DNA from: Niabella yanshanensis | GTDB taxonomy: Bacteria; Bacteroidota; Bacteroidia; Chitinophagales; Chitinophagaceae | NCBI RefSeq assembly: GCF_034424215.1 | Contig: NZ_CP139960.1 | Location: 3,782,001 to 3,846,000 of the forward strand | Direction of reading: 5' to 3' | Length of the DNA stretch: 64,000 nucleotides | Shown here: one piece after another, positions 1 through 64,000 of the stretch | Layout: each line of letters starts with the position of its first letter | How positions within the stretch are numbered: position 1 is the stretch's first letter | The notes under the pieces: model-generated | Told to the model about the DNA's origin: nothing | Database searches by the model: none | The model's input: the letters and a program-made list of their open reading frames with translations, nothing else | Made by a program: the position numbers and the translations under genes

Positions 1-1
1 A

Positions 2-682
2 GGGGGCGCCTGGCTAAGTCATACATTTGCCAAAACTGTTGATGAGGGTATAGTAAAAATAAGCCCTGAACTTACGATATCAGCAATAGAACCGATGGAA
101 AAAGACATTCCGGAACCGCCACCACCACCTCCGGCACCCAAAGTAGAAGTGCCGAAAATACAGACGATTGCTTTTACCACGCCTGTTATTACGGATAAGG
201 ATATTGTGGAACCGCCGCCTACCCAGGAGGCGCTGACTGATACAAGAATCGGTAATATATCCCAGGATGGGGTTAAGGATATGGGACTTGTTGTAACACC
301 ACCGTCAGAGGGCGATGGAAAGGGACTTGTAGTAGCAAAGCTAAAAGAGGATTTTGATGCAGATAAGATTTTTTATAAAGTGGAAATAGATGCTTCCTAC
401 GTAGGCGACTGGAAGAAGTTTTTAGAACGTAACCTGGTAGGTGAAGTTCCGGTGGACAATGGAGCTGCACCAGGAACCTATACCGTAATTATTCAGTTTA
501 TAGTGGACGCGAGCGGAAATGTAAGTGATATCAAGCCGCTTACCAGCTTCGGTCACGGAATGGAGCAGGAGGCAATGCGGGTTATTAAAAAATCGGGCAA
601 ATGGAATCCCGCAAGGCAAAATAGCGAGTTGGTGAAAGCCTATCGTAAACAACCTATTACCTTCCGGGTGTTAGAACAATAA
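2..682 (+). CDS. Energy transducer TonB, C-terminal part (5' end outside window)
   Basis: The reading frame is open from base 2, so the start lies to the left and the N-terminal membrane anchor is not seen. The visible part has a Pro-rich stretch (EPPPPPPAPKVEVPK) typical of the periplasm-spanning segment of TonB proteins. It then has a C-terminal domain with a YTVIIQFIVDASGNVSDIKP-like strand pattern and the GMEQEAMRVIKKSGKWNPA motif, which is the usual TonB_C signature. TonB passes energy from the ExbB/ExbD motor to outer-membrane receptors. No exb gene follows. An internal ATG at 95 exists but lies inside the Pro-rich segment and is not a convincing start. Confidence 0.85.
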   Translation, partial: GGAWLSHTFAKTVDEGIVKISPELTISAIEPMEKDIPEPPPPPPAPKVEVPKIQTIAFTTPVITDKDIVEPPPTQEALTDTRIGNISQDGVKDMGLVVTPPSEGDGKGLVVAKLKEDFDADKIFYKVEIDASYVGDWKKFLERNLVGEVPVDNGAAPGTYTVIIQFIVDASGNVSDIKPLTSFGHGMEQEAMRVIKKSGKWNPARQNSELVKAYRKQPITFRVLEQ

Positions 683-803
683 AAAACTCTTTTCCTCTCT
701 TCTTTCTTAATGGCTGCGGGTGTGCAAATAGTTTAATTTGTGCATTCGTGGCCATCTGTTTAGGCAATAAGCTGTAATTTCGCAGCACAAAAAACAATCG
801 TAC

Positions 804-1463
804 ATGACGCTTCATCGTGAGGGAAAAGGCTCTATTGCCATTGCAGTTATTTTATTTCTGTTAATCAACGTTATTAGTTACAAATATTTATTCGTTGCTT
901 ATCCGGCTATTTTCTACTTATTACTACTGGTAACATTTGTGTTGCTGGTATTGGTAGTGTCTTTTTTCAGGATACCCAACAGAAGTTATACTGTAGGTAC
1001 AGACACTGTTTTGGCGCCCTGCGATGGTAAGGTAGTAGTAATTGAAGAAGTAGAAGCTGATGAATATTTTAAGGACAGGAGAATACAGGTGTCTATATTC
1101 ATGAGCCCTTTAAACGTACACGTAAACCGCAACCCGGTAAGTGGTGAAGTGGTATATAATCAGTATCATAAAGGGAAATACCTGGTGGCCTGGCATCCTA
1201 AATCATCAACCGAAAATGAGCGCCATACCAACGTATTTAAGGCAGCTAACGGGAAGGAAGTGTTGACCAAACAAATTGCGGGTGCATTAGCCAAACGTAT
1301 TGTAAACTATCTGTCAGTGGGTAACAAAGTGGAGCAGGCAGGAGAAATGGGATTCATTAAATTTGGCTCCCGGGTAGATTTATTGCTCCCTCTTGATGCA
1401 GATATAAAAGTGAAGATTGGCGATATTGCTGTAGGTGGGATCACTGAAGTAGCCCGTTGGTAA
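804..1463 (+). CDS. psd: Phosphatidylserine decarboxylase, short archaeal-type (PSD-A) family
   Basis: 219 residues, the usual length of the short Psd family. It converts phosphatidylserine to phosphatidylethanolamine. Two N-terminal membrane helices (about residues 10-55) are followed by the catalytic domain with CDGKVVVIEE, the SIFMSPLNVHVNRNPVSG motif holding conserved His residues, and the self-cleavage site FGSRVDLLLP near the C-terminus. There the Gly-Ser bond is processed to form the pyruvoyl group. The gene stands after a 121-base spacer; a possible -7 box TAATTTCG lies at 775-782. No phosphatidylserine synthase gene is adjacent. Confidence 0.93.
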   Translation: MTLHREGKGSIAIAVILFLLINVISYKYLFVAYPAIFYLLLLVTFVLLVLVVSFFRIPNRSYTVGTDTVLAPCDGKVVVIEEVEADEYFKDRRIQVSIFMSPLNVHVNRNPVSGEVVYNQYHKGKYLVAWHPKSSTENERHTNVFKAANGKEVLTKQIAGALAKRIVNYLSVGNKVEQAGEMGFIKFGSRVDLLLPLDADIKVKIGDIAVGGITEVARW

Positions 1464-1487
1464 CAGAGTATTAATTAAACCATTAAA

Positions 1488-1928
1488 ATGAACAACATGA
1501 AGCATATCTTTTTATTAGCCGCAGTGGCATTTTGTATGACTAGCCAGGCGCAGCGTAGCTACGAGGAGCAGGTTCAGAAAACCGTAACCCAGTTTGTTAA
1601 AGCTTTAGAAGATAGTGACCTGAAATCTTTGAGCAGCCTGACGGTGTCTAAGTTAACTTACGGGCATTCCAGCGGGAAAATTGAAAATAAAGAACAATTT
1701 TTACAGACCTTTAAAACGGGCGCATCAGATTTTGTAAAGATCAATATCTCCGGTCAAACGATAGATATTGCCGGAACTACAGCGATAGTAAGGCATTTGT
1801 TTGATGCAGATACCAATGATAATAACAAGCCGGGACACGTTACATTAAAAGTGATGACTGTTTGGCAAAAGCAGGGTGCCAAATGGATTTTATTGGCCCG
1901 GCAGGCGGTTAAGCCTCCTGTGCAATAA
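1488..1928 (+). CDS. Secreted NTF2-like (DUF4440-type) protein
   Basis: 146 residues. The N-terminus is a clear signal peptide (MKHIFLLAAVAFCMTSQAQ, counting from the second Met). The rest has the alpha+beta pattern of the SnoaL/NTF2-like fold: a helix FVKALEDSDLKSLSSL, a loop with LTYGHSSGKIENKEQFLQ, and strands TTAIVRHLFDAD and VMTVWQKQGAKWILLARQAV. Such Bacteroidota proteins are annotated as nuclear transport factor 2 family; no substrate can be assigned. The start could be 1488 or the ATG at 1497. The gene follows psd by 24 bases and ends in a shared terminator at 1948-1976. Confidence 0.75.
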   Translation: MNNMKHIFLLAAVAFCMTSQAQRSYEEQVQKTVTQFVKALEDSDLKSLSSLTVSKLTYGHSSGKIENKEQFLQTFKTGASDFVKINISGQTIDIAGTTAIVRHLFDADTNDNNKPGHVTLKVMTVWQKQGAKWILLARQAVKPPVQ

Positions 1929-1947
1929 GAGATTAATTATATGTAGT

Positions 1948-1976
1948 AAAAAGAGTGTTTATGGACACTCTTTTTT
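1948..1976. terminator. Bidirectional intrinsic terminator
   Basis: Perfect 11-bp stem AAAAAGAGTGT / ACACTCTTTTT with loop TTATGG. The A and T runs let it work in both directions. It sits between the convergent NTF2-like gene and the TPR gene. Confidence 0.85.
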
Positions 1977-1977
1977 A

Positions 1978-2574
1978 TTACCAGTCTTTCCCAACACTAC
2001 CTCCAAATTGCGTTTTTTTATTGGAGACCTTATTCTGTGTATTTTTTTCTTTTTGTTCCAGCCTGTTTAACTGTTGCTGGGCCTGATTTTGGTTCAGTTT
2101 GGACGGCGATTGCCGGGGCTTCTGATCGCCACCGCCTCCTCCGCCACTTTTCTTCAGTTCTGATAAAGCTTTTTGCAGGTTTTCCCTGGCATTGTTGTCC
2201 TGGCTATTTAAACGAAGCGCTTTTTTATAAGCCTCAATGCTTTCTTCTATTTTATTTTGGCTGCTGTAAACAACACCGGCATTATAGTGCGCGCCCGATT
2301 TTAATAAATCAGTGGCTTTAGGAGATGCGCTTACCTGGTCGTAAGCTTTCAATGCTTCATCCACTTTTTTTTGTTTGTACAATGCAGTGCCTTTATTTAA
2401 AAGAGCTGTGTACTTGTACGGTTCCTCGGTTACCTTATTGTAGCTGGCCACAGCTTCCGCCAACTGCCCTTTTTTGAAGAATTCGTTTCCCTCTTTAATA
2501 AAACTTTGCTGGTTTTGAGCTTTGCCAGCTACCAGGCTCGTGGAAAAAGATATGAGTAAGATAAATCTTCGCAT
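1978..2574 (-). CDS. BatC-like tetratricopeptide repeat protein
   Basis: 198 residues with a signal peptide (about 1-19, ending KAQ). TPR-like helical repeats cover about residues 25-130 (NEFFKKGQLAEAVASYNKV, ALLNKGTALYKQKKVDEALK, AHYNAGVVYSSQNKIEESIE). The tail is low-complexity with a run of six Gly, and the C-terminus LNRLEQKEKNTQNKV...KDW is characteristic of BatC/BatE proteins. It lies 30 bases downstream of the VWA gene on the same strand, so the pair is probably co-transcribed. Bat proteins were named for aerotolerance in Bacteroides; they are thought to act at the membrane with an adjacent MoxR ATPase, which is not present here. Confidence 0.82.
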   Translation of the reverse strand: MRRFILLISFSTSLVAGKAQNQQSFIKEGNEFFKKGQLAEAVASYNKVTEEPYKYTALLNKGTALYKQKKVDEALKAYDQVSASPKATDLLKSGAHYNAGVVYSSQNKIEESIEAYKKALRLNSQDNNARENLQKALSELKKSGGGGGGDQKPRQSPSKLNQNQAQQQLNRLEQKEKNTQNKVSNKKTQFGGSVGKDW

Positions 2575-2604
2575 CTGTATTTTGTTAACAAACCAACAAC
2601 TGCC

Positions 2605-3612
2605 TTACTTTGCTGCCGGCTTTTTTCCTTCCGGCAATAATTGTTCCCCTATCAACAGTAAAATCATTACCGCCACAAATACCCAGAAATAATAAGAGAA
2701 ACTCATAAGGCTGGTATCTCCGGTTACCTTTTTATCTATTTGTGAGAGGTTTGCCGAGATCTGTTTAACAGCAGCATCGCTGTTCTCTAAATGAACATAC
2801 ACGCCGGCGGTATTGGCGGCAATCTGTTTTAACTCCTGTTCATTCAATTTTGATATTATTTCAGCGCCCGTTTCCTCATCTATTTTATGTCCCCGGGTAG
2901 AGTCATCCGGAATAAAACTGCCCGTGGGTGAACCAATACCTACTGTGTTAACCATCAACCCTCGTTTGGACAATTCTTTTGACATATCAATCGCCTCTTC
3001 ATCATGATCCTCCCCATCGGAAATTAAAACAACCGCCCTGTATTTAGCGTCTCTATCGCCAAAAGCTTTCAGGCTTTCCTGCAGTGCATCGCTGATAATA
3101 GTGCCTTTCATTGGTACCGCATCAGGTGAGGCTTCGTTTACAAACATTTGAGCGGCTCCATGATCTGTACTAAGCGGCATTTGTACATAAGCCTTTCCCG
3201 CAAAAAGAATCAGACCTACGCGGCTATCGGGCATTGCATCCATCATTTTGCTGATAAATTGCTTGGCGCGTTCGAGCCTGTTGGGCTCAATATCTTCCGC
3301 AAGCATACTCCGGCTTACATCCAGGGCAAAAACTAAATCAATGCCTTTTCGCGTAATCCCATCGTTACCCCCCGGTTTTCGCAGGTTCATAACCGCCAGC
3401 ACACCCATGGCAAAAGCGACACAAACCAGCATGAATTTTAAGGTAAAACGTTTCGGACTGTACCGGTGTATCAGAGATTTCACCAGCGAAGGATTGCCTA
3501 TATTTTTTATGATGCGTCTCTTCCATTTTTTTACGCCCCAAAAAAGAAGCGCAAAAATGAGCAATACCGCAAAAAGCCAAATAAAAATGGTATATTGAAA
3601 TTGAAAGCCCAA
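2605..3612 (-). CDS. BatA/BatB-like VWA domain membrane protein
   Basis: 335 residues. Two membrane helices near the N-terminus (about 6-25 and 58-77) are followed by a von Willebrand A domain from about residue 88 to 290, and a final helix at about 305-322. The MIDAS metal site is intact: ALDVSRSM gives DxSxS, GTIISDAL supplies the Thr and LISDGEDHD the distal Asp. This is the usual Bat architecture. The next upstream gene is an unrelated beta-lactamase, so only one VWA gene is present instead of the common batA-batB pair. The start is supported by the conserved short N-terminus before the first helix. Confidence 0.88.
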   Translation of the reverse strand: MGFQFQYTIFIWLFAVLLIFALLFWGVKKWKRRIIKNIGNPSLVKSLIHRYSPKRFTLKFMLVCVAFAMGVLAVMNLRKPGGNDGITRKGIDLVFALDVSRSMLAEDIEPNRLERAKQFISKMMDAMPDSRVGLILFAGKAYVQMPLSTDHGAAQMFVNEASPDAVPMKGTIISDALQESLKAFGDRDAKYRAVVLISDGEDHDEEAIDMSKELSKRGLMVNTVGIGSPTGSFIPDDSTRGHKIDEETGAEIISKLNEQELKQIAANTAGVYVHLENSDAAVKQISANLSQIDKKVTGDTSLMSFSYYFWVFVAVMILLLIGEQLLPEGKKPAAK

Positions 3613-3686
3613 TATATGGTGAGTTTATCTCAATGATTCAACTTTCCTGCCAATAACACAGGTCAGCAAAATTAAGAAACAGGCTT

Positions 3687-4529
3687 CTACATCGCTCCTT
3701 CGAAAAAGCCATATTCTTTTAAAATATCCTTAAGAATTTTTAGTCTTACATCTTTCATATTATAGTTGGGATCAGCAGATTCTACGTTTAGTACAAAGAA
3801 ATAAGGATGTTTATTCTCCTCAATCCAACCTACTATCCAGCCAAGGGCATGGCCTTTCTCCGTAAAACCCCAGCCCGTTTTATAGCCAAGTCTGTAATTA
3901 GAATTGTCTTCAAACAACATCGCATGCTTTACTTTTTGCTGGTATACCTTAAAAAAGGGCAGCTCGTCGAAATACAGCTTTTTTACTATTCCCAAATTTT
4001 GATCGGGTGTTATCTTAACCGAATTATCCAGCCAGAAGCTATCTATTTTTGAGATTTTGTAAGTTTTCTTATCCTTGCCGGCGCCATATTTCAACGAATC
4101 CAGCCAGAATTGCATGGTATCCCTCCCAATCCGGCGGGCCACTTCCTGGTAATAGGGGACCGACGAAACCCTGAATGCCTGGTACATATTCAGGTCCTTG
4201 TTCCAATCGGGTATATTACGGGTAATGCCATCCCAGGGAATTATCATGCTATCGCTGGAGATCTTACCTGTTTGCAGGCCTATTAAAGAATTGATGATCT
4301 TAAAGGTAGAAGCAGGTAAATAAGTGCTGTCCCGGTAACGTTTCAGGTTATGAACAGTAAATAACCCTGTACCATTATTATACAACGCAAAACACCCATC
4401 AAGTTGATGCGCATCAAAATACTTTTTAGGGGTATTGTCTTCTTTCACATTATTCTGGGTGCAGGAAACCATCAGTATTGCCAATGCTAACCCTATGAAT
4501 AAGAATGAGAAGTAGTTTCTGTTTCGCAT
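3687..4529 (-). CDS. Class D (OXA-type) beta-lactamase, predicted lipoprotein
   Basis: About 280 residues. The lipobox ILMVSC follows a hydrophobic segment, so the mature protein should be lipid-anchored. Serine active-site motifs are visible: PASTFKIINS (S-x-x-K), VSSVPYY (S-x-V), GYKTGWGF (K-T-G) and the FWLDNS segment. The class D Y-G-N motif reads YGA here. It would hydrolyse beta-lactams through an acyl-serine intermediate. An upstream ATG at 4571 adds 14 hydrophilic residues. A -7 box TATTTTTG on the minus strand (4587-4580) would put the transcript start near 4573, so the ATG at 4529, which gives a normal short signal-peptide n-region, is preferred. Confidence 0.88.
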   Translation of the reverse strand: MRNRNYFSFLFIGLALAILMVSCTQNNVKEDNTPKKYFDAHQLDGCFALYNNGTGLFTVHNLKRYRDSTYLPASTFKIINSLIGLQTGKISSDSMIIPWDGITRNIPDWNKDLNMYQAFRVSSVPYYQEVARRIGRDTMQFWLDSLKYGAGKDKKTYKISKIDSFWLDNSVKITPDQNLGIVKKLYFDELPFFKVYQQKVKHAMLFEDNSNYRLGYKTGWGFTEKGHALGWIVGWIEENKHPYFFVLNVESADPNYNMKDVRLKILKDILKEYGFFEGAM

Positions 4530-4579
4530 ATTTGTTTTATCCGGACCGTTGTTATTATTCTGACTGTTCATAATTGCTG

Positions 4580-4587
4580 CAAAAATA
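4580..4587 (-). promoter_or_regulatory. -7 promoter box of the beta-lactamase gene
   Basis: TATTTTTG on the minus strand matches the Bacteroidota TAnnTTTG box. No clear -33 TTTG is present at the expected distance. Confidence 0.45.
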
Positions 4588-4669
4588 GGTGTAGCAACGG
4601 GTTAGCTTATGATTTTAGTATTTTTTTAATTGGCAGGTGGCATAAGTATTGTTATATTACTATGTATAA

Positions 4670-5245
4670 GTGATTATGCAGGAATTAATAACCACATATA
4701 ACCCTTTAAATGATTACCGGTTAATCATTGATCCTGCGCAAGCAATTAAGAAGAAAATTGCAGAGATAAAGACATTGTTTGATGAGCAATATAAAGGATT
4801 GGTAATTGCGGGCGGGCAGGCTTTTATTTATCTGGCTGAATTTAGTGACTATGAGGTCAACGAACAGGCAACCACCGATCGGATTGACAGGATTGCCTTG
4901 GGATCAATGCCCTTTAAATTGCATCTCAAGAATTTTGGTGAACTTGAGCAAAGGGAAATTTATATAGGAATCGAAAACCTGATACCTCTCCAGCTTTTAT
5001 CTGATCAGGTGGCGGCAACTCTTTCGCGGGTCCCGGAGGCGCGGATCAATAAGATACCCCGGGTGACTGTTGCTAAAGGGCTCCAGGTTTTTCAATTTAA
5101 AAAAAGCTGGGAGGAGTATGAGAAGAAGAGCTTCTCCGCTACGTTCATTGCCAACGAAATGTTGCTGCTGAAGCGTATGGAAGGCTTCAGTAGCTGGCAA
5201 ATATTGAAAAGAATGAGATTTCAGAATCTCGTTATCACCTACTAG
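4670..5245 (+). CDS. Degenerate 2'-5' RNA ligase-like (2H phosphoesterase) protein
   Basis: 191 residues, no signal peptide. The overall pattern resembles the Bacteroidota 2'-5' RNA ligase (LigT-like) family: an N-terminal strand YRLIIDP, the region FIYLAEFSDYEV, FKLHLKNFGELEQREIYIGIEN, and PRVTVAKGLQ followed by WEEYEKKSFSATFIANEMLLLKR. In active members the two catalytic motifs are H-x-T/S. Here the first position reads AFIYL and the second PRVTV, so neither catalytic His is seen. It may be a nucleotide- or RNA-binding relic. Family assignment is by pattern only. Its stop codon shares the CTAG palindrome with the stop of the convergent DUF5009 gene. Confidence 0.55.
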   Translation: MIMQELITTYNPLNDYRLIIDPAQAIKKKIAEIKTLFDEQYKGLVIAGGQAFIYLAEFSDYEVNEQATTDRIDRIALGSMPFKLHLKNFGELEQREIYIGIENLIPLQLLSDQVAATLSRVPEARINKIPRVTVAKGLQVFQFKKSWEEYEKKSFSATFIANEMLLLKRMEGFSSWQILKRMRFQNLVITY

Positions 5246-6402
5246 ACCTTTATATAGATCTTCTTCTTATCCAGCCACCAGCAAATCGCCCACATAAAAA
5301 TGATAACGGTTAATGCATACATCAAAGACCCTAATTTTGGATCACCCGGGATATTGACATAGATCTTCCTGTAAAGAAAGTTCCAGAAATTAACCCCCTC
5401 ATCCGAGGTGAAAAGACCGGCAGTTTTAGGTAAAAAAGCGCTCAGAGAAAAAATAAACAGGGCATTCTTGCCAAATACTTCAAAAAAACGGGTAGGGAAG
5501 CCTTTGTAGTTTTTCACTTCGATCAAATAGATCATAGTGCTTAGGGTGATTATGGCGAGCCCAACGGTATATACTGTATAGGAACTGGTCCATATCTTTT
5601 TATTAATAGGAAAAACCATATCCCAGCAAAACCCAGTAAGAAGCAATGCCACTCCTGCAACAAATAAACCGGTCAGCATTTTATAAATAGCCGAAGGCTC
5701 TGTTGAGCTCGCAGTATTCTTAATATACGATCCTACAAAAAAGCCAAAAATCACTTCAACAATAGCGGGTATGGTGCTTAATAATCCTTCGGGGTCAAAA
5801 GCTACACCTTCTCCTTTATACATATGCGGAATACCAAGGATGAGTTTATCTACATTGGTGCCAAACCAACCCTCCAGGCTGTAGGGGTCTGACGGATTAC
5901 CCAGCAGGCAAATGGCCCAGTATACCAGCAAGAGCATCAATGAGAAGAGCCAGGCTGCTTTGGGCTTCAGGTAAAAAACAATGGCTGAAGCAAAGAAGTA
6001 GCATACGGCGATACGTTGTAAAACGCCAAAAATACGCACCCCTTTTTCGTTGTTATGCTGGTTTACCCAGCTAATAAATTCCAGGCTACCCTCGTGCCAC
6101 CTTACAAATGGGTACCAGTTCAAAAAAAGACCGATAGCAAAAATGAGGACCGAACGTTTAATTACTTTTCTCCAGAATACACCGGGGCCCTGTTCTTTTA
6201 ACCGCGGCAATACAAATGCCATAGCATTGCCAACAGCAAAAAGGAAAAATGGGAAAACCAGGTCTGTTGGCGTAAGGCCATGCCAGGGAGCATGTTTTAG
6301 CGGGGCGAAAATCTGTGACCAGCTGCCGGGGTTATTTACCAGGATCATGAGGCAAACAGTGGCGCCTCTGAAAATGTCTAAAGAACGGTAGCGTATCTTC
6401 AT
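5242..6402 (-). CDS. DUF5009 / heparan-alpha-glucosaminide N-acetyltransferase-like membrane protein
   Basis: 386 residues and about ten predicted membrane helices. The N-terminus YRSLDIFRGATVCLMILVNN and the following HAPWHGLTPTDLVFPFFLFAVG are hallmarks of the NagX/HGSNAT-like acyltransferase family. In that family a conserved His in the WHG...DLVFPFFLF region is thought to accept an acetyl group. The C-terminus WAICWWLDKKKIYIKV is also typical. The family acetylates amino sugars across a membrane; the substrate here is unknown. In Bacteroidota such genes often accompany glycan use, but none is adjacent. Confidence 0.83.
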   Translation of the reverse strand: MKIRYRSLDIFRGATVCLMILVNNPGSWSQIFAPLKHAPWHGLTPTDLVFPFFLFAVGNAMAFVLPRLKEQGPGVFWRKVIKRSVLIFAIGLFLNWYPFVRWHEGSLEFISWVNQHNNEKGVRIFGVLQRIAVCYFFASAIVFYLKPKAAWLFSLMLLLVYWAICLLGNPSDPYSLEGWFGTNVDKLILGIPHMYKGEGVAFDPEGLLSTIPAIVEVIFGFFVGSYIKNTASSTEPSAIYKMLTGLFVAGVALLLTGFCWDMVFPINKKIWTSSYTVYTVGLAIITLSTMIYLIEVKNYKGFPTRFFEVFGKNALFIFSLSAFLPKTAGLFTSDEGVNFWNFLYRKIYVNIPGDPKLGSLMYALTVIIFMWAICWWLDKKKIYIKV

Positions 6403-6510
6403 TATTTAATGTGATAAGAGCTATAAATATACTATTTAAAGGGAGGAAATAGGATAAACCAGCAAGCAACATCGGTGAAACATGAATTTCATGGTAAACG
6501 GCCATACTGT

Positions 6511-6518
6511 TATATTTG
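6511..6518 (+). promoter_or_regulatory. -7 promoter box upstream of rfbB
   Basis: TATATTTG matches TAnnTTTG exactly and lies 39 bases before the rfbB start. A weak TTTC is present 20 bases upstream. Confidence 0.55.
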
Positions 6519-6557
6519 CACACTATTCGGCTTATATAAAAAAAATATTAGAAATCT

Positions 6558-7613
6558 ATGGCTAAAAAGACCATTGTTATTACGGGTGGGGCTGGTTTTA
6601 TTGGCTCACATGTGGTGAGATTATTTGTAACTAAGTATCCTGACTATAAAATAGTGAACCTTGATGCCCTTACTTACGCGGGTAACCTTGAGAATCTGAA
6701 AGACATTCAGGATCAGCCCAACTATATTTTTGAAAAAGCCAATATTGTAGACGCTGAAGCAGTGAAAGCTGTTTTTCAAAAGCATAATCCCGATGGCGTT
6801 ATTCACCTTGCCGCTGAAAGTCATGTAGACCGATCAATCACCTCTCCATTAGATTTTGTATATACGAATGTAATCGGTACGGTAAACCTGTTGAACGCTA
6901 CCAAAGAGCTGTGGAAGGACAATTATGAGGGCAAAAGATTTCATCATGTATCAACTGATGAGGTATACGGCGCTTTAGGGGATACCGGTTTTTTCACAGA
7001 AGAGACTTCTTACGATCCTCATTCTCCTTATTCTGCATCTAAAGCTTCTTCAGATCATTTTGTATACGCTTATGCTGATACTTATGGTCTTCCTGTAGTT
7101 TTAACCAACTGCTCCAACAATTATGGACCTAACCATTTCCCGGAGAAGTTAATTCCGCTGATGATTCATAATATCATCAACAATAAGCCGCTTCCGGTTT
7201 ATGGAGATGGTAAGTACACCCGGGATTGGTTGTATGTAATTGACCATGCAAGAGCCATCGACCTGGTTTTCCATGAAGGGAAAGGCAGTGAGAAGTACAA
7301 TGTGGGAGGCTTTAATGAGTGGAAGAATATTGATTTGGTAAAGCTGCTTTGCCAACAAATGGATGAAAAATTGGGCCGTGAAGCAGGCACCAGTGAGCAA
7401 CTGATCACTTTTGTAAAAGACCGTCCCGGTCACGATTTACGATACGCGATCGACGCCACCAAAATCAACAAAGAATTAGGCTGGTCTCCTTCCGTAACCT
7501 TTGAAGAAGGTTTGTCCAAAACCATCGACTGGTTTTTAAGCAATAAAGAATGGCTTGAAAATGTAACCAGTGGTGATTATCAGAACTATTATAATAAACA
7601 GTACGCAGAATAA
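6558..7613 (+). CDS. rfbB: dTDP-glucose 4,6-dehydratase
   Basis: 351 residues, the normal length for RmlB/RfbB. This cytosolic extended SDR enzyme turns dTDP-glucose into dTDP-4-keto-6-deoxyglucose. The NAD-binding loop GGAGFIG is at residues 10-16. HLAAESHVDRSI and VSTDEVYG follow, and the catalytic YxxxK is Y158-SAS-K162. RDWLYVIDHARAI and RPGHDLRYAIDATKI near the C-terminus are family signatures. rfbA follows 40 bases downstream, so the two form one unit. rfbC and rfbD, which would complete dTDP-rhamnose, are not next to them. Confidence 0.96.
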   Translation: MAKKTIVITGGAGFIGSHVVRLFVTKYPDYKIVNLDALTYAGNLENLKDIQDQPNYIFEKANIVDAEAVKAVFQKHNPDGVIHLAAESHVDRSITSPLDFVYTNVIGTVNLLNATKELWKDNYEGKRFHHVSTDEVYGALGDTGFFTEETSYDPHSPYSASKASSDHFVYAYADTYGLPVVLTNCSNNYGPNHFPEKLIPLMIHNIINNKPLPVYGDGKYTRDWLYVIDHARAIDLVFHEGKGSEKYNVGGFNEWKNIDLVKLLCQQMDEKLGREAGTSEQLITFVKDRPGHDLRYAIDATKINKELGWSPSVTFEEGLSKTIDWFLSNKEWLENVTSGDYQNYYNKQYAE

Positions 7614-7653
7614 CCTGCCCCTGTCCATTATACCTTAAATCTAATCAACAGAA

Positions 7654-8511
7654 ATGAAAGGAATTATCCTGGCCGGCGGATCCGGTACGCGCTTATATCC
7701 CATTACGAAGGCTATCAGTAAGCAGCTAATGCCTATTTATGATAAGCCGATGATCTATTATCCCTTGTCTGTATTAATGATGGCAGGTATCAACGAGGTG
7801 TTAATTATTACTACTCCGGAGGATAATGCCGGTTTTCAAAGATTATTAGGAGATGGATCCCGAATTGGTTGCAGGTTTGAGTATGCGGTGCAGGAAGTGC
7901 CTAACGGCCTGGCGCAAGCTTTTGTTATTGGGGCCGAATTTATCGGAAATGATAAGGTCGCTCTTGTTTTAGGAGATAATATTTTTTATGGATCTGGTTT
8001 AGGAACCCAGCTAAAGAAATTAACAGATGTAGAGGGCGGGTATGTTTTTGCCTACCAGGTAAGCGATCCCGAGAGATACGGCGTAGTTGAGTTTGATGAC
8101 AACAGGAAGGCCATTTCTATAGAAGAAAAGCCTCAACAGCCTAAATCCAATTTTGCAGTTCCGGGACTTTATTTTTATGACAATTCTGTTGTTGACATTG
8201 CGCGGCAGTTAGAACCTTCAGCCCGCGGCGAATATGAAATTACAGATGTAAACAAAATTTACCTGAAGGAGGAGAAGCTACATGTTGCAGTTTTGGACAG
8301 GGGTACCGCCTGGCTGGATACAGGAACCTTCGACTCGTTAACCGATGCCGCCGAATTTGTTCGGGTGATTGAAAAACGGCAGGGAACTAAAATAGGATGT
8401 ATAGAAGAGATAGCCTGGCGTAACGGGTTCATTACGAAAGAGAAACTGAATGTTTTAGGCGATGAGTTGATTAAAAGCGGTTATGGTGAATATCTAAAAA
8501 AACTATTATAA
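7654..8511 (+). CDS. rfbA: Glucose-1-phosphate thymidylyltransferase
   Basis: 285 residues. It makes dTDP-glucose from dTTP and glucose-1-phosphate, the step before RfbB. The nucleotide-binding signature [20 protein letters not shown] lies at about residues 8-27. [23 protein letters not shown], the [20 protein letters not shown] segment and [14 protein letters not shown] complete the RmlA pattern. The start ATGAAAGGAATTATC begins directly at the first beta strand, so no other start is likely. Confidence 0.96.
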
Positions 8512-8565
8512 CAAAATTGCGGAAAATAAATTATTCAAATGGTACACAATCTTTATTTTTAAAGA

Positions 8566-8573
8566 TACATTTG
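8566..8573 (+). promoter_or_regulatory. -7 promoter box upstream of the UDP-glucose dehydrogenase gene
   Basis: TACATTTG fits TAnnTTTG. It lies 80 bases before the start codon, giving a leader of about 70 bases that contains a strong hairpin. Confidence 0.45.
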
Positions 8574-8606
8574 CTGATCATAAACCAAATTAATAAAGCC
8601 TTCTAA

Positions 8607-8631
8607 GTTGTCGGTTGAGTCAATCGGCAAC
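8607..8631 (+). promoter_or_regulatory. Leader hairpin before UDP-glucose dehydrogenase
   Basis: GTTGTCGGTTG pairs with CAATCGGCAAC across a three-base loop: 11 pairs, two of them G-U. No T run follows, so it is not a terminator. It sits 22 bases before the ATG and may affect translation or mRNA stability. Confidence 0.5.
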
Positions 8632-8653
8632 AGTTTATCAATAAAATTTTAAT

Positions 8654-9976
8654 ATGAAAATAGCTGTAGTCGGAACAGGTTATGTAGGGTTAGTAACCGG
8701 GACCTGTTTTGCTGAAACCGGAAATGTTGTAAACTGTGTCGATGTAAACAAAGCAAAAATTGACCAGTTGAAAAAAGGGAAATGTCCTATATATGAACCG
8801 GGGTTGGATGTATTGCTGCAGCGAAACATAAAAGAAAAACGCATTCTTTTCACTACAGACCTGAAAGCGGCAATAGATAAATCGGATATCATCTTTTTGG
8901 CGCTACCTACTCCTCCGGGGGAGGATGGTTCTGCTGACCTTAAATATATTTTGAATGTAGCCGAAGATCTGTCGGAGATCATCAAAGAATATAAAGTAAT
9001 CGTAAATAAAAGCACTGTTCCTGTGGGGACTGCGGAGAAAGTGGCGGAAGTCCTTGGAAGAAAGCTGGCACCCGAACTTTTTGATGTAGTGTCCAACCCC
9101 GAATTTTTACGGGAAGGTATTGCTGTCGACGACTTTTTAAAGCCCGACAGGGTGGTCATTGGCACTTCTTCTGATCGCGCGCGTGACGTAATGAATGAGC
9201 TGTATCAGCCATTTGTACGCCAGGGCAATCCAATCTATTTTATGGATGAGCGCAGCTCAGAAATGACCAAATATGTAGCCAATTCTTACCTGGCCATGCG
9301 TATTTCTTATATGAACGAGGTGGCTAATCTTTGTGAACTAACAGGAGCTAATGTTGACCTGGTTCGTATTGGTATCGGTAGCGATAGCCGAATTGGTAAG
9401 CGGTTTCTTTTCCCGGGCATAGGGTATGGGGGAAGTTGCTTTCCAAAAGATGTATTAGCGCTTCATCATACGTCAAAGCAAAATAAGTACGACTTTAAGC
9501 TGCTTGACACGGTGATGAAGGTGAATAAAAACCAGAAGAAAGTTTTGTTCGGAAAAATAAAAAGGTTCTACAAGAATAGCCTGAAAGGTAAAAAATTCGC
9601 GATGTGGGGCTTGGCATTTAAACCCGAAACTGACGACATCAGGGATGCCCCGGCCCTGGAACTAATTAATGAGATTTTGAATGCTGGCGCTGAAGTTACC
9701 GTTTTCGATCCTGAAGCAATGGCCAATGTAAAAGCTATATTTGGTAATAAAATCAAATATGCGAGAGATCAGTACACGGGCTTGAAAGAGGCAGATGCTT
9801 TATTAATCGTTACAGAATGGAGCGAGTTCAGAAATCCTGATTTTGAGCGTATGGTGAAAAATCTGAAGTCTAAGGTAGTATTTGACGGAAGAAATGTATA
9901 CAGCCTGGAAAAAATGGAAGAGCTGGGATTTTATTACAATAGTATCGGGCGTAAAATTGTCAACGGTAAAAACTAA
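8654..9976 (+). CDS. ugd: UDP-glucose 6-dehydrogenase
   Basis: 440 residues, standard for the Ugd/TuaD family. It oxidises UDP-glucose twice with NAD+ to UDP-glucuronate in the cytosol. The N-terminal Rossmann loop GTGYVG is at residues 7-12. ALPTPPGEDGSADL, NKSTVPVGTAEKV, NPEFLREG and RSSEMTKYVANSYLAMRISY follow. The catalytic Cys is C262 in GYGGSCFPKD. The C-terminal UDP-binding domain contains WGLAFKPETDDIRDAPA. It is four bases upstream of the UDP-glucuronate decarboxylase gene, whose substrate is its product. Confidence 0.95.
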   Translation: MKIAVVGTGYVGLVTGTCFAETGNVVNCVDVNKAKIDQLKKGKCPIYEPGLDVLLQRNIKEKRILFTTDLKAAIDKSDIIFLALPTPPGEDGSADLKYILNVAEDLSEIIKEYKVIVNKSTVPVGTAEKVAEVLGRKLAPELFDVVSNPEFLREGIAVDDFLKPDRVVIGTSSDRARDVMNELYQPFVRQGNPIYFMDERSSEMTKYVANSYLAMRISYMNEVANLCELTGANVDLVRIGIGSDSRIGKRFLFPGIGYGGSCFPKDVLALHHTSKQNKYDFKLLDTVMKVNKNQKKVLFGKIKRFYKNSLKGKKFAMWGLAFKPETDDIRDAPALELINEILNAGAEVTVFDPEAMANVKAIFGNKIKYARDQYTGLKEADALLIVTEWSEFRNPDFERMVKNLKSKVVFDGRNVYSLEKMEELGFYYNSIGRKIVNGKN

Positions 9977-9979
9977 GAA

Positions 9980-10960
9980 ATGAAGAAAAGAGTATTAATT
10001 ACAGGAGCCGCCGGCTTTTTGGGCTCTCACCTGTGCGACCGGTTTATAAAAGAAGGCTATCATGTAATAGCTATGGACAACCTGATCACCGGTGACCTGA
10101 AAAACCTGGAACATCTTTTTCCCAATCCGGATTTCGAGTTTTATCACCATGACGTTACTAAATACATACATGTTCCGGGAAGCTTAGATTATATTCTGCA
10201 TTTTGCGTCTCCGGCCAGCCCGATAGACTATCTCAAAATTCCCATACAAACACTGAAAGTGGGCGCCATGGGTACGCACAATTGCCTGGGTTTGGCTAAA
10301 GCCAAAGGAGCCCGCATTCTGGTAGCGTCTACCAGCGAGGTTTACGGAGATCCGCTCATTCATCCTCAAACTGAGGAATATTGGGGAAATGTGAACCCAG
10401 TCGGCCCAAGAGGGGTATATGATGAAGCCAAACGATATATGGAGTCGATTACCATGGCTTATCATACCTTTCATAAAGTCGAAACACGCATCATTCGGAT
10501 TTTTAATACCTATGGCCCGCGTATGCGCCTGAATGATGGTCGCGCACTTCCGGCATTCATTGGCCAGGCTTTAAGGGGTGAAAATATTACTGTTTTTGGC
10601 GATGGGTCTCAAACCCGTAGCTTTTGCTATGTAAGCGACCTGGTTGAAGGTATATATCGTTTATTGTTAAGCGATTATGTAAATCCGGTTAACATTGGTA
10701 ACCCGGATGAGATTTCACTTAAAGATTTTGCTGAAGAAGTATTGTCTTTGACGGGCAATGCGGTAAAAATTATTTACAAACCATTGCCGGTGGATGATCC
10801 CAAACAAAGAAAACCAGATATCACCAAGGCAAAAGCCATCCTTAATTGGGAGCCGAAGGTAAACCGCGCGGAAGGGCTGAAGGATACCTACAACTATTTT
10901 AAGTCGTTACCACCTGAAGAATGGTTTAAACAACCCAAGGAATTTGTGTCGTCTAAATAA
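9980..10960 (+). CDS. UDP-glucuronate decarboxylase (UDP-xylose synthase)
   Basis: 326 residues, an extended SDR enzyme. GAAGFLG (residues 9-15) binds NAD. The sequence [19 protein letters not shown], the [11 protein letters not shown] motif, [10 protein letters not shown]147-DEA-K151 with RYMES, and [10 protein letters not shown] are typical of UXS-type enzymes rather than simple epimerases. It converts UDP-glucuronate to UDP-xylose. The gene starts four bases after the ugd stop, so the pair is translationally close and gives a two-step path from UDP-glucose to UDP-xylose for surface glycans. Confidence 0.9.
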
Positions 10961-11049
10961 TTTAGAGGTCTCATAATTAATATTTTAGAGTAGCGAACTT
11001 TTAAGGTACAGAATACGTCTATATCCCGGCGACCTGATTTTGACGGCTT

Positions 11050-11082
11050 AAATGGCAGTGTAGCAGTAAAAAACTGCCATTT
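11050..11082. repeat. Inverted repeat in spacer after the UXS gene
   Basis: Perfect 10-bp arms AAATGGCAGT and ACTGCCATTT separated by 13 bases. There is no T run directly after it, so termination is possible but not clear. Confidence 0.5.
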
Positions 11083-11186
11083 GGTAAAGATTACTAAAAT
11101 GGAAACTGTAGTATTGTCACGCAATCGTGTTCGGTAAAGTTTTTGTAATATTTTCCGCAAGCCAGAAAGGATTGATGTTTAAGCAT

Positions 11187-11194
11187 TAATTTTG
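11187..11194 (+). promoter_or_regulatory. -7 promoter box of the ECF sigma gene
   Basis: TAATTTTG is an exact TAnnTTTG match 36 bases before the ATG. No TTTG is seen at -33. Confidence 0.45.
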
Positions 11195-11229
11195 GTCACA
11201 TTTCTTCACAAGAATAAACCCCGGGCAGT

Positions 11230-11733
11230 ATGGAAAAAGAAAAAGAGTTCAGCGATTTATTGGTTGACAATGCAGGGTTTTTGAAACCCTTTGCTGTTAA
11301 CCTTACAAAAAATAACGAGACGGCGAACGACCTTTACCAGGAGACCCTGTATAAGGCGCTGGCAAATAAAGAAAAGTACAATTCGGGTACTAATATCAAG
11401 GCATGGTTATTTACGATCATGCGTAATATATTTATTAACGATTATCGTCGTAATGCTAAACGCAGAACGGTTTTCGATAATACACCCGAAGATTACCTCA
11501 TCAATTTGAGGCAGGTGTCTGTAGCTAATTCGGCAGAAAGCAGTTTGAGGCAGAAAGAAATTGAAGCAGCAGTGGAAGCGCTTCCTGAAACTTTTAAAGT
11601 GCCTTTTAAATTATATTTTGAAGGGTATAAATACCAGGAAATTTCTGAATACCTGGATGAACCGCTGGGTACAATAAAGAGTCGCATTCACTTTGCGCGC
11701 AAGTTATTAAAAGAGCAGATCAACAGATATTAA
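11230..11733 (+). CDS. ECF-family RNA polymerase sigma factor
   Basis: 167 residues with sigma region 2 (about 20-85: NNETANDLYQETLYKALAN, AWLFTIMRNIFINDYRR) and region 4 (about 110-163: LPETFKVPFKLYFEGYKYQEI, LGTIKSRIHFARKLLKEQI). It would direct RNA polymerase to a stress or cell-surface regulon. No anti-sigma gene is adjacent and no FecR is nearby, so this is an orphan ECF. It has its own promoter box and is followed by a strong terminator, so it is monocistronic. Confidence 0.93.
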   Translation: MEKEKEFSDLLVDNAGFLKPFAVNLTKNNETANDLYQETLYKALANKEKYNSGTNIKAWLFTIMRNIFINDYRRNAKRRTVFDNTPEDYLINLRQVSVANSAESSLRQKEIEAAVEALPETFKVPFKLYFEGYKYQEISEYLDEPLGTIKSRIHFARKLLKEQINRY

Positions 11734-11740
11734 AATATTA

Positions 11741-11766
11741 AATCCCGCTTCTGCGGGATTTTTTTT
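11741..11766 (+). terminator. Intrinsic terminator of the ECF sigma gene
   Basis: Stem AATCCCGC / GCGGGATT with loop TTCT, followed directly by a T run. Confidence 0.88.
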
Positions 11767-11846
11767 ATGCTTGTTATTAGATTGTCAGTAATAACGAAAG
11801 TATAACCCTGTTGAACCTGGTTCGCGGGCAGGCTGAGTTGGTTGAT

Positions 11847-12461
11847 TTAATGGGTAATAGATCCTTTTAAAGTAGTGCGTGCACTGTCTGCTGCTATCAC
11901 CAGCCCGGCAGCCATCATAATAATGTCTTTTAGTACCAGGCGCCCCGCCCCTGACAAATAGGGAAATCCATGTTGCGGAGTAGGAAAGTCACCTCCCAGG
12001 TCGGGTACGTACACTTCCGGTGTGGTAATTAAAAAAGATAAAGTCACTACAGACATACCTGCCGTTAAAAGGCCTCCCCAAAAGCCGATCCGGGGAAACC
12101 AGATTCCTGCCAGAACCAACATACCGATTAACAGAATAACCGAACCCAACCCATACGAAAAAATGTAGGTCCTGTTGTCTTTATGCCAGTCAATATTTTT
12201 TTGTACAGTTTGCCCTTCTGCATTTTTGTAAACAGTGTATTGCGGAACGGTTTTGCCTTCGCTGTTGATGGCGGTCTTGCCTGAATTTTTGTAAAAGAAG
12301 CTCATTAGCGGACTGTTAGTTACAAAAGGCACAATGCCATCGGCTTCATATTGGAATGCCTTCAAACCTCCTATCCAGGCCATTACGATAAATATTGCTA
12401 TTCTTAAAAAGTCGACAAATAGGCTTTGCCATGAAGCAAAAAACCTGAATAAATTTTCCAT
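11847..12461 (-). CDS. DUF417 (YkgB/RclC-like) inner membrane protein
   Basis: 204 residues with four likely membrane helices (about 13-30, 95-115, 122-142, 175-195). RIAIFIVMAWIGGLKAFQYE and DGIVPFVTNSPLMSFFY near the N-terminus match the DUF417 family. The E. coli member RclC belongs to the reactive-chlorine-specific rcl locus, where it is controlled by the AraC-type regulator RclR. Here an AraC-type gene sits 78 bases upstream on the same strand. A role in oxidant resistance is inferred from the family only. The loop at about residues 60-90 is longer and more hydrophilic than I would expect. Confidence 0.8.
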   Translation of the reverse strand: MENLFRFFASWQSLFVDFLRIAIFIVMAWIGGLKAFQYEADGIVPFVTNSPLMSFFYKNSGKTAINSEGKTVPQYTVYKNAEGQTVQKNIDWHKDNRTYIFSYGLGSVILLIGMLVLAGIWFPRIGFWGGLLTAGMSVVTLSFLITTPEVYVPDLGGDFPTPQHGFPYLSGAGRLVLKDIIMMAAGLVIAADSARTTLKGSITH

Positions 12462-12539
12462 ATACTGTATTTTAGATTCAGGTCGAAATTAGTCGGTACA
12501 GGCTAGGTGAAGAATGGATGAATGCGGATAATGCATAGA

Positions 12540-13403
12540 CTATTTTGCCGCAATAGAAATCCCTACTTTTTCACGGAAAGTTTTTGGGGACACGCCCACC
12601 GCTTTTTTAAAGAAACGGCTAAAATAAAACTCATCTGCAAATCCCAGCTCGGTGGAGATCTCCTTAATGCTTTTAAAGGTTAAATGGATCAGTCTTTTTG
12701 ATTCAAGTATGAGTCGCTCCTGAATAAGTGTAGATGGAGTTTTACCAAAGCGCTTTTTCACTTGCTTGCTAAAGGCATCTACCGACAAGCCATAATGCGC
12801 TGCATAAAAGGAAACCGCTCTGCTTGCAATAAAATTTTTTTCCAGCAAACTTTGGAAAGAAGCCAGGCTGTTTTTATCATGATAAGCCAGACGATTTGCA
12901 GCAATATCCAATTGTTTTTCTTTGCTGCTTAATGCCAGTATCAGTTGCAGGTACGATCTTAAGATAGATAAATCAGCGCTTTGCCGGGAATCTTCTATAG
13001 CATTTATTTTTTGAAAAACAGTAGCTATTTCTTCAAAAACCACATCAGGTACGGAAATCAGTGGTTTTTCATAAATATTGTTAAAGAGAATGCCGTTACA
13101 GGCAACTTCTTCTTTGTGATATTCGATACAGTAAAAATCTCCGTGAAAGCGGAGCAGGTCTACCACAGGTTGATTGCCTGCGTTCCATTGAAGTAATTGG
13201 TAAGGTGACAAAAAAACAAGACTTTTCCCGGTACAGTCATAACCGGTAAAATCTATAGAAAACCTGGCAGCCCCATCAAATAAAAGTATAAGGTAGTAAG
13301 CCTCATTAAGCTCCTTCAAACTGCCGGGGTGGAGAAAACGCTCTGTTTTTATTACATCGTTCAAAATGAATAGTCCTTTATGCCTGGTTAACCCTGAGCC
13401 CAA
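12540..13403 (-). CDS. AraC-family transcriptional regulator
   Basis: 287 residues. The N-terminal half (about 1-170) has beta-rich cupin-like sequence (LILLFDGAARFSIDFTGYD, SLVFLSPYQLLQW). The C-terminal half carries the two helix-turn-helix motifs: AAHYGLSVDAFSKQVKKRFG at about residues 205-225 and KSIKEISTELGFADEFYFSR at about 240-262. The latter is followed by FFKKAVGVSPKTFRE, the AraC signature. It probably controls the DUF417 gene directly downstream. The inducer is unknown. Confidence 0.88.
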   Translation of the reverse strand: MGSGLTRHKGLFILNDVIKTERFLHPGSLKELNEAYYLILLFDGAARFSIDFTGYDCTGKSLVFLSPYQLLQWNAGNQPVVDLLRFHGDFYCIEYHKEEVACNGILFNNIYEKPLISVPDVVFEEIATVFQKINAIEDSRQSADLSILRSYLQLILALSSKEKQLDIAANRLAYHDKNSLASFQSLLEKNFIASRAVSFYAAHYGLSVDAFSKQVKKRFGKTPSTLIQERLILESKRLIHLTFKSIKEISTELGFADEFYFSRFFKKAVGVSPKTFREKVGISIAAK

Positions 13404-13553
13404 AAATAAGTATAATACATCGATTGTCCGGATGGGTAGCGTGGGTGGTTCTTGTTTGCTTTGCTGCTATTCGCCAGGTCATCTGCAAGACAATATAGTT
13501 TCGCACTTTTTATCAGGCATACCATTTAAATTCGCGGTCGTAACTTTTACAGC

Positions 13554-15665
13554 ATAACACAATATTCACAAATATTATCCAGTCCGATTGCCTACCTGAA
13601 AGGCGTAGGGCCTCAACGTGCGGAACTGCTACAAAAAGAATTAGGCATTTTTACGTTCAACGACCTGCTGCAGCACTTTCCATTCCGGCACGTAGATAAA
13701 ACAAAGTTTACGCCTATCGGTGAAGCTACGCCAGCAGATGAGTACCTGCAGTTTGCGGGTGTGCTGGAGCCTTTCCAGGTTATCGGTCAAAACAGGGGGC
13801 GCCGGCTTGTTTCCCAGATAAGAGATAAAACCGGAACGGTTGAAGTAGTATGGTTTAGCGCTATTAACCAGATTCAAAAAATGCTGCAACCGGGGAAGGC
13901 TTATATTGTTTATGGAAAGCTTTCCTGGTTTATGAGCAAGCCGCAGCTGGTCCACCCCGAAATTGAAGCATGGTCGCCGGAGAAAATAGAAGGTAAGGCC
14001 TATTTGGAACCTATTTATCCTTCCACAGAAAAACTCAAATCAAAAAATCTGGGTGGGCGACAATTAGGTAAGCTCACACAACTGTTATTGCCTCATGTGA
14101 AGCCACAGGATATTCCTGAGAACTTTCCTCAAAAAATGATTGAAGAGCTGAAGCTCATGCCGCGATTTGACGCTTACCAGCAGATCCATTTTCCCCAAAC
14201 ACAAAAGCACTATGAAGCCGCGTTACGCAGGTTGAAATTCGAAGAGATTTTCCTGGCCCAGATGCGTATGAACCTCTTACGATCGCAACGGCACCGGTTT
14301 TCAAAGGGAGTGGTCTTTGATGCTGTGGGCAATTATTTCAATACCTTTTACAATCAGTACCTGCCTTTTGAGTTAACAGGTGCACAAAAGCGGGTGTTAA
14401 AAGAAATAAGAAACGATACGGCCCGTGGCAAGCAAATGAACCGCTTACTACAGGGAGATGTAGGCAGCGGTAAAACTATAGTAGCCCTGCTTTGCATGTT
14501 GCTGGCGGCAGATAATGGCTATCAATCCGTATTGATGGCGCCTACCGAGATCCTGGCCCGGCAGCATTTCCAGGGTATTGCGTCTCTTTTAAAGGATATG
14601 GATATCGGCGTAGCTTTGCTTACAGGCTCGGTGAAAGCAAAAGAAAGGAAAACGATTTTACCGGGCGTTGCTGAGGGGCGCATTCAATTGCTGATTGGCA
14701 CACATGCCGTAATTGAAGATTCTGTTCAGTTTCAGAACCTGGGATTGGTAATTGTAGATGAACAGCACCGTTTTGGTGTAGCGCAAAGAGCACGGCTTTG
14801 GGAGAAAAATCATACTCCGCCACATGTATTGGTAATGACGGCGACACCGATACCCCGTACTTTGGCGATGACGGCTTATGGCGACCTGGATTATAGTGTT
14901 ATTGATGAGTTACCACCTGGCCGGCAACCTATACAAACGGTGCACCGCCTCGATCACGATCGTAGTAACGTCATGGATTTCTTGAAAGCGGAGATCGCTT
15001 TGGGAAGACAGGTATATGTGATCTTCCCGTTGATAGAGGAAAGTGACAAGCTTGATTATGAAAACCTGATGCGGGGCTATGATGAGATCAAAACTTATTT
15101 TCCCGAGCCCCAGTACTGGATCAGCATGGTGCACGGCAAACAACCAGCGATACAAAAAGAAGAGAATATGCGACGCTTTGTAGAGCATGATACGCAGATC
15201 ATGGTTTCTACAACTGTTATTGAGGTAGGTGTGAATGTGCCTAATGCATCCGTTATGGTGATTGAAAGCGCCGAAAAATTTGGTCTCTCTCAATTACATC
15301 AGCTGCGCGGCAGGGTAGGACGGGGCGCTGAAAAAAGCTATTGTATTTTGCTTACCGGTAAAAAGCTGGGCAATGTAGCGCGTGAGCGTATGAAGATCAT
15401 GACCTCCACTAATAATGGTTTTGTTATAGCTGAAAAAGACCTGGAGCTACGTGGTCCGGGCGATATTGAAGGTACCCGTCAAAGCGGTGTGGTAGATTTC
15501 AAGCTGGCTAATATTGTCAACGACCGGGCCATGGTGGATGCCGCCAAAAAAGTAACCGAAGAAATACTCACGGATGACCCCGACTTGTCTAAACCCGAAA
15601 ATGCGCCGTTAAAAGAGTTCCTGCAATCGCAAAAAGGAAAGACCATCTGGAGTAAGATATCCTAA
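13554..15665 (+). CDS. recG: ATP-dependent DNA helicase RecG, apparent non-AUG start
   Basis: RecG remodels stalled replication forks and Holliday junctions. Homologous sequence begins well before the first ATG/GTG/TTG start of the frame (GTG at 13761). From 13554 the frame reads ITQYSQILSSPIAYLKGVGP and runs through ELGIFTFNDLLQHFPFRHVD, the conserved RecG wedge-domain start. The frame is closed upstream by TAA at 13527-13529. Between these points only ATA (13554, 13572) or ATT codons could begin translation. With ATA at 13554 the protein has 703 residues, normal for RecG. Walker A GDVGSGKT is at about 301-308, DEQH at about 402-405, and helicase motifs IIPL-like segments and QLRGRVGRG follow. 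An ATG-to-ATA sequence error is the main alternative. Confidence 0.88.
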   Translation: MTQYSQILSSPIAYLKGVGPQRAELLQKELGIFTFNDLLQHFPFRHVDKTKFTPIGEATPADEYLQFAGVLEPFQVIGQNRGRRLVSQIRDKTGTVEVVWFSAINQIQKMLQPGKAYIVYGKLSWFMSKPQLVHPEIEAWSPEKIEGKAYLEPIYPSTEKLKSKNLGGRQLGKLTQLLLPHVKPQDIPENFPQKMIEELKLMPRFDAYQQIHFPQTQKHYEAALRRLKFEEIFLAQMRMNLLRSQRHRFSKGVVFDAVGNYFNTFYNQYLPFELTGAQKRVLKEIRNDTARGKQMNRLLQGDVGSGKTIVALLCMLLAADNGYQSVLMAPTEILARQHFQGIASLLKDMDIGVALLTGSVKAKERKTILPGVAEGRIQLLIGTHAVIEDSVQFQNLGLVIVDEQHRFGVAQRARLWEKNHTPPHVLVMTATPIPRTLAMTAYGDLDYSVIDELPPGRQPIQTVHRLDHDRSNVMDFLKAEIALGRQVYVIFPLIEESDKLDYENLMRGYDEIKTYFPEPQYWISMVHGKQPAIQKEENMRRFVEHDTQIMVSTTVIEVGVNVPNASVMVIESAEKFGLSQLHQLRGRVGRGAEKSYCILLTGKKLGNVARERMKIMTSTNNGFVIAEKDLELRGPGDIEGTRQSGVVDFKLANIVNDRAMVDAAKKVTEEILTDDPDLSKPENAPLKEFLQSQKGKTIWSKIS

Positions 15666-15703
15666 AATCGCTATGAGATGAAGGAGCAGATTTTTTTATA
15701 AAA

Positions 15704-16835
15704 TTAATCCAGCTCCTTTAGTTCTTTTTCAATTTCTTTAATGTCAGGCAGCTGAGATTTGATCTCGTCAGGTACCGCTTTAGATAGTTGATAGTCGGAA
15801 ATACCCAAAGCATTCGACATTCCCATTAAGCTATACTCAGCTACAACTTCGTTTTTGCCTTACATAATAAAAGTCCAATCGTTGGGTTATCGTCTTTAGT
15901 CTTTAATACATCGTTAACTACATTTACGTAGAAATTCAGCTGGCTGGCATCACCCGGTTGAAAAGGGCGTGCTTTAAGCTCCACTACTACGTAGCACCTC
16001 AACCTGATATGATAAAAAATCAAGTCGGTATAAAAGTCGCTGCCGGCGATCAGAAAAAATGCTGTTGCCGGCTAATGAAAGCCTTTGCCCATTTCGAGGA
16101 GAAATCTGGTAACATGATTGGCTAATTGATATTCTACGTCTCTTTCGTCAGCGTTTTCTTTAGCCTGTACAAAATCGAAAAGGTATGGATCTTTTAAGAG
16201 ATAATTGGCCATGTCTGACTGAGCGGGAGGAAGCGTTCTTTTAAAATTAGTGATTTTTTTAGCCTTGATTTGTCTTTTGAATAAACCACCCTCAATTTGA
16301 AGGCCTAAAATATTTCTGCTAATACCGTGTTCTATAACATGAAGCATATACCAGCGTCTATGCCCTATGTTGGGCACTTTATCCATTAATACCAGGTGGT
16401 GAGACCAGGTTATTCTGGCTAAAATTGATTGCAGGAACAATTCATTGTAATTCATTTGTGCAGCAACCTGCTGCACAAATGTGGTAAGCGTTTTTTAAAC
16501 CTTTGTAATACTGGGCTTTTCTGTACGGATCTACTCAGAAGCTATTGGCAGTTGTTCTACAACAGTCGGCGGATAGTCCATCGCAAACTTACGCATGTAC
16601 TTAAGATTTCGTACAGAAAACCCTTTCAGTTTTGGAAACTCGGTTTTTAAGTCTTTGGCCAATAAGTCGATAATTTTTGCCCCCAACCTTTATCCGGTTG
16701 GTGTTGCAGAATATGTTGTCCCAGGCTCCAGTATAATAACAGCATTTGACTATTGGCTGCATTAACTACCCTGATCTGGGCTTCACCAATCTGAAGTTTA
16801 ACAGCTGCTAAAAACTGCTTGTAACTATTGTTCAT
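15704..16835 (-). pseudogene. Broken DUF1016 / YhcG-type PDDEXK nuclease gene
   Basis: Minus-strand fragments in several frames together give a DUF1016 protein. The N-terminal piece 16835-16647 has NSQMLLLYWSLGQHILQHQ. The middle piece 16476-16072 has LARITWSHHLVLMDKV and RRWYMLHVIEHGISRNIL. The nuclease piece 16023-15841 has YVVVELKARPFQPGDASQLN and GLLLCK. The C-terminal piece down to the stop at 15704 has EVVAEYSLMGMSNALGIS. Stops between 16647 and 16476, around 16080-16030, and a one-base slip at an A run near 15850-15860 separate them. Members are linked to restriction or recombination functions. As it stands the gene cannot make a full protein. Confidence 0.85.
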
Positions 16836-16993
16836 ATAATTATCTTTTCAACCAGGAATATCTATTAATCTCAGTGTTTTTACTGCTAATTTAGTCGAAA
16901 AGAAATGGAACGCGAACCAGTTATGATACTGCATCTACAATTCGTTTTGCAGGTATCATGTAATTCAATACAGGACTGAAGGTATAATTTATG

Positions 16994-17081
16994 CCGTTTT
17001 ATGAAAAAGCGCTGTGTCTGTTAAGGACAGTATGTCGGCAGCTGATAGGTTCCCTATTTGTAGTGCCGTAGGCACGCAACC
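16994..17081. repeat. Dispersed two-hairpin repeat, single copy
   Basis: Contains a hairpin TGTC-tgttaag-GACA and, about 50 bases on, GTGCC-gta-GGCAC (17063-17075) followed by GCAACC. The same order of elements occurs at 28808-28883, where GTCC-tgtta-GGGAC is followed by GTGCC-gta-GGTAC and GCAACC. This is therefore a dispersed intergenic repeat of at least 75 bp. It lies in the spacer between the dead nuclease gene and the XRE regulator. Confidence 0.65.
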
Positions 17082-17082
17082 C

Positions 17083-17703
17083 TTAACCCGAAATCTTCCT
17101 CTCTAATTCAGTCAGCCTGCTTTTGATCGCATCCAGCTCTTCAAAAATATTGCCGCCGGTCTCCTGGCTTAAAGGCTGGTACCAACCGAGGATCGTTTTC
17201 ACCAGGGTAATATCACTTATTGCAATTGTATGGTCTCCGATTATAAGGCAGCTGCGATCTATCTTTTTAGCCGAAGCAATAAATACAGTATCGCCGGTAT
17301 AAATAATTTGGGGTTCAGAAGCATTGAGTTCGCCCACCTTTGCTAATAATATTTGACTTTCCTGAAACTTGTTGTCAATAATAGTAGCATTTTTAATGCT
17401 AACCCAGTTGGCATTTTCGGGGAACAGGACGTCAGGATTCTCGTCACTGGATATTTTGGGAGCGATTTCGGGCACTTTAAAGTGGGAGACTTCGTTAACG
17501 GTTAATTTTTTATTGATAAAATCATCTACGCTGACACCAAATATCTGCGAAGCCCGCATCAGCGTCTCTATTTTCGGTTCTGCTCTCCCTTCCTCGTAAG
17601 AACTTACAGCGGCGCGGGTCAGGCCCAGTATATCTGCCAGGTGTTGCTGTGTATAATTCTTTAAGCTCCTTATCTTTTTAATATTAGAACCAAAATTCGA
17701 CAT
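17083..17703 (-). CDS. XRE-family transcriptional regulator with LexA-like C-terminal part
   Basis: 206 residues. Residues 5-60 form a Cro/CI-type helix-turn-helix (IKKIRSLKNYTQQHLADILG, LTRAAVSSYEEGRAEPKIET). The rest is beta-rich (VLFPENANWVSIKNATI, SQILLAKVGELNAS, YTGDTVFIASAKKIDRSCLI) and recalls the peptidase S24-like sensor domain, but no clear Ser-Lys pair is seen. A short coiled coil ends the protein. It is divergent from the YbjN-PspA-flotillin gene run, with 155 bases between starts, and is the best candidate regulator of that operon. Confidence 0.82.
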   Translation of the reverse strand: MSNFGSNIKKIRSLKNYTQQHLADILGLTRAAVSSYEEGRAEPKIETLMRASQIFGVSVDDFINKKLTVNEVSHFKVPEIAPKISSDENPDVLFPENANWVSIKNATIIDNKFQESQILLAKVGELNASEPQIIYTGDTVFIASAKKIDRSCLIIGDHTIAISDITLVKTILGWYQPLSQETGGNIFEELDAIKSRLTELERKISG

Positions 17704-17780
17704 GCTTATTCCGTTTTAGCAAAAATAAGTAACATTATTGCAAATAAAAATAACATTTTATAGATTTATTGCTAATAATA

Positions 17781-17812
17781 TTTGCATATTTGAAAAACTA
17801 TTTGTAGATTTG
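17781..17812 (+). promoter_or_regulatory. Promoter of the YbjN-PspA-flotillin operon
   Basis: TTTG (17781-17784), 20-base spacer, TAGATTTG (17805-17812): a close match to the Bacteroidota housekeeping promoter. It lies 47 bases before the first ATG of the operon. Confidence 0.65.
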
Positions 17813-17817
17813 TTTTC

Positions 17818-17831
17818 AGATTGCGCAATCT
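17818..17831. promoter_or_regulatory. Palindromic operator candidate at the operon start
   Basis: AGATTGCGCAATCT is a perfect 14-bp palindrome placed just after the -7 box, where the transcript should begin. A bound XRE dimer there would block transcription. The whole divergent spacer also repeats TATTGC / GCAAATA words. Confidence 0.5.
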
Positions 17832-17858
17832 ATTTGTAAAAAACTTAAAACACACTGA

Positions 17859-18245
17859 ATGGAGAGCTTTTTTAGTAAAGTGAAAAACTATGTTACCGAG
17901 CTTGACTATGAAGTTTTATACGAAAATGAAAACGATGGTATCATCGTTATAGACAAGCAGGAATATGGAATAAGAAATATGGTACTGGGCGTTGCTAACC
18001 CAATTTTAATTGTTGAACAGTACCTGTTTAATTGTAATAGCGACTCGGTTTACCGGGAGTTGCTAATCAAAAACAGGGATATTGTGCACGGCGCTTTTGT
18101 GCTGGATGAAACCGGCGAAAAAGTGATATTCCGAAACACATTACAGGTAGAGTCGCTTGACAAGCGCGAACTGGAGACCACCATTAACTCGTTATCGCTG
18201 TTACTTTCAGAATATTCCAATGAAATAATGAAGTTCAGCAAATAA
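17859..18245 (+). CDS. YbjN / CesT-chaperone-fold-like protein
   Basis: 128 residues, no signal or membrane segment. The alternating pattern (VKNYVTELDYEVLYENENDGIIVIDKQ, ILIVEQYLFNC, GAFVLDETGEKVIFRNTLQV) and the C-terminal helix LETTINSLSLLLSEYSNEIM fit the YbjN/type III chaperone fold. Such genes often stand first in PspA-flotillin clusters, where they are annotated as 'molecular chaperone Tir'-like. It is 24 bases upstream of the PspA gene. Function is unknown; binding a partner of the same operon is plausible. Confidence 0.65.
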   Translation: MESFFSKVKNYVTELDYEVLYENENDGIIVIDKQEYGIRNMVLGVANPILIVEQYLFNCNSDSVYRELLIKNRDIVHGAFVLDETGEKVIFRNTLQVESLDKRELETTINSLSLLLSEYSNEIMKFSK

Positions 18246-18269
18246 TTAATCATCATTAAAAAGAATGCC

Positions 18270-18995
18270 ATGAATATTTTTCAAAGACTTTTTAAAATAG
18301 GACAGGCGGAAACTCATTCGGCCATTGATAAACTCGAAGACCCTATCAAAATGATAGAACAGGGGTTGAGGGACCTGCATACCGAGCTGGATCAGGCTAA
18401 CAGGGCATTGGCAGAAGTAAAAGCCATGCATATACGCAGGGGAAATGAGTTGAAACAATATCGTGAAGAGCAGGAAACTATACACAACAAATCAGTATTA
18501 TTGCTCAAGAAAGCACAGGAAGGCGCAGTATCAATTGAAGAAGCTGACCAGCTGGTAAAGGAAAACCTCAGAAAGAAAGCGGATATTACCAGAAGAATAA
18601 CCGAAGCGGATCTGCAGGTGGCATCTTTGCAACAGCAGGTAACCGCGCTGGAAGGCAATGTTACCAAGATCAAGCTGAGCATTACCCAATGGGAGAGCGA
18701 ATTGAAAACACTGAAGGCCAGGGTTAAAGTAAGTAACGCTACGCAGCAGATCAATAAACAGCTGATGAAGATGGATTCCAATAGTGTGGCTTCTATGCTG
18801 GAACGTATGAAGGACAAAGTATTGGATGAGGAAGCACTGGCGCAGGCTTATGGGGAAATGAACCAGAAAGAAGAAAGTAACGATGAAAAAGTAAACAAGA
18901 TCATTGAAGAGATTTCAGTTGACGATGAACTGGCTAAACTGAAAAGCCAACTGGGCATTGACAATGCTAAAGAACAGGATAGCCCATCCTCCTGA
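18270..18995 (+). CDS. PspA/IM30 (ESCRT-III-like) family protein
   Basis: 241 residues, predicted almost all helical. The N-terminal amphipathic helix MNIFQRLFKIGQAETHSAID and EDPIKMIEQGLRDLHTELDQ are PspA/Vipp1 signatures. A long coiled coil (about 25-190) follows, then the C-terminal DELAKLKSQLG motif. PspA-type proteins polymerise on the inner membrane and belong to the ESCRT-III superfamily. They protect or remodel stressed membranes. The classical PspF/PspB/PspC partners are absent; the neighbours are YbjN, DUF1449, flotillin and AAA+ genes instead. Confidence 0.93.
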   Translation: MNIFQRLFKIGQAETHSAIDKLEDPIKMIEQGLRDLHTELDQANRALAEVKAMHIRRGNELKQYREEQETIHNKSVLLLKKAQEGAVSIEEADQLVKENLRKKADITRRITEADLQVASLQQQVTALEGNVTKIKLSITQWESELKTLKARVKVSNATQQINKQLMKMDSNSVASMLERMKDKVLDEEALAQAYGEMNQKEESNDEKVNKIIEEISVDDELAKLKSQLGIDNAKEQDSPSS

Positions 18996-19030
18996 TTGAT
19001 ATCCGATGTTTCCATAAAAAAAATTAAACA

Positions 19031-19468
19031 ATGAAGCTACTTGATAATAAGCCGGTCCAAACCTTTCTGGCTGTAGCGCCGGTACTACTCGCTGCCCTTT
19101 GTTTTATTGGTTATTTTGCTTTTTTTGTTTCGGTATTCGGGAGTATTAATCATGGCCACAAGGCAGAATGGTTACCGGTTAGCTTTTTAAATAACATGGA
19201 TGCCTTACTTCTCGCAGCTTTTGTGCTTCCTGTACTTTTTATACTAAGCACTGTTTATTTTGTGCTTCACGCAGCCCAAAATCCGCTGCTCGAAAAAGGT
19301 AATATGCGTGTTGTATGGATTTTGATCATCATTTTATTAAGCGTAGCCGGAAATTTTATTTATTGGCTGCTTGAAATACGAAACAAAAGAACCGAACCTG
19401 TAATTGGTGATGCGCTGCATCGTAAAAAACAGGCCGGATGGTCGGGTGGCTTGTATATGAAGAACTAA
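19031..19468 (+). CDS. Small three-helix membrane protein of the PspA operon
   Basis: 145 residues with three hydrophobic segments (about 10-36, 57-80, 95-115). The last, VVWILIIILLSVAGNFIYWL, resembles the PLDc_N/cardiolipin-synthase N-terminal helix pattern, but no catalytic domain follows. A short charged tail ends the protein. It lies between the PspA and YqiJ-like genes with 35- and 31-base spacers, so it is very likely co-transcribed. I do not recognise a function. Confidence 0.7.
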   Translation: MKLLDNKPVQTFLAVAPVLLAALCFIGYFAFFVSVFGSINHGHKAEWLPVSFLNNMDALLLAAFVLPVLFILSTVYFVLHAAQNPLLEKGNMRVVWILIIILLSVAGNFIYWLLEIRNKRTEPVIGDALHRKKQAGWSGGLYMKN

Positions 19469-19499
19469 CTATCAATCATCACATCAAATCCAAACCAAC

Positions 19500-20129
19500 A
19501 TGCAGGAGTTTTTTCACATCGCCTTTTCCAAAGTAAATTTTATAGCAACGCTGTTCGCCATATTGTTTGCTATTTACTGGATCATTACCATTTTTACGGG
19601 TCTTGATTTAGACGTGACCGATGCGGACGCGGATTTAGATCATGATCACCCCGAAACGCAGCATAGTGGTGATAGCGCCTGGGATAGTGTTTTGAAATTC
19701 TTTTATATCGGGGAGCTCCCTATTCTTTTTATCCTGTCATTGGTGAGTATTTTTATGTGGCTCATTATGGTAAACGTGACGCCCTTACTGGGGTGGGAAA
19801 ATAAATGGATTGGATTTGTATTATACCTGCCTGCATTTATAGCAGGGCTACTATTAACTAAAGTAGTGGCCATGCCTTTTTTAAAGCTATATCGCATGTT
19901 CAATCATAAGGGCGAGCAAAGCATCGACTTTATTGGCAAAGTAGGTACCGTAGTGGCCGCCATCAGGCAAAATAAGATAGGACAGATAGAGCTCAAACAT
20001 GAAAGCGATGTGATCCGCGTCTATGCGAAATCAATGACCGATGAAGAATATAAAACAGGAGAGCAGGTGATCATACTCGAAGCTTCCTCCGATGAAAAAT
20101 TTTATTTAGTACAATCTTACAACCTATAA
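19500..20129 (+). CDS. DUF1449 / YqiJ-like membrane protein with OB-fold tail
   Basis: 209 residues. An N-terminal helix (about 14-34) is followed by an acidic Asp/His stretch LDVTDADADLDHDHPE and two more helices (about 75-97 and 105-128). The C-terminal soluble domain (about 140-209) reads IDFIGKVGTVVAAIRQNKIGQIELKH and GEQVIILEASSDEKFYLVQS, matching the NfeD/YqiJ OB-fold. In E. coli yqiJ precedes yqiK, as here. NfeD-type domains partner with SPFH proteins, so this protein probably supports the adjacent flotillin. Confidence 0.85.
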   Translation: MQEFFHIAFSKVNFIATLFAILFAIYWIITIFTGLDLDVTDADADLDHDHPETQHSGDSAWDSVLKFFYIGELPILFILSLVSIFMWLIMVNVTPLLGWENKWIGFVLYLPAFIAGLLLTKVVAMPFLKLYRMFNHKGEQSIDFIGKVGTVVAAIRQNKIGQIELKHESDVIRVYAKSMTDEEYKTGEQVIILEASSDEKFYLVQSYNL

Positions 20130-20149
20130 CTATTAAAACAACTCAATTT

Positions 20150-22213
20150 ATGAATTACTCGTTCTACATTACTGCTGCTTTCTTAGTGCTTGTCGTTATC
20201 GGGCTTATTTTCTGGCTCATTTCAATGTACAAAAAAGTAAGCCAGGGTAAAGTGCTGATCCGTACCGGCCAGGGAGGCGTAAAAGTATTTTTCAATGCCG
20301 GCCTGGTTATCCCTATCCTGCATAAGCAGGAGGTAATGGATATATCTGTAAAAAAGCTGGATATAGAGCGTATGGGCCGGGAAGGGTTGATCTGTAAAGA
20401 CAATATGCGGGCCGATATCAAAGTAGCATTCTTCGTAAGGGTAAATAAGTCTGTAGATGATATCATTAACGTGGCGCAAACGATTGGCACCGACAGGGCT
20501 TCTTCTCATGAAACATTAACGGATCTCTTTGAGTCTAAATTCTCCGAGGCTCTGAAAACAGTTGGTAAGAAATTTGATTTCATAGAACTGTATGAAGCCC
20601 GCCGGGAGTTCAGGGAAGAGATCATCAATATTATAGGTACCGATTTGAACGGATATGTATTAGATGATTGTGCCATAGATTACCTGGAACAAACCCGTGT
20701 AGAGCTATTGGACAGGGAAAATATACTGGATGCAGAAGGTATTAAAAAAATTACGGAGTTAACCGCCGTGCAAAACATAAAAGCGAACCAGATCCGCAGG
20801 GATGAAGAACGCACCATTAAGAAGCAGGATGTAGAAACCCGCGAAGCGATATTGGAATTAGAGCGCCAGTTAAAAGAAAAAGAAGAATCGCAACGCAGGG
20901 AAATTGAAAATATTAAATCGCGTGAGCAGGCAGAAATTGATTCGGTGAAAGAAACGGAACGCCTGCGTTCGGAAAGGATCAGGATACAAACAGAAGAACA
21001 GCTGTTGATACAGGAAGAGAATAAGTTAAGGCAGGTAATTATTGCAGCTAAAAATAAAGAACGTGCAGAAGCCGTAGAAACAGAACGTGTATTGAAAGAT
21101 AAATACCTGGAGCTGACCGAGCGTGAGCGGGTGGTGGCGTTAGCCGGTATTGAAAAAGATAAGGCCGTTGAGATCGAAAAGAAAAATATTCAGGATGCGA
21201 TTCGTGAAAGGGTGGCGTTAGAAAAAACAGTGGTAGAAGAGCAGGAAAAAATAAAAGATGTACAGGTGCTGAAGGAGGCGAATCGCTTGAAAGACGCGGC
21301 TGTTATTAAGGCAAGTCAGGATGCTGAGGCTAAGATGATAGAAGAAGTGAAGAAAGCTGAATCGCAGGAGAAAGCGGCCGCTCACGAAGCGCAGAAAGTA
21401 TTGATTGAAGCGAATGCCCGCAAAGAAGCTGCCGGTAAAGAAGCGGAGGCGCGTAAAGTAATTGCTGATGCTAAGGCCAAAGAAGAGGCAACTGTAGGCA
21501 TGTCTGAAGCGCAGGTAATGCTTGCTAAGGCTGAGGCATTGGAAAGACAAGGTCTGGTTGATGCAGCAGTGATTGAAAAAACGGCGATTGCTGAAGCGGC
21601 GGGTATTGAAGCCAGGGCAGAAGCCAAACGCAAAGAAGGTTTGGCCGAAGCTGAAGTGATCCGTGAAAAAATTGTGGCTGAGGCAAAAGGTATCGATGAA
21701 AAATCAATGGCGATCAAGAAGCTGAATGATGCAGGTAAAGAGCATGAGGAGTTCCGTCTTACGTTGCAGAAGGATAAGGAAATTGCTTTGGCTGAGATCC
21801 ATATCCAGAAAGACATTGCGGAGGCGCAGGCCAGCGTATTAGGCGATGCCTTCAGAAATGCGAAGATCGACATTGTGGGGGGCGATAATACGTTCTTTGA
21901 TAATGTGGTGCGCCAGGTTTCTAATGGTAAGGGATTGGATAAGCTGATCGATAATTCTTATCATTTATCGCAGCTGTCTGATAATCTTTTAGGCCAGGGT
22001 GATGGCGAAGAGAACATAATTAGTAAGATCCGCAACCTGGCTGATAAATATGATGTAAGCAGCGAGGATATCAAGAATCTTTCTATAGCAGCATTAGTAG
22101 CCCGTATTCAAACATCAGCAACGGGGCAAGACAAAGGCTTTTTAAACAACTTGCTCAGCTTTGCAAAGGGATTGGGTATTGAGAATAAAAAGATACAGCA
22201 GTTGAAGGGGTAG
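20150..22213 (+). CDS. YqiK-type flotillin (SPFH/band 7 protein)
   Basis: 687 residues. One N-terminal membrane helix (about 5-27) precedes the SPFH domain (about 35-200: QGGVKVFFNAGLVIPILHKQ, MRADIKVAFFVRVN). A very long Ala/Glu/Lys coiled coil spans about residues 200-550, with the EA-rich repeats of flotillins (AEARKVIADAKAKEEA). The C-terminal region follows. Flotillins organise membrane microdomains. This is the long YqiK form. It starts 20 bases after the YqiJ-like gene. The next gene is separated by a 242-base spacer holding a repeat element. Confidence 0.93.
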   Translation: MNYSFYITAAFLVLVVIGLIFWLISMYKKVSQGKVLIRTGQGGVKVFFNAGLVIPILHKQEVMDISVKKLDIERMGREGLICKDNMRADIKVAFFVRVNKSVDDIINVAQTIGTDRASSHETLTDLFESKFSEALKTVGKKFDFIELYEARREFREEIINIIGTDLNGYVLDDCAIDYLEQTRVELLDRENILDAEGIKKITELTAVQNIKANQIRRDEERTIKKQDVETREAILELERQLKEKEESQRREIENIKSREQAEIDSVKETERLRSERIRIQTEEQLLIQEENKLRQVIIAAKNKERAEAVETERVLKDKYLELTERERVVALAGIEKDKAVEIEKKNIQDAIRERVALEKTVVEEQEKIKDVQVLKEANRLKDAAVIKASQDAEAKMIEEVKKAESQEKAAAHEAQKVLIEANARKEAAGKEAEARKVIADAKAKEEATVGMSEAQVMLAKAEALERQGLVDAAVIEKTAIAEAAGIEARAEAKRKEGLAEAEVIREKIVAEAKGIDEKSMAIKKLNDAGKEHEEFRLTLQKDKEIALAEIHIQKDIAEAQASVLGDAFRNAKIDIVGGDNTFFDNVVRQVSNGKGLDKLIDNSYHLSQLSDNLLGQGDGEENIISKIRNLADKYDVSSEDIKNLSIAALVARIQTSATGQDKGFLNNLLSFAKGLGIENKKIQQLKG

Positions 22214-22236
22214 GTTTACAGAGAATAAAGTGAAGG

Positions 22237-22336
22237 CGTCATTTCGGCCATCTTAGCCAGAGGCTACGAGGGAGAAATCTCTCAAGAGAGCGAGATTTCT
22301 CCTCTGTTTCTTTCAGAAACAATCGCCTAAATGACG
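22237..22336. repeat. Nested-palindrome intergenic repeat element
   Basis: Outer arms CGTCATTTCGGC (22237-22248) and GCCTAAATGACG (22325-22336) pair with one mismatch. Inner arms GGAGAAATCTC (22271-22281) and GAGATTTCTCC (22292-22302) pair perfectly over a 10-base loop. The whole 100-bp unit can fold into one long RNA hairpin. From memory, elements with the words CATTTCG, GAGAAATCTC and GAGATTTCTC are scattered through Bacteroidota genomes. This one separates the flotillin and ATPase genes. Confidence 0.75.
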
Positions 22337-22455
22337 TAAGTGCTGGCTAGTCCGTATCTTGAAATTAACCAGGGATGGTGAACCACCCGGAGTATATTTC
22401 TCCTCTTGTATTAAAAATTGTTTAGCCCTGTTTCATCGTTTCGAAGCACAATATT

Positions 22456-25400
22456 ATGTCAGAAAATATTACTGAAATACAAATGGATTCCGGCGCCTAT
22501 GAAGTCATTCTTCAAAGGCTGCAGGTACAGAAAAATAAAATACTGGATAATGTTGCGTTGCTGAATAAGGAACGTAAGGAAGTGTTTGGTGCAACATCAT
22601 TTGAATTATTGGCCAACCTTAGAATTAACACTGCCAATAATTGTATAGCCAAGGATATCCTGGCTCTGGGCAATCTTTGCATACTGGGTTATAATGTGCA
22701 ATTTGGCTTAAAGCAGGATATCAGTATCGCTGACGTATTTAGTATTTACCGGTTTGACGGAAAAGAGTTTGTCGCACAAGGCCTTTCTCTGTTAGAGCAG
22801 GATGAGTTTACCATAGAATTTAAAAACCTTTATAAGTACTACCGTAATGCTTCCTTCTCCCGCTTTCATATAAAAGGTAATTTGCTGTATATGGTGTTTC
22901 AGCAAACCGCCAATGTGCAGGATATAAAGGCTTTTAAATGGCTGATAGATGGAGAACGCCTGCAGTTTATGGATGGCCGCAGTGCGCATGAAGTGAAGTA
23001 CCCGTCGCAACATGACTTTACCTGGGAGAAAGCTACGCGCGATATGCAACGCACCGGTAAAAATCCGCATGTGTCCATATTGGACAGGGTTTTTGTGGAG
23101 ACCATTAACGGTGATCTGTCTATTAAGATAGAAGACAACACCGATACGGGAAAGGGAATTTATCATGAGGATGTAGAGCAGAAAGATCAGACCCTGGACG
23201 ATGGGGAGATCTGGTTTGCTGACCTGGGTAATATCATCCTGTTGCGCATTAAACCCTACCTTGAGGACGATCGTTATTTTATTTTTAACGACCGTTTGAA
23301 AACGGTAATGCGGGTGGATACACTGGCCGATGCCGGCTTGTTGTTGCCTGAAGGGCAAGGGATATTGTTATCCAACGGTTATTACTTGCAAAATGGAGAG
23401 CATAAAATATTTGACCGTAAGCTGGAGCAGGTTAAATTCAGCGGTCGTGTGGATGCGCCAAACGGGGAGGATTTTTTGTATGTGTTTTACCAGGAGAATA
23501 GTCATAGTTATATACTGCTTTCCTATAATGTAATTGAGCAGCAGGTGCAAACGCCTATTCTTTGTAATGGGTTCACCATTTTTGAAAACGGGCAGTTGTT
23601 GTATTTTATTTCTGAGAAAGATCCTACCCGCCATCACCTGATACAGGTTTGGCAAACGCCCTTTACTAAAGAAATGACGTTGAATGAAACCTTGAGTCAG
23701 CATCATTTGTACAAGATCGGTAACAAGTCCATTGTACAGGCGATGGCTGAAGTAAGAGAATTGTTGGTATTGCTCGATCAGCCGGATAACTACGAAGGGC
23801 TGTATGATGATATACTGGATAAAAGCCGGGAAATTTACGACTCTTATTTCTGGATGCAGGATAATAGTCATTACCAGTTTGCAGCAGCGCTAACTGATTT
23901 GAAACAAATAGCCACCAATGCCATTGATGAGTTTAAAAAAGTAGTGGAGATGCGGGCTAATGCTGCTCAACTCATGGCAGATGCGGAAGAAAAAGTTTCA
24001 AAGCTGATTTTCGATGTACGCACTTCAAAAAAGGAGACCCTGCAGGATTATGTAAAGCTTTTATCAGCCTTGCGATTATTGAAAGGTGAGCTGATCACTT
24101 TAAAAAAAGTAGCCTATACTAACGAAGCTGTATTGACGGAACATGAGAAAGTATTGACGGAGAAGTCGGATGAGCTGTCTAAAGCCTGTGTTGAATTCCT
24201 GCTTCGAGATGATGCGTTGCAGCCCTATCAGTTGCAAATACAGCAACTCCGGGAAACCCTGCCACAGGCGGCAAAAGTAGTGGAAGTAAAAGCCCTGGAG
24301 CAGCAAAGCACGGAGATAGCCGGCGCCTTAGAAATGTTGATCGATATCATCAATCAATTAAAAATTGATGATGCTTCACAGTCTGCAAAAATTATTGAAA
24401 ATATATCGCAGCTGTTTTCCAGCTTAAACCAGCTGCGCACACAAATACAAAACCGGCGTAATGAGCTTAATAAAAAAGAATCACAAGCCGAGTTCCAGGC
24501 GCAGATGACTTTGCTGGACCAGTCTATTATCAATTTCCTGGATATGGCTGACAGTGCGGAAAAGGTAAATGAGTATTTATCTAAATTGACGATACAATTA
24601 GAAGAGATCGAAATGCGGTTTGCCGACTGGGATGAAGTGCAGATACATACTTCGGAAAAGCGCCAGGTTTTGTACGATAGTTTTGAAGCGAGGAAATTGC
24701 AGTTGCTTGAGCAAAAAAATAAAAGAGCCGGTCAGTTACAACAGGCCGCAGAGCGCATCATAACCGGTGTAAAAAACAAGGCAAAAAATTTAGAAAGCGA
24801 ATCAGAGATCAATGCCTTCTTCTCCTCAGACCTGATGGTAGACCGGGCACGCCAGATGGCGCAGGAGCTGATTGCTATGGAAGATGCTACCAAAAGTGAG
24901 GAGATCTTACAACAATTACTGGTGGTGCAACAGGAAGCGATCCGCAACCTGAAGGACAGAAAAGAATTGTATGTGGACGGTGCGCAGGTACTGGCTATGG
25001 GTAAGCACCGGTTTGCCATACAGTCGCAGAACGTCACATTGACGCTTACGAACAGGGATGGCGTTTATAGCTATCATATCACCGGCACATCGTATTTTGA
25101 ACCGGTCCTTCATCCTGAGCTTGAATTGTTGAAGGCTGTAATGGAGCAGGAGTATGTATCGGAGACGAAAGCGGTTCCCCGAGCCGTGTACCTGGCCTGG
25201 CGTGTGTTACAGCAAAACCCGCCTGGTGTCGCCGTAACAACCGCTGAATTAGAACAACAAGTAAATACTTATGTAACCGCTCATCCTGCGGAGGGTTACG
25301 TAAAAGGCGTGCATGATAAAGATGCTTTTTTACTGGCTACACAGTGGTTTCGATTAAGAGATGATTTAGGCGTATTAAGCTTTTTGCCAGAGGAGCGCGC

Positions 25401-27294
25401 AATGGCGCATATCTTCTGGCATTATCTGCCGATGGCAGAAAGAGAAGACTTTACCAAAAAGATTACCGCAGTAAAATTTTTAAAAACACATTATAGTCAG
25501 CAAAAAGAGATTGAGCTTTTCATAAAGGAGGCGGCGCAAAGGATAGATATCTTTATTCAAAAAGAGTTCCCTTTTATAAAGCTTGATGCTGAAGCTGCTG
25601 CGGCCTATTTATACAGTAGTCCTGCGGGTGTTACTATGGTATCACATACCGATAACGAAATATTCGCAACCTTTAAAAAACATCTGAAAGCAGATTTTAT
25701 AGACAAGAAATACCAGGAGTATATGCAGGAATTGAAAGATAAACCTGCGATGCTATGGGCCTTGGTCGAGAGCTGGTTGTATCGTTTTTCGGTAAAAGAG
25801 CAGTTGGATATTCCTTCGGATTTGATGATGGAGCTCATTGCAATGTTAATTACTGAAGGCAACACGCGGATTGAAACAGACGAAGATCATCATGTGCTGG
25901 AAATTACGGGTCTCCAATCGGTGCAGCAGGATGGCAATGCGTTTGTGCTCGACCATTATTATTGGGTGAGGCTATTAAAAGATCATGATGCAGGTATTGT
26001 TCCGCAGTTTTTGCGTTTGCAGCAATTAAAGAAAGAATTGTTACTGGAGAAAGGCAAGCAGCTTCGGTTGGAGAATTTTAAAACGGAAGTGCTGACCTCT
26101 TTTGTAAGAAACCAGTTGATCAACCAGGTTTACTTTCCGCTGATAGGGGCTAATTTTTCTAAGCAAATAGGGGAGTCGGGCGATGCCAAACGCAGTGACC
26201 GTAGTGGTTTGTTATTACTGGTATCTCCTCCCGGTTATGGAAAAACCACTTTGATGGAGTATATAGCCGACAGGCTGGGACTGGTCTTTATTAAGATCAA
26301 CGGCCCTTCTCTAGGGCATAGTATCACATCAGTAGATCCGGGAGAAGCTAAAGACGCGGCTGCTAAAAGTGAGTTGCGCAAACTGAATCTGGCTTTGGAA
26401 ATGGGCGATAACGTTATGTTGTACATCGATGATATCCAGCATTGCAATACAGAGTTCCTGCAGAAATTTATTTCATTGGCAGATGGTCAGCGCCGGATGG
26501 ACGGCGTATTTAATAGCGAACCTAAAACCTATGACCTTCGAGGTAAGCGCTTTGCCCTGGTAATGGCGGGCAACCCTTACACAGAGTCGGGTGAGATATT
26601 TAAGATCCCGGATATGCTATCCAACCGTGCTGATATTTATAACCTGGGCGACATGACCTCTGTGAATAAAGCCCAGTTTGAAATGAGCATGCTGGAGAAT
26701 GCTTTAATGGCTAACACGCACCTGAGAAAGCTATCTCAAAGCGGTATGGAAAACCTGTATAAGCTGGTAGCTTATGTGCAGGATCCGGAAAGCAATTTGC
26801 CCAACCTGGACGGTAATTTCACGGCCTCCGAAATACAGGATTTTATTCAGGTGGTAAAGCATGCATTACGGGTAAGAGCTACCGTGCTCAAGGTGAACGA
26901 AACCTATATACAATCCGCCGGTGTAATGGATACTTTCAGAGAAGAGCCTCCCTTTAAGCTGCAGGGGTCTTATCGTAATATGAATAAAATATTGGCTTCT
27001 ATTATCCCGATTATGACCCCGGGAGAAGTGACGGATCTCGTACTCAATCATTATAAGAACGAGTCGCAAACGCTTACCAAAGATGCGGAAGCTAATCTTT
27101 TAAAGCTAAAGGAAATTATGGGTTTACTTACGCTAGAAGAAATCAGTCGCTGGGAGGATATTAAAAAAGAGTTTAAAAAATACCGTATGCTGAAGGGCTT
27201 GGGCGACCAGGATAAGTTCTCACAGATCATTGCGCAAATGAACCAGTTTGTAGATGGGCTGGAGGGGATTAAAGAAGTGCTGCGGGGGAAATAG
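22456..27294 (+). CDS. Giant DUF3686 AAA+ ATPase ('DNA repair ATPase' family)
   Basis: 1612 residues. The N-terminal third (about 1-450) is beta-rich and fits DUF3686, with repeated FDGKEF, ILFENGQLLYF-like strands. A coiled-coil region covers about 480-860. The AAA+ module is near the C-terminus: Walker A SPPGYGKTT (K at about 1263), Walker B VMLYIDD (D1325-D1326), sensor-1 Asn in VMAGNPYTESGE and an Arg-finger candidate in LSNRADIYNLGD. The usual Walker B Glu is replaced by Asp. Proteins of this type are annotated as DNA repair ATPases, but their steady company with PspA, YqiJ and flotillin genes suggests a membrane task. The gene is last in the run. Confidence 0.85.
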   Translation: MSENITEIQMDSGAYEVILQRLQVQKNKILDNVALLNKERKEVFGATSFELLANLRINTANNCIAKDILALGNLCILGYNVQFGLKQDISIADVFSIYRFDGKEFVAQGLSLLEQDEFTIEFKNLYKYYRNASFSRFHIKGNLLYMVFQQTANVQDIKAFKWLIDGERLQFMDGRSAHEVKYPSQHDFTWEKATRDMQRTGKNPHVSILDRVFVETINGDLSIKIEDNTDTGKGIYHEDVEQKDQTLDDGEIWFADLGNIILLRIKPYLEDDRYFIFNDRLKTVMRVDTLADAGLLLPEGQGILLSNGYYLQNGEHKIFDRKLEQVKFSGRVDAPNGEDFLYVFYQENSHSYILLSYNVIEQQVQTPILCNGFTIFENGQLLYFISEKDPTRHHLIQVWQTPFTKEMTLNETLSQHHLYKIGNKSIVQAMAEVRELLVLLDQPDNYEGLYDDILDKSREIYDSYFWMQDNSHYQFAAALTDLKQIATNAIDEFKKVVEMRANAAQLMADAEEKVSKLIFDVRTSKKETLQDYVKLLSALRLLKGELITLKKVAYTNEAVLTEHEKVLTEKSDELSKACVEFLLRDDALQPYQLQIQQLRETLPQAAKVVEVKALEQQSTEIAGALEMLIDIINQLKIDDASQSAKIIENISQLFSSLNQLRTQIQNRRNELNKKESQAEFQAQMTLLDQSIINFLDMADSAEKVNEYLSKLTIQLEEIEMRFADWDEVQIHTSEKRQVLYDSFEARKLQLLEQKNKRAGQLQQAAERIITGVKNKAKNLESESEINAFFSSDLMVDRARQMAQELIAMEDATKSEEILQQLLVVQQEAIRNLKDRKELYVDGAQVLAMGKHRFAIQSQNVTLTLTNRDGVYSYHITGTSYFEPVLHPELELLKAVMEQEYVSETKAVPRAVYLAWRVLQQNPPGVAVTTAELEQQVNTYVTAHPAEGYVKGVHDKDAFLLATQWFRLRDDLGVLSFLPEERAMAHIFWHYLPMAEREDFTKKITAVKFLKTHYSQQKEIELFIKEAAQRIDIFIQKEFPFIKLDAEAAAAYLYSSPAGVTMVSHTDNEIFATFKKHLKADFIDKKYQEYMQELKDKPAMLWALVESWLYRFSVKEQLDIPSDLMMELIAMLITEGNTRIETDEDHHVLEITGLQSVQQDGNAFVLDHYYWVRLLKDHDAGIVPQFLRLQQLKKELLLEKGKQLRLENFKTEVLTSFVRNQLINQVYFPLIGANFSKQIGESGDAKRSDRSGLLLLVSPPGYGKTTLMEYIADRLGLVFIKINGPSLGHSITSVDPGEAKDAAAKSELRKLNLALEMGDNVMLYIDDIQHCNTEFLQKFISLADGQRRMDGVFNSEPKTYDLRGKRFALVMAGNPYTESGEIFKIPDMLSNRADIYNLGDMTSVNKAQFEMSMLENALMANTHLRKLSQSGMENLYKLVAYVQDPESNLPNLDGNFTASEIQDFIQVVKHALRVRATVLKVNETYIQSAGVMDTFREEPPFKLQGSYRNMNKILASIIPIMTPGEVTDLVLNHYKNESQTLTKDAEANLLKLKEIMGLLTLEEISRWEDIKKEFKKYRMLKGLGDQDKFSQIIAQMNQFVDGLEGIKEVLRGK

Positions 27295-27340
27295 TAGTTC
27301 TTCGGAATACTTGTATTTTTGATCAGAATTGTGTTATAAC

Positions 27341-28150
27341 ATGAAATATTTATTATTCTTTTCCATTTTTCTTTCTTTTAAAATAGGTCATAGCCAGGAG
27401 GCAAAAACAAAATTATATATCATTGGAACCGTTCATGAGTCTTCTCCGATTCTAAATCCACAAATGTTATTTGATATATTGGATAATATAAAGCCGGATG
27501 TGCTGCTTCAGGAAAATGACAGCGAGCAAATTTCTAGCTATTTCAAAGATATACGCCCTAAATCGAATGAGCAGAATGCTTCTCTGATGTACTTAAAGAA
27601 ATATCCTGCAACATTAAACCTGCCATTTGAGTTTGAAGGGAGAAATAAGTATAGAAGGGATAATGGAATGGTTCCTACCGATAATCTTGCAATCAATCTT
27701 ATCGATAGCTTATATGAAAAAAACTTACTTAGCCCGGCAAATACGAAAATTTTCGAAAAATATAAGGAAGCTAATAAAGCATTAATTAATTTTTCCCAAA
27801 AAGATATTCAAACATTGAATTCAATAGAATTCGAGGTGGTCAATAGGCACCGCCAATTTATACAACATCATGAGCTGTCTAAAATAGTCAGTTCTGAAGA
27901 GATCTTTTCCCGGAAATTTGTGACAAAGCCAAACGGCGAAAAGATTTCATACCGAGAGGGGTACCAGCTTTGGTGTAATTTCTGGGATTTGAGAAATAAT
28001 ACGATGGCCATAAATATTATTAAAAAAGCAAACGAGCATAAAGGCAAAAAAATAGCGATTCTTACAGGTGTACAACATAAATACTATTTAAAGGAGCTAT
28101 TGGATAAGTACTATGACGGCAATTATGAAATTGTAGAATATTTCAAATAG
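27341..28150 (+). CDS. Secreted TraB/Tiki-superfamily-like protein
   Basis: 269 residues from the ATG at 27341; a TTG four codons earlier is in frame but less likely. A signal peptide (about 1-19, GHSQ) leads to KLYIIGTVHESSP and, near the C-terminus, AILTGVQHKYYLKELL. These two G-x-x-H motifs, plus an acidic LLQEND after the first, are the known core of the TraB/Tiki/EreA-like metal-dependent hydrolase superfamily. The middle is helical (NRHRQFIQHHELSKIV). Base composition is more AT-rich than its neighbours. Substrate unknown. Confidence 0.6.
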   Translation: MKYLLFFSIFLSFKIGHSQEAKTKLYIIGTVHESSPILNPQMLFDILDNIKPDVLLQENDSEQISSYFKDIRPKSNEQNASLMYLKKYPATLNLPFEFEGRNKYRRDNGMVPTDNLAINLIDSLYEKNLLSPANTKIFEKYKEANKALINFSQKDIQTLNSIEFEVVNRHRQFIQHHELSKIVSSEEIFSRKFVTKPNGEKISYREGYQLWCNFWDLRNNTMAINIIKKANEHKGKKIAILTGVQHKYYLKELLDKYYDGNYEIVEYFK

Positions 28151-28258
28151 ACATTCGATTGCATCCCAGGCTTTCGGATTTGTAAGCTGCTAAACCAGCC
28201 CGGCCCATCGGTAACGACTTTAAGACAAACAACCTAAACCATAAAACATATCTTTAAA

Positions 28259-28513
28259 ATGAATCAAAAAGAACTGGCGGAATTAACAAATGAGGAATTA
28301 TTACAGGCCGCAAAAAAAATGAAGTCCGATGCTGTGATCAATGCAGGCTTTATTGGCTTTTTAATAGGCATTGTGTTTTACAGCGTATTTAAAAACGGTT
28401 TTGGCTTTTTTTTATTGATTCCCTTATTTCTTATTTATAAATTGGTCAACAAAAAGCCGACGTACAATAAGCAGGAGGTGGAGCAGCTTTTAAAAGAGCG
28501 AAATTTGAAATAG
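28259..28513 (+). CDS. Small two-helix membrane protein
   Basis: 84 residues. An amphipathic start (MNQKELAELTNEELLQAAKK) is followed by two hydrophobic segments (about 27-45 and 49-64) and a basic, charged tail (YNKQEVEQLLKERN). The layout is common for small Bacteroidota inner-membrane proteins annotated as hypothetical. No operon partner is seen: it is 108 bases after the TraB-like gene and followed by repeats. Confidence 0.6.
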   Translation: MNQKELAELTNEELLQAAKKMKSDAVINAGFIGFLIGIVFYSVFKNGFGFFLLIPLFLIYKLVNKKPTYNKQEVEQLLKERNLK

Positions 28514-28926
28514 GAAAATCCCGTAGGTGCTTCCTAATTGTAGAGACCGGTGAGAATATTCGATAAGAACTCAACTGCGGGGAAAGTAGAACGGGGAGGC
28601 CTCGCGGGGATGCTGCGCAAACCGAACTGGCTTATTGCTACGTGCTGAAATAGGGGTGAATTTGGAAATCGCCAGTCCCTTTATGGACGATGTGATGAAT
28701 AGCTCTTAACCGCAGAGATAGGAGAACGGGGAGGCTTCGCGGAGATGCTGCGCAAACTCAGCAAGCTTATTTTCTCATTGGTAAAATAGGGGTGCAATTA
28801 GGAATACGTTCGTCCTGTTAGGGACGATATCCTGGTAGCAGATAATTCACACGCAAAGATTCAGCGTGCCGTAGGTACGCAACCTAAGACCACCACATGT
28901 TGTATGGTTAATTGTATTTTTGTTTT
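28514..28926. repeat. Tandem ~136-bp repeat region with hairpins
   Basis: No gene. Two diverged copies of a unit of 135-136 bp lie in tandem: ACGGGGAGGC occurs at 28591 and 28726, GCGCAAAC follows in each, and AATAGGGGTG occurs at 28649 and 28785. The second copy ends with a GTCC-tgtta-GGGAC hairpin (about 28811-28826); in the first copy the corresponding place reads GTCC-cttta-TGGAC. After the second copy comes GTGCC-gta-GGTAC (28866-28878), shared with the element at 16994-17081. A partial CCCGTAGG word at 28522 may be another remnant. Confidence 0.7.
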
Positions 28927-29670
28927 ATGGCAACAAAAGATAATTTCTCTTCGCAGTCGGATAAATATGCAAAATACCGTCCCACCTACCCGGCAGCATT
29001 TTTCAATTACCTGAACATGCTTATCATCAATAAGCAAAACGCCTGGGATTGCGGAACCGGTAACGGGCAGGTAGCTTACGAGCTCGCCAAAAATTTTGAT
29101 CATGTTTTTGCAACAGATATCAGCCAGTCGCAAATAGATAATGCTTTACAAGCCGGTAATATTAATTATTCGGTACAGCCATCAGAAAACACGAATTTCG
29201 ATAACCAACTATTCGACCTGGTGATAGTGGCCCAGGCCATACATTGGTTTAACTTCGACCAGTTTTATAAAGAGGTAAGGCGTACTGCCAAACCGGGCGC
29301 TTTGCTTTGTGTGTTAGGTTATGGCAGGGTGCAGGTATCAGCACCCATCGATGCTGTTATTACTGATTTTTATACGAATGTTATTGGTAAATATTGGGAT
29401 CAGGAGCGCCGGTATATCGACGAGCACTATGCAACCATTCCTTTCCCCTTTGAGGAAATACCAACGCCCCGATTTGAAAACCGGCATCAATGGAGCCTGG
29501 AGCATTTGATCGGGTATTTAAACACCTGGAGCGCCGTAAAACATTTTACCAAACAAAATGGCTACAACCCGGTTGATCAGTTAGAGTCAGAGATCGAATC
29601 AAATTGGGGCAGCGAAGCAGAAAAAGAAGTGGTGTTCCCATTATTGTTGCGAGCGGGAAAAGTCCATTGA
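28927..29670 (+). CDS. Class I SAM-dependent methyltransferase
   Basis: 247 residues from the ATG at 28927 (an in-frame TTG at 28912 is less likely). DNFSSQSDKYAKYRPTYPAA is the start pattern of the methyltransferase-11 family. Motif I AWDCGTGNGQVAYELA (about residues 39-54), motif II-like VFATDISQSQI and LVIVAQAIHWFNFDQFY follow. These resemble proteins related to Tgs1 and trans-aconitate methyltransferase that contain the AIHWF motif. The acceptor is unknown. Stand-alone gene between two repeat regions. Confidence 0.88.
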   Translation: MATKDNFSSQSDKYAKYRPTYPAAFFNYLNMLIINKQNAWDCGTGNGQVAYELAKNFDHVFATDISQSQIDNALQAGNINYSVQPSENTNFDNQLFDLVIVAQAIHWFNFDQFYKEVRRTAKPGALLCVLGYGRVQVSAPIDAVITDFYTNVIGKYWDQERRYIDEHYATIPFPFEEIPTPRFENRHQWSLEHLIGYLNTWSAVKHFTKQNGYNPVDQLESEIESNWGSEAEKEVVFPLLLRAGKVH

Positions 29671-29705
29671 TTTGGGTGGTGGGTTTGCGATTGTTCGACC
29701 TGTCC

Positions 29706-29878
29706 GGCGGGGTTGTTAATAGGTCTGTCGCGGTTGTAAACCCCTCGCGCGGGGTTCTGAACTGCTCCGTTGGGGTTGGTGAACCTATAGTTTGGGGTTG
29801 TATAACTCCAAATTCGGGGTCCGGAACCTCAAATTTGAGGTTGGGAACCGCAAAAATGAGGTCGTATAACCCTGCCGG
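29706..29878. repeat. Array of eight ~21-bp palindromic repeats
   Basis: Eight diverged units begin at 29709, 29730, 29751, 29772, 29794, 29816, 29837 and 29858, a period of 21 or 22 bases. Each opens with GGGGTT (or GCGGTT, GAGGTT, GGGGTC, GAGGTC) and, except the first, has a matching AAC-type half a few bases later, for example GGGGTTGTATAACTCC and GAGGTTGGGAACCGC. Each unit is thus a small imperfect hairpin. The 22-base steps break any long reading frame. The rest of the spacer 29671-30053 shows nothing else I can name. Confidence 0.75.
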
Positions 29879-30053
29879 ACCAGTAAAAGACCGGTGGGGA
29901 CATATGTTTATACATCCGTAGCAGTAATGAACCTCGTCGGATGAGCGTAGAATGCGCAGCCATAGTTATAAATGCAGGAAAAACAACTAAATTAGCAAAA
30001 CTGTTTTAGGGCTATAAAAGGCTTTAATTTTCTACATTGTCAATTGCTATCAT

Positions 30054-30896
30054 ATGAAGTTGCTGCTCTTACTACCCACATTCACGTTTTTAGTAATACA
30101 CAGTTTGGCACAAACACCCCTGGTTAAATATTACGATAGCGGTAAGGTTGCTTCGCGCGGCTTTGTAAAGGGCGACCGGTATGATAGTACATTTATTTCG
30201 TACTATGAAAACGGGAATAAAGCATCGGAAGGTCTCTTTAAAAATTGCAGTTACCGTACCTGTTCTTTAGCGATTGTGCAAGCTCCATTTTGTGATGTAG
30301 GTGAGGATATAGCGAAGCCTTCTAAAGGCATTAAAAATGGAGAGTGGAAATATTATTATGCTAATGGAATGGTTAAAAATATTGAAAACTTCAATTGTGG
30401 TATTAGTGTAGGGCAGGAGCTCCTGTACGATTCTGCAGGGAGGTTACTGGAACGTTCTTTTTATAATGCCGGTGATTTAATTCAGCTACAGGAATATTAC
30501 CCTGACGGAACTTTGAAAATGAGCGTCACCAAAGTATATGAAATCGATGACAGGGGGCGTAAAAAGAATGGGTCCAAAGAAAACGTATCGGAGTATTATG
30601 AAACAGGAATTCTTAAATGTTTAAAAACCGTTAATGAGGCCGGGTTGCCAACCAGCAAATATGTGGAGTATTGGGCTAACGGGTTTGTGAAAATGGAGGG
30701 CAATTACAGGGACGGTAAAAAAGAGGGCGTTTTTAAAGAATACTATGAAAACGGGAATACAAAGTTTGAAGGTGTTATCAAAAGTGATATACCGCAAAAC
30801 AAACAGTACTTTTTAAATGAGCAGGGTGCTGTTACAAAAGTAGAAACCTGGGAAAAGGGGAAACTGGTAAAAACTGAAGATAAGAGCGGGAGCTGA
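30054..30896 (+). CDS. Secreted MORN-like (YwqK-type) repeat protein
   Basis: 280 residues with a signal peptide (about 1-20, ending LAQ). At least six repeats of the Y-Y-x-x-G-x-x-K type occur: YYENGNKASEGLFK, YYANGMVKNIENF, YYPDGTLKMS, YYETGILKC, YWANGFVKMEGNY and YYENGNTKFEGV. This is the pattern of the 'toxin-antitoxin system YwqK family antitoxin'/MORN-variant proteins, which are abundant in Bacteroidota. That name does not imply a toxin, and none is adjacent. Likely periplasmic; role unknown. Confidence 0.8.
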   Translation: MKLLLLLPTFTFLVIHSLAQTPLVKYYDSGKVASRGFVKGDRYDSTFISYYENGNKASEGLFKNCSYRTCSLAIVQAPFCDVGEDIAKPSKGIKNGEWKYYYANGMVKNIENFNCGISVGQELLYDSAGRLLERSFYNAGDLIQLQEYYPDGTLKMSVTKVYEIDDRGRKKNGSKENVSEYYETGILKCLKTVNEAGLPTSKYVEYWANGFVKMEGNYRDGKKEGVFKEYYENGNTKFEGVIKSDIPQNKQYFLNEQGAVTKVETWEKGKLVKTEDKSGS

Positions 30897-30918
30897 TGTG
30901 AGCAGGAACTTAACTTTT

Positions 30919-31277
30919 TTACTTGTTTTGCCTCGGTTGGTGTTTTTTTACCATAACCCAGTCTTTCCCTTTGGATGTCGTTTCAAAGGCCATATATCCA
31001 ACACCCGCGTAGTCAACATTCCTTACACTTTCGTACGTGCTTGATATAACTGAAAGCGTAGCTCCCACCGTTAGTTTTTCACTAAATTGGTAGCCAACGT
31101 ATGGTGACACTTCACTCGAGCGATTGGTTCCATTAGTTTCTGAAGTTAAGGCTAGTATCAATAGGTTGTCCGTTTTCTTAAACTCGACATTTCCCCCCTA
31201 TTAAAACAGTTCCTTTTTGAGCAAAGCCCATAGTACTAACTAATGACACTTGCGGTTAGCAATGCAATTTTTTTCAT
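30919..31277 (-). pseudogene. Remnant of an outer-membrane beta-barrel protein gene
   Basis: From ATG at 31277 the frame reads MKKIALLTASVIS and then meets a TAG. After a frame change it continues TMGFAQKGTVLIGG. A run of six G near 31190-31200 shifts the frame again, after which NVEFKKTDNLLILALTSETN and PYVGYQFSEKLTVGATLSVI follow to a stop at 30919. Joined, this is the signal peptide and first strands of a small porin-like barrel. The remaining strands of a normal ~200-residue barrel are missing. Two frame breaks plus 3' loss make a dead gene more likely than sequence error. Confidence 0.7.
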
Positions 31278-31476
31278 AATCTGTTAGTTTGATTTGCTGC
31301 GCAAGATAACGAATAGTTTTTCTTCCTGACAGAGCGCCTGTTAAGAAAAAATGTTTGCTCAAATAACCGGTTTGGCATAAATTTAAATAGGAATACTATT
31401 GTTAAGCCATTTAAATTCAATTCAAAAGCGAATAACTTCCTTATCTGGCAATTGAAAAACTATAAAAAGCAAGCAC

Positions 31477-31866
31477 ATGAAATTATCTGAACTGAAAACC
31501 GGCGACTGGATTTTACTAAACGACAATGGCGTTGAAAGAGAAGGCACTGTTTTGCGTGTAAGCAATGAAGACAATAAAGTGTGTGTAGATAATGGCATAC
31601 AGGAGTTTTGGTACGAGCTGGAAAATATTAAACCGCTTCCGTTGAACGAGCAGCAGCTGATCAACCTGGGCTTTGAGAAGCTGGAGGTAGGAAATGGGGT
31701 AAAATACGGCAAAGGCGCCTTTAGAGTACATGTACCATCCGAAACTGATTTCTCAAAAGTAGAAGCCTGGTACCGCGAAGACAGGCGGTTTTTTGACCAC
31801 CCGATGTATGTGCACCAGTTGCAAAACATTCACCTGGATATGACGAAGGTGCAGTTAGAAGCCTGA
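31477..31866 (+). CDS. Conserved hypothetical protein
   Basis: 129 residues, no signal peptide. The start LSELKTGDWILLNDNGVERE followed by TVLRVSNEDNKVCVDNG looks like a small beta-barrel (SH3-like) domain. The second half (INLGFEKLEVGNGVKYGKGA, VHQLQNIHLDMTKVQLE) resembles short proteins found singly in many Bacteroidota genomes. I do not recognise a function. It ends before a strong terminator at 31967-32000, so it is not part of the infA operon. Confidence 0.65.
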   Translation: MKLSELKTGDWILLNDNGVEREGTVLRVSNEDNKVCVDNGIQEFWYELENIKPLPLNEQQLINLGFEKLEVGNGVKYGKGAFRVHVPSETDFSKVEAWYREDRRFFDHPMYVHQLQNIHLDMTKVQLEA

Positions 31867-31966
31867 TTATCAGATACTAAATTTAAAACGTAGGTTGATG
31901 GAAGGAAGAAGTTCCTGTAAACTTATCAACCAATCAACTTTTTAACTATTTTGCACAAGCGAATTG

Positions 31967-32000
31967 CCTGTTCTGAAATTTCTCGGAACAGGTTTTTTTT
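31967..32000 (+). terminator. Intrinsic terminator before the infA operon
   Basis: Arms CCTGTTC and GAACAGG followed by eight T. It ends upstream transcription just before the infA promoter. Confidence 0.8.
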
Positions 32001-32016
32001 ATTAACAGAATCTCCG

Positions 32017-32024
32017 TATCTTTG
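32017..32024 (+). promoter_or_regulatory. -7 promoter box of the infA ribosomal operon
   Basis: TATCTTTG, followed by CACC and the infA ATG 16 bases later. The 5' leader must be very short. A T-rich stretch replaces the -33 TTTG. Confidence 0.65.
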
Positions 32025-32040
32025 CACCCCTAAAATTTTT

Positions 32041-32262
32041 ATGGCGAAACAACCCTTAATAAAGCAAGACGGAGTCATTTTGGAAGCCTTGTCCAACGCA
32101 ATGTTCAGGGTAAAACTGGACAATGGACATGAAATTTTAGCTACCATTTCAGGAAAAATGAGGATGCACTATATCCGTATTTTGCCTGGTGATAAAGTAG
32201 GATTAGAAATGTCGCCTTACGATTTAAGTCGCGGGCGCATCAATTTTAGGTATAAAAATTAA
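32041..32262 (+). CDS. infA: Translation initiation factor IF-1
   Basis: 73 residues, the normal size. IF-1 binds the ribosomal A site during initiation. The sequence [40 protein letters not shown] and [20 protein letters not shown] is the S1-like OB-fold of IF-1. The ATG at 32041 is chosen over earlier in-frame starts because it gives the canonical N-terminus and lies just after a promoter box. It is first in the alpha operon here; secY and map, often directly upstream in bacteria, are absent. Confidence 0.96.
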
Positions 32263-32287
32263 GCTTCAGATCTTAAAAACAAACAAG

Positions 32288-32404
32288 ATGAGAGTAAGAG
32301 CATCCATAAAGAAACGCAGCGCGGATTGCAAAATTGTACGCCGTAAAGGAAAGCTGTATATCATTAACAAAAAGAATCCTCGCTTCAAGCAAAGACAAGG
32401 ATAA
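32288..32404 (+). CDS. rpmJ: 50S ribosomal protein L36 (zinc-free form)
   Basis: 38 residues, starting [20 protein letters not shown] and ending NPRFKQRQG, the L36 pattern. The C-x2-C...C...H zinc ligands of classical L36 are lost: only one Cys remains (residue 14), and the other positions are Ser, Asn and Phe. This is the C-minus form. It lies 25 bases after infA, as in most bacterial alpha operons. Confidence 0.95.
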
Positions 32405-32417
32405 GAAGAAGTTCAAG

Positions 32418-32491
32418 GTTTAAGGTTCAAAGTTTAGTGTTATTTAACTGTGATTTCTTAAGCCATGTAGTTAAAACATTGAACGTTAAAC
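32418..32491. repeat. Imperfect palindrome in the rpmJ-rpsM spacer
   Basis: Left arm GTTTAAGGTTCAAAGTTT (32418-32435) pairs with AAACATTGAACGTTAAAC (32474-32491), 16 of 18 positions. It fills most of the 108-base spacer. Confidence 0.7.
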
Positions 32492-32512
32492 ATAAAATAA
32501 CAAGTAAAAATT

Positions 32513-32893
32513 ATGGCACGTATTGCCGGTGTAGACTTACCAAAAAATAAAAGGGGCGAAATAGGTTTGACCTATATCTACGGAATTGGCCCTTCTACGG
32601 CTAAATATATTCTGGATAAGAATAACATTGACCGTAACAAAAAAGTAAATGATTGGAACGATGAGGACCTTAACGCCATTCGTACTACCATTACTGAAGA
32701 GCTGAAAGTAGAGGGACAACTGCGTAGCGAAACCCAAATGAACATCAAACGTTTATTGGATATCGCTTGCTACCGTGGTCTTCGTCACAGAAAAGGTTTA
32801 CCAGTTCGTGGTCAGCGCACAAAAACTAACAGCCGTACTCGTAAAGGTAAACGTAAGACAGTTGCCGGTAAGAAGAAAGCCGCTAAGAAATAA
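32513..32893 (+). CDS. rpsM: 30S ribosomal protein S13
   Basis: 126 residues. The N-terminus [20 protein letters not shown], helix-hairpin-helix [13 protein letters not shown] and the C-terminal [20 protein letters not shown] are diagnostic of S13, which contacts the P-site tRNA and forms bridges to the large subunit. The basic tail has [14 protein letters not shown]. Confidence 0.97.
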
Positions 32894-32896
32894 TTA

Positions 32897-32967
32897 GTTA
32901 ACGGGTTAATAAGTTGGCAGGTTGACGAGGTGGTTATACTACCTTATCAACATATCAACTTGTTAAC
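32897..32967. repeat. Imperfect palindrome in the rpsM-rpsK spacer
   Basis: GTTAAC...AAGTTGGCAGGTTGACGAGGT pairs with ACCTTATCAACATATCAACTTGTTAAC-type sequence: the outer GTTAAC/GTTAAC, AAGTTG/CAACTT, GTTGA/TCAAC and AGGT/ACCT blocks match. A second small IR GGCTTCA...TGAAGCC spans about 32982-33022. Confidence 0.6.
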
Positions 32968-33105
32968 TTTTTTACTATAAAAGGCTTCACAATACTCAAC
33001 TTCTCCGGATCGCAAATGAAGCCTGCAGGAGGGTAGGTTGGGGGTTTGGTTTCGAGATTTAGAAACGGAATTTCATTATTTAATTTAAAGATTACCTCAA
33101 TTCTC

Positions 33106-33507
33106 ATGGCAAAAGCACAATTAAGCGCGAAAGCCGCCGCAAAGAAAAGGATCGTAAAAGTAGATGCCTTCGGCGATGCGCACATTTCCGCAACATTCAA
33201 CAACATCATCATCAGCCTTACCAACAAAACAGGCCAGGTTATTTCCTGGAGCAGTGCCGGTAAAATGGGCTTCCGCGGTTCTAAAAAGAACACTCCCTAC
33301 GCGGCTCAGATGGCTGCTGCAGACGCTGCGAAAGTAGCTTTGGATGCAGGTTTGAAAAGAGTTGACGTTTACGTTAAAGGACCCGGTTCTGGTAGAGAAG
33401 GTGCTATCCGTTCTTTATCTCAGTCTGGTATCGAGATCGTTACTATTAAAGACGTAACGCCGCTTCCACACAACGGATGTCGTCCTCCAAAGAAAAGAAG
33501 AGTTTAA
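33106..33507 (+). CDS. rpsK: 30S ribosomal protein S11
   Basis: 133 residues from ATG 33106; the frame is open 60 bases further up but the conserved protein begins [69 protein letters not shown] and the C-terminal [16 protein letters not shown] are S11 signatures. S11 sits on the 30S platform near the Shine-Dalgarno helix of 16S rRNA. Confidence 0.97.
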
Positions 33508-33512
33508 TTTTA

Positions 33513-33555
33513 TGTACGATGTGAGATGTACGTTCCGTATACCTCACATCGTACA
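33513..33555. repeat. Perfect palindrome in the rpsK-rpsD spacer
   Basis: TGTACGATGTGAG (33513-33525) and CTCACATCGTACA (33543-33555) are exact reverse complements, 13 bp. An inner TACG/CGTA pair extends the hairpin. No T run follows. Confidence 0.8.
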
Positions 33556-33674
33556 TTCTACATATTTTGAGCCATTTCGGTTTCATTTTTAAAAAGGGTA
33601 CGCAATTAATTTTTTACAAAGCTTTTTATCGATTGTAGTACCGGTTTCTAAAAAAGCTTAAATGAAAGTATATT

Positions 33675-34280
33675 ATGGCACGTTACAATGGTCCTAAGAC
33701 CAAAATCTCCCGTATTTTCGGGGAGCCTATTTTAGGTAATGGTAAATGGTTGGGTAAAAACAGTAACCCTCCCGGTCAGCACGGTGAAAAACGCAAACGT
33801 AAAACTCTGGGTGAATACGCTTTACAATTGCGCGAAAAACAAAAAGCTAAATACACTTACGGTGTTTTAGAGAAACAATTCCGCAAAACTTACGAAGAAG
33901 CAAACCGTCGTAAAGGTGTAACCGGTGAAAACCTTATCAAATTATTGGAGTCTCGTTTAGACAACACGGTATTCCGCATGGGTATCGCTCCCAGCCGCCC
34001 TGCAGCACGCCAGTTGGTGAGCCACAAGCACATCGAAGTAAATGGCGAAGTAGTGAACATCCCTAGCTATTTACTGAAAGCTGGCGATATCATCACTATT
34101 AAAGAAGGGAGCAGAAGCCGCACTTCAATTACCAGTGTTATTACTCCTAAAAACCCTAAGTTCAGCTGGGTAGATTTTAACGAAACTACACTTACCGGTA
34201 CTTTCATCACTTATCCTGAAAGGGAAAGCGTTCCTGAGAATATTAAGGAACAACTGATTGTTGAATTGTATAACAAGTAA
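33675..34280 (+). CDS. rpsD: 30S ribosomal protein S4 (zinc-free form)
   Basis: 201 residues. It nucleates 30S assembly by binding 16S rRNA. The N-terminal region ARYNGPKTKISRIFGEPILG has no Cys zinc knuckle, so this is the C-minus type. The S4 RNA-binding domain is at about residues 92-155 (LESRLDNTVFRMGIAPSRPA, QLVSHKHIEVNGEVVNIPSY). The C-terminus has TYPERESVPENIKEQLIVELY. In many bacteria S4 is the repressor of the alpha operon. Confidence 0.97.
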   Translation: MARYNGPKTKISRIFGEPILGNGKWLGKNSNPPGQHGEKRKRKTLGEYALQLREKQKAKYTYGVLEKQFRKTYEEANRRKGVTGENLIKLLESRLDNTVFRMGIAPSRPAARQLVSHKHIEVNGEVVNIPSYLLKAGDIITIKEGSRSRTSITSVITPKNPKFSWVDFNETTLTGTFITYPERESVPENIKEQLIVELYNK

Positions 34281-34288
34281 TTCCAGCG

Positions 34289-34344
34289 AGTAGTAAATAG
34301 GTTCTGGCGAGCAGGCTTTCTAAAAATTCTGCCCACTTACTACT
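34289..34344. repeat. Imperfect palindrome in the rpsD-rpoA spacer
   Basis: AGTAGTAAATAGG (34289-34301) pairs with CCCACTTACTACT (34332-34344) at 11 of 13 positions. The word TACTTACTATTCCCCACTTAC is itself repetitive. Confidence 0.55.
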
Positions 34345-34374
34345 TACTATTCCCCACTTACCTAAATAATAAAT

Positions 34375-35376
34375 ATGGCAATTTTGAATTTTCAGCAGCC
34401 TGATAAAATCATCCTGCAAAAAGCTTCTGATTTTGAAGCCCAGTTTGAGTTTGCACCTTTGGAGCCTGGTTATGGCGTAACCATCGGTAATGCACTTCGC
34501 AGGGTTTTATTAAGCTCTTTGGAAGGATATGCTATCTCTGCTATTAAAATAGAAGGTGTTGACCACGAATTTGCTACCATCAAAGGTATCAGCGAAGACC
34601 TGGTTGAGATCATCCTTAACTTAAAACAGGTTCGTTTTAAGAAACTGGTTGATCATGAAGTAGCTAACGAGAAGATTTCATTGTCAGTTAAAAATCAGGC
34701 ACAGTTTACTGCCGGTATGATCGCAGATGGCACCCAGTCGTTCCAGATCATGAACCCTGAACTGTTGATCTGTACTTTAGATTCTTCTGCTAAACTGGAC
34801 ATCGAATTAACTATCGGGAAAGGCCGTGGTTATGTTCCTGCTGAAGAGAATGCAGTGAAAGATGCACCGGTTGGTTTAATTCCTATCGACTCTATTTACA
34901 CTCCTATTAAGAATGTAAAATACAGCATCGAAAATACCCGTGTGGAACAACGTACTGACTATGAAAAATTAGTTATGGAAGTTGTTACAGATGGCACCAT
35001 CCATCCTGAAGATGCGGTAAAGCAAGCAAGCCGTATCCTTATTCAGCATCTGATGATCATCACTGATGAGAACATCACTTTCGATAATAAAGAAGAGAAG
35101 AAAGAAGACTTAGTGGATGAAAATACATTGCAATTACGTAAAGTATTGAAAACTCCGTTAGAAGACCTGGATCTTTCTGTACGTGCATTCAATTGCCTGA
35201 AAGCTGCTAAGATCAACTCTTTGAGTGAACTGGTACAGTATGAGCAGGAAGACCTGATGAAGTTTAGAAACTTCGGTCAGAAATCTCTTTCTGAAATCGA
35301 GCAGGTATTAAACGAAAGAGGTCTAGGTTTTGGAATGGACCTTCAGAAGTTAGGTATCGATAAAGACGATTATTAA
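34375..35376 (+). CDS. rpoA: RNA polymerase alpha subunit
   Basis: 333 residues. The N-terminal assembly domain (about 1-235) contains EPGYGVTIGNALRRVLLSSL and GYVPAEENAVKDAPVGLIPI. The C-terminal domain (about 250-330) contains LDLSVRAFNCLKAAKINSLS and FRNFGQKSLSEIEQVLNERG. It binds upstream DNA and activators. Standard bacterial length and domain order. Confidence 0.97.
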   Translation: MAILNFQQPDKIILQKASDFEAQFEFAPLEPGYGVTIGNALRRVLLSSLEGYAISAIKIEGVDHEFATIKGISEDLVEIILNLKQVRFKKLVDHEVANEKISLSVKNQAQFTAGMIADGTQSFQIMNPELLICTLDSSAKLDIELTIGKGRGYVPAEENAVKDAPVGLIPIDSIYTPIKNVKYSIENTRVEQRTDYEKLVMEVVTDGTIHPEDAVKQASRILIQHLMIITDENITFDNKEEKKEDLVDENTLQLRKVLKTPLEDLDLSVRAFNCLKAAKINSLSELVQYEQEDLMKFRNFGQKSLSEIEQVLNERGLGFGMDLQKLGIDKDDY

Positions 35377-35387
35377 AAGAACAATTA

Positions 35388-35446
35388 GCTAATATGCTAA
35401 TGTGCCAGTTTGCTGGTAAAGCACATGAGCGCATCAGCATATTAGC
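35388..35446. repeat. Imperfect palindrome in the rpoA-rplQ spacer
   Basis: GCTAATATGCTAATGTGC (35388-35405) pairs with GCGCATCAGCATATTAGC (35429-35446) at 16 of 18 positions. The second half of the spacer repeats TTAGCAAATTAGCTAATTAGC-like words. Confidence 0.7.
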
Positions 35447-35553
35447 ACATTAAATAGTAGGCTGCAATTCCCTGACTACGGTGCAGTTGAAATTTTTAAC
35501 AATGATAGCATTAGCAAATTAGCTAATTAGCTCATCAGCAAATTAACAAAGTC

Positions 35554-36147
35554 ATGCGTCACGGAGACAAAATCAAAAATTTAAGCCGCACTAAAGCGCA
35601 CAGAGAAGCATTATTAGCTAATCTTTCTAATCAGTTAATCGAGCACAAACGTATCGTAACTACTTTGGCTAAAGCTAAAGCACTACGCGTGTTTGTTGAG
35701 CCTTTGATCACTAAAAGTAAAGAGAACACTACACACCAACGTCGTATTGTTTTTAGTCACTTGCAGGATAAAGAGGCGGTGAAAGAATTGTTTGACAATG
35801 TTGCTGCTAAAGTAGGTGGTCGTCCTGGTGGTTATACCCGTATCATTAAATTAGGCATTCGTCCTGGTGATGCTGCTGAAAAAGCAATGATCGAGTTAGT
35901 AGATTTCAACGAAATTTACGGAAACAACGTAGGCGAAGAAAAAGCTGCTGCTAAGAAAACACGTCGTCGTGGTGGTAGCGCTAAAAAAGCTACAGCTGCT
36001 CCTGCTGAAAATGCAGAAGTGGTTGCAGAAGCTCCGGTAACTGCTGAAGAAGCAAAAGCTGAAGAAGTAGTAGCTGCTGCACCTGCAGTAGAAGAAGCTC
36101 CAGCTCAGGAAACAAAAGAAGAAGGTAACGAAGAAGCGAAAGCTTAA
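35554..36147 (+). CDS. rplQ: 50S ribosomal protein L17 with long C-terminal extension
   Basis: 197 residues; the L17 core is about 116. The core begins [20 protein letters not shown] and includes [20 protein letters not shown] and [20 protein letters not shown]. After residue ~125 comes a basic patch [13 protein letters not shown] and then about 60 residues of Ala/Glu/Val repeats. Such tails are known in Bacteroidota L17. It is the last gene of the operon, followed at once by a terminator. Confidence 0.95.
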
Positions 36148-36172
36148 TTGTAACCTGACTGATAAAGTTTAG

Positions 36173-36198
36173 CGCCCCACAAAAGTGGGGCGTTTTTT
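36173..36198 (+). terminator. Intrinsic terminator of the alpha operon
   Basis: CGCCCCAC-aaaa-GTGGGGCG followed by six T. Confidence 0.92.
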
Positions 36199-36617
36199 AT
36201 TGCCATTTTATTGAATGAGATGTATCCAACTGGTTTGTGGAGACACAAACCTCAGCATAGCCCTCGTTAATGTCTCCACGGGCAGGGACGGAGGAGATAA
36301 ACCATAGGCAATATTGATATGCTTGTTATTAGCAGTACTATGATAGGATGCTGGTTTGATTTCGACGTTATTAAGAGGTAGTTCCATTGAACTATATTGG
36401 AGGTGTGGTATAACGCTACATAATGGTGTGTATACCTTGATGTTTTGAAAAGCAAAGTGTTTGAGAATGATATATTGGCGGAAACTTTAAATGTACAAAA
36501 AATGTAAACATTAATACCCTGGATGAGGGACATGTTTGCTCCTAATTTGAAGCCTCCGGTTTACTTAAGCATTTGGTTCCTATCGAATATGATTAAACCT
36601 GGAGCTGGGATTAACTA
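36199..36617. other. Non-coding stretch after the alpha operon
   Basis: About 420 bases without a convincing gene. A minus-strand frame at 36533-36267 (88 codons) has no recognisable pattern and no promoter and is not called. With the adjacent dead gene it may be decayed accessory DNA. Confidence 0.5.
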
Positions 36618-36878
36618 TTCAAGAAAAGGCTATATGATGATGTAGGGGAATTAAAGAAGATATTACAAAGCTTGAATGTACAAGACCAATGGTACGCTAT
36701 AAATGATGGGGTTAAAAGCAGATGCATTAGTGCACTATGAGAATTACCGATACTGGGAATTTTTTTATTATAGTGAAGAGGAGAGCGGTTAGATCATAAG
36801 ATGTTTGAAGCAGAAGAAGAAGCCTGTTTTTATTTATTGGGAAAAATTAAAATGCAGGTAAGTTCTTTTAGAAAATAA
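36618..36878 (+). pseudogene. Remnant of a small immunity-like protein gene
   Basis: Joined pieces read KKRLYDDVGELKKILQSLNV-QDQWYAIND, then after a frame change ADALVHYENYRYWEFFYYSE, then after a TAG stop DHKMFEAEEEACFYLLGKIK to a stop at 36876-36878. The pattern 'Y-x-I...W-x-x-Y-Y-S-E-R-G...F-x-x-E-x-E-A-C' is seen in small immunity-type proteins of Bacteroidota polymorphic toxin loci. No start codon survives in the right frame. The family guess is from memory and uncertain; the broken state is clear if the reading is right. Confidence 0.45.
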
Positions 36879-36902
36879 GCGTAGTGTCAATTAAACAAAA
36901 AC

Positions 36903-36932
36903 AAAAGAGGAGTTCGAAAACTCCTCTTTTTT
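36903..36932. terminator. Bidirectional terminator of the RND operon
   Basis: A perfect 12-bp stem AAAAGAGGAGTT / AACTCCTCTTTT with a TTCG tetraloop when read on the minus strand. It lies 27 bases past the RND gene stop. Confidence 0.9.
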
Positions 36933-36958
36933 ATATGATGTTAATGGTTAAAGCTAAT

Positions 36959-39900
36959 CTATAACCAGCTTCCGATAAATGGCTCGCCAGCCGCCTTATC
37001 ATTTGAAAGTTTTCTTCTTCTGGCATTTACTTTACGTTTCTGCCTGAACATCGTTATAAACATCAACGGAATAAACAGGAAGATTGCGGGTGGTATACCC
37101 AGGAAGGATATCCATTTACCGCCATACTGCTTTTGCATAGGACGCTTTAATCTTTCTGCAATCAGGTACATACTTGGTACCATAAATAATGTCATAAAGA
37201 ATGCGAAGATCAAACCAAATATGATGGTCCATGATAAGGGTTTCCAGAAAGTTACGTTGTCACCTCCAAAGAAAATTCGTGGATTCAGCTCTGCAAAAAG
37301 TGTAACGAAGTTGATATTGAAACCAACAGCCAACGGGATCAATGCCAAAATAGCTGCCAGCGCTGTAAGTAATACCGGGATAATACGGGTCTTGCCTGCT
37401 TCTATCACAGCTTCACGGGTTTTCATACCACGCGATCTTAGCTCATCCGCAAACTCAATCACCAGGATACCGTTCTTGATAACGATACCCGCCAGACCCA
37501 ATATACCCACCCCTGTCATTACCACAGAAACAGTCATCCCTGTTAGTGTAAAGCCAAGCAGCACACCAATAATACTAAACACAATTTCAGTTAAGATGAT
37601 AACAGATTTACTCATCGAATTAAACTGCATAACCAATATCAACAGAATAAGTCCCAGGGCTATTACCAGGGCTTTACCTAAGAAAGCACCTGTTTCAGCC
37701 TGCTGCTCACCTTCACCGGTTTGTTTAATAGTAACATCATCTCCTGTTTTCCGGAAACCTTCAATTGCATTGGCAATGTCGGCATTTACAGCTGTTGGTG
37801 TATAACCGGAAAGCACGTTGCTCCTTAAAGTGATCACACGTTTTTGGTTTTTACGTTGTACACTTCCCAAAGTATTTGAATAATCCACTGTTACTAATGA
37901 ACTGATCGGAACGCTTTTTACCAGGCCGGTTGCCATATCCCTGAAGCGGACGGTCATGTTTAAGAGATCTGTAAGACTTTTACGCTGTACTTCATTGCTG
38001 CGTATATAGATCTTGTACTCATCTTCACCATCTTTTATTTTACTGGCTTCGTTACCGAATAAAGCAGTACGTAGTTGCATGCCTATTTGTGCAGAAGATA
38101 CGCCTTCGCTTAGTGCGCGTTCACGATTCACCGTTAACGCAATTTCAGGGCTAGCCAGATCCACGTTCATTTTCAATTCTTCCACACCGGGAACCTGTAT
38201 ACTATCCAGGAAGTTTTTCAAATCAACAGCTGTTTTGATCATATCGTCAAATTGCTCGCTGGCTACTTCAATATTAACAGGTGGATCGGTTGGCGGGCCA
38301 TTTTGCTCCTGCTCTACAGAGACTTCAGCTCCGGGGATATTCTTAATAGCGGCGCGTATCTTATCCAGGTAAGGACCTGTTTTTACTCCATGCCTTTTTT
38401 CATATTCCACAAATGATACCTGTACACGTCCCAACTCGCTCCTTGTGCTTCTGTCGCCACTGTTTGGATCTGCGGCACCAACGGCTACGTTGGCAATCAC
38501 ACTCTCTACAACAGGGTTCTTTTTATTTTTCGCCGGATCAATTTCCAATGCCTGGTTTACTCTTTTTTCCAGGTATTGGGTAACCGAGTCAGTGTACTCC
38601 ACATCCGTTCCGGTGGGGAGTTTCAGGTAAACATAAATGAAGTTGGGATCAGAACTCGGGAAGAAAACTACCTGCGTTCTGCCGCTACCACTTGACATGC
38701 CGAACAAAATAACTGAAACTACCAATAATCCAAATGCGCCTACCAGCAGCCAAACAGGTCTCCAGCCGTTTACTGCCCATTTTAATAAGGATTCATAGTG
38801 ATCCATGATCCAGGGCAGTACCCTGTTTTGGAAACCATGTATCCATCCGGTAAAGAAGTACGCATTCAATACGGTGAGTATAGCTAACGCCAGTGACAGG
38901 TTACCAACAAAGAAGAACATGCCTCCTTCTGGTCTTGATGCAAATCCTAATAAATCGAAGAGTATACCTATTGCAACCATTACGATAAACGCTCTTGATT
39001 TAAAGACATCAGACTTTTTCTTTGTATGATGTTCTTCATGGTTCATAAAGTCTACGGCAAATACCGGGTTCATGATAAAGGCCACTAAAAGTGATGCTGC
39101 CAAAGTAAATATGAGCATCAGTGGCAGGTACACCATGAACTTACCGATGATACCAGGCCAGAACAGTAGCGGGAAGAATGGCGCCAATGTGGTTAATGTA
39201 CCAGCCAGTACCGGTACGAATACTTCGCCTGCCGCCATCATGGCTGATTTCTGCGAATCCAGTTTGCCCTTTGCCTCCACAAATATCCGGTGTGTATTTT
39301 CAATTACCACAATCGCATCATCCACAATAATACCCAAGCCAAAAAGGAGGGCGAAGAGTACCATGAAGTTGAGCGTAATGCTACCGCCGATAATGATCTC
39401 TCCCAGCGGGATAAACATAAAGGCCACGAACATACTCAGCGGTACACTCAATGCCACGAAGAAGGCATTCGTTAATCCCATGAAGAACATCAGGATCACC
39501 AATACCAATATAAACCCGATTACAATAGAGTTTACCAAATCGTTAAATGAGGTACGGGTAGAGATACTCTGGTCACCGGTGATCACTACATTCAGATCTT
39601 TGGGAAACAGATCAGCTTTCATTTCTTCGGTGATCTGCTTTACCGCATCACTGGTTTCAATGAGATTTTCACCCGAACGTTTTACGATATTTAAGGTAAC
39701 CACGTTTTTACCATCCAGGCGTGCATAGCTTTCTGTTTCCTTGATGGTGTCTTTTATTGATGCAATATCTTTTAAATAAACCGGGTTGCCACTGGTGTTG
39801 CGTAGTATCACTTTCTCAATATCAAACGCTGTTTTAAACTGGCCTTTCAATTGCAGGTTACGCTTCATGTTGCCCACCTCGAGTAAGCCCCCGCTGATGT

Positions 39901-40579
39901 CCATGTTCTCATACTTAATGGCATTGGCTATGTCATCAAAGGTGATACCTGCAGCCTGCATACGGGCATTATCCACGTTTACCTGGAACTCTCTTTCCGG
40001 AGCGCCTACCATATCAACCCTGGTGATCTGCGGAAGCTCTTCTAAGCGATCCTGCATTTTATCAGCATATTCTTTCAATCGTACGCCATCATAATCACCG
40101 CTCAGGTTTACATACATGATCGGCATTTCAGAAAGACTTACTTCGAGGGCTGTAGGTTCCTGGGTCAAATCCGTGGGCAGATCCTGTTTGGCTTTATCAA
40201 TCGCATCTTTTACCTTTTGAACCGCCACGTCTACTTTAACATTTGTACCGAATTCAACCTGTATGGCTGAGTAATCCTGAACAGAAGTACTGGTTACTTT
40301 AGCTACCTTAACACCTGTAATACCCTTGATCTGCTTTTCTATGGGTTGTGTAACCAGGTTTTCCATATCCTTGGGGGAGTTACCCACGTAAATAGTGGAA
40401 ACGTACACTGTTGGAATCACTACGTCAGGGAAGCTTTCTTTCGGGAGCGTAACAAAGGTTGTTACCCCGAATATCGATACAAAGAGGATAAGCAGGTACA
40501 CCGTGGTACGGTTTTTAACCGACCAGGATGTGGGCTTAAATTCTTTGAATTTTTCGGTGAAATTTTCTAAAACACTCAT
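36959..40579 (-). CDS. RND-family efflux pump inner-membrane transporter
   Basis: 1206 residues, about 150 longer than typical AcrB/CzcA proteins. It is a proton-driven exporter that forms a trimer with the adaptor and TolC genes next to it. FSVIGVLLGFTLTGM-like helices, the proton-relay pair in LFGLGIIVDDAIVVIENTHR (TM4) and periplasmic porter domains are visible. Extra length comes partly from an insertion after TM6 (about residues 515-600) with NHEEHHTKKKSD and two or three additional hydrophobic segments. It belongs to the hydrophobe/amphiphile branch. Last gene of a four-gene minus-strand operon with a terminator at 36903-36932. Confidence 0.95.
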   Translation of the reverse strand: MSVLENFTEKFKEFKPTSWSVKNRTTVYLLILFVSIFGVTTFVTLPKESFPDVVIPTVYVSTIYVGNSPKDMENLVTQPIEKQIKGITGVKVAKVTSTSVQDYSAIQVEFGTNVKVDVAVQKVKDAIDKAKQDLPTDLTQEPTALEVSLSEMPIMYVNLSGDYDGVRLKEYADKMQDRLEELPQITRVDMVGAPEREFQVNVDNARMQAAGITFDDIANAIKYENMDISGGLLEVGNMKRNLQLKGQFKTAFDIEKVILRNTSGNPVYLKDIASIKDTIKETESYARLDGKNVVTLNIVKRSGENLIETSDAVKQITEEMKADLFPKDLNVVITGDQSISTRTSFNDLVNSIVIGFILVLVILMFFMGLTNAFFVALSVPLSMFVAFMFIPLGEIIIGGSITLNFMVLFALLFGLGIIVDDAIVVIENTHRIFVEAKGKLDSQKSAMMAAGEVFVPVLAGTLTTLAPFFPLLFWPGIIGKFMVYLPLMLIFTLAASLLVAFIMNPVFAVDFMNHEEHHTKKKSDVFKSRAFIVMVAIGILFDLLGFASRPEGGMFFFVGNLSLALAILTVLNAYFFTGWIHGFQNRVLPWIMDHYESLLKWAVNGWRPVWLLVGAFGLLVVSVILFGMSSGSGRTQVVFFPSSDPNFIYVYLKLPTGTDVEYTDSVTQYLEKRVNQALEIDPAKNKKNPVVESVIANVAVGAADPNSGDRSTRSELGRVQVSFVEYEKRHGVKTGPYLDKIRAAIKNIPGAEVSVEQEQNGPPTDPPVNIEVASEQFDDMIKTAVDLKNFLDSIQVPGVEELKMNVDLASPEIALTVNRERALSEGVSSAQIGMQLRTALFGNEASKIKDGEDEYKIYIRSNEVQRKSLTDLLNMTVRFRDMATGLVKSVPISSLVTVDYSNTLGSVQRKNQKRVITLRSNVLSGYTPTAVNADIANAIEGFRKTGDDVTIKQTGEGEQQAETGAFLGKALVIALGLILLILVMQFNSMSKSVIILTEIVFSIIGVLLGFTLTGMTVSVVMTGVGILGLAGIVIKNGILVIEFADELRSRGMKTREAVIEAGKTRIIPVLLTALAAILALIPLAVGFNINFVTLFAELNPRIFFGGDNVTFWKPLSWTIIFGLIFAFFMTLFMVPSMYLIAERLKRPMQKQYGGKWISFLGIPPAIFLFIPLMFITMFRQKRKVNARRRKLSNDKAAGEPFIGSWL

Positions 40580-40657
40580 ATCCGAGTTTGTTTGAAGTTT
40601 GAAGTTATATTACAAGACAGGTTTCATCTGCCATCAACTGTCATCATAGATTATCTA

Positions 40658-41869
40658 CTATTGAACTGGCGTAGTGCTGATCACCTGGCCATCGTAAACG
40701 CTTTGGAAACCTTCCGTGATCAACTGATCCCCGTTCGATAAGCCAGACTTGATTTCTAATCGGTCTTTGTACAGCTCACCGGGTATTACCCTTTTCTTAC
40801 GGGCCACCAGTTTTTTATTTTCTGTAACGGCCACTAAAACAAACTTGCCTTGCTGGTCCGTTTGTAAAGTATTCACAGGAATGGTGATAGCGTCAGGCCG
40901 CGAATAATCTTCAATCTGAACTCTTGCAATCTGGTTGGCTCGTATGTCAGGATCAGAAGGTACATTGGCTTCAACATAAAAGCTACGTGTAGAAGGGTCA
41001 ATCAGCTTACTTACCACTGAAGCTTTCGTTTGAATTTTCTTATCATTGGCTTCAGGTAATGTAACCGTAATCGATGAACCCACATTTACACGATCCAGGT
41101 AATTCTCAGGTACATTTACCAGCAACTTCAACTGCGATGTATTTACAATCGAGATCTGCGGGCCTGCGGTGCTCATACCGGTAAACATTTCGCCCACCCG
41201 TATATTCAACTGATCTATAGTTCCGTCAATATCTGCTGTAACATTAGAGAAGCTTAGCTGCTCGCGGGCAGCGCCGGCCTGAGCTTCTGCTGCCTGTACC
41301 TGTGCCGTTAGCTGATCAACATTGGCTTTAGCCTGTATTACTTGCATTTCAGCGCCTATATTATTATCCCATAAATTCTTTTGCCGCTGATAAGTAGTTT
41401 TAGCCAACTCCAGTTGGGCTTTAACCGTAGCAACCTGTTGCTGAGCCCCTGTTAATTGCTGACGAAGTAAAGCATCGTCTAGCTTTAAAAGGGTTTGACC
41501 GCGGCGAACGCGATCACCTTGTTTTACATATAGGGCGCGAACAATACCGCCCTGTCCGTTACGTGGAGCAACATAGGCATTTTTACGTGCATCAATTTTG
41601 CCTTGCAGGTCAATAAAGTGATCGAAATTGTCGCTACCGATTTTTTCAACCGATACCAGTTTAGCTTTTACAAAGCTGGGATCTAAAGCGGCAATCTCAT
41701 CGTTCAATTTATTGATCTGATCCGATATTTTCTTTTGTTCGCCTTTCAGTTTTTCGAGCTCTACTTTTTTATCGTTCAGCGCGCTGTTTTGTTCTTTTTT
41801 ACCACCACCGCAGGCTGCTAAGATGGCCGTAAAGGCAACTATTGATGTTAGTTTTAATATATACTGCAT
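40658..41869 (-). CDS. RND efflux periplasmic adaptor (membrane fusion) lipoprotein
   Basis: 403 residues. The signal sequence ends in a lipobox ILAACGGG, so it is lipid-anchored. A coiled coil follows directly (ALNDKKVELEKLKGEQKKIS), then the lipoyl half-motif (NGQGGIVRALYVKQGDRVRR), a long hairpin (LTGAQQQVATVKAQLELAKT), the second lipoyl half and beta-barrel domains (TVTLPEANDKKIQ, DAITIPVNTLQ). It links the RND pump to the TolC channel. 78 bases upstream of the RND gene. Confidence 0.93.
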   Translation of the reverse strand: MQYILKLTSIVAFTAILAACGGGKKEQNSALNDKKVELEKLKGEQKKISDQINKLNDEIAALDPSFVKAKLVSVEKIGSDNFDHFIDLQGKIDARKNAYVAPRNGQGGIVRALYVKQGDRVRRGQTLLKLDDALLRQQLTGAQQQVATVKAQLELAKTTYQRQKNLWDNNIGAEMQVIQAKANVDQLTAQVQAAEAQAGAAREQLSFSNVTADIDGTIDQLNIRVGEMFTGMSTAGPQISIVNTSQLKLLVNVPENYLDRVNVGSSITVTLPEANDKKIQTKASVVSKLIDPSTRSFYVEANVPSDPDIRANQIARVQIEDYSRPDAITIPVNTLQTDQQGKFVLVAVTENKKLVARKKRVIPGELYKDRLEIKSGLSNGDQLITEGFQSVYDGQVISTTPVQ

Positions 41870-41901
41870 ATGAATTGATTTATAGTTTGGGGGTTTATGG
41901 T

Positions 41902-43257
41902 TTATAGTTTGCCGGATGCTTTCAGGAAATCGATTTTAGCACTAACTGCATTGTATAATGAATTGAAGTAGTTGGTCTGAGCACTTTGTAATTGCACCCG
42001 GGCATTCTCAATTTCAAGCTGACTGCCTGTACCTACTTCAAATTTTTTCTTGGTTTGCTGATAAACGCGCTCTGCCAAAGCCATGTTTTGTTTCTGGTAA
42101 TCCATGTCAGTAATAGCAGTCCTGAATGTATTAATTGACGAATCTCTCTGTTGGTCAATTTGCAACTTCAGTGCTTCAACCTGGTTTTCGGTTTGGCGTA
42201 ATTTTATTCTTGCTTGCTGTATGCGTGAATTAGTTGCAAAACCGTTGAAGATCGGAATGTTTAGCTTAAGGGTTAATGCACTTACCGGAAACCAATAAGA
42301 GCCCGAGCCAAACAGATTTCCAAACTGGTTGGCCTGCGTCATCTGGTTCCAATAACCGTTTAACGAAAGTGTGGGGATTTTACTTCTTTTGTAACGCTGT
42401 ATGTCATATTCGTTAAGCTTTAACCCCAGTGAAGCGGCCTGGAAGTCCCTTCTCTGGCTATAATCGAAATTGGCTGATTCTTCCAGGATGCCTTCTCTTA
42501 TATCCTGGTCGGTAAGGTCATCGGTAAGAACCAGTTGATCTTTCAGCGGCATTCCCATCAAAACTTTTAAACCCAGGTAGCCATTGTTTACGGCATTCAG
42601 GGCTTGGATCTTTTGTGATTTAACATTGGCAATCTGAACTTCCAGTTTATCGATTTCCAGTTTTTCTACAAAACCATTGTCATACATGATCCTGGTGTCG
42701 TGTTGGTTTTTTTGCAGCAAAGCAATGTTGGAGTCTAACAAAGCCAACTGTACTTTACTTAGGACGAGCTGGTAGTATATTTTCGCAACAACGGATCGTA
42801 TCTGTTCTGCTGTTACCTCTGCAGCCTTCTCTTTATAATCGATAAGGGTGCGTCTTGCCTGTAAACCGGTAAATACCTGTCCGTCGAACAGTATCTGGCT
42901 CAGAGAAACGCCGCCCATACTACTCCACTTAACCCCAAATGCGAGTCGGGTGTCTTCGGTGGTGGGAGGGGTGCCAGGCATAAATACGGTTCCCGCCGGG
43001 ATTATGGAAATGGGAAGCTTTAAATTATCGGTGATGTCGCCGCTCGCGTTTATTTGCGGGAAAGCACTTCCCGTTACTTCCCTGTTTACCTGTTGCTGCA
43101 GCTCGATATCCAGCAACGCATTTTTAACCTGCACGTTATTTTTTTGCGCATAGTCCAAAGCCTGTTGCAGGGAGAATTCATGGGTTTGCTGGGATAAGGT
43201 GGTTTGTGTAAAAGCGAAAAGGAGCAAGGCTACTGTCGCTATCTTAATTCGTATCAT
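41902..43257 (-). CDS. TolC-family outer membrane efflux channel
   Basis: 451 residues with a signal peptide (about 1-22). It has two TolC-type helical repeats: SLQQALDYAQKNNVQVKNAL starts the first and RRDFQAASLGLKLNEYDIQR the second, with LSLNGYWNQ as a barrel strand. NARVQLQSAQTNYFNSLYNA near the end is typical. Its start overlaps the end of the TetR gene by 14 bases, so regulator and pump are co-transcribed. Confidence 0.93.
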   Translation of the reverse strand: MIRIKIATVALLLFAFTQTTLSQQTHEFSLQQALDYAQKNNVQVKNALLDIELQQQVNREVTGSAFPQINASGDITDNLKLPISIIPAGTVFMPGTPPTTEDTRLAFGVKWSSMGGVSLSQILFDGQVFTGLQARRTLIDYKEKAAEVTAEQIRSVVAKIYYQLVLSKVQLALLDSNIALLQKNQHDTRIMYDNGFVEKLEIDKLEVQIANVKSQKIQALNAVNNGYLGLKVLMGMPLKDQLVLTDDLTDQDIREGILEESANFDYSQRRDFQAASLGLKLNEYDIQRYKRSKIPTLSLNGYWNQMTQANQFGNLFGSGSYWFPVSALTLKLNIPIFNGFATNSRIQQARIKLRQTENQVEALKLQIDQQRDSSINTFRTAITDMDYQKQNMALAERVYQQTKKKFEVGTGSQLEIENARVQLQSAQTNYFNSLYNAVSAKIDFLKASGKL

Positions 43258-43888
43258 CAGTAAGTGGTTTTATTGGTTCGGTTCTGTATTTATTGATCAT
43301 CCGGGTTCCTTTAGGAGTAGCTATTCCATAAAGGAAAAGGATGAATATCTCTTTTTGTAAAGTGCCGAGGTCTGTTTTCATTGCATCGTAAAAACTGCGT
43401 TGAAAAGGAAGGTTGATGCTCTCGATTCGTAAGCGGCTCACCAACGCCACATCAACATCCTCCCTGAATAATCCATCTTTAATACCCCATTCAATACTTT
43501 GGTAGATGAATTTGTACAAAAAATCCTCTTTAAATTTTAAGAACTTCCGGTATGCCGCCGGGTAATACTTCTGCATGTCAAATAACAGCACAGGGTTCAA
43601 TCGCCGCATCATTTCTGATACCGAAGCTGTAGCTAAAAAACCTTCATGAATTGCATTTTTGGCTTTCTCCCTACAACTTTCGCAGTTGGCGTGATTCGTT
43701 TCCAGTATCACCCCAATGGTATCTGCAACCAGGGTTTCCTTGTCGGTATAATACTGGTAGAGCGTTTTTTTGCTCATCCCGGTTTCTGCCGCAATATCAT
43801 CCATGCTCACCCGCCGCATGCCCAATTGCATAAACAGTTCTTTCGCTTTTTCTCTTATCCGTGTTTTATTATCTACAACCATTGCCAT
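43244..43888 (-). CDS. TetR/AcrR-family repressor of the efflux operon
   Basis: 214 residues. The N-terminal helix-turn-helix (about 10-55) reads KTRIREKAKELFMQLGMRRV, then MDDIAAETGMSKKTLYQYYT, a canonical TetR domain. The C-terminal ligand domain contains a Cys pair (ESCRE). First gene of the operon. A palindrome at 43905-43932 upstream of its start is the likely operator, implying autoregulation and derepression by a pump substrate. Confidence 0.93.
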   Translation of the reverse strand: MAMVVDNKTRIREKAKELFMQLGMRRVSMDDIAAETGMSKKTLYQYYTDKETLVADTIGVILETNHANCESCREKAKNAIHEGFLATASVSEMMRRLNPVLLFDMQKYYPAAYRKFLKFKEDFLYKFIYQSIEWGIKDGLFREDVDVALVSRLRIESINLPFQRSFYDAMKTDLGTLQKEIFILFLYGIATPKGTRMINKYRTEPIKPLTDDTN

Positions 43889-43895
43889 TGCGTCG

Positions 43896-43932
43896 CGAAA
43901 CTAAGGAAACTTTTTCGGGGTCTAAAGTTTCC
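43896..43932 (-). promoter_or_regulatory. Efflux operon promoter with TetR operator candidate
   Basis: GGAAACTTT (43905-43913) and AAAGTTTCC (43924-43932) form a perfect 9-bp inverted repeat with a 10-base spacer. On the minus strand it lies immediately upstream of a -7-like box TAGTTTCG (43903-43896), i.e. inside the promoter. Confidence 0.65.
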
Positions 43933-44093
43933 AGACAAAATTATTTTTAAAGGCACTGGTTTTGAAAACGAGCCCAAAAGTAAAATACCTTAAAAGATGC
44001 AAAATATTTTTTAGGTGAATGGTTGCTAAAAAGGGGTGAACAGGATCCGAAGCGAAAACCGCATCAATAAAAGATATAGTATCTTGCGTTCAA

Positions 44094-44684
44094 ATGCCTA
44101 AATATCTTCCCCATACTCCTAAGGATACCATCCTGAAGACGCTGTTCCGGTACTTTGTGCAGGGCGTTATTATACTAGCGCCGGTTACTATTACCGCGTA
44201 TATATTATATGTAGTCTTTGACTGGATTGATAGCCTGCTAAGGCCGATATTTACTACACCAGGGGTAGGGTTTGTGCTTATTATCGCATTTATCATTTTC
44301 ATAGGGTGGCTGAGTAGCTATTTTATTATGGAAAGTATGATCAATTTTTTTGATCATTGGCTGGAAAGAACACCCGGTATTAAATTAATTTATAAATCGA
44401 TTAAAGATTTTTTCCAGGCTTTTGCCGGTGATAAGAAGAAATTCACAAAGGCCGTGTTAGCGAATGTGTTTAATAACGACGTTTGGATCGTGGGTTTTTT
44501 GACCGATGATGAAATGGAAAAATTTAATATGGGGCATGAAATGGTGGGAGTTTATGTGCCGCAGGCCTACAATTTTGCCGGCCAATTATATATTTTGCCA
44601 AAAGAGCGGGTGAAGCCAATTGAAAATCTTACCGCTGGTGACGCCATGAAGTATACGGTAACGGGCGGCGTGGTAGAAAGTTAA
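44094..44684 (+). CDS. DUF502 inner-membrane protein
   Basis: 196 residues. Two N-terminal helices (about 15-45 and 55-80) enclose VVFDWIDSLLRPIF; LERTPGIKLIYKSIKDFFQA and VLANVFNNDVWIVGFLTDD follow, all DUF502 signatures. The soluble C-terminal part reads VYVPQAYNFAGQLYILPKER. The family is widespread in bacteria and plants and its function is not known. It is nine bases upstream of ubiX. Confidence 0.88.
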   Translation: MPKYLPHTPKDTILKTLFRYFVQGVIILAPVTITAYILYVVFDWIDSLLRPIFTTPGVGFVLIIAFIIFIGWLSSYFIMESMINFFDHWLERTPGIKLIYKSIKDFFQAFAGDKKKFTKAVLANVFNNDVWIVGFLTDDEMEKFNMGHEMVGVYVPQAYNFAGQLYILPKERVKPIENLTAGDAMKYTVTGGVVES

Positions 44685-44693
44685 AGGATTTGT

Positions 44694-45254
44694 ATGAGAA
44701 GAAAGATATTGATAGCAATAACGGGGGCAAGTGGTTCTATCTACCCGGCTCAATTGATCGATAAACTTTTACTGTTAAAAGATCAATGGGAAACGCTGGC
44801 AGTAGTAGCTACCGATAATGCCATGGATGTATGGGGAGTGGAAATGCAGGAGGCGTTTAAAGAAAGAGAAGGGGTGCTGTATTTCAGCAAAAATGATTTC
44901 TCGGCACCTTTCGCCTCTGGCAGCGGCCGGTATGATACGATGATCATTGCGCCCTGCTCCATGGGTACTTTAGGACGCATTGCAAACGGTATTTCCAACG
45001 ACCTTATAACCCGTGCTGCGGATGTTATTCTCAAAGAACGACGGAAATTGATATGCCTGGCAAGGGAAACACCTTATAACCTGGTTCATATTCAGAATAT
45101 GGAGAAGATCACTTTGGCCGGAGGTATTATTTGCCCGGCTACACCATCGTTCTATAGTTTGCCTACAACCATTGAAGAATTGGCCGCAACGGTAACTGAC
45201 CGGGTGCTGGATCTGGCGGGATTCGATATTCAAAGTTTCAGGTGGGGGCAATAA
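44694..45254 (+). CDS. ubiX: UbiX-family flavin prenyltransferase
   Basis: 186 residues, standard. It joins a dimethylallyl group to FMN to make the prenylated flavin needed by UbiD-type decarboxylases. ITGASGSIYPAQLIDKLL is the FMN-binding start. MIIAPCSMGTLGRIANGISN and RRKLICLARETPYNLVHIQN, and the C-terminal GGIICPATPSFYSLPTTIEE, are all conserved. No ubiD gene is adjacent. Confidence 0.95.
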   Translation: MRRKILIAITGASGSIYPAQLIDKLLLLKDQWETLAVVATDNAMDVWGVEMQEAFKEREGVLYFSKNDFSAPFASGSGRYDTMIIAPCSMGTLGRIANGISNDLITRAADVILKERRKLICLARETPYNLVHIQNMEKITLAGGIICPATPSFYSLPTTIEELAATVTDRVLDLAGFDIQSFRWGQ

Positions 45255-45257
45255 AAA

Positions 45258-45280
45258 GCCGGTTCCTTTTACGAACCGGC
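45258..45280 (-). terminator. Intrinsic terminator of the DsbD-alpha-like gene
   Basis: GCCGGTTC / GAACCGGC with a 7-base loop. On the minus strand it is followed by TTTTTATT. Confidence 0.82.
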
Positions 45281-45306
45281 ATCAATATCTTTTATAACTT
45301 TTTGGC

Positions 45307-45759
45307 TTAACCCAGATCCACTTTAAATGGAACTTTTTTAGGAGGCAAGCATTGTTTATCATCGCATGTCTGGTAAGTAACTGTTCCTGAAATATTAGTT
45401 TTAGCAGCAGCCTTCAACGTGATTTTTTGAACAAAGTTTACTGTCTTGGAATACTGGTTGGCACTGGCATCCAGTGTTGCATCATGAAATTTTTCCATTT
45501 TTCCCACTTCTTTAACAGCGCCTTCTAATTTTACCAGCGGGTTACCCGTAAATGAGAATTTAGTAGGGATGTTGATGGCATTTGCTGGTTGGGTTTGCGA
45601 GTACAAGTGCCATCCGTTATCGATCACAGCAGTCATATGTATTTCATAAACCTTCGCAGATATTTTTTTACTGGTAAATTTCCAGCTTACAGGATTTAAT
45701 TGTGCCTGTGCCGCTGCAACTACTATTACCGCTGCCAAAAGGAAAACTAACTTTTTCAT
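45307..45759 (-). CDS. Secreted DsbD N-terminal-like (alpha domain) protein
   Basis: 150 residues with a signal peptide (about 1-20, AQAQ). The body is an Ig-like beta sandwich (VYEIHMTAVIDNGWHLYSQT, TVNFVQKITLKAAAKTNISG). The Cys pair in TYQTCDDKQCLPP matches the redox pair of DsbD-alpha. This is a stand-alone domain without the membrane and thioredoxin parts of DsbD. It probably takes electrons from a separate partner or is a structural relative. Confidence 0.85.
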   Translation of the reverse strand: MKKLVFLLAAVIVVAAAQAQLNPVSWKFTSKKISAKVYEIHMTAVIDNGWHLYSQTQPANAINIPTKFSFTGNPLVKLEGAVKEVGKMEKFHDATLDASANQYSKTVNFVQKITLKAAAKTNISGTVTYQTCDDKQCLPPKKVPFKVDLG

Positions 45760-45836
45760 TTACTCTTTTATATTTTATAAATTAATAATGCAATAATATA
45801 CTTAGATGCATTTTCTATCTCACGGGTTGTGTGATA

Positions 45837-45980
45837 TCAAAGATTAACATTTTCTGCCAATTTTTGTTCCGAAATGGGGCCGTTAACTTTTGTCCTGAAC
45901 AATCTGTAAGTTACAAGGCCGGTATAAAACCAGCAATAAGCTTCAGGAAATGAGGAGATGTCTATAAGCTTTACTACCAC
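45837..45980 (-). CDS. Possible small protein overlapping the DUF6427 stop
   Basis: A GTG at 45980 overlaps the end of the DUF6427 frame by seven bases, suggesting coupled translation. The 47 residues include PEAYCWFYTGLVTYRLFRTK and end NGPISEQKLAENVNL, which looks protein-like. I cannot place it in a family. It could also be chance or a gene fragment. Confidence 0.3.
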   Translation of the reverse strand: MVVKLIDISSFPEAYCWFYTGLVTYRLFRTKVNGPISEQKLAENVNL

Positions 45981-46954
45981 CAGCTGCCATATAATTGGTT
46001 GGTAATGATAAAAGCAATCGTTAACCAAAATGAAATTTTTGGATAGAGCTTCAGTTCCGCATTTAAATAACCATAACCATGAAAAGCGGCTACAGGTACT
46101 AATGCTAAGACCAGGTTTTCTGAGGTTTTTTCGATGTCAAAAAGCGCTGCAATGATTGTTACTGCAAGATATCCGAGAAACAGGTACCATCCTTTACGTA
46201 TATGTACCAGCATCTTGGCCGAATTAGCCTGCATATAATATATACCTGCCAGCAAAGGAGCCAGTAAAAAAAACAAAGCGCCGGCATGCCAGGCAGAATA
46301 CCTGATGTCAGAACTTAGAAAGGAAAGGTGATAGAAGTAGGAGGGTACTTCGAGCCTGTCATTTAAAAATAAGTAAGTGCCATAAAAGTAATAAGGGCTG
46401 ATTAATCCCAACACCAGGATGATCCAATCAGAAAGTTTGAAAGGTCTTAATACTGATACCGCTAAAAAAGCCCAGGCTATAAAGAAAAGTGCAGGAAAGA
46501 AGAACAAAGAGGCCAGGCCAATGAGCAGCGATGCGTTGAAAATATGATTTTTAACATGGTGGGACTGGTAAAACAACTTGAACGCGGTTAATAATAACAC
46601 AGATGCTACCAGGTTGGACGACAGCATATTAAAAGAAGGCAGAAAGGAGGTAATGAGTATATAAGCCATTCCCGCCAGGAAATTGGGCTTATTCATGAAC
46701 CGGTCGGTATTAATAAAGCTATTGAGTATAAAAGCAATCAACAGGTTGAGGGAAAATGCAATTCCAGCAAAAACAAAACTGCTGCCGTTGGTAAGCCGAT
46801 CCAAAAAGGCCGTTAGATTGGTATAAAATATACCATCGCTCTGTTTTACAATAAAACCTTTCGCATGAAAAAATGCAGGCAGTTTTATAAAAATGCCTAA
46901 AAGAATCAGCAAGATAATATTGCCCGGCGTTTTTTGCCTGAATATACCCGTCAT
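45974..46954 (-). CDS. DUF6427 multi-pass membrane protein
   Basis: 326 residues and eight or nine hydrophobic helices. The opening IFRQKTPGNIILLILLGIFI, then KLPAFFH, and LLIAFILNSFINTDRFMNKP with SFLPSFNMLSSNLVASVLLL are typical of this Bacteroidota-specific family of unknown function. Start at 46954 gives the conserved MTGIFRQKTP. The C-terminus NQLYGSWW ends at the overlap with a small frame. Confidence 0.82.
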   Translation of the reverse strand: MTGIFRQKTPGNIILLILLGIFIKLPAFFHAKGFIVKQSDGIFYTNLTAFLDRLTNGSSFVFAGIAFSLNLLIAFILNSFINTDRFMNKPNFLAGMAYILITSFLPSFNMLSSNLVASVLLLTAFKLFYQSHHVKNHIFNASLLIGLASLFFFPALFFIAWAFLAVSVLRPFKLSDWIILVLGLISPYYFYGTYLFLNDRLEVPSYFYHLSFLSSDIRYSAWHAGALFFLLAPLLAGIYYMQANSAKMLVHIRKGWYLFLGYLAVTIIAALFDIEKTSENLVLALVPVAAFHGYGYLNAELKLYPKISFWLTIAFIITNQLYGSWW

Positions 46955-47072
46955 GAGCAGTTTTGTATTTCAAACACAAATAAAGTCAATAAATCGGATT
47001 ATATGGTACTCCATTTAAAATACTATGAAAATCATTTCAATTGTATTAATAAAAAGATAACGACACATAAAA

Positions 47073-47096
47073 AACTCCGGCTTATTAGCCGGAGTT
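47073..47096 (-). terminator. Intrinsic terminator of the Trp/Gly-rich protein gene
   Basis: AACTCCGGC / GCCGGAGTT, 9-bp stem with a 6-base loop, followed by a T run on the minus strand. Confidence 0.88.
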
Positions 47097-47123
47097 CCAT
47101 AATTCCAGCCAGTGTGTTATATT

Positions 47124-48728
47124 TTACAGCTCTACTTTAGCAAAGGAGATATTTCTTTTGTAAGAGTAGGGAATAATCAATTCTCCCGGGCCTGTTTGCT
47201 TACCATATTTGGGCATGAAGTCCAGGCGTTTTTCGGGAGCTTTTATGGGTTGTCCTTTGCGGATGGTTCTATCGTTAGTGATTATTATATTTTCCAGATC
47301 CGATATTTTTCCTGAATTGTTCATTAAGAAAACAATTCCGTTCGAACCGGGAACAACCTGGTAGGAGATACTACCATCGGTATTATTTTCGCTCTGCGAT
47401 TTGACAATAACATTATCCCAGGTTTTGTTACCCTGTGCATCGAAGGAGAAAACAGCAATATTACCCGCGTTAAACTGTTGGGAATTGCCCCATCCGGGTC
47501 CGGCACCCCAACCAGGTCCGAAGCCACCCCACCAGTAGCTGCGATAAAAGAAAGGCGAATAGTAGGAGTAAGGCCACCAGCCACCCCAACGACCCCATCC
47601 CCATCCCCAGCCAGGCCCCCAGCCTCCCCACATACCCATGCCCATTCCTCCCCATCCCCAACCAGGTCCCCATCCGCCCCAATAACCCCAGCGGTCCCAG
47701 TCGTTGGTATTATATAAGGCTTCTGAAGCAACTGTAAAGCCGCCGTCACCGTTTACAATGATATTATTGATGAAGAAATTATTAAAAGCATTTTTACCCG
47801 ATCTGCCTCTTGCTCTTTTCTTCAGGTCTTCGTCGAACATCGTGGTTTTTTCAAACACGGTCTTGCCGGTGTTTTTCTCCAATCCGTACACGTACAGACC
47901 TTCTATATCTCCACGTTTTTTTGTACTGTAGAAAGAGGACAGCAAATAACGACCGCTGGCATCATCTACCATCAGCTTAATATCGTCCAGGAAAAGATCA
48001 TTAACATTTAAACTATGCTCCTCATAAGCATCTTTGTCCGCCGGCTTTTCAATTAAAGCTGCATCAACTATATTACCATTCGTTTGGCGGTGATATTTGA
48101 TGAAGGCATAACTTCCGTCGTTCGCAACGCTATGCCCTGTTAAATAGTCGCCTTTATATTCCATTGGCAGTGAAAAGCGACTTTCGCTTATGGGCTGTAA
48201 TGCGGCATTAAAGAGCTTCGTGGTAAAACGAAAAAGGCTTTTATCTTTTTTATTGATTTTGAAAGCCATCAGCTTGCTGCCGTCATTGCTCGTTACGATA
48301 CTGTAAATTTTATTATCAGTTTTGTAAGCGATCATTGTGGTATCTAAAACGGTCGGTTCGCTTAAAATGCGGCCATTGGCCTCAATAGGAACGGATTTCA
48401 GATAGACTACGTCACCCTCCTGGTACTGAAACAGCAGATAGCGGTTATTCTCTGCCGTATAAAACGAAATATCCAGTATTTCCTCTCTTTTAGGCAGAAC
48501 AGTAAGAGGCACTTCCTCTCTTAACTGCATACTGTGATCATATACCGAAATACGATGATTGCCTTTTACTTCTTTATAAACAAGATAATTATCTGCTGCC
48601 TTGCCTAAAATCTCGAAATTCATGCGTTCTACATCTGTCTTATTTACAGCAGCATAGTGAACAGATTGCGCTCTTACGGAAAGTGAAAAGAACGAAAATG
48701 CGAGTAGGGATAAAAATATATGTTTCAT
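47124..48728 (-). CDS. Secreted protein with Trp/Gly/Met-rich repeat insert
   Basis: 534 residues from ATG 48728; this start gives a proper signal peptide (MKHIFLSLLAFSFFSLSVRA) and is preferred over an in-frame ATG 51 codons upstream. The body (about 20-385) is beta-rich and may be a propeller-like fold (RISVYDHSMQLREEV, GRYLLSSFYSTKKRGDIEGL). Between about residues 385 and 455 lies an extreme low-complexity block of WGG, GPGWGWG and GMGMG units with a YSYYSPFFYRSYWW patch. A normal domain follows (NAGNIAVFSFDAQGNKTW). Likely periplasmic or surface-exposed. No family name can be given. Confidence 0.75.
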   Translation of the reverse strand: MKHIFLSLLAFSFFSLSVRAQSVHYAAVNKTDVERMNFEILGKAADNYLVYKEVKGNHRISVYDHSMQLREEVPLTVLPKREEILDISFYTAENNRYLLFQYQEGDVVYLKSVPIEANGRILSEPTVLDTTMIAYKTDNKIYSIVTSNDGSKLMAFKINKKDKSLFRFTTKLFNAALQPISESRFSLPMEYKGDYLTGHSVANDGSYAFIKYHRQTNGNIVDAALIEKPADKDAYEEHSLNVNDLFLDDIKLMVDDASGRYLLSSFYSTKKRGDIEGLYVYGLEKNTGKTVFEKTTMFDEDLKKRARGRSGKNAFNNFFINNIIVNGDGGFTVASEALYNTNDWDRWGYWGGWGPGWGWGGMGMGMWGGWGPGWGWGWGRWGGWWPYSYYSPFFYRSYWWGGFGPGWGAGPGWGNSQQFNAGNIAVFSFDAQGNKTWDNVIVKSQSENNTDGSISYQVVPGSNGIVFLMNNSGKISDLENIIITNDRTIRKGQPIKAPEKRLDFMPKYGKQTGPGELIIPYSYKRNISFAKVEL

Positions 48729-48998
48729 TCGTTTGTTTTTTATTTTAACCGGCTGATATATAATCGGTTTGATGTTATTTACGATTAATTCTTTTGGAAG
48801 GATTAACCTGCTCAACCGGTTTTCCATTATAAAGTTACGAATACCCTGAGTATCAATTTTCAACAAAGTCAGTGCTTGCAAATTATAACTTTTCTTTTCA
48901 AAATATAAGGGTAAGTAATTAAAAATAAAGTTTTTTTCATTTGAAGCCTTTTATATAAACTTTGTATTCTTTTATTAAAAACTAAGAGGTCTTATCTG

Positions 48999-50969
48999 GT
49001 GAAAGCTCACACTAATAAAGCAACTGCGGCAGGACTGCTCATTGCTTTAGGTATTATTTACGGTGATATTGGAACATCTCCTTTATATGTATTTAACGCC
49101 ATTATCGGCAACCGGCAAATTACTGAACAGCTGATAGTGGGTACACTTTCCTGTATTATCTGGACCCTGACGCTCCAAACTACTATCAAATATGTTATTT
49201 TGATTTTAAGGGCGGACAACAAGGGTGAAGGAGGGACCTTTGCTCTCTATGCATTGGTGAGACGACGACGAAAATGGCTGGTAATCCCTGCCATGATAGG
49301 AGGTGCGGCGCTTATAGCCGACGGTATCATTACGCCACCAATGACGATCACTTCTGCCATTGAGGGTTTAAAGATACTTCCGGCTTTGAAGGAAATGCCT
49401 ACAAAAACGATTGTATGGATTGTATTAGGTATTCTGGCTGCCTTCTTTTTTCTGCAACAATTCGGAACGGCGTCTATTGGCAAAGTTTTTGGCCCTGTTA
49501 TGTTCATTTGGTTCACGATGCTGGCCGTTTTCGGGGCTTTACATATTTCCGATGACCTTACTATTTTTAAGGCCCTAAGCCCCCATTACGCAATCGACTT
49601 TTTGATCACTTACCCCCACGGGTTTTGGCTTTTGGGGGCGGTTTTCTTATGTACTACCGGTGCCGAAGCGCTTTACAGTGACCTCGGGCACTGCGGCAGG
49701 GAGAATATACGTTATTCCTGGATTTATGTAAAAGCCTGTTTACTGATCAATTATTTCGGGCAGGGCGCATTTTTACTTTCGCACTATAATAAGCTGACGG
49801 TAACAGATGACATCAGGCAGGCGGTTGGTATTAATGCCTTTTTTAATCTTATGCCTGAGTGGTTCATTCTTCCGGGGGTTGTTATAGCCACCACGGCCGC
49901 CATTATAGCAAGCCAGGCTATGCTTTCGGGGGCTTACACGCTGATCAGTGAAGCCATCCGCCTGAACCTGTGGCCTAAATTACGCATCCGGTACCCGTCG
50001 GAAGCAAAAGGACAATTGTTTATACCGGCCGTAAATACCATTTTATTCAGTGGTTGTGTTTTTGTAGTGCTGTATTTTCAGAAATCCTCGAAAATGGAAG
50101 CAGCTTATGGGTTGGCTATTATCGTAACTATGATCACTACCACCATTCTTTTTGCCAACTATATGGTATTAAGAAGGATCAATAAAGCATTTATATATGC
50201 ATTTTTGATTGGCTTTTTTATAGTGGAAACAGCTTACCTGGTTGCTTTGCTTGAGAAATTTTCCCACGGTGGTTATATTACTTTAATGATTGGAGGAATC
50301 ATGTTCCTGGTCATGTACGTTTGGTTCAGAGCCAGGAAGATCAAGAACCGGTATGTGGAATTTGTGCGGATGGAGCATTACATTTCAAAAATCCAGGAGT
50401 TAAGTAATGATAAAAGTGTAGCCAAGCATGCCACCCACCTTATTTACCTCACCAGTGCGGATAATCCAAAGGAAATTGAGCATAAGATCATCTATTCTAT
50501 TTTAAATAAAAAACCAAAAAGAGCTGATATTTACTGGTTTGTGCATGTAGATACCGTTGATGACCCTTATACATCGGAGTATAAAGTTGAACATATTATA
50601 CCTAATGATATCATTCGTGTTGATTTCAGGCTGGGATTCAGAATACAGCCCCGCATCAATTTGCTGTTCAAAAAAGTGGTAGAAGACCTGGTACAGAATA
50701 AGGAAGTAAATATTATGAGCCGGTACGAAAGTTTGGCGAGCAGTAATACTGTGGGTGATTTTCAGTTTATGGTAATGGAAAAATACCTGAGTCTGGATAA
50801 TGACCTGCCCTTTGTTGAGAAGATGATTATGAAACTGCATTTCATGATCAAGCATATCAGCCTGTCTGAAGAAAAAAATTTCGGGCTCGATTTATCTAAT
50901 GTTACGGTAGAAAAATTCCCGCTGGTAGTATCCCCGGTAACCAATGTTAAGTTGACCCGGATGGAATAG
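48999..50969 (+). CDS. kup: KUP-family potassium uptake transporter
   Basis: 656 residues, GTG start. About twelve membrane helices precede a soluble C-terminal domain (about 450-656). AAGLLIALGIIYGDIGTSPL is the KUP signature, with GALFLCTTGAEALYSDLGHC-like and FGQGAFLLSHYNK segments in the core. It imports K+ with protons. Stand-alone, convergent with recJ, the stops only four bases apart. Confidence 0.94.
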   Translation: MKAHTNKATAAGLLIALGIIYGDIGTSPLYVFNAIIGNRQITEQLIVGTLSCIIWTLTLQTTIKYVILILRADNKGEGGTFALYALVRRRRKWLVIPAMIGGAALIADGIITPPMTITSAIEGLKILPALKEMPTKTIVWIVLGILAAFFFLQQFGTASIGKVFGPVMFIWFTMLAVFGALHISDDLTIFKALSPHYAIDFLITYPHGFWLLGAVFLCTTGAEALYSDLGHCGRENIRYSWIYVKACLLINYFGQGAFLLSHYNKLTVTDDIRQAVGINAFFNLMPEWFILPGVVIATTAAIIASQAMLSGAYTLISEAIRLNLWPKLRIRYPSEAKGQLFIPAVNTILFSGCVFVVLYFQKSSKMEAAYGLAIIVTMITTTILFANYMVLRRINKAFIYAFLIGFFIVETAYLVALLEKFSHGGYITLMIGGIMFLVMYVWFRARKIKNRYVEFVRMEHYISKIQELSNDKSVAKHATHLIYLTSADNPKEIEHKIIYSILNKKPKRADIYWFVHVDTVDDPYTSEYKVEHIIPNDIIRVDFRLGFRIQPRINLLFKKVVEDLVQNKEVNIMSRYESLASSNTVGDFQFMVMEKYLSLDNDLPFVEKMIMKLHFMIKHISLSEEKNFGLDLSNVTVEKFPLVVSPVTNVKLTRME

Positions 50970-50973
50970 CGGA

Positions 50974-52674
50974 TCAGGCTTCAGAAGCTTTGATATCTTC
51001 TATACGTAGTTGCAGTGTTTTTTGACCATTCCAATCGTTTTCGTCGATTTTAAACACAAGGTCGAAGGGGTGGCGATCTTTGACAATGCCCAGCTTATCG
51101 GCCATATTAAAACCTATTCCTGTGAAAGTCAGGTCTTCTTGTTTTACAACCAGACGGAGATGATTTTCTTTAACTATTTTGCTATAGCCAGTATCAACAA
51201 CGTTACGGGCTATAAAAACAGGTGTCATGTTTTCCGGTCCAAAGGGCTCCATCTGACGCAGTATATTGTAGAAAGATGTTGTTATTTCTTTAAAAGAAAT
51301 AACAGAATTTATGACGATTTCGGGGACCAGATGCTCTTCTCTGATTGTGGCTGACACTACTTCTTCAAACTTAGCCCTGAAAAGGTCAACATTGTGCTTC
51401 TCAAGTGTTAGGCCGGCTGCAGCAAAATGTCCTCCATAAGCAAGCAGGAACTCTCTGCAGGCATGAATGGCCTCATACAGATTGAAGCCCGGAACACTTC
51501 TCGCGCTTCCGGCCGCATAATGGCCACTCTCTGTTAGCACCACTGTAGGTTTATAATGGTGTTCAATCAGCCGCGAGGCTACAATACCTACAACGCCTTT
51601 ATGCCAATGCGGTTGATATACAACAGTAGATCGTCTTTCAACCCAGAGTTGATTTTCCGAAATTAGGGTTAAGGCCTCTGCGGTTATATCAGTATCCGCT
51701 TCTTTACGATCCGTATTATCATTATGCAATTGTTCTGCATAGTATAAGGCCTCCTCTTGTGTGGCAGCTATGAAAAGCCTTACTGCTTTGCTGGCGTCGT
51801 CCATTCGCCCCGCGGCATTGACCCGGGGAGCGATCATAAAGACAAGGTCATTAATATGTAATGGTTGTTTTGCGCCACCTAAAGTAGCCAGCGCTTTGAT
51901 GCCCAGGTTAGGGTTTTCGTTGGCTTTTATTAATCCATAAAATGCCAGTACCCGGTTTTCTCCGTTCATAGGTACAATGTCTGCTGCTATTGCAGTGGCA
52001 ACCAGGTCGAGATAATCCAATGCATTTTCCAGCGGGATACCCATTTGTTCGCACAAGGCACACATTAACTTAAATCCAACACCGCAACCACATAGATCCT
52101 TAAAAGGATAATCGCAGTCTTTCTGCTTCGGGTTTAATATAGCAATGGCATCAGGAATTATTTCGTCAGGAAGGTGATGATCGCAGACAATAAAATCAAT
52201 GCCAAGGGTGTTGGCGTAATTGATCAGGTCTACCGACTTGATTCCACAATCCAGCGCAATAATCAAGGAAAAATTATTTTCTTTTGCGAAATCTATCCCT
52301 GCTTTGCTGACACCATAGCCTTCTTTATAGCGGTGTGGGATATAAAAGGCAACCTCGCTATGCAGTTTTCTGATAAAACTATACATACTGGCTACTGAGG
52401 TGGTGCCATCTACATCATAATCCCCAAATACCAATATTTTCTCATTTCCGTCAAATGCTTTTATAATCCGGTTTACGGCCTTCGCCATATCCTTCATCTG
52501 CCATGGATTATGTAAGTGAGAAAGTTGCGGCCTGAAATAATCTTTCGCCTGCTCAAAATTCTTTATACCTCTTTGCACCAGGATGCGGCAAAGGGTGGCA
52601 TTTATTTTAAGTTCGCCCTGTAAAAATGATACTTCATTCGTATCGGATTCCAGTATATTCCAGCGTTTGGTCAC
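50974..52674 (-). CDS. recJ: Single-stranded-DNA-specific exonuclease RecJ
   Basis: 566 residues from a GTG at 52674 giving the family-like start (V)TKRWNILESD; an ATG nine codons upstream (52701) is the alternative. RecJ degrades ssDNA 5'-3' in recombination and mismatch repair. The DHH-superfamily metal motifs are present: LVFGDYDVDGTTSVA, FIVCDHHLPDE, and ALDCGIKS. The DHHA1 part has GHYAAGSARSVPGFNLYEAI and GGHFAAAGLTLE. A C-terminal OB domain follows. Confidence 0.94.
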   Translation of the reverse strand: MTKRWNILESDTNEVSFLQGELKINATLCRILVQRGIKNFEQAKDYFRPQLSHLHNPWQMKDMAKAVNRIIKAFDGNEKILVFGDYDVDGTTSVASMYSFIRKLHSEVAFYIPHRYKEGYGVSKAGIDFAKENNFSLIIALDCGIKSVDLINYANTLGIDFIVCDHHLPDEIIPDAIAILNPKQKDCDYPFKDLCGCGVGFKLMCALCEQMGIPLENALDYLDLVATAIAADIVPMNGENRVLAFYGLIKANENPNLGIKALATLGGAKQPLHINDLVFMIAPRVNAAGRMDDASKAVRLFIAATQEEALYYAEQLHNDNTDRKEADTDITAEALTLISENQLWVERRSTVVYQPHWHKGVVGIVASRLIEHHYKPTVVLTESGHYAAGSARSVPGFNLYEAIHACREFLLAYGGHFAAAGLTLEKHNVDLFRAKFEEVVSATIREEHLVPEIVINSVISFKEITTSFYNILRQMEPFGPENMTPVFIARNVVDTGYSKIVKENHLRLVVKQEDLTFTGIGFNMADKLGIVKDRHPFDLVFKIDENDWNGQKTLQLRIEDIKASEA

Positions 52675-52809
52675 TAATATTGCATTGTAGGTGGTTAACA
52701 AATGACATGCTGTTCATAGGTATTATAATACACAGCGAAAATACCAGTGTCTGGCACAAAGTTCTTATTTCTATACGAGATAACAATAAGAATAATGGTT
52801 CTGCAGGGG

Positions 52810-53772
52810 CTAATATTTTCTTTCTGTTACATAATCAACCAGGTCTTTTAAACCCTGGCGATATTCGTTGTCAGGAAATTGCATTAGTATGTCGAGCGCT
52901 TCTTTTTTGTATTCATACATTTTTTCTGTAGCGTACTGTATTCCACCTGTATTTTTTACCACATCTAATACCCAACCCACTTTTTGCTTGTCGTTGTTAT
53001 TGTTTTTTACGATGCTGATTACTTTCTGGCGGGTTGATTTGTCGGTATTATTAAGCGTATAAATCAGCGGTAAGGTCATTTTCTTTTCTTTGATATCATT
53101 TCCCGTAGGTTTACCCACATCTTCGCTGGCATAATCAAAAAGATCATCCTTGATCTGAAAGGCGACACCCGTTTTTTCTCCAAACAACCTCATCTTTTCG
53201 GCGTCTTCGTCATTTTGAGTGGCCGACCAGGCGCCTGCGCTGCATGCTGAAGCCAGCAAAGAAGCCGTTTTGTTTTTGATGATTTCGTAATAAATGTCCT
53301 CTCTCAAGTTCAGGTTGCGGGCTTTCTCCAACTGTAATAATTCACCTTCACTCATTTTTTTTACGGCATCGGTAAGAATATGGAGAATTCTATAATCATG
53401 ATTTTCAAGTGAAAGAATCAGCCCCTTTGCTAAAAGATAATCACCTACCAGCACCGATGCTTTATTTTTCCAAAGGGCATATACTGAGAAAAAACCCCGT
53501 CTTTCGATCGAATCGTCGACTACATCGTCATGAACCAGTGTAGCAGTATGCAGTATTTCAACCAATGACGCTGCCCGGTAAGTGGCTTCAGTAGGCGTTC
53601 CAAGCAGTTTGGCAGATAGAAAAACAAACATAGGCCGCATTTGTTTTCCCTTTCTCTTCACAATATATCTTAATATACTATTAAGGAGGGGGGTGGAGCT
53701 TTTAACCGCTGTCTTAAAACGTTCTTCAAAACTCTCTAATTCATTTTTTATTAAAGAAACAGGTAAATTCAT
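52810..53772 (-). CDS. Polyprenyl (probably octaprenyl/solanesyl-type) diphosphate synthase
   Basis: 320 residues. GKQMRPMFVFLSAKLLG, the first Asp-rich motif VHDDVVDDSIERRG and the second FQIKDDLFDYASEDVGKP are the trans-isoprenyl synthase signatures. The enzyme extends FPP/GPP with IPP to make long prenyl chains, most likely the menaquinone side chain. The residues before the first DDxxD lack bulky aromatic blocks in a way that fits a long product, but length cannot be set from sequence alone. Confidence 0.92.
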   Translation of the reverse strand: MNLPVSLIKNELESFEERFKTAVKSSTPLLNSILRYIVKRKGKQMRPMFVFLSAKLLGTPTEATYRAASLVEILHTATLVHDDVVDDSIERRGFFSVYALWKNKASVLVGDYLLAKGLILSLENHDYRILHILTDAVKKMSEGELLQLEKARNLNLREDIYYEIIKNKTASLLASACSAGAWSATQNDEDAEKMRLFGEKTGVAFQIKDDLFDYASEDVGKPTGNDIKEKKMTLPLIYTLNNTDKSTRQKVISIVKNNNNDKQKVGWVLDVVKNTGGIQYATEKMYEYKKEALDILMQFPDNEYRQGLKDLVDYVTERKY

Positions 53773-53878
53773 AATAATAATTGAGCAAAATAAGGAATTT
53801 AAAGGGGGATTTTTGATTTTTTTGCATAGTATTTGCTTAGGTCAGACACAGCAGATTTAATTATTTTTTACGTTAAAA

Positions 53879-53909
53879 TTTGTTTATTTAACAAATGGCT
53901 CTAAATTTG
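53879..53909 (+). promoter_or_regulatory. Consensus promoter of the OmpA gene
   Basis: TTTG (53879-53882), 19-base spacer, TAAATTTG (53902-53909). This is an exact fit to the Bacteroidota -33/-7 consensus, in keeping with a highly expressed envelope protein. It gives a leader of about 40 bases. Confidence 0.75.
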
Positions 53910-53953
53910 CTAAACTTATTAAGAAAAATCATTTTAAATCTTAATCCTTAGTT

Positions 53954-55585
53954 ATGACAAGCAAAAAGTACCAATTACTAGCAGGCCTTAGTTGCCTGGT
54001 TGCGTCAACAGGCTTCGCCCAGGTGAGCCCGTCGCACCCTTATACCGCACCACACCCGGTATATGGCACTTTCTCTGTTACAGATTCAAATTATTACAAC
54101 AGCAAACAACTGGCTCAGCACAATGAGTTTATGGTTGGAAACTACGACTATCCTGCAAAACCAAAAGATATGTGGGAAATAGGTATTAAAGGTGGTTCCT
54201 TCTCTATACCTTTTGCTGATGTTGATGCAAGATTCGGAAGATCTTTCGGTTTTGGCGGACATATCCGTAAATCTTTAGGACACGTAATGTCTTTAAGACT
54301 GGAATACGTTTACGGTGTTGCCCAGGGCTTAAACTGGAGACCTTCTACAGGTTATACAGCTGAAGGTACTAATACGCCTTGGGCTGGTTATGGCGGCGAC
54401 CAGGTTTACTACAATTATAAAACAAAAGCTCAGGATCTTTCCTTGCAGGCTTTGTTTAACTTAGGTAACATCCGTTTCTACAAAAATCAAACTGGTGCAA
54501 CTATTTATGCATTGGCAGGTGTGGGCGTTAACACATACAGAACAAGCGTAAACGCTTTAAACGGCAATAGTGCTTACAATTTCCCTGGTGCACAAGGCAC
54601 TTATGATAACCGCAAAGATCAGTTAGATGCCTTAAAAGATCTGTTAGATGATTCTTACGAAAGCCAGGCGACTATTGATCCTTCCAAAAAATGGACTAAA
54701 ACTTTTGCAGGATATATCACTCCTTCTGCTACAGTAGGTGCTGGTATCGCTTTCCGTCTTTCTTCTCGTGTTAACCTGGCTATTGAAGATCGCCTGATCT
54801 TTAACGGCTCTGATATGTTGGATGGTGTACGTTTTGATGAAAGCAGAACTTTATCTCCAGACAAAGACGTATTTAACTACCTTTCTTTAGGTCTGAACTT
54901 TAATTTGGGTAGCTCTGCAAAAAGAGTTGAGCCTCTTTACTGGTTAAACCCATTGAACTATGCTTACGGTGAATTACGCAGAGTACCTGAAATCATTCTT
55001 CCGGATGCTGATGGCGATGGTGTAACTGATCAGTTCGATCAGGAGCAAACACCTGCTGGTTGCCCAGTTGATACTCATGGTGTTAGCCGCGATACAGATG
55101 GTGACGGTGTACCTGATTGTAAAGATAAAGAGTTGATCACTCCAACATATTGCCAGCCGGTTGATGCTGATGGCGTAGGTAAATGTCCTTGTCCGGAAGG
55201 TTGCGCTCCTGCTCAAAGCGATTGCGCTGCTTCTCTAGGAGCTTTACCAAGCATTCACTTTGCTGCAAACTCTAACAAACTTTCTGACGATGCAGCTGCT
55301 ACTTTAGCAACTGTAGCTTCTAAACTGAAAGCAAACCCCAACTGTAAAGTAGTAGTAGTAGGTTACTGTGCAGCTACTAAACGTCAGCAGCAATTAAGCT
55401 GGGATCACGTGAATAAAGTGATTTCTCACTTGGTTGAAAAAGAAGGCGTAAGCAGCGACAGATTTATCTTCAGCTCAGGCCAGGAAGGTGGTGATTGTGA
55501 TGCAGTTGACATCCGTGCGGCTGCTCCAGGTGAAGATGGTCCTAATACTATCGCTCCTCCACACCCAAATCTTCGCAAAAACTAA
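53954..55585 (+). CDS. OmpA-family protein with TSP3 Ca-binding repeats and atypical C-terminal domain
   Basis: 543 residues. Signal peptide (about 1-22), N-terminal beta-barrel (about 70-325, WEIGIKGGSFSIPFADVDAR), then thrombospondin-type-3 repeats DADGDGVTDQFDQE and DTDGDGVPDCKDKE (about 350-390). A Cys-rich linker with CPCPEGC follows, then an OmpA-like domain from about 430 (IHFAANSNKLSDDAAATLAT). The domain's usual peptidoglycan-binding Asp and Arg are not seen: the aligned region reads GYCAATKRQQQLSWDHVNKV. The protein ends APPHPNLRKN. A major outer-membrane/peptidoglycan-associated protein by family, with a consensus promoter and a strong terminator. Confidence 0.9.
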   Translation: MTSKKYQLLAGLSCLVASTGFAQVSPSHPYTAPHPVYGTFSVTDSNYYNSKQLAQHNEFMVGNYDYPAKPKDMWEIGIKGGSFSIPFADVDARFGRSFGFGGHIRKSLGHVMSLRLEYVYGVAQGLNWRPSTGYTAEGTNTPWAGYGGDQVYYNYKTKAQDLSLQALFNLGNIRFYKNQTGATIYALAGVGVNTYRTSVNALNGNSAYNFPGAQGTYDNRKDQLDALKDLLDDSYESQATIDPSKKWTKTFAGYITPSATVGAGIAFRLSSRVNLAIEDRLIFNGSDMLDGVRFDESRTLSPDKDVFNYLSLGLNFNLGSSAKRVEPLYWLNPLNYAYGELRRVPEIILPDADGDGVTDQFDQEQTPAGCPVDTHGVSRDTDGDGVPDCKDKELITPTYCQPVDADGVGKCPCPEGCAPAQSDCAASLGALPSIHFAANSNKLSDDAAATLATVASKLKANPNCKVVVVGYCAATKRQQQLSWDHVNKVISHLVEKEGVSSDRFIFSSGQEGGDCDAVDIRAAAPGEDGPNTIAPPHPNLRKN

Positions 55586-55611
55586 TCAGTTTTTTGCTAA
55601 ATAATAAGAAG

Positions 55612-55640
55612 GCCCTTCTCATTTGAGAAGGGCTCTTTTT
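55612..55640 (+). terminator. Intrinsic terminator of the OmpA gene
   Basis: GCCCTTCTC-attt-GAGAAGGGC, then TCTTTTT. Confidence 0.92.
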
Positions 55641-56072
55641 ATGCCTTGAATACAAGCGTTTGATCGGATTTACGGTGCTCTATAAAGAAGCAAAACAAAG
55701 CAGCACCAGTTCAAAACTACGAGTATAAATATGCGGCCTTTTATCGTATTGCCGCTTTAAAAAAACACAGGTTGTCTTGCGGGTACACATCATTTTGAAA
55801 AGAGTTGGAACCGGTAGTCTTTATTTGCTTATGTGCAATTTTTAAACGCTACCGGGGCCGCACACAGCTCTGCCTTTCGGGGAATATGTCTATCATACGT
55901 AATAATATGTAATTAATAATTAATTTGTTAAGCTGAAGCAGCTTTTAAAATGACCGCTGGCCCTCATAGGTGCATGGTTAGAATGGAACTTCCTTTAATA
56001 TATTCGGTTCGACAAATAATTTCAGATGTAGGCCTGAATGGGCATCTCTTATAGAGCCAATAGCGTATAAAA
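55641..56072. other. Long non-coding spacer
   Basis: About 430 bases between the OmpA terminator and the CNNM-gene terminator. No reading frame with protein-like sequence, no tRNA-like TTCGAAT loop and no strong repeat was found. Confidence 0.5.
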
Positions 56073-56102
56073 AAACATCAAGCTCAATTGAACCTGATGT
56101 TT
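56073..56102 (-). terminator. Intrinsic terminator of the CorC/CNNM gene
   Basis: AAACATCA / TGATGTTT arms around a 14-base loop; on the minus strand a T run follows. Confidence 0.72.
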
Positions 56103-56130
56103 CCTGATATCATTAGTAAGGATCCGGTGA

Positions 56131-57423
56131 TTAATCTTCCATTTCTTCTCTTATGGTGTCACTTATTTTTACCAACACTTTATCTATCCTGTGGCCATCC
56201 ATATCCATTATTTCAAAGTCAAAGCCATTCCACTCCATTTTGTCGGAAGCGATCGGGATGCGTTTTAGTTTGTGTAAGATAAAGCCCGCAATAGTGTCAA
56301 ATTCCTGCTCTCCTTCATTCATCCAATCTGTCTTATCAAAGTAGGAAAGGAAATCATAAAACGGAAGCTGACCATCTACTAAGAAAGTTCCATCATCTCT
56401 TCTGATCACTTCATATTCGTCGTCGTCGTGTTGTGGCATATCCCCTATAATAGCTTCCAGGATGTCTTTCAGCGTGATCATACCCAATACACTACCGTAC
56501 TCGTCAACAATAAAGCAGGAGTGCAGTTGCGACTCTTTAAACTTCTCCATTACCTTGAACGCCGTATTGTTGTCCGGTACGAAAAGTGCCGGCCGCATCA
56601 GGTTTTCGAAAGGTATATTATCGTTATTGGTGTACAAATCTTTTAAAGAAATGACGCCCTTTATATTGTCTATTTCTCCCTCACAAATGGGATATATTGA
56701 ATGAGGCTCTTTTAAAATCTTTTCCCTGATCGTTTCTTCTGTATCGGTGGTGCTAAACCATACAATATCACTTCTGTGCGTCATTAGGGAAGTGATATTC
56801 CGGTCACTCAGGTGGAAAACCCGTTCAATGATCTCCTGTTCTGTTTCCTCTAAAGTACCTTGCTCGGTTCCTTCATTGATAATTGCTTTTATTTCTTCTT
56901 CCGTAACCTGGGAGTCATCCGATTTTACGTTAAAAATTTTGGTAATTAGCCTGGTAGACTGCGTTAATAACCAAATAAAAGGGAAGGTGATCCAGCTTAC
57001 TATACGCATCGGCCCCGCTACAAATTTTGCGATTTTTTCAGGCGATGATAAGCCGATCCTTTTAGGAATCAATTCTCCAAAAACCAATGAGAAATAGGTG
57101 ATTAAAATAACTACCACGGTGGTTGCGATCCCTTTACTGTAGGGTGCTAGCGAAGGAAATTGTGTTACAAAGAGCTCTATATCGCCGGTTATTTTGTCCC
57201 CGGAGTAAATACCGGTTAAAATGCCAATCAGCGTAATGCCGATTTGTACAGTAGAAAGAAAATGGTCGGGGTGGTTTGCCAGGGCGAGTGCATCTTTTGC
57301 TTTTTTATCGCCTTTATTAGCCTGGGCTTCCAGCCTGGCCTTACGGGCCGACACAAGAGCTATTTCAGCCATAGAGAAAACCCCGTTTAATAAAATAAGT
57401 AGGGCGATTATGAGTATTTCCAT
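56131..57423 (-). CDS. CNNM/CorC-type transporter-associated protein (hemolysin family)
   Basis: 430 residues. Residues 1-190 form the DUF21/CNNM membrane domain (LLNGVFSMAEIALVSARKAR, FGELIPKRIGLSSPEKIAKF). A CBS pair follows (about 205-340, TSLMTHRSDIVWFSTTDTEE and CFIVDEYGSVLGMITLKDIL). The C-terminal CorC_HlyC domain begins near 345 (RRDDGTFLVDGQLPFYDFLS). Such proteins are linked to Mg2+/Co2+ export. Its ATG shares an A with the stop of the PAP2 gene (TAATG), so the two are translationally coupled. Confidence 0.92.
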   Translation of the reverse strand: MEILIIALLILLNGVFSMAEIALVSARKARLEAQANKGDKKAKDALALANHPDHFLSTVQIGITLIGILTGIYSGDKITGDIELFVTQFPSLAPYSKGIATTVVVILITYFSLVFGELIPKRIGLSSPEKIAKFVAGPMRIVSWITFPFIWLLTQSTRLITKIFNVKSDDSQVTEEEIKAIINEGTEQGTLEETEQEIIERVFHLSDRNITSLMTHRSDIVWFSTTDTEETIREKILKEPHSIYPICEGEIDNIKGVISLKDLYTNNDNIPFENLMRPALFVPDNNTAFKVMEKFKESQLHSCFIVDEYGSVLGMITLKDILEAIIGDMPQHDDDEYEVIRRDDGTFLVDGQLPFYDFLSYFDKTDWMNEGEQEFDTIAGFILHKLKRIPIASDKMEWNGFDFEIMDMDGHRIDKVLVKISDTIREEMED

Positions 57424-58037
57424 TAATTTAAAGTTGATTGCTTATCGAATATGGGAAATCCGAATTTTTTGTTGAATAAATTACCAGATAGTGAGCCAAT
57501 AAGAAGTCCCAGCAGCGTACCGCCTAGAACATCGAAAGGATAGTGAACACCGACATAGACCTGGGCGAACCCAATGATGCCCGCCCAAACAAAAAGGGCC
57601 CACGCATAGCGGAAGAAGCTCTTGAAAGTTACAAAAAAGAAGGCGGCAATACCAAAATGGTTGATAGCGTGGTTAGATACAAAACTAAAGCCACCGCTAC
57701 ATCTGCCCAAAACCATTCGTACATGTCCAATCATCTCAGGGTCATTACACGGTCTTAAGCGCTCAAAGCCCTCTTTGAAGATGCGGGCACCTACAATATC
57801 AGTGCAGGCGGCAGTAGCCAGTACCAGCGCCAGCCACCACCAACCGTTTCTTTTGAAATTGATTACCGTAAAAGCTACAATGAAAAGATAGAGGGGACCC
57901 CAGGTAAATGCATTACGCATAACAGGCATAAAGCTATCGAAGAGGGCGTTCGCCAATTTTATATTGATCCATTCAAATAACCAGCGGTCAGCACTAACAA
58001 ACCAATCCGGTAAGGGAATATAACCAGGTATATCCAT
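57423..58037 (-). CDS. PAP2-family phosphatase, variant active site
   Basis: About 204 residues with five or six membrane helices. Motif 1 is KEGFERLRP (K-x6-RP), motif 2 reads FVSNHAINHFG where most members have PSGH, and motif 3 is AQVYVGVHYPFD where most have SR-x5-H-x3-D. The catalytic His is kept, the phosphate-binding Arg of motif 3 is replaced by Gln. It should act on lipid phosphates such as undecaprenyl diphosphate or lipid A. A -7 box TATTTTTG (minus, 58051-58044) overlaps the ATG at 58046, so the ATG at 58037 is preferred; this would make the mRNA nearly leaderless. Confidence 0.8.
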   Translation of the reverse strand: MDIPGYIPLPDWFVSADRWLFEWINIKLANALFDSFMPVMRNAFTWGPLYLFIVAFTVINFKRNGWWWLALVLATAACTDIVGARIFKEGFERLRPCNDPEMIGHVRMVLGRCSGGFSFVSNHAINHFGIAAFFFVTFKSFFRYAWALFVWAGIIGFAQVYVGVHYPFDVLGGTLLGLLIGSLSGNLFNKKFGFPIFDKQSTLN

Positions 58038-58149
58038 AAGATGCAAAAATAATGATACTCGTTAAATTTGGTGTGAAGTCGTCTAAATATATAATACAAT
58101 AAACGAATAATTATCTGATCAGAATTTACAACTCCCTATCTTAGCGTTT

Positions 58150-59163
58150 ATGAAACGTAAAAAATTCATTGCTTCAGCTGTTGCAATGGCTTCGGCACCT
58201 TTTTTACAGATTAATGCCCGTACGGCAATCAATAATACGGGTACAATTCCTCCTTATTTAAAGCCCGGTGATATGATAGGTATCACTTCGCCGGCGGGGT
58301 ATACAACACGCGAAGGGATCATCCCGGCTGCAACAGTACTACAGCAATGGGGATATAAAATAAGAGTAGGATTCACGATTGGCAAGCGGGATCATACTTT
58401 TGGTGGTACAGATGCCGAACGGCTATCAGATATGCAGGCGATGTTAGATGATCCGCAGGTAAAAGCTATTATGTGTGCGAGAGGTGGTTATGGCAGTGTA
58501 AGAATTGTAGACGGATTGAATTGGGATAAATTTAAAGCCAAACCGAAATGGATTATCGGTTTCAGTGATATTACGGTGCTGCATGCGCATCTTCAGAAAA
58601 ATATGGGAATAGCTTCTATTCATTCCAAGATGTGTAACAGCTTTCCCGATATCTGGGCCAATGCTGATCCTTTACAAAAAGATACCATAGAATCGATACA
58701 CCGGGCTTTATCGGGTGAGCGTATGGAATACAAGGCACCATTCAGTAATTATAATCGTACCGGGATCGCTAAAGGTCTGCTGGTAGGAGGTAATCTAAAA
58801 ACCTTAGAGAGCCTGGCAGGATCTGCATCTGACATAGAAACAGGTGGAAAAATACTTTTTGTGGAGGATACGGGAGAGTATTTATACAGCGTAGATCGTA
58901 TGTTCTGGAATTTGAAGCGAACGGGTAAGCTTTCCAGGTTGGCTGGATTAATAGTTGGTGGTATCAAAGTAAAACAGGATGACCCATCGGAATATTTTGG
59001 ACAAACTATTTATGATATTATTATGGACAAAGTGAAAGGCTATAACTACCCGGTTTCTTTCGATTTCCCTGTTGGGCATCAAATAGATAATTTCGCTTTA
59101 AAATGCGGGGTAATGCATGAGCTATCGGTTCAACCTGCCGGAAGCAATTTAAAAGAGATTTAA
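58150..59163 (+). CDS. LD-carboxypeptidase (S66 family), exported
   Basis: 337 residues. An N-terminal signal (MKRKKFIASAVAMASAPFLQ) points to export; it is basic but lacks a clear twin-arginine motif. LKPGDMIGITSPAGYTTREG opens the S66 domain. The nucleophile Ser is in IIGFSDITVLHAHL, the Glu is in ILFVEDTGEYLYSVD and the His in DFPVGHQIDN. The enzyme removes the terminal D-Ala from murein tetrapeptides. A close paralogue follows 22 bases downstream. Confidence 0.92.
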   Translation: MKRKKFIASAVAMASAPFLQINARTAINNTGTIPPYLKPGDMIGITSPAGYTTREGIIPAATVLQQWGYKIRVGFTIGKRDHTFGGTDAERLSDMQAMLDDPQVKAIMCARGGYGSVRIVDGLNWDKFKAKPKWIIGFSDITVLHAHLQKNMGIASIHSKMCNSFPDIWANADPLQKDTIESIHRALSGERMEYKAPFSNYNRTGIAKGLLVGGNLKTLESLAGSASDIETGGKILFVEDTGEYLYSVDRMFWNLKRTGKLSRLAGLIVGGIKVKQDDPSEYFGQTIYDIIMDKVKGYNYPVSFDFPVGHQIDNFALKCGVMHELSVQPAGSNLKEI

Positions 59164-59185
59164 AACATAAATTGATTTTTTGTCG

Positions 59186-60100
59186 ATGATTATCAAAACA
59201 CCTCCCTATTTACAACCGGGAGATACTATCGGGATTGTATGTCCGGCAGGCTACATGGCATTTGAGAAGGCTGCAGCGTGTGTGAGAGTGTTGCAGGAAG
59301 AATGGGGGTATAAGGTAAAAGTGGGCAGTACTTTGGGCAGTAAGTCGGAGAATTATTTTGCCGGAACAGATGGGGAACGATTGAATGATTTTCAGTCGAT
59401 GTTGGATGATGATGAAGTGCAGGCTGTACTTTGCGGACGAGGTGGCTACGGAATGGGGCGAATTGTTGACGGGGTCAACTTTAAGAAATTTAAAAAGAAG
59501 CCCAAATGGGTAATAGGCTTTAGCGATATTACCATTTTGCATACTCATTTGTATTCGAATTATCATATCGCTTCACTGCATGCCCCTATGGCAGCTGCTT
59601 TTAACGAAGAAGGTTATTTAAATAAGTATGTCCTTTCTTTAAAGGACGCCCTTGAGGGGAAATGGGCAAAGTATTCTTGTGAACCGCATGAATTAAACCG
59701 ACAGGGAGAAGCTGTAGGCGAATTAGTAGGTGGAAACCTTGCGCTACTTGTAAATGGAATTGGAACGCCTTCTGAAATTAAAACCAAAGGCCGGATACTT
59801 TTTATCGAGGATATTGGTGAGCAGAAATATGCTATCGACAGGATGATGCAGCAACTGAAAAGAAGCGGCAAGCTTAAGAAGCTTGCCGGCCTTATAGTAG
59901 GATGCTTTGCGGATACGAAGGATACAGAACGTCCTTTTGGCGCCACCCTCCAGGAGATCATTTTAGACGCGGTTAAGGAGTTTGACTATCCCGTATGTTT
60001 TGAATTTCCTGTTAGTCATAATAAAGAAAACTTAGCACTAAAAATCGGTGTGGGATACAAATTGCGGGTTCATCCAAAAAAAGTAACACTTGATGAATGA
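59186..60100 (+). CDS. LD-carboxypeptidase (S66 family), probably cytosolic
   Basis: 304 residues from the ATG at 59186; a TTG two codons earlier is less likely. No signal peptide. YLQPGDTIGIVCPAGYMAFE, GRGGYGMGRIVDGV, IGFSDITILHTHL (Ser), ILFIEDIGEQKYAIDRMM (Glu) and EFPVSHNKEN (His) carry the Ser-Glu-His triad. It is clearly a duplicate of the preceding gene, now differing in location signal. The pair would trim murein peptides outside and recycle them inside the cytosol. Confidence 0.92.
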   Translation: MIIKTPPYLQPGDTIGIVCPAGYMAFEKAAACVRVLQEEWGYKVKVGSTLGSKSENYFAGTDGERLNDFQSMLDDDEVQAVLCGRGGYGMGRIVDGVNFKKFKKKPKWVIGFSDITILHTHLYSNYHIASLHAPMAAAFNEEGYLNKYVLSLKDALEGKWAKYSCEPHELNRQGEAVGELVGGNLALLVNGIGTPSEIKTKGRILFIEDIGEQKYAIDRMMQQLKRSGKLKKLAGLIVGCFADTKDTERPFGATLQEIILDAVKEFDYPVCFEFPVSHNKENLALKIGVGYKLRVHPKKVTLDE

Positions 60101-60369
60101 CCGGCAGCTTAGCCGCTAATCCCCAGTAACTTTTACTACTTTGGAATAGGCCGGAGAATTGTATCAGGGAGATAAGTAGTTCTACCCGAGCTATGTCTAT
60201 ACCCAAAGCACCAAAAACGTAACATGCCAATTGATATCCTGGTTAATGCAATTAGAAAAAGTGTGTAGAGGGATAGAGGCGGAGAGGTTTTATTCAGATT
60301 AACAAACCTACATTCATACGAAAGCCGGCTTGCCTGTTTTTAACCTGTTTCGGGAAGGAAGGCGCTAAT
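60101..60369. other. Non-coding spacer after the LD-carboxypeptidase pair
   Basis: About 270 bases; nothing recognisable except short A/T-rich stretches. Confidence 0.4.
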
Positions 60370-60447
60370 AAAAAAATCCCCAACATTAGAGATGTTGGGG
60401 ACTTCATCAAAAACCATTAACCATTAAACCTTATCCTATGAAAATTC
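60370..60447 (-). ncRNA. Candidate small RNA
   Basis: A minus-strand promoter with both boxes exact, TTTG (60482-60479), 19 bases, TAATTTTG (60459-60452), is followed about 80 bases later by a strong intrinsic terminator: TCCCCAACAT / ATGTTGGGGA stem with a 5-base loop and seven T (to 60370). The predicted transcript is about 75-80 nt. It contains no protein-like frame and carries a repeated TTAATGG word. No gene lies between promoter and terminator. Start is estimated from the box position. Confidence 0.5.
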
Positions 60448-60451
60448 AATT

Positions 60452-60482
60452 CAAAATTACAAAATAAATGATATCGTGCAAA
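60452..60482 (-). promoter_or_regulatory. Consensus promoter of the candidate small RNA
   Basis: TTTG - 19 bases - TAATTTTG on the minus strand, the same geometry as the OmpA promoter at 53879-53909. The TTTG overlaps a TGCAAACGATT word on the plus strand that recalls a LacI-type operator half. Confidence 0.55.
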
Positions 60483-60663
60483 CGATTGTTATTTATTTTC
60501 ATGAATTTTCACATTTTTTTATGATTTAAATATCGCATTATCAGATTTTTCCCCCTTATCCATCCCCAAAATGGCCTAAAGAGGATACCGGTTTAAATAC
60601 TGATTGAATAAAAAAACAATAACCCTGTGTTTAAACCGGCGTTGGCCTCTCTTTGCTGCCCCA

Positions 60664-60855
60664 TTAAAGCCAATTACTATATTGGTTACTGGCAGCATAG
60701 CGGATAAGTGACCGATCAACGGGCTGGTATTGCGTAAACGGCCGCTTAGGAGGTTTAGGTCTATGTGGTCGCCGAGGTGGCGCACAGGATGCAGATATTA
60801 GTATAATCAATACAATCAGGATAGAACCTGTTAAACGGTTGTTAGGGGCTCGCAT
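60664..60855 (-). CDS. Small Pro/Arg-rich lipoprotein
   Basis: 63 residues. A hydrophobic segment ILIVLIILISASC ends in a lipobox ISAS-C at about residue 24, so a lipid-anchored peptide is predicted. The mature part starts APPRRPHRPKPPKRP and ends QYSNWL. Short lipoproteins of this type are common and rarely characterised. The next minus-strand terminator is that of the candidate small RNA at 60370-60401. Confidence 0.5.
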   Translation of the reverse strand: MRAPNNRLTGSILIVLIILISASCAPPRRPHRPKPPKRPFTQYQPVDRSLIRYAASNQYSNWL

Positions 60856-60924
60856 ATTTTTTTCTGGGTGTAAGGCAACAAACAGGCCAATTAGTACCAG
60901 CCGTGCTATACATTTAAAAAGAAA

Positions 60925-60944
60925 GCCACCCTGATAAAGGTGGC
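60925..60944 (-). terminator. Intrinsic terminator of the outer-membrane barrel gene
   Basis: GCCACC / GGTGGC stem with an 8-base loop and TTTCTTTTT on the minus strand. Confidence 0.75.
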
Positions 60945-60972
60945 CTTGCTTAAATAATATTGATTTACTTTA

Positions 60973-61491
60973 TTAGAAAGTATATCTGGCGGCGATACCG
61001 AAACCGTCTCCATAAAATCCATTATACTGATCAGTTTTAGCAACAAGGAATGTAGGGCGCCAGTCGGCAGAAACATTCAAAGGAATCTTTTTGAATTTGT
61101 AATCTGCTCCACCAGTGGGGAATAAACCTACACTTACTCCTTTAAAAGGATCGTACTTGGAGGAACTGTGAAAAACTGTAGCACCACCACCTACATACCA
61201 TTTCAGGCCGTCTACAGGCTTTATAGCGAAGTGATGTTGATAAGCAGCCGAAGCGCTGATTGTTGTAGTGCGGTAGTCATTTACAAAATAAGCATACCGG
61301 TTTCCTCCAATACCCAGGTTGAACTCAAGTGCGGGCTGTTCTGCTAAAAACATCTTATAAGATGCAGCAAAAACATCATAGTTAGAAGCAGGGCTAATTC
61401 TGGCTCCTATTGCCTGTTTGTAGTCGCTTTGCGCAAAAAGGGCCGAGCTTAAAGAAAGCAGAGCCAGTCCAAGTGTCAATTTAATTTTCAT
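60973..61491 (-). CDS. Small outer-membrane beta-barrel protein
   Basis: 172 residues with a signal peptide (about 1-20, SALFAQ). Alternating strands (FNLGIGGNRYAYFVNDYRTT, ISASAAYQHHFAIKP, LKWYVGGGATVFHSSS, VSADWRPTFLV) and a C-terminal aromatic (GIAARYTF) are typical of eight-stranded outer-membrane barrels. A -7 box TAGATTTG (minus, 61524-61517) lies 26 bases upstream of the start. Specific function unknown. Confidence 0.82.
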   Translation of the reverse strand: MKIKLTLGLALLSLSSALFAQSDYKQAIGARISPASNYDVFAASYKMFLAEQPALEFNLGIGGNRYAYFVNDYRTTTISASAAYQHHFAIKPVDGLKWYVGGGATVFHSSSKYDPFKGVSVGLFPTGGADYKFKKIPLNVSADWRPTFLVAKTDQYNGFYGDGFGIAARYTF

Positions 61492-61516
61492 AAATATTTG
61501 ATTTGTTTAACGGGCG

Positions 61517-61524
61517 CAAATCTA
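61517..61524 (-). promoter_or_regulatory. -7 promoter box of the outer-membrane barrel gene
   Basis: TAGATTTG on the minus strand, exact TAnnTTTG, 26 bases before the ATG. Confidence 0.5.
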
Positions 61525-61618
61525 ATCTATTTTCTAATTAATTAAGTACCAAGATCTGGGGATATCGACAAACGGCTGTTTTCCCGGTACCAATTGCTTT
61601 AAATCAGGTATAAATGAC

Positions 61619-61648
61619 AAAAGTTTGCATAGTACTATGCAAACTTTT
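61619..61648. terminator. 30-bp perfect palindrome, likely bidirectional terminator
   Basis: The 15-base half AAAAGTTTGCATAGT is followed by its exact reverse complement, giving a 30-bp perfect palindrome with A and T ends. It lies 26 bases after the RRM gene stop and would stop transcription from both sides. Confidence 0.7.
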
Positions 61649-61673
61649 GAATAATGCGATATTAATATACTTA

Positions 61674-62066
61674 TTAATAGTCTTTGTTGTAGTCGCTGCT
61701 ACGATCGCGATATCCACCGCCGCCGCCATAACCGCCGCCGCTTTTTCTGTATCCGCCGCCGCCGCTGTTGCCGCCGCCGCCAAAGCTTCTTTTTTTGTAG
61801 CCACCGCCATTGCTGCTACCACCTTCTTTCGGACGGCTTTCGTTTACTACGATATTTCTACCGTCAACTTCAGTACCGTTTAAAGCGCTGATTGCAGATT
61901 GTGCTTCGTCGTCATTAGCCATTTCTACAAAACCAAAGCCTTTGCTACGGTTAGTGAATTTGTCTAAAACGATTTTAGCAGAAGTTACTTCTCCGTGTGA
62001 GCTGAATAAATTCTGTAAGTCCTGGTCTTTCAAGTTCCAGCTTAAGTTACCAACGTAAATGTTCAT
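61674..62066 (-). CDS. Glycine-rich RRM RNA-binding protein
   Basis: 130 residues from ATG 62066 (MNIYVGNLSWNLKDQDLQNL); an earlier in-frame ATG at 62126 adds an unconserved stretch. A single RRM covers residues 1-82, with RNP2 IYVGNLSW and RNP1 RSKGFGFVEM. The tail (about 90-130) is Gly/Arg/Tyr-rich with GGGYR and GGGNSGGGGY units. Such bacterial RRM proteins bind RNA and are often cold-induced. The leader is about 100 bases long. Confidence 0.92.
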   Translation of the reverse strand: MNIYVGNLSWNLKDQDLQNLFSSHGEVTSAKIVLDKFTNRSKGFGFVEMANDDEAQSAISALNGTEVDGRNIVVNESRPKEGGSSNGGGYKKRSFGGGGNSGGGGYRKSGGGYGGGGGYRDRSSDYNKDY

Positions 62067-62175
62067 TTTTTTTGTTTTAAGAAATTTTAAAGAAAGTGAG
62101 AAACAGTAGCCAAGATCAATGAACATTTATTGTACCATGGAACTTTAATACTGAATATACACCATAATAATATTA

Positions 62176-62183
62176 CAAATATA
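62176..62183 (-). promoter_or_regulatory. -7 promoter box of the RRM gene
   Basis: TATATTTG on the minus strand, with a TTG 21 bases upstream. It implies a 5' leader of about 105 bases. Confidence 0.55.
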
Positions 62184-62238
62184 CTGGTAAATTTATCGTA
62201 TCCCCAATAATTTTATTTTACCAAATAATTACCAAAAA

Positions 62239-62260
62239 CGCCCGACCTAGGGGCCGGGCG
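62239..62260 (-). terminator. Intrinsic terminator of the rpsF-rpsR-rplI operon
   Basis: CGCCCG / CGGGCG stem (62239-62244 with 62255-62260) followed on the minus strand by five T. Confidence 0.85.
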
Positions 62261-62287
62261 CTATAAGTTGCTTCGAAAAGAGAGGAA

Positions 62288-62734
62288 TTATTCAGCAATT
62301 ACTTCAAAATCAAGTTCGGTGGAATGACCATTCCCGAAATCAATAGTAGCTTTATGTGTGCCTAATTCTTTTACTTCTTCGTTGATGTGAATTTTTTTGC
62401 GGTCGATTTCATAACCTTTTTGCTCGCGGATGGCTCTGCTGATTTGAAGGTTAGTTACACTGCCGAAAATTTTACCAGATGTGCCGGTTTTAGCTCCGAT
62501 TTTAAGAGGAGATGCGCTTAGCTTGCTGATAACATCGTTAATTGCAGCCAACATAGCATCTTCTTTTTTCTTCGCTTGTTTCAGTCTTTCTTCCAGCTGT
62601 TTTTTGTTGCCGGCGCTGTTTTCAACCGCTAACTTGCGGGGTAATAAAAAGTTACGTGCATAGCCGTTTTTAACGGTCACCACTTCGTTAACACCACCCA
62701 AATTATCTACATCCTGTATTAAAATTACTTCCAT
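62288..62734 (-). CDS. rplI: 50S ribosomal protein L9
   Basis: 148 residues from ATG 62734 giving MEVILIQDVDNLGGVNEVVT; an earlier in-frame ATG at 62764 adds ten unconserved residues. VKNGYARNFLLPRKLA is the L9 N-domain signature. A long connecting helix (about 45-75) and C-terminal domain (about 80-148, FGSVTNLQISRAIREQKGYE) follow. Third gene of the S6-S18-L9 operon, 150 bases after rpsR. Confidence 0.95.
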   Translation of the reverse strand: MEVILIQDVDNLGGVNEVVTVKNGYARNFLLPRKLAVENSAGNKKQLEERLKQAKKKEDAMLAAINDVISKLSASPLKIGAKTGTSGKIFGSVTNLQISRAIREQKGYEIDRKKIHINEEVKELGTHKATIDFGNGHSTELDFEVIAE

Positions 62735-62884
62735 TATATGGTTATTTAGTTCCCTTTTGCCCAATCGATGATTGTGACTGTCTCCACCAGTTGTGGGTTA
62801 GGGAAGGTTACTAATGTTAAGCTAGTAGAAGATAACTAATAGTATGCAGGACATCCTACAGGCTATTTTCTACTTGCCGTTTTT

Positions 62885-63148
62885 CTATTTCAAAAGATCT
62901 GTTACGTAAGGTAAAAGAGCCATCTGGCGTGCTTTTTTTACAGCATCAGATACCCTGCGCTGGAATTTTAAGCTGTTACCGGTTAAACGGCGTGGTAATA
63001 ACTTACCTTGCTCGTTCAGGAACTTTTTCAGGAACTCTATGTCTTTGTAATCAACATAGCGGATGCCATATTTTTTAAAGCGGCAGAATTTTTTTACGCG
63101 CTTATCTGTCTTAATGGCCGTCAGGTATTTTATTTCATTCTTTGCCAT
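62885..63148 (-). CDS. rpsR: 30S ribosomal protein S18 (zinc-free form)
   Basis: 87 residues. [20 protein letters not shown] and [20 protein letters not shown], then [13 protein letters not shown], are S18 signatures. Only one Cys is kept, so it is the C-minus type. It pairs with S6 on the 30S platform. Four bases separate it from rpsF. Confidence 0.96.
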
Positions 63149-63152
63149 AATA

Positions 63153-63509
63153 TTAAGCCTCCACTGCTTTTTCGGTTCCTGTTTTTACGCCTTTTGCCTT
63201 TTTAGCATTATACTCAACGGCGTATTTGTCGAGTTTAGTGCATAAATGACGAAGTACTGATTCGTCGCGAAGAAGCTGTATTTTCAGCCTCTCATTGAAG
63301 TCGGATGGCGCAGTATATTCCAATACCCAGTATAAACCAGTGGTTTTTTTCTGGATCGGATACGCCAGTGATTTCAATCCCCATGGATTTTCGTGAACGA
63401 TAGAGCCACCTGCTTCTGTTACCATACCGGCAAACTTTTTCTGAGCAGCTTTAAACTCATCTTCGCTTAAAACCGGGGTAAAAATCACCATCAATTCATA
63501 ATTGTTCAT
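63153..63509 (-). CDS. rpsF: 30S ribosomal protein S6
   Basis: 118 residues. [40 protein letters not shown] and [10 protein letters not shown] are the S6 strands; [16 protein letters not shown] closes the domain. First gene of the rpsF-rpsR-rplI operon; there is no ssb or priB gene between S6 and S18, unlike in many bacteria. Confidence 0.96.
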
Positions 63510-63543
63510 TACCCTGAAATTTGATTAAAAAAATAAAAAATAT

Positions 63544-63563
63544 CCCCAGCTTTTGCTAAGGGG
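63544..63563 (-). promoter_or_regulatory. Leader hairpin of the rpsF operon
   Basis: On the minus strand CCCC-tt-AGC / GCT-GGGG with an AAAA loop, followed by a long A/T-rich run with many T. It begins right where the transcript should start. It could protect the 5' end, act as an attenuator, or be bound by S6:S18. Confidence 0.45.
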
Positions 63564-63566
63564 CTG

Positions 63567-63574
63567 CAAAGATA
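63567..63574 (-). promoter_or_regulatory. -7 promoter box of the rpsF operon
   Basis: TATCTTTG on the minus strand, identical to the infA operon box at 32017-32024. 57 bases before the rpsF ATG. Confidence 0.6.
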
Positions 63575-63637
63575 CAAATTTTGGACGAATTAGGTATATT
63601 GTGAATAATTGAATAGATTTTGATTTTAAGTTGTTGA

Positions 63638-64000
63638 TTAGTATTTGATTACAATTTTTCCAATGGTGCTGCCGCTTTCCATTTGGCGGTGCGCGGTCTT
63701 AAAATTATCAGCCAAAAGGCCACTTAGGGTGGTTGTTAAGGTAGACTGCAAGGTTCCCTTGTCAAAGAGCTCCGCGGCTTTATTAAGAATAATATGCTGC
63801 TCGGTTATGTCCCCGGTCTGAAACATAGAACGGGTAAACATCAGTTCCCAATGAAAGCTCACACTTTTTGATTTAAGCTGGCGGAGATTTACGGGCTGCG
63901 TTGGGTCGCTGATAGAACCGATAGCGCCCTGAGGGCGAATTAATTCTGCGAAAGCATCCCAATACTGGTTGACATCAACAAAATCCAGTATGAAATCCAC
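63638..64000 (-). CDS. Zinc-type alcohol dehydrogenase / quinone oxidoreductase, C-terminal part
   Basis: The frame is open to the right edge, so the N-terminus is outside. The 120 visible residues match the end of the MDR family: a Rossmann strand FILDFVDVNQYWDAFAELIR, PQGAIGSI, SVSFHWELMFTRSMFQTGD and the final AHRQMESGSTIGKIVIKY. This fits the 'zinc-binding alcohol dehydrogenase family' near quinone oxidoreductases. Substrate and metal content cannot be judged from this part. Confidence 0.85.
   Translation of the reverse strand: MDFILDFVDVNQYWDAFAELIRPQGAIGSISDPTQPVNLRQLKSKSVSFHWELMFTRSMFQTGDITEQHIILNKAAELFDKGTLQSTLTTTLSGLLADNFKTAHRQMESGSTIGKIVIKY

What the first reader, a model, noticed from the sequence alone, without database searches (positions are those of the whole stretch)
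17083..27294. PspA / YqiJ / flotillin / giant AAA+ module with its own XRE switch
Six co-directional genes (YbjN-like, PspA, three-helix membrane protein, DUF1449/YqiJ, YqiK flotillin, 1612-residue DUF3686 AAA+) stand opposite an XRE regulator. The last gene is usually named a DNA repair ATPase, yet every neighbour is a membrane-remodelling protein. PspA is an ESCRT-III relative, and ESCRT-III polymers elsewhere are taken apart by an AAA+ ATPase (Vps4). The inference is that this large coiled-coil ATPase plays a disassembly role for PspA or flotillin assemblies. Neither PspF nor PspBC is present.
Basis: partly seen in the sequence, partly recalled or inferred. Interest (0 to 1): 0.72.

Follow-up and report, generated by a model that had tools for sequence, protein, structure and literature searches.

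The report
Flotillin–AAA+ ATPase operon, PspA optional
A bacterium carries a known kind of membrane-stress operon, and comparing genomes suggests that its giant ATPase belongs with a special flotillin (a membrane scaffold protein) rather than with the membrane-repair protein PspA, which looks like an optional add-on.

Summary
The operon is real; coordinates and gene order are right (the "YbjN-like" gene is better called CesT/Tir-type). The arrangement is already in print: Ravi et al. [quoted passage not shown]

In 395 genomes of the window's class the ATPase occurs in 18; the matching flotillin in 17 of those and in 0 of 377 others. PspA occurs in all 18 but also in 34 of 377. Targeted search shows PspA can be absent: 15 of 26 ATPase genomes without a local PspA have no match anywhere, and the ATPase is still under strong purifying selection. 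ATPase-linked flotillins share a C-terminal region unlike the usual Pfam "Flot" domain; PspA shows no ATPase-specific tail (by eye). XRE–CesT–PspA behaves as a cassette also found without the ATPase.

So "Vps4 for PspA" is not supported as the core function. "Works on flotillin assemblies" is the better half, still untested inference. The AAA+ module is predicted not to be of the Vps4 class.

The parts
17083..17703 (-). XRE (HTH_3) regulator, divergent; N-terminal HTH conserved, C-terminal part variable
   Evidence: Pfam 2.9e-13; divergent XRE in 5 of 5 relatives; XRE family in 50 of 71 loci with >=7 kb upstream; conservation profile
17704..17858 (.). XRE-CesT intergenic region with TTAGCAA / TATTTGCA-type motifs, candidate operator/promoter
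   Evidence: TTAGCAA in 38 of 53 such regions (5.3 expected), TATTTGCA in 30 of 53 (2.6 expected); sequence; related species are not independent
17859..18245 (+). CesT/Tir-type chaperone (PF22550), weakly YbjN-like
   Evidence: Pfam 1.2e-51; found in exactly the same loci as PspA
18270..18995 (+). PspA/IM30 (ESCRT-III superfamily); only PF04012 match in the genome
   Evidence: Pfam 9.9e-40; single genomic match; PDB matches to Vipp1/PspA
   Evidence: found only in the window and L014 Niabella hibiscisoli among loci searched
19500..20129 (+). YqiJ/NfeD-like membrane partner of flotillin
   Evidence: weak Pfam YqiJ_N; family present with Flot in 71 of 73 assessable loci
20150..22213 (+). long flotillin (SPFH/Band_7)
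   Evidence: Band_7 1.1e-12 on aa 1-250; single copy in genome by the linked-flotillin model
21662..22213 (+). ATPase-associated flotillin C-terminal region (aa ~505-687; conserved core aa ~530-605 with IDIVGG...FFD...GK)
   Evidence: 66 of 66 training-group and 25 of 25 held-out linked flotillins, 0 of 12 unlinked, one of these truncated; conservation; no significant Pfam match
22214..22455 (+). 242-bp gap with strong predicted RNA hairpins (core inverted repeat 22272-22301, single copy in genome)
   Evidence: fold z -4.2 (on 22225-22355); pattern single copy
22456..27294 (+). giant AAA+ ATPase, 1612 aa: N-terminal helix, beta-propeller (DUF3686), middle part with DUF7902 (coiled coil per reader and Ravi et al.; not tested here), C-terminal AAA+
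   Evidence: Pfam; propeller model pLDDT 90; AAA+ model pLDDT 79.6
22549..23850 (+). DUF3686 beta-propeller (aa 32-465)
   Evidence: Pfam 3e-173; many Foldseek top hits are WD40/propeller folds by title, low TM-scores
26041..27291 (+). AAA+ module (aa 1196-1612): Walker A SPPGYGKTT, Walker B YxDDIQH, sensor-1 AGNPYTE, arginine-finger candidate NRxD, predicted pre-sensor-1 beta-hairpin (motif names assigned by me)
   Evidence: SPPGYGKTT, DDIQH and AGNPYTE invariant in 77 of 77 aligned sequences; hairpin strands in model

Best explanation
Two modules joined in one operon. Machine module: YqiJ (NfeD-like membrane protein), a long flotillin that forms a membrane-attached cage, and a dedicated cytosolic AAA+ ATPase that engages the flotillin through its special C-terminal region and uses ATP to open, take apart or recycle the cage, or to act on proteins held in it. 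Regulator/repair module: XRE, CesT chaperone and PspA, which senses membrane stress, switches the operon on and adds PspA to the same membrane sites, but is dispensable. Shown by sequence: near-exclusive ATPase-flotillin association, the flotillin C-terminal region that tracks the ATPase, the optional PspA cassette, and an ATPase under selection without PspA. Inferred: cage formation (flotillin family knowledge), physical docking, remodelling, and XRE control.
For: Class sample: flotillin in 17 of 18 ATPase genomes and 0 of 377 others at E<=1e-20; phylum sample: >700-bit flotillin in exactly the 6 ATPase genomes of 247. Flotillin upstream in 73 of 75 loci and directly upstream in 12 of 12 replicons from Pseudomonas, Streptomyces, Nonomuraea, Deinococcus, Proteus, Halomonas, Vibrio, Photobacterium and Hymenobacter; both orphan ATPases have YqiJ-Flot elsewhere. 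Flotillin C-terminal model hits 25 of 25 held-out linked proteins, 0 of 12 unlinked; 11 of 11 unlinked scanned carry Pfam Flot instead. ATPase omega 0.031-0.045 in four pairs from genomes with no PspA match versus 0.031-0.043 in three pairs with PspA. CesT-PspA occurs without the machine beside it in 8 of 8 chosen loci, with a similar PspA tail.
Against: No interaction, ATPase or membrane data. All 18 ATPase genomes of the class sample also carry a PspA over the cut-off (Fisher 7.4e-18), so PspA is strongly associated too. The special flotillin is one lineage, so its C-terminal region may be an inherited trait rather than a docking site; weak PF15975 similarity in 4 of 10 linked pieces (E 0.056-0.37) suggests it may be a diverged Flot domain rather than a new one; related genomes are not independent. 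One of 18 ATPase genomes (G601, 1670 contigs) and L052's genome gave no flotillin match. Flotillin and ATPase are apart in L079 and L085. Walker B has DD where most AAA+ proteins have DE (recalled), so hydrolysis could be slow. In P. aeruginosa, deleting the matching flotillin had only slight effects (PMC13086221, passages).
Confidence: 0.5

Rival explanations
1. Vps4-like: the ATPase disassembles PspA (ESCRT-III-like) polymers, with flotillin as the membrane platform.
For: PspA is an ESCRT-III relative; 18 of 18 class-sample ATPase genomes have a PspA, 12 of them on the same contig near the ATPase and one more beside the flotillin; operon PspAs share a conserved acidic/leucine C-terminal helix; ESCRT-like role proposed in print.
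Against: 15 of 26 ATPase genomes without local PspA have no match, and the ATPase is similarly constrained in the four pairs tested there. The PspA tail looks the same, by eye, in 8 of 8 PspAs without the ATPase beside them. No MIT domain; predicted pre-sensor-1 hairpin, not Vps4-class.
Confidence: 0.12
2. Assembly rather than disassembly: the ATPase is a chaperone that builds or quality-controls the YqiJ-flotillin cage or inserts clients, as MoxR-type AAA+ proteins do for their targets (MoxR role recalled).
For: Fold search ranks MCM, RuvB and MoxR-type NorQ/CbbQ high; a beta-propeller suits an adaptor role.
Against: TM-scores below 0.5; a VWA partner, typical of MoxR systems (recalled), was not searched for; direction of action cannot be told from sequence.
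Confidence: 0.2
3. Co-regulated stress genes that do not touch: the operon only ensures joint expression.
For: One XRE with shared motifs; one or two genes can stand between Flot and ATPase in Pontibacter; ATPase and Flot sit apart in two genomes.
Against: Near-perfect co-occurrence even when unlinked and the flotillin region that tracks the ATPase suggest functional dependence.
Confidence: 0.15
4. DNA repair ATPase, as annotated.
For: The annotated name only.
Against: No neighbour is named as a DNA-repair gene in the six of twelve plasmid stretches that carry annotation (many neighbours are 'hypothetical'); constant linkage to YqiJ-flotillin. DNA-repair neighbours were not searched for in the 80 contig loci.
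Confidence: 0.02

Closest known systems
CesT/Tir-PspA + band-7/flotillin + YqiJ/YuaF + AAA+ (coiled coil, beta-propeller) operon, Ravi et al. 2024, PMC11237479 section 19 (read whole)
   Same: Same genes and domain architecture; abbreviated operons without PspA are also described there
   Different: Section 19 does not mention an XRE gene for this group, a special flotillin C-terminus or PspA-free genomes; it suggests abbreviated operons may use PspA from elsewhere, which one search does not bear out for 15 of 26 genomes; here an extra 3TM gene
P. aeruginosa bac operon (bacA-F), PMC10948618 and PMC13086221 (passages)
   Same: CesT-like, PspA, NfeD, flotillin, then two further genes; co-transcribed; PA3728, numbered next to PA3729 of the bac cluster, is listed as ATPase in PMC8190622
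   Different: BacA is of the YjfI/DUF2170 type; putative sigma-54 site proposed upstream of bacA; that bacE is the DUF3686 ATPase is my inference
HflK/HflC-FtsH (SPFH cage with an AAA+ protease)
   Same: SPFH scaffold with a dedicated AAA+ partner (abstract in search listing)
   Different: No protease domain among Pfam hits here; different SPFH subfamily and AAA+ class
ESCRT-III/Vps4
   Same: PspA superfamily member plus an AAA+ ATPase
   Different: ATPase lacks a MIT hit and is predicted to have a pre-sensor-1 hairpin; persists without PspA
B. subtilis YdjI (SPFH) with PspA, PMC8581546 (abstract read)
   Same: SPFH protein needed to place PspA on the membrane
   Different: Abstract names no AAA+ ATPase; other membrane partners, YdjG/H

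Membership tests
Ravi et al. CesT/Tir-PspA-flotillin-AAA+ operon group | CesT/Tir and PspA dyad | tested here: met
   PF22550 1.2e-51, PF04012 9.9e-40
Ravi et al. [quoted passage not shown]
   Band_7 1.1e-12; YqiJ family by relatives, though the window's own Pfam match is weak; TM and coiled coil not predicted here
Ravi et al. [quoted passage not shown]
   Propeller model pLDDT 90; AAA Pfam 2.8e-7; coiled coil not tested
Vps4 family | N-terminal MIT domain | tested here: not met
   No MIT among Pfam hits to E 1; N-terminus is modelled as a propeller
Vps4 family | classical AAA module without pre-sensor-1 hairpin (class rule recalled) | tested here: not met
   Predicted strands 153-157/160-164 between the helix after Walker B and the sensor-1 strand, pLDDT 83-85; a prediction, no solved structure
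Vps4 family | acts on an ESCRT-III polymer | not testable with these tools
   needs biochemistry
MoxR / helix-2-insert AAA+ | fold and sensor-1/arginine-finger pattern of the clade | tested here: inconclusive
   NorQ, CbbQ, MCM and RuvB rank high but TM below 0.5; sensor-1 NP and NRxD motifs, likeness to MoxR recalled
FtsH-type SPFH partner | metalloprotease domain | tested here: not met
   no peptidase Pfam hit
Canonical flotillin (Band_7 + Pfam Flot C-terminal domain) | PF15975 domain | tested here: not met
   window C-terminal pieces have no PF15975 hit; best in other linked pieces 0.056; 11 of 11 unlinked scanned have it
PSP response (PspF/PspBC type) | PspF or PspB/C in the operon | tested here: not met
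   none among the seven proteins; elsewhere in the genome not tested

The most novel reading that the evidence does not exclude
A dedicated energy-driven flotillin machine: one flotillin lineage remodelled (diverged or exchanged) its C-terminal domain into a dock for a propeller-armed AAA+ ATPase, giving bacteria an ATP-powered SPFH cage that is not protease-linked, onto which stress cassettes (XRE-CesT-PspA here) plug in.
Probability: 0.4. Interest if true: 0.75.

Novelty: new member of a known kind. Interest (0 to 1): 0.42.

Why it matters
How flotillin assemblies are opened, recycled or used is an open question. If a dedicated ATPase serves one flotillin lineage through a defined region, a single binding assay and one flotillin-truncation strain would test whether flotillin cages are ATP-driven machines. 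It would also move a 'DNA repair ATPase' family to membrane biology and correct the simple PspA/Vps4 analogy.

Tried and rejected
Considered and dropped: DNA repair (name only). Vps4 membership (no MIT hit, predicted pre-sensor-1 hairpin). Defence system: PADLOC gave only generic HTH hits (XRE) and coiled-coil hits (PspA), and none for CesT, the 3TM protein, YqiJ, Flot or ATPase. An ATPase-specific PspA tail: by eye a similar tail occurs in 8 of 8 PspAs without the ATPase operon beside them. Mobile-repeat origin of the Flot-ATPase gap: the exact core pattern is single copy in the genome (with an 11-base spacer found nothing because the real spacer is 10).

Led nowhere: PDB sequence matches to the AAA+ part cover mostly about 40 residues round the P-loop; PDB search with the flotillin profile found only QmcA, over coiled-coil-like positions 358-473; the Pfam scan of full-length linked flotillins is nearly blind (Band_7 in 1 of 12), so pieces were scanned instead. 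Literature: 'DUF3686' is in 0 papers of the library. A mirror-tree test was not run.

Rows set aside: 5 of 80 loci too short upstream for flotillin (L050, L052, L067, L083, L089), 9 of 80 with under 7 kb upstream left out of the PspA count; L014 and L033 ATPases and L104 left out of the tree, and 9 of 95 tree rows unlabelled; one of 12 unlinked flotillins (L109) is cut at a contig end, so its C-terminus cannot be judged, and it was left out of the Pfam test (11 of 12 scanned); L046 was not held; one dN/dS pair (L080-L070) was saturated. Some loci are the same or nearly the same species (L011/L017, L012/L023, L095/L104). My local PspA model was built from Bacteroidota-type PspAs and could miss a diverged local PspA.
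Full report
OBSERVATION. Family scans give HTH_3, CesT_Tir_1, PspA_IM30, an unassigned small protein, a weak YqiJ_N match, a Band_7 protein (seen only when the N-terminal 250 aa are scanned alone) and DUF3686 + DUF7902 + AAA. The genome holds one DUF3686, one PF04012 match and one match to the linked-flotillin model. The nearest named relative found is Niabella hibiscisoli (ATPase 90% identical). The five other DUF3686 genomes of a phylum sample all keep XRE divergent from CesT-PspA-YqiJ-Flot-ATPase; none of the five gave a hit for the 3TM gene.

ALREADY IN PRINT. Ravi et al. 2024 (PMC11237479; read: outline, sections 14 and 19, and passages; [quoted passage not shown] So neither the arrangement nor the ESCRT analogy is new. 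Of the papers listed, none other describes the flotillin-ATPase pairing in its title, the start of its abstract, or the passages I opened (PMC9239133, PMC10936438, PMC2636767, PMC13086221); the listings are capped and the library holds only open-licence papers.

WHICH PARTNER DOES THE ATPASE FOLLOW? Eighty ATPase loci were fetched (the best 80 of 519 confirmed, so close relatives are favoured). Flotillin is upstream on the same strand in 73 of 75 assessable loci, YqiJ in 71 of 73, PspA in 46 of 71 with at least 7 kb upstream; CesT and PspA occur in exactly the same loci; XRE in 50 of 71, including four Chryseobacterium loci that keep XRE but lack CesT-PspA. Twelve further loci from the plasmid collection (all 12 fetched) cover Gammaproteobacteria, Actinomycetota, Deinococcota and Bacteroidota: flotillin directly upstream in 12 of 12, YqiJ in 11, PspA in 2. 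The two exceptions among the 75, L079 (Cloacimonetes MAG) and L085 (Bacteroidia MAG), have the flotillin with its YqiJ elsewhere in the genome. The genome of L052, a MAG whose contig starts 612 bases before the ATPase, gave no flotillin match.

WHOLE-GENOME CO-OCCURRENCE. In 247 genomes of the phylum, DUF3686 is in 6; flotillin hits above 700 bits are in the same 6, while 11 others reach only 207-313 bits; all 6 have PspA, and 96 of 247 genomes have one over the cut-off. In 395 genomes of the class: ATPase 18; flotillin at E<=1e-20 in 17, all among the 18, none in the other 377 (Fisher 6.5e-29); PspA over cut-off in 52, including all 18 (Fisher 7.4e-18). The missing flotillin is in G601, a 1670-contig draft with the ATPase match starting at base 520 of its contig. 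This sample tells against a simple 'PspA does not matter'. But 34 of 377 genomes without the ATPase have a PspA too. Of the 18, 12 have PspA on the ATPase's contig within about 5 kb and one (G548) beside the flotillin on another contig; in 5 (G280, G352, G459, G601, G617) it is on another contig or far away (for G601 linkage cannot be judged) and scores like the PspA of relatives of the same family without the ATPase (G381, G547, G566). G352 appears to be the genome of L085 (same flotillin coordinates). P-values ignore relatedness.

PSPA-FREE GENOMES. For the 25 loci with at least 7 kb upstream and no local PspA, plus L079, the whole genomes were searched for PF04012: 15 of 26 have no match at E<=1e-3, one has only a sub-cut-off match inside an 836-aa frame, 10 have a PspA over the cut-off elsewhere; 4 of 4 controls with a local PspA were found (a fifth, L046, was not held). 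By the record titles eight of the 15 are isolates (four Chryseobacterium, four Pontibacter) and seven are MAGs or uncultured; the tool gave no completeness for them. In four pairs from PspA-free genomes dN/dS of the ATPase is 0.031-0.045, against 0.031-0.043 in three PspA-bearing pairs (one further pair was saturated). On the ATPase tree the local-PspA label changes at least five times (FastTree, long branches flagged by the program). PspA-less Chryseobacterium and Pontibacter sit among PspA-bearing relatives, which suggests loss; the unrooted count cannot prove direction.

A FLOTILLIN REGION THAT TRACKS THE ATPASE. Matches of unlinked flotillins to the flotillin model stop by position 510 of 687. 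A model of the last ~180 residues, built from up to 60 Bacteroidota linked proteins, hits 66 of 66 of that group (which includes the training rows) and 25 of 25 held-out proteins, mostly from other phyla (E <= 4e-12; two are near-identical Proteus rows, one, L118, lies apart from its ATPase), and 0 of 12 unlinked flotillins, including E. coli YqiK (one unlinked, L109, is cut by a contig end). Unlinked ones carry the Pfam Flot domain in 11 of 11 scanned; C-terminal pieces of ten linked ones have no significant match, though four show weak PF15975 similarity (E 0.056-0.37), so the region may be a far-diverged Flot domain rather than a new one. Positions G577, G578 and S603 of the window protein are invariant in the 48 aligned. 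By contrast, the conserved PspA tail looks alike, by eye, in 8 of 8 PspAs chosen because no ATPase lies beside them (seven come from genomes without a DUF3686 match, some incomplete; one, L127, is a second copy in an ATPase genome).

A PLUG-IN CASSETTE. In those eight loci CesT-PspA (with XRE in six) stands alone (L123, L124, L126) or with a polyamine-type set (L120, L121, L122, L125, L127). Pfam on nine proteins of L121, L122 and L125 gives spermine/spermidine synthase, DUF350/YjfL, DUF4178 and AdoMet decarboxylase; L120 and L127 were judged by the look of their ORFs. This matches the second group of Ravi et al., with AdoMet decarboxylase in addition. So XRE-CesT-PspA is a module that joins different effector sets. 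The divergent promoter regions share TTAGCAA (38 of 53, 5.3 expected) and TATTTGCA (30 of 53, 2.6 expected), a candidate XRE operator.

ANATOMY OF THE ATPASE. The N-terminal model is a beta-propeller (pLDDT 90; many Foldseek top hits are WD40/propeller folds by title, with low TM-scores). The AAA+ model (pLDDT 79.6) has two strands (153-157, 160-164) between the helix after Walker B and the sensor-1 strand, that is, a pre-sensor-1 hairpin, which classical AAA proteins such as Vps4 lack (rule recalled, not looked up). Foldseek ranks MCM, RuvB and the MoxR-type NorQ/CbbQ; the only classical-AAA entry that I see among the 50 rows shown is Rix7. By sequence alone, however, the best PDB matches are CDC48/p97 and Rix7, over the P-loop only. 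TM-scores are below 0.5, so the clade stays open. Walker A SPPGYGKTT, DDIQH and AGNPYTE are invariant in 77 of 77: the usual catalytic Glu is Asp, as in DnaA (recalled).

MECHANISM. Shown: near-exclusive co-occurrence of ATPase and one flotillin lineage, a C-terminal flotillin region specific to it, dispensable PspA, selection on the ATPase without PspA. Inferred: the ATPase docks on that region and remodels the flotillin cage or its clients; XRE-CesT-PspA provides stress input. Experimental hints come from the P. aeruginosa bac operon (passages read: PMC10948618; PMC13086221): six genes co-transcribed; loss of the CesT-like BacA raises the other products 6.1- to 13.5-fold; loss of the flotillin lowers biofilm by about 20% only. 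That bacE is this ATPase is inferred from gene order and from PA3728 being listed as 'ATPase' (PMC8190622, passage). In B. subtilis an SPFH protein places PspA on the membrane (PMC8581546, abstract), which fits PspA acting downstream of an SPFH platform.

VERDICT.

Noticed in passing
22214-22455: The only large gap in the operon holds nested inverted repeats (RNA fold z -4.2; exact core single copy in the genome); possibly sets the flotillin:ATPase ratio.
   Followed up: partly
19031-19468: Small protein seen only in the window and Niabella hibiscisoli among the loci searched, exactly at the junction of the PspA cassette and the YqiJ-Flot-ATPase set.
   Followed up: partly
L093 (plasmid pQBR103): A large plasmid carries YjfI-PspA, a rhomboid protease, a polyamine-type set and flotillin-ATPase in one run: cassette mixing on a plasmid.
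   Followed up: no
L014: ATPase of Niabella hibiscisoli is split over three reading frames; sequencing error or decay not resolved.
   Followed up: no
L110 4924-8091: A PspA-like ORF (by position the PF04012 match)-YqiJ-flotillin run without the ATPase, with an ordinary (PF15975) flotillin.
   Followed up: partly
27329-28150: ORF just downstream with only sub-cut-off DUF5694 / haem-binding Tiki-superfamily matches; not treated as part of the operon.
   Followed up: no
window 22456-27294 (ATPase family): Invariant Walker B with two Asp (DD) in 77 of 77, unusual for a motor (recalled); may mean slow hydrolysis.
   Followed up: no
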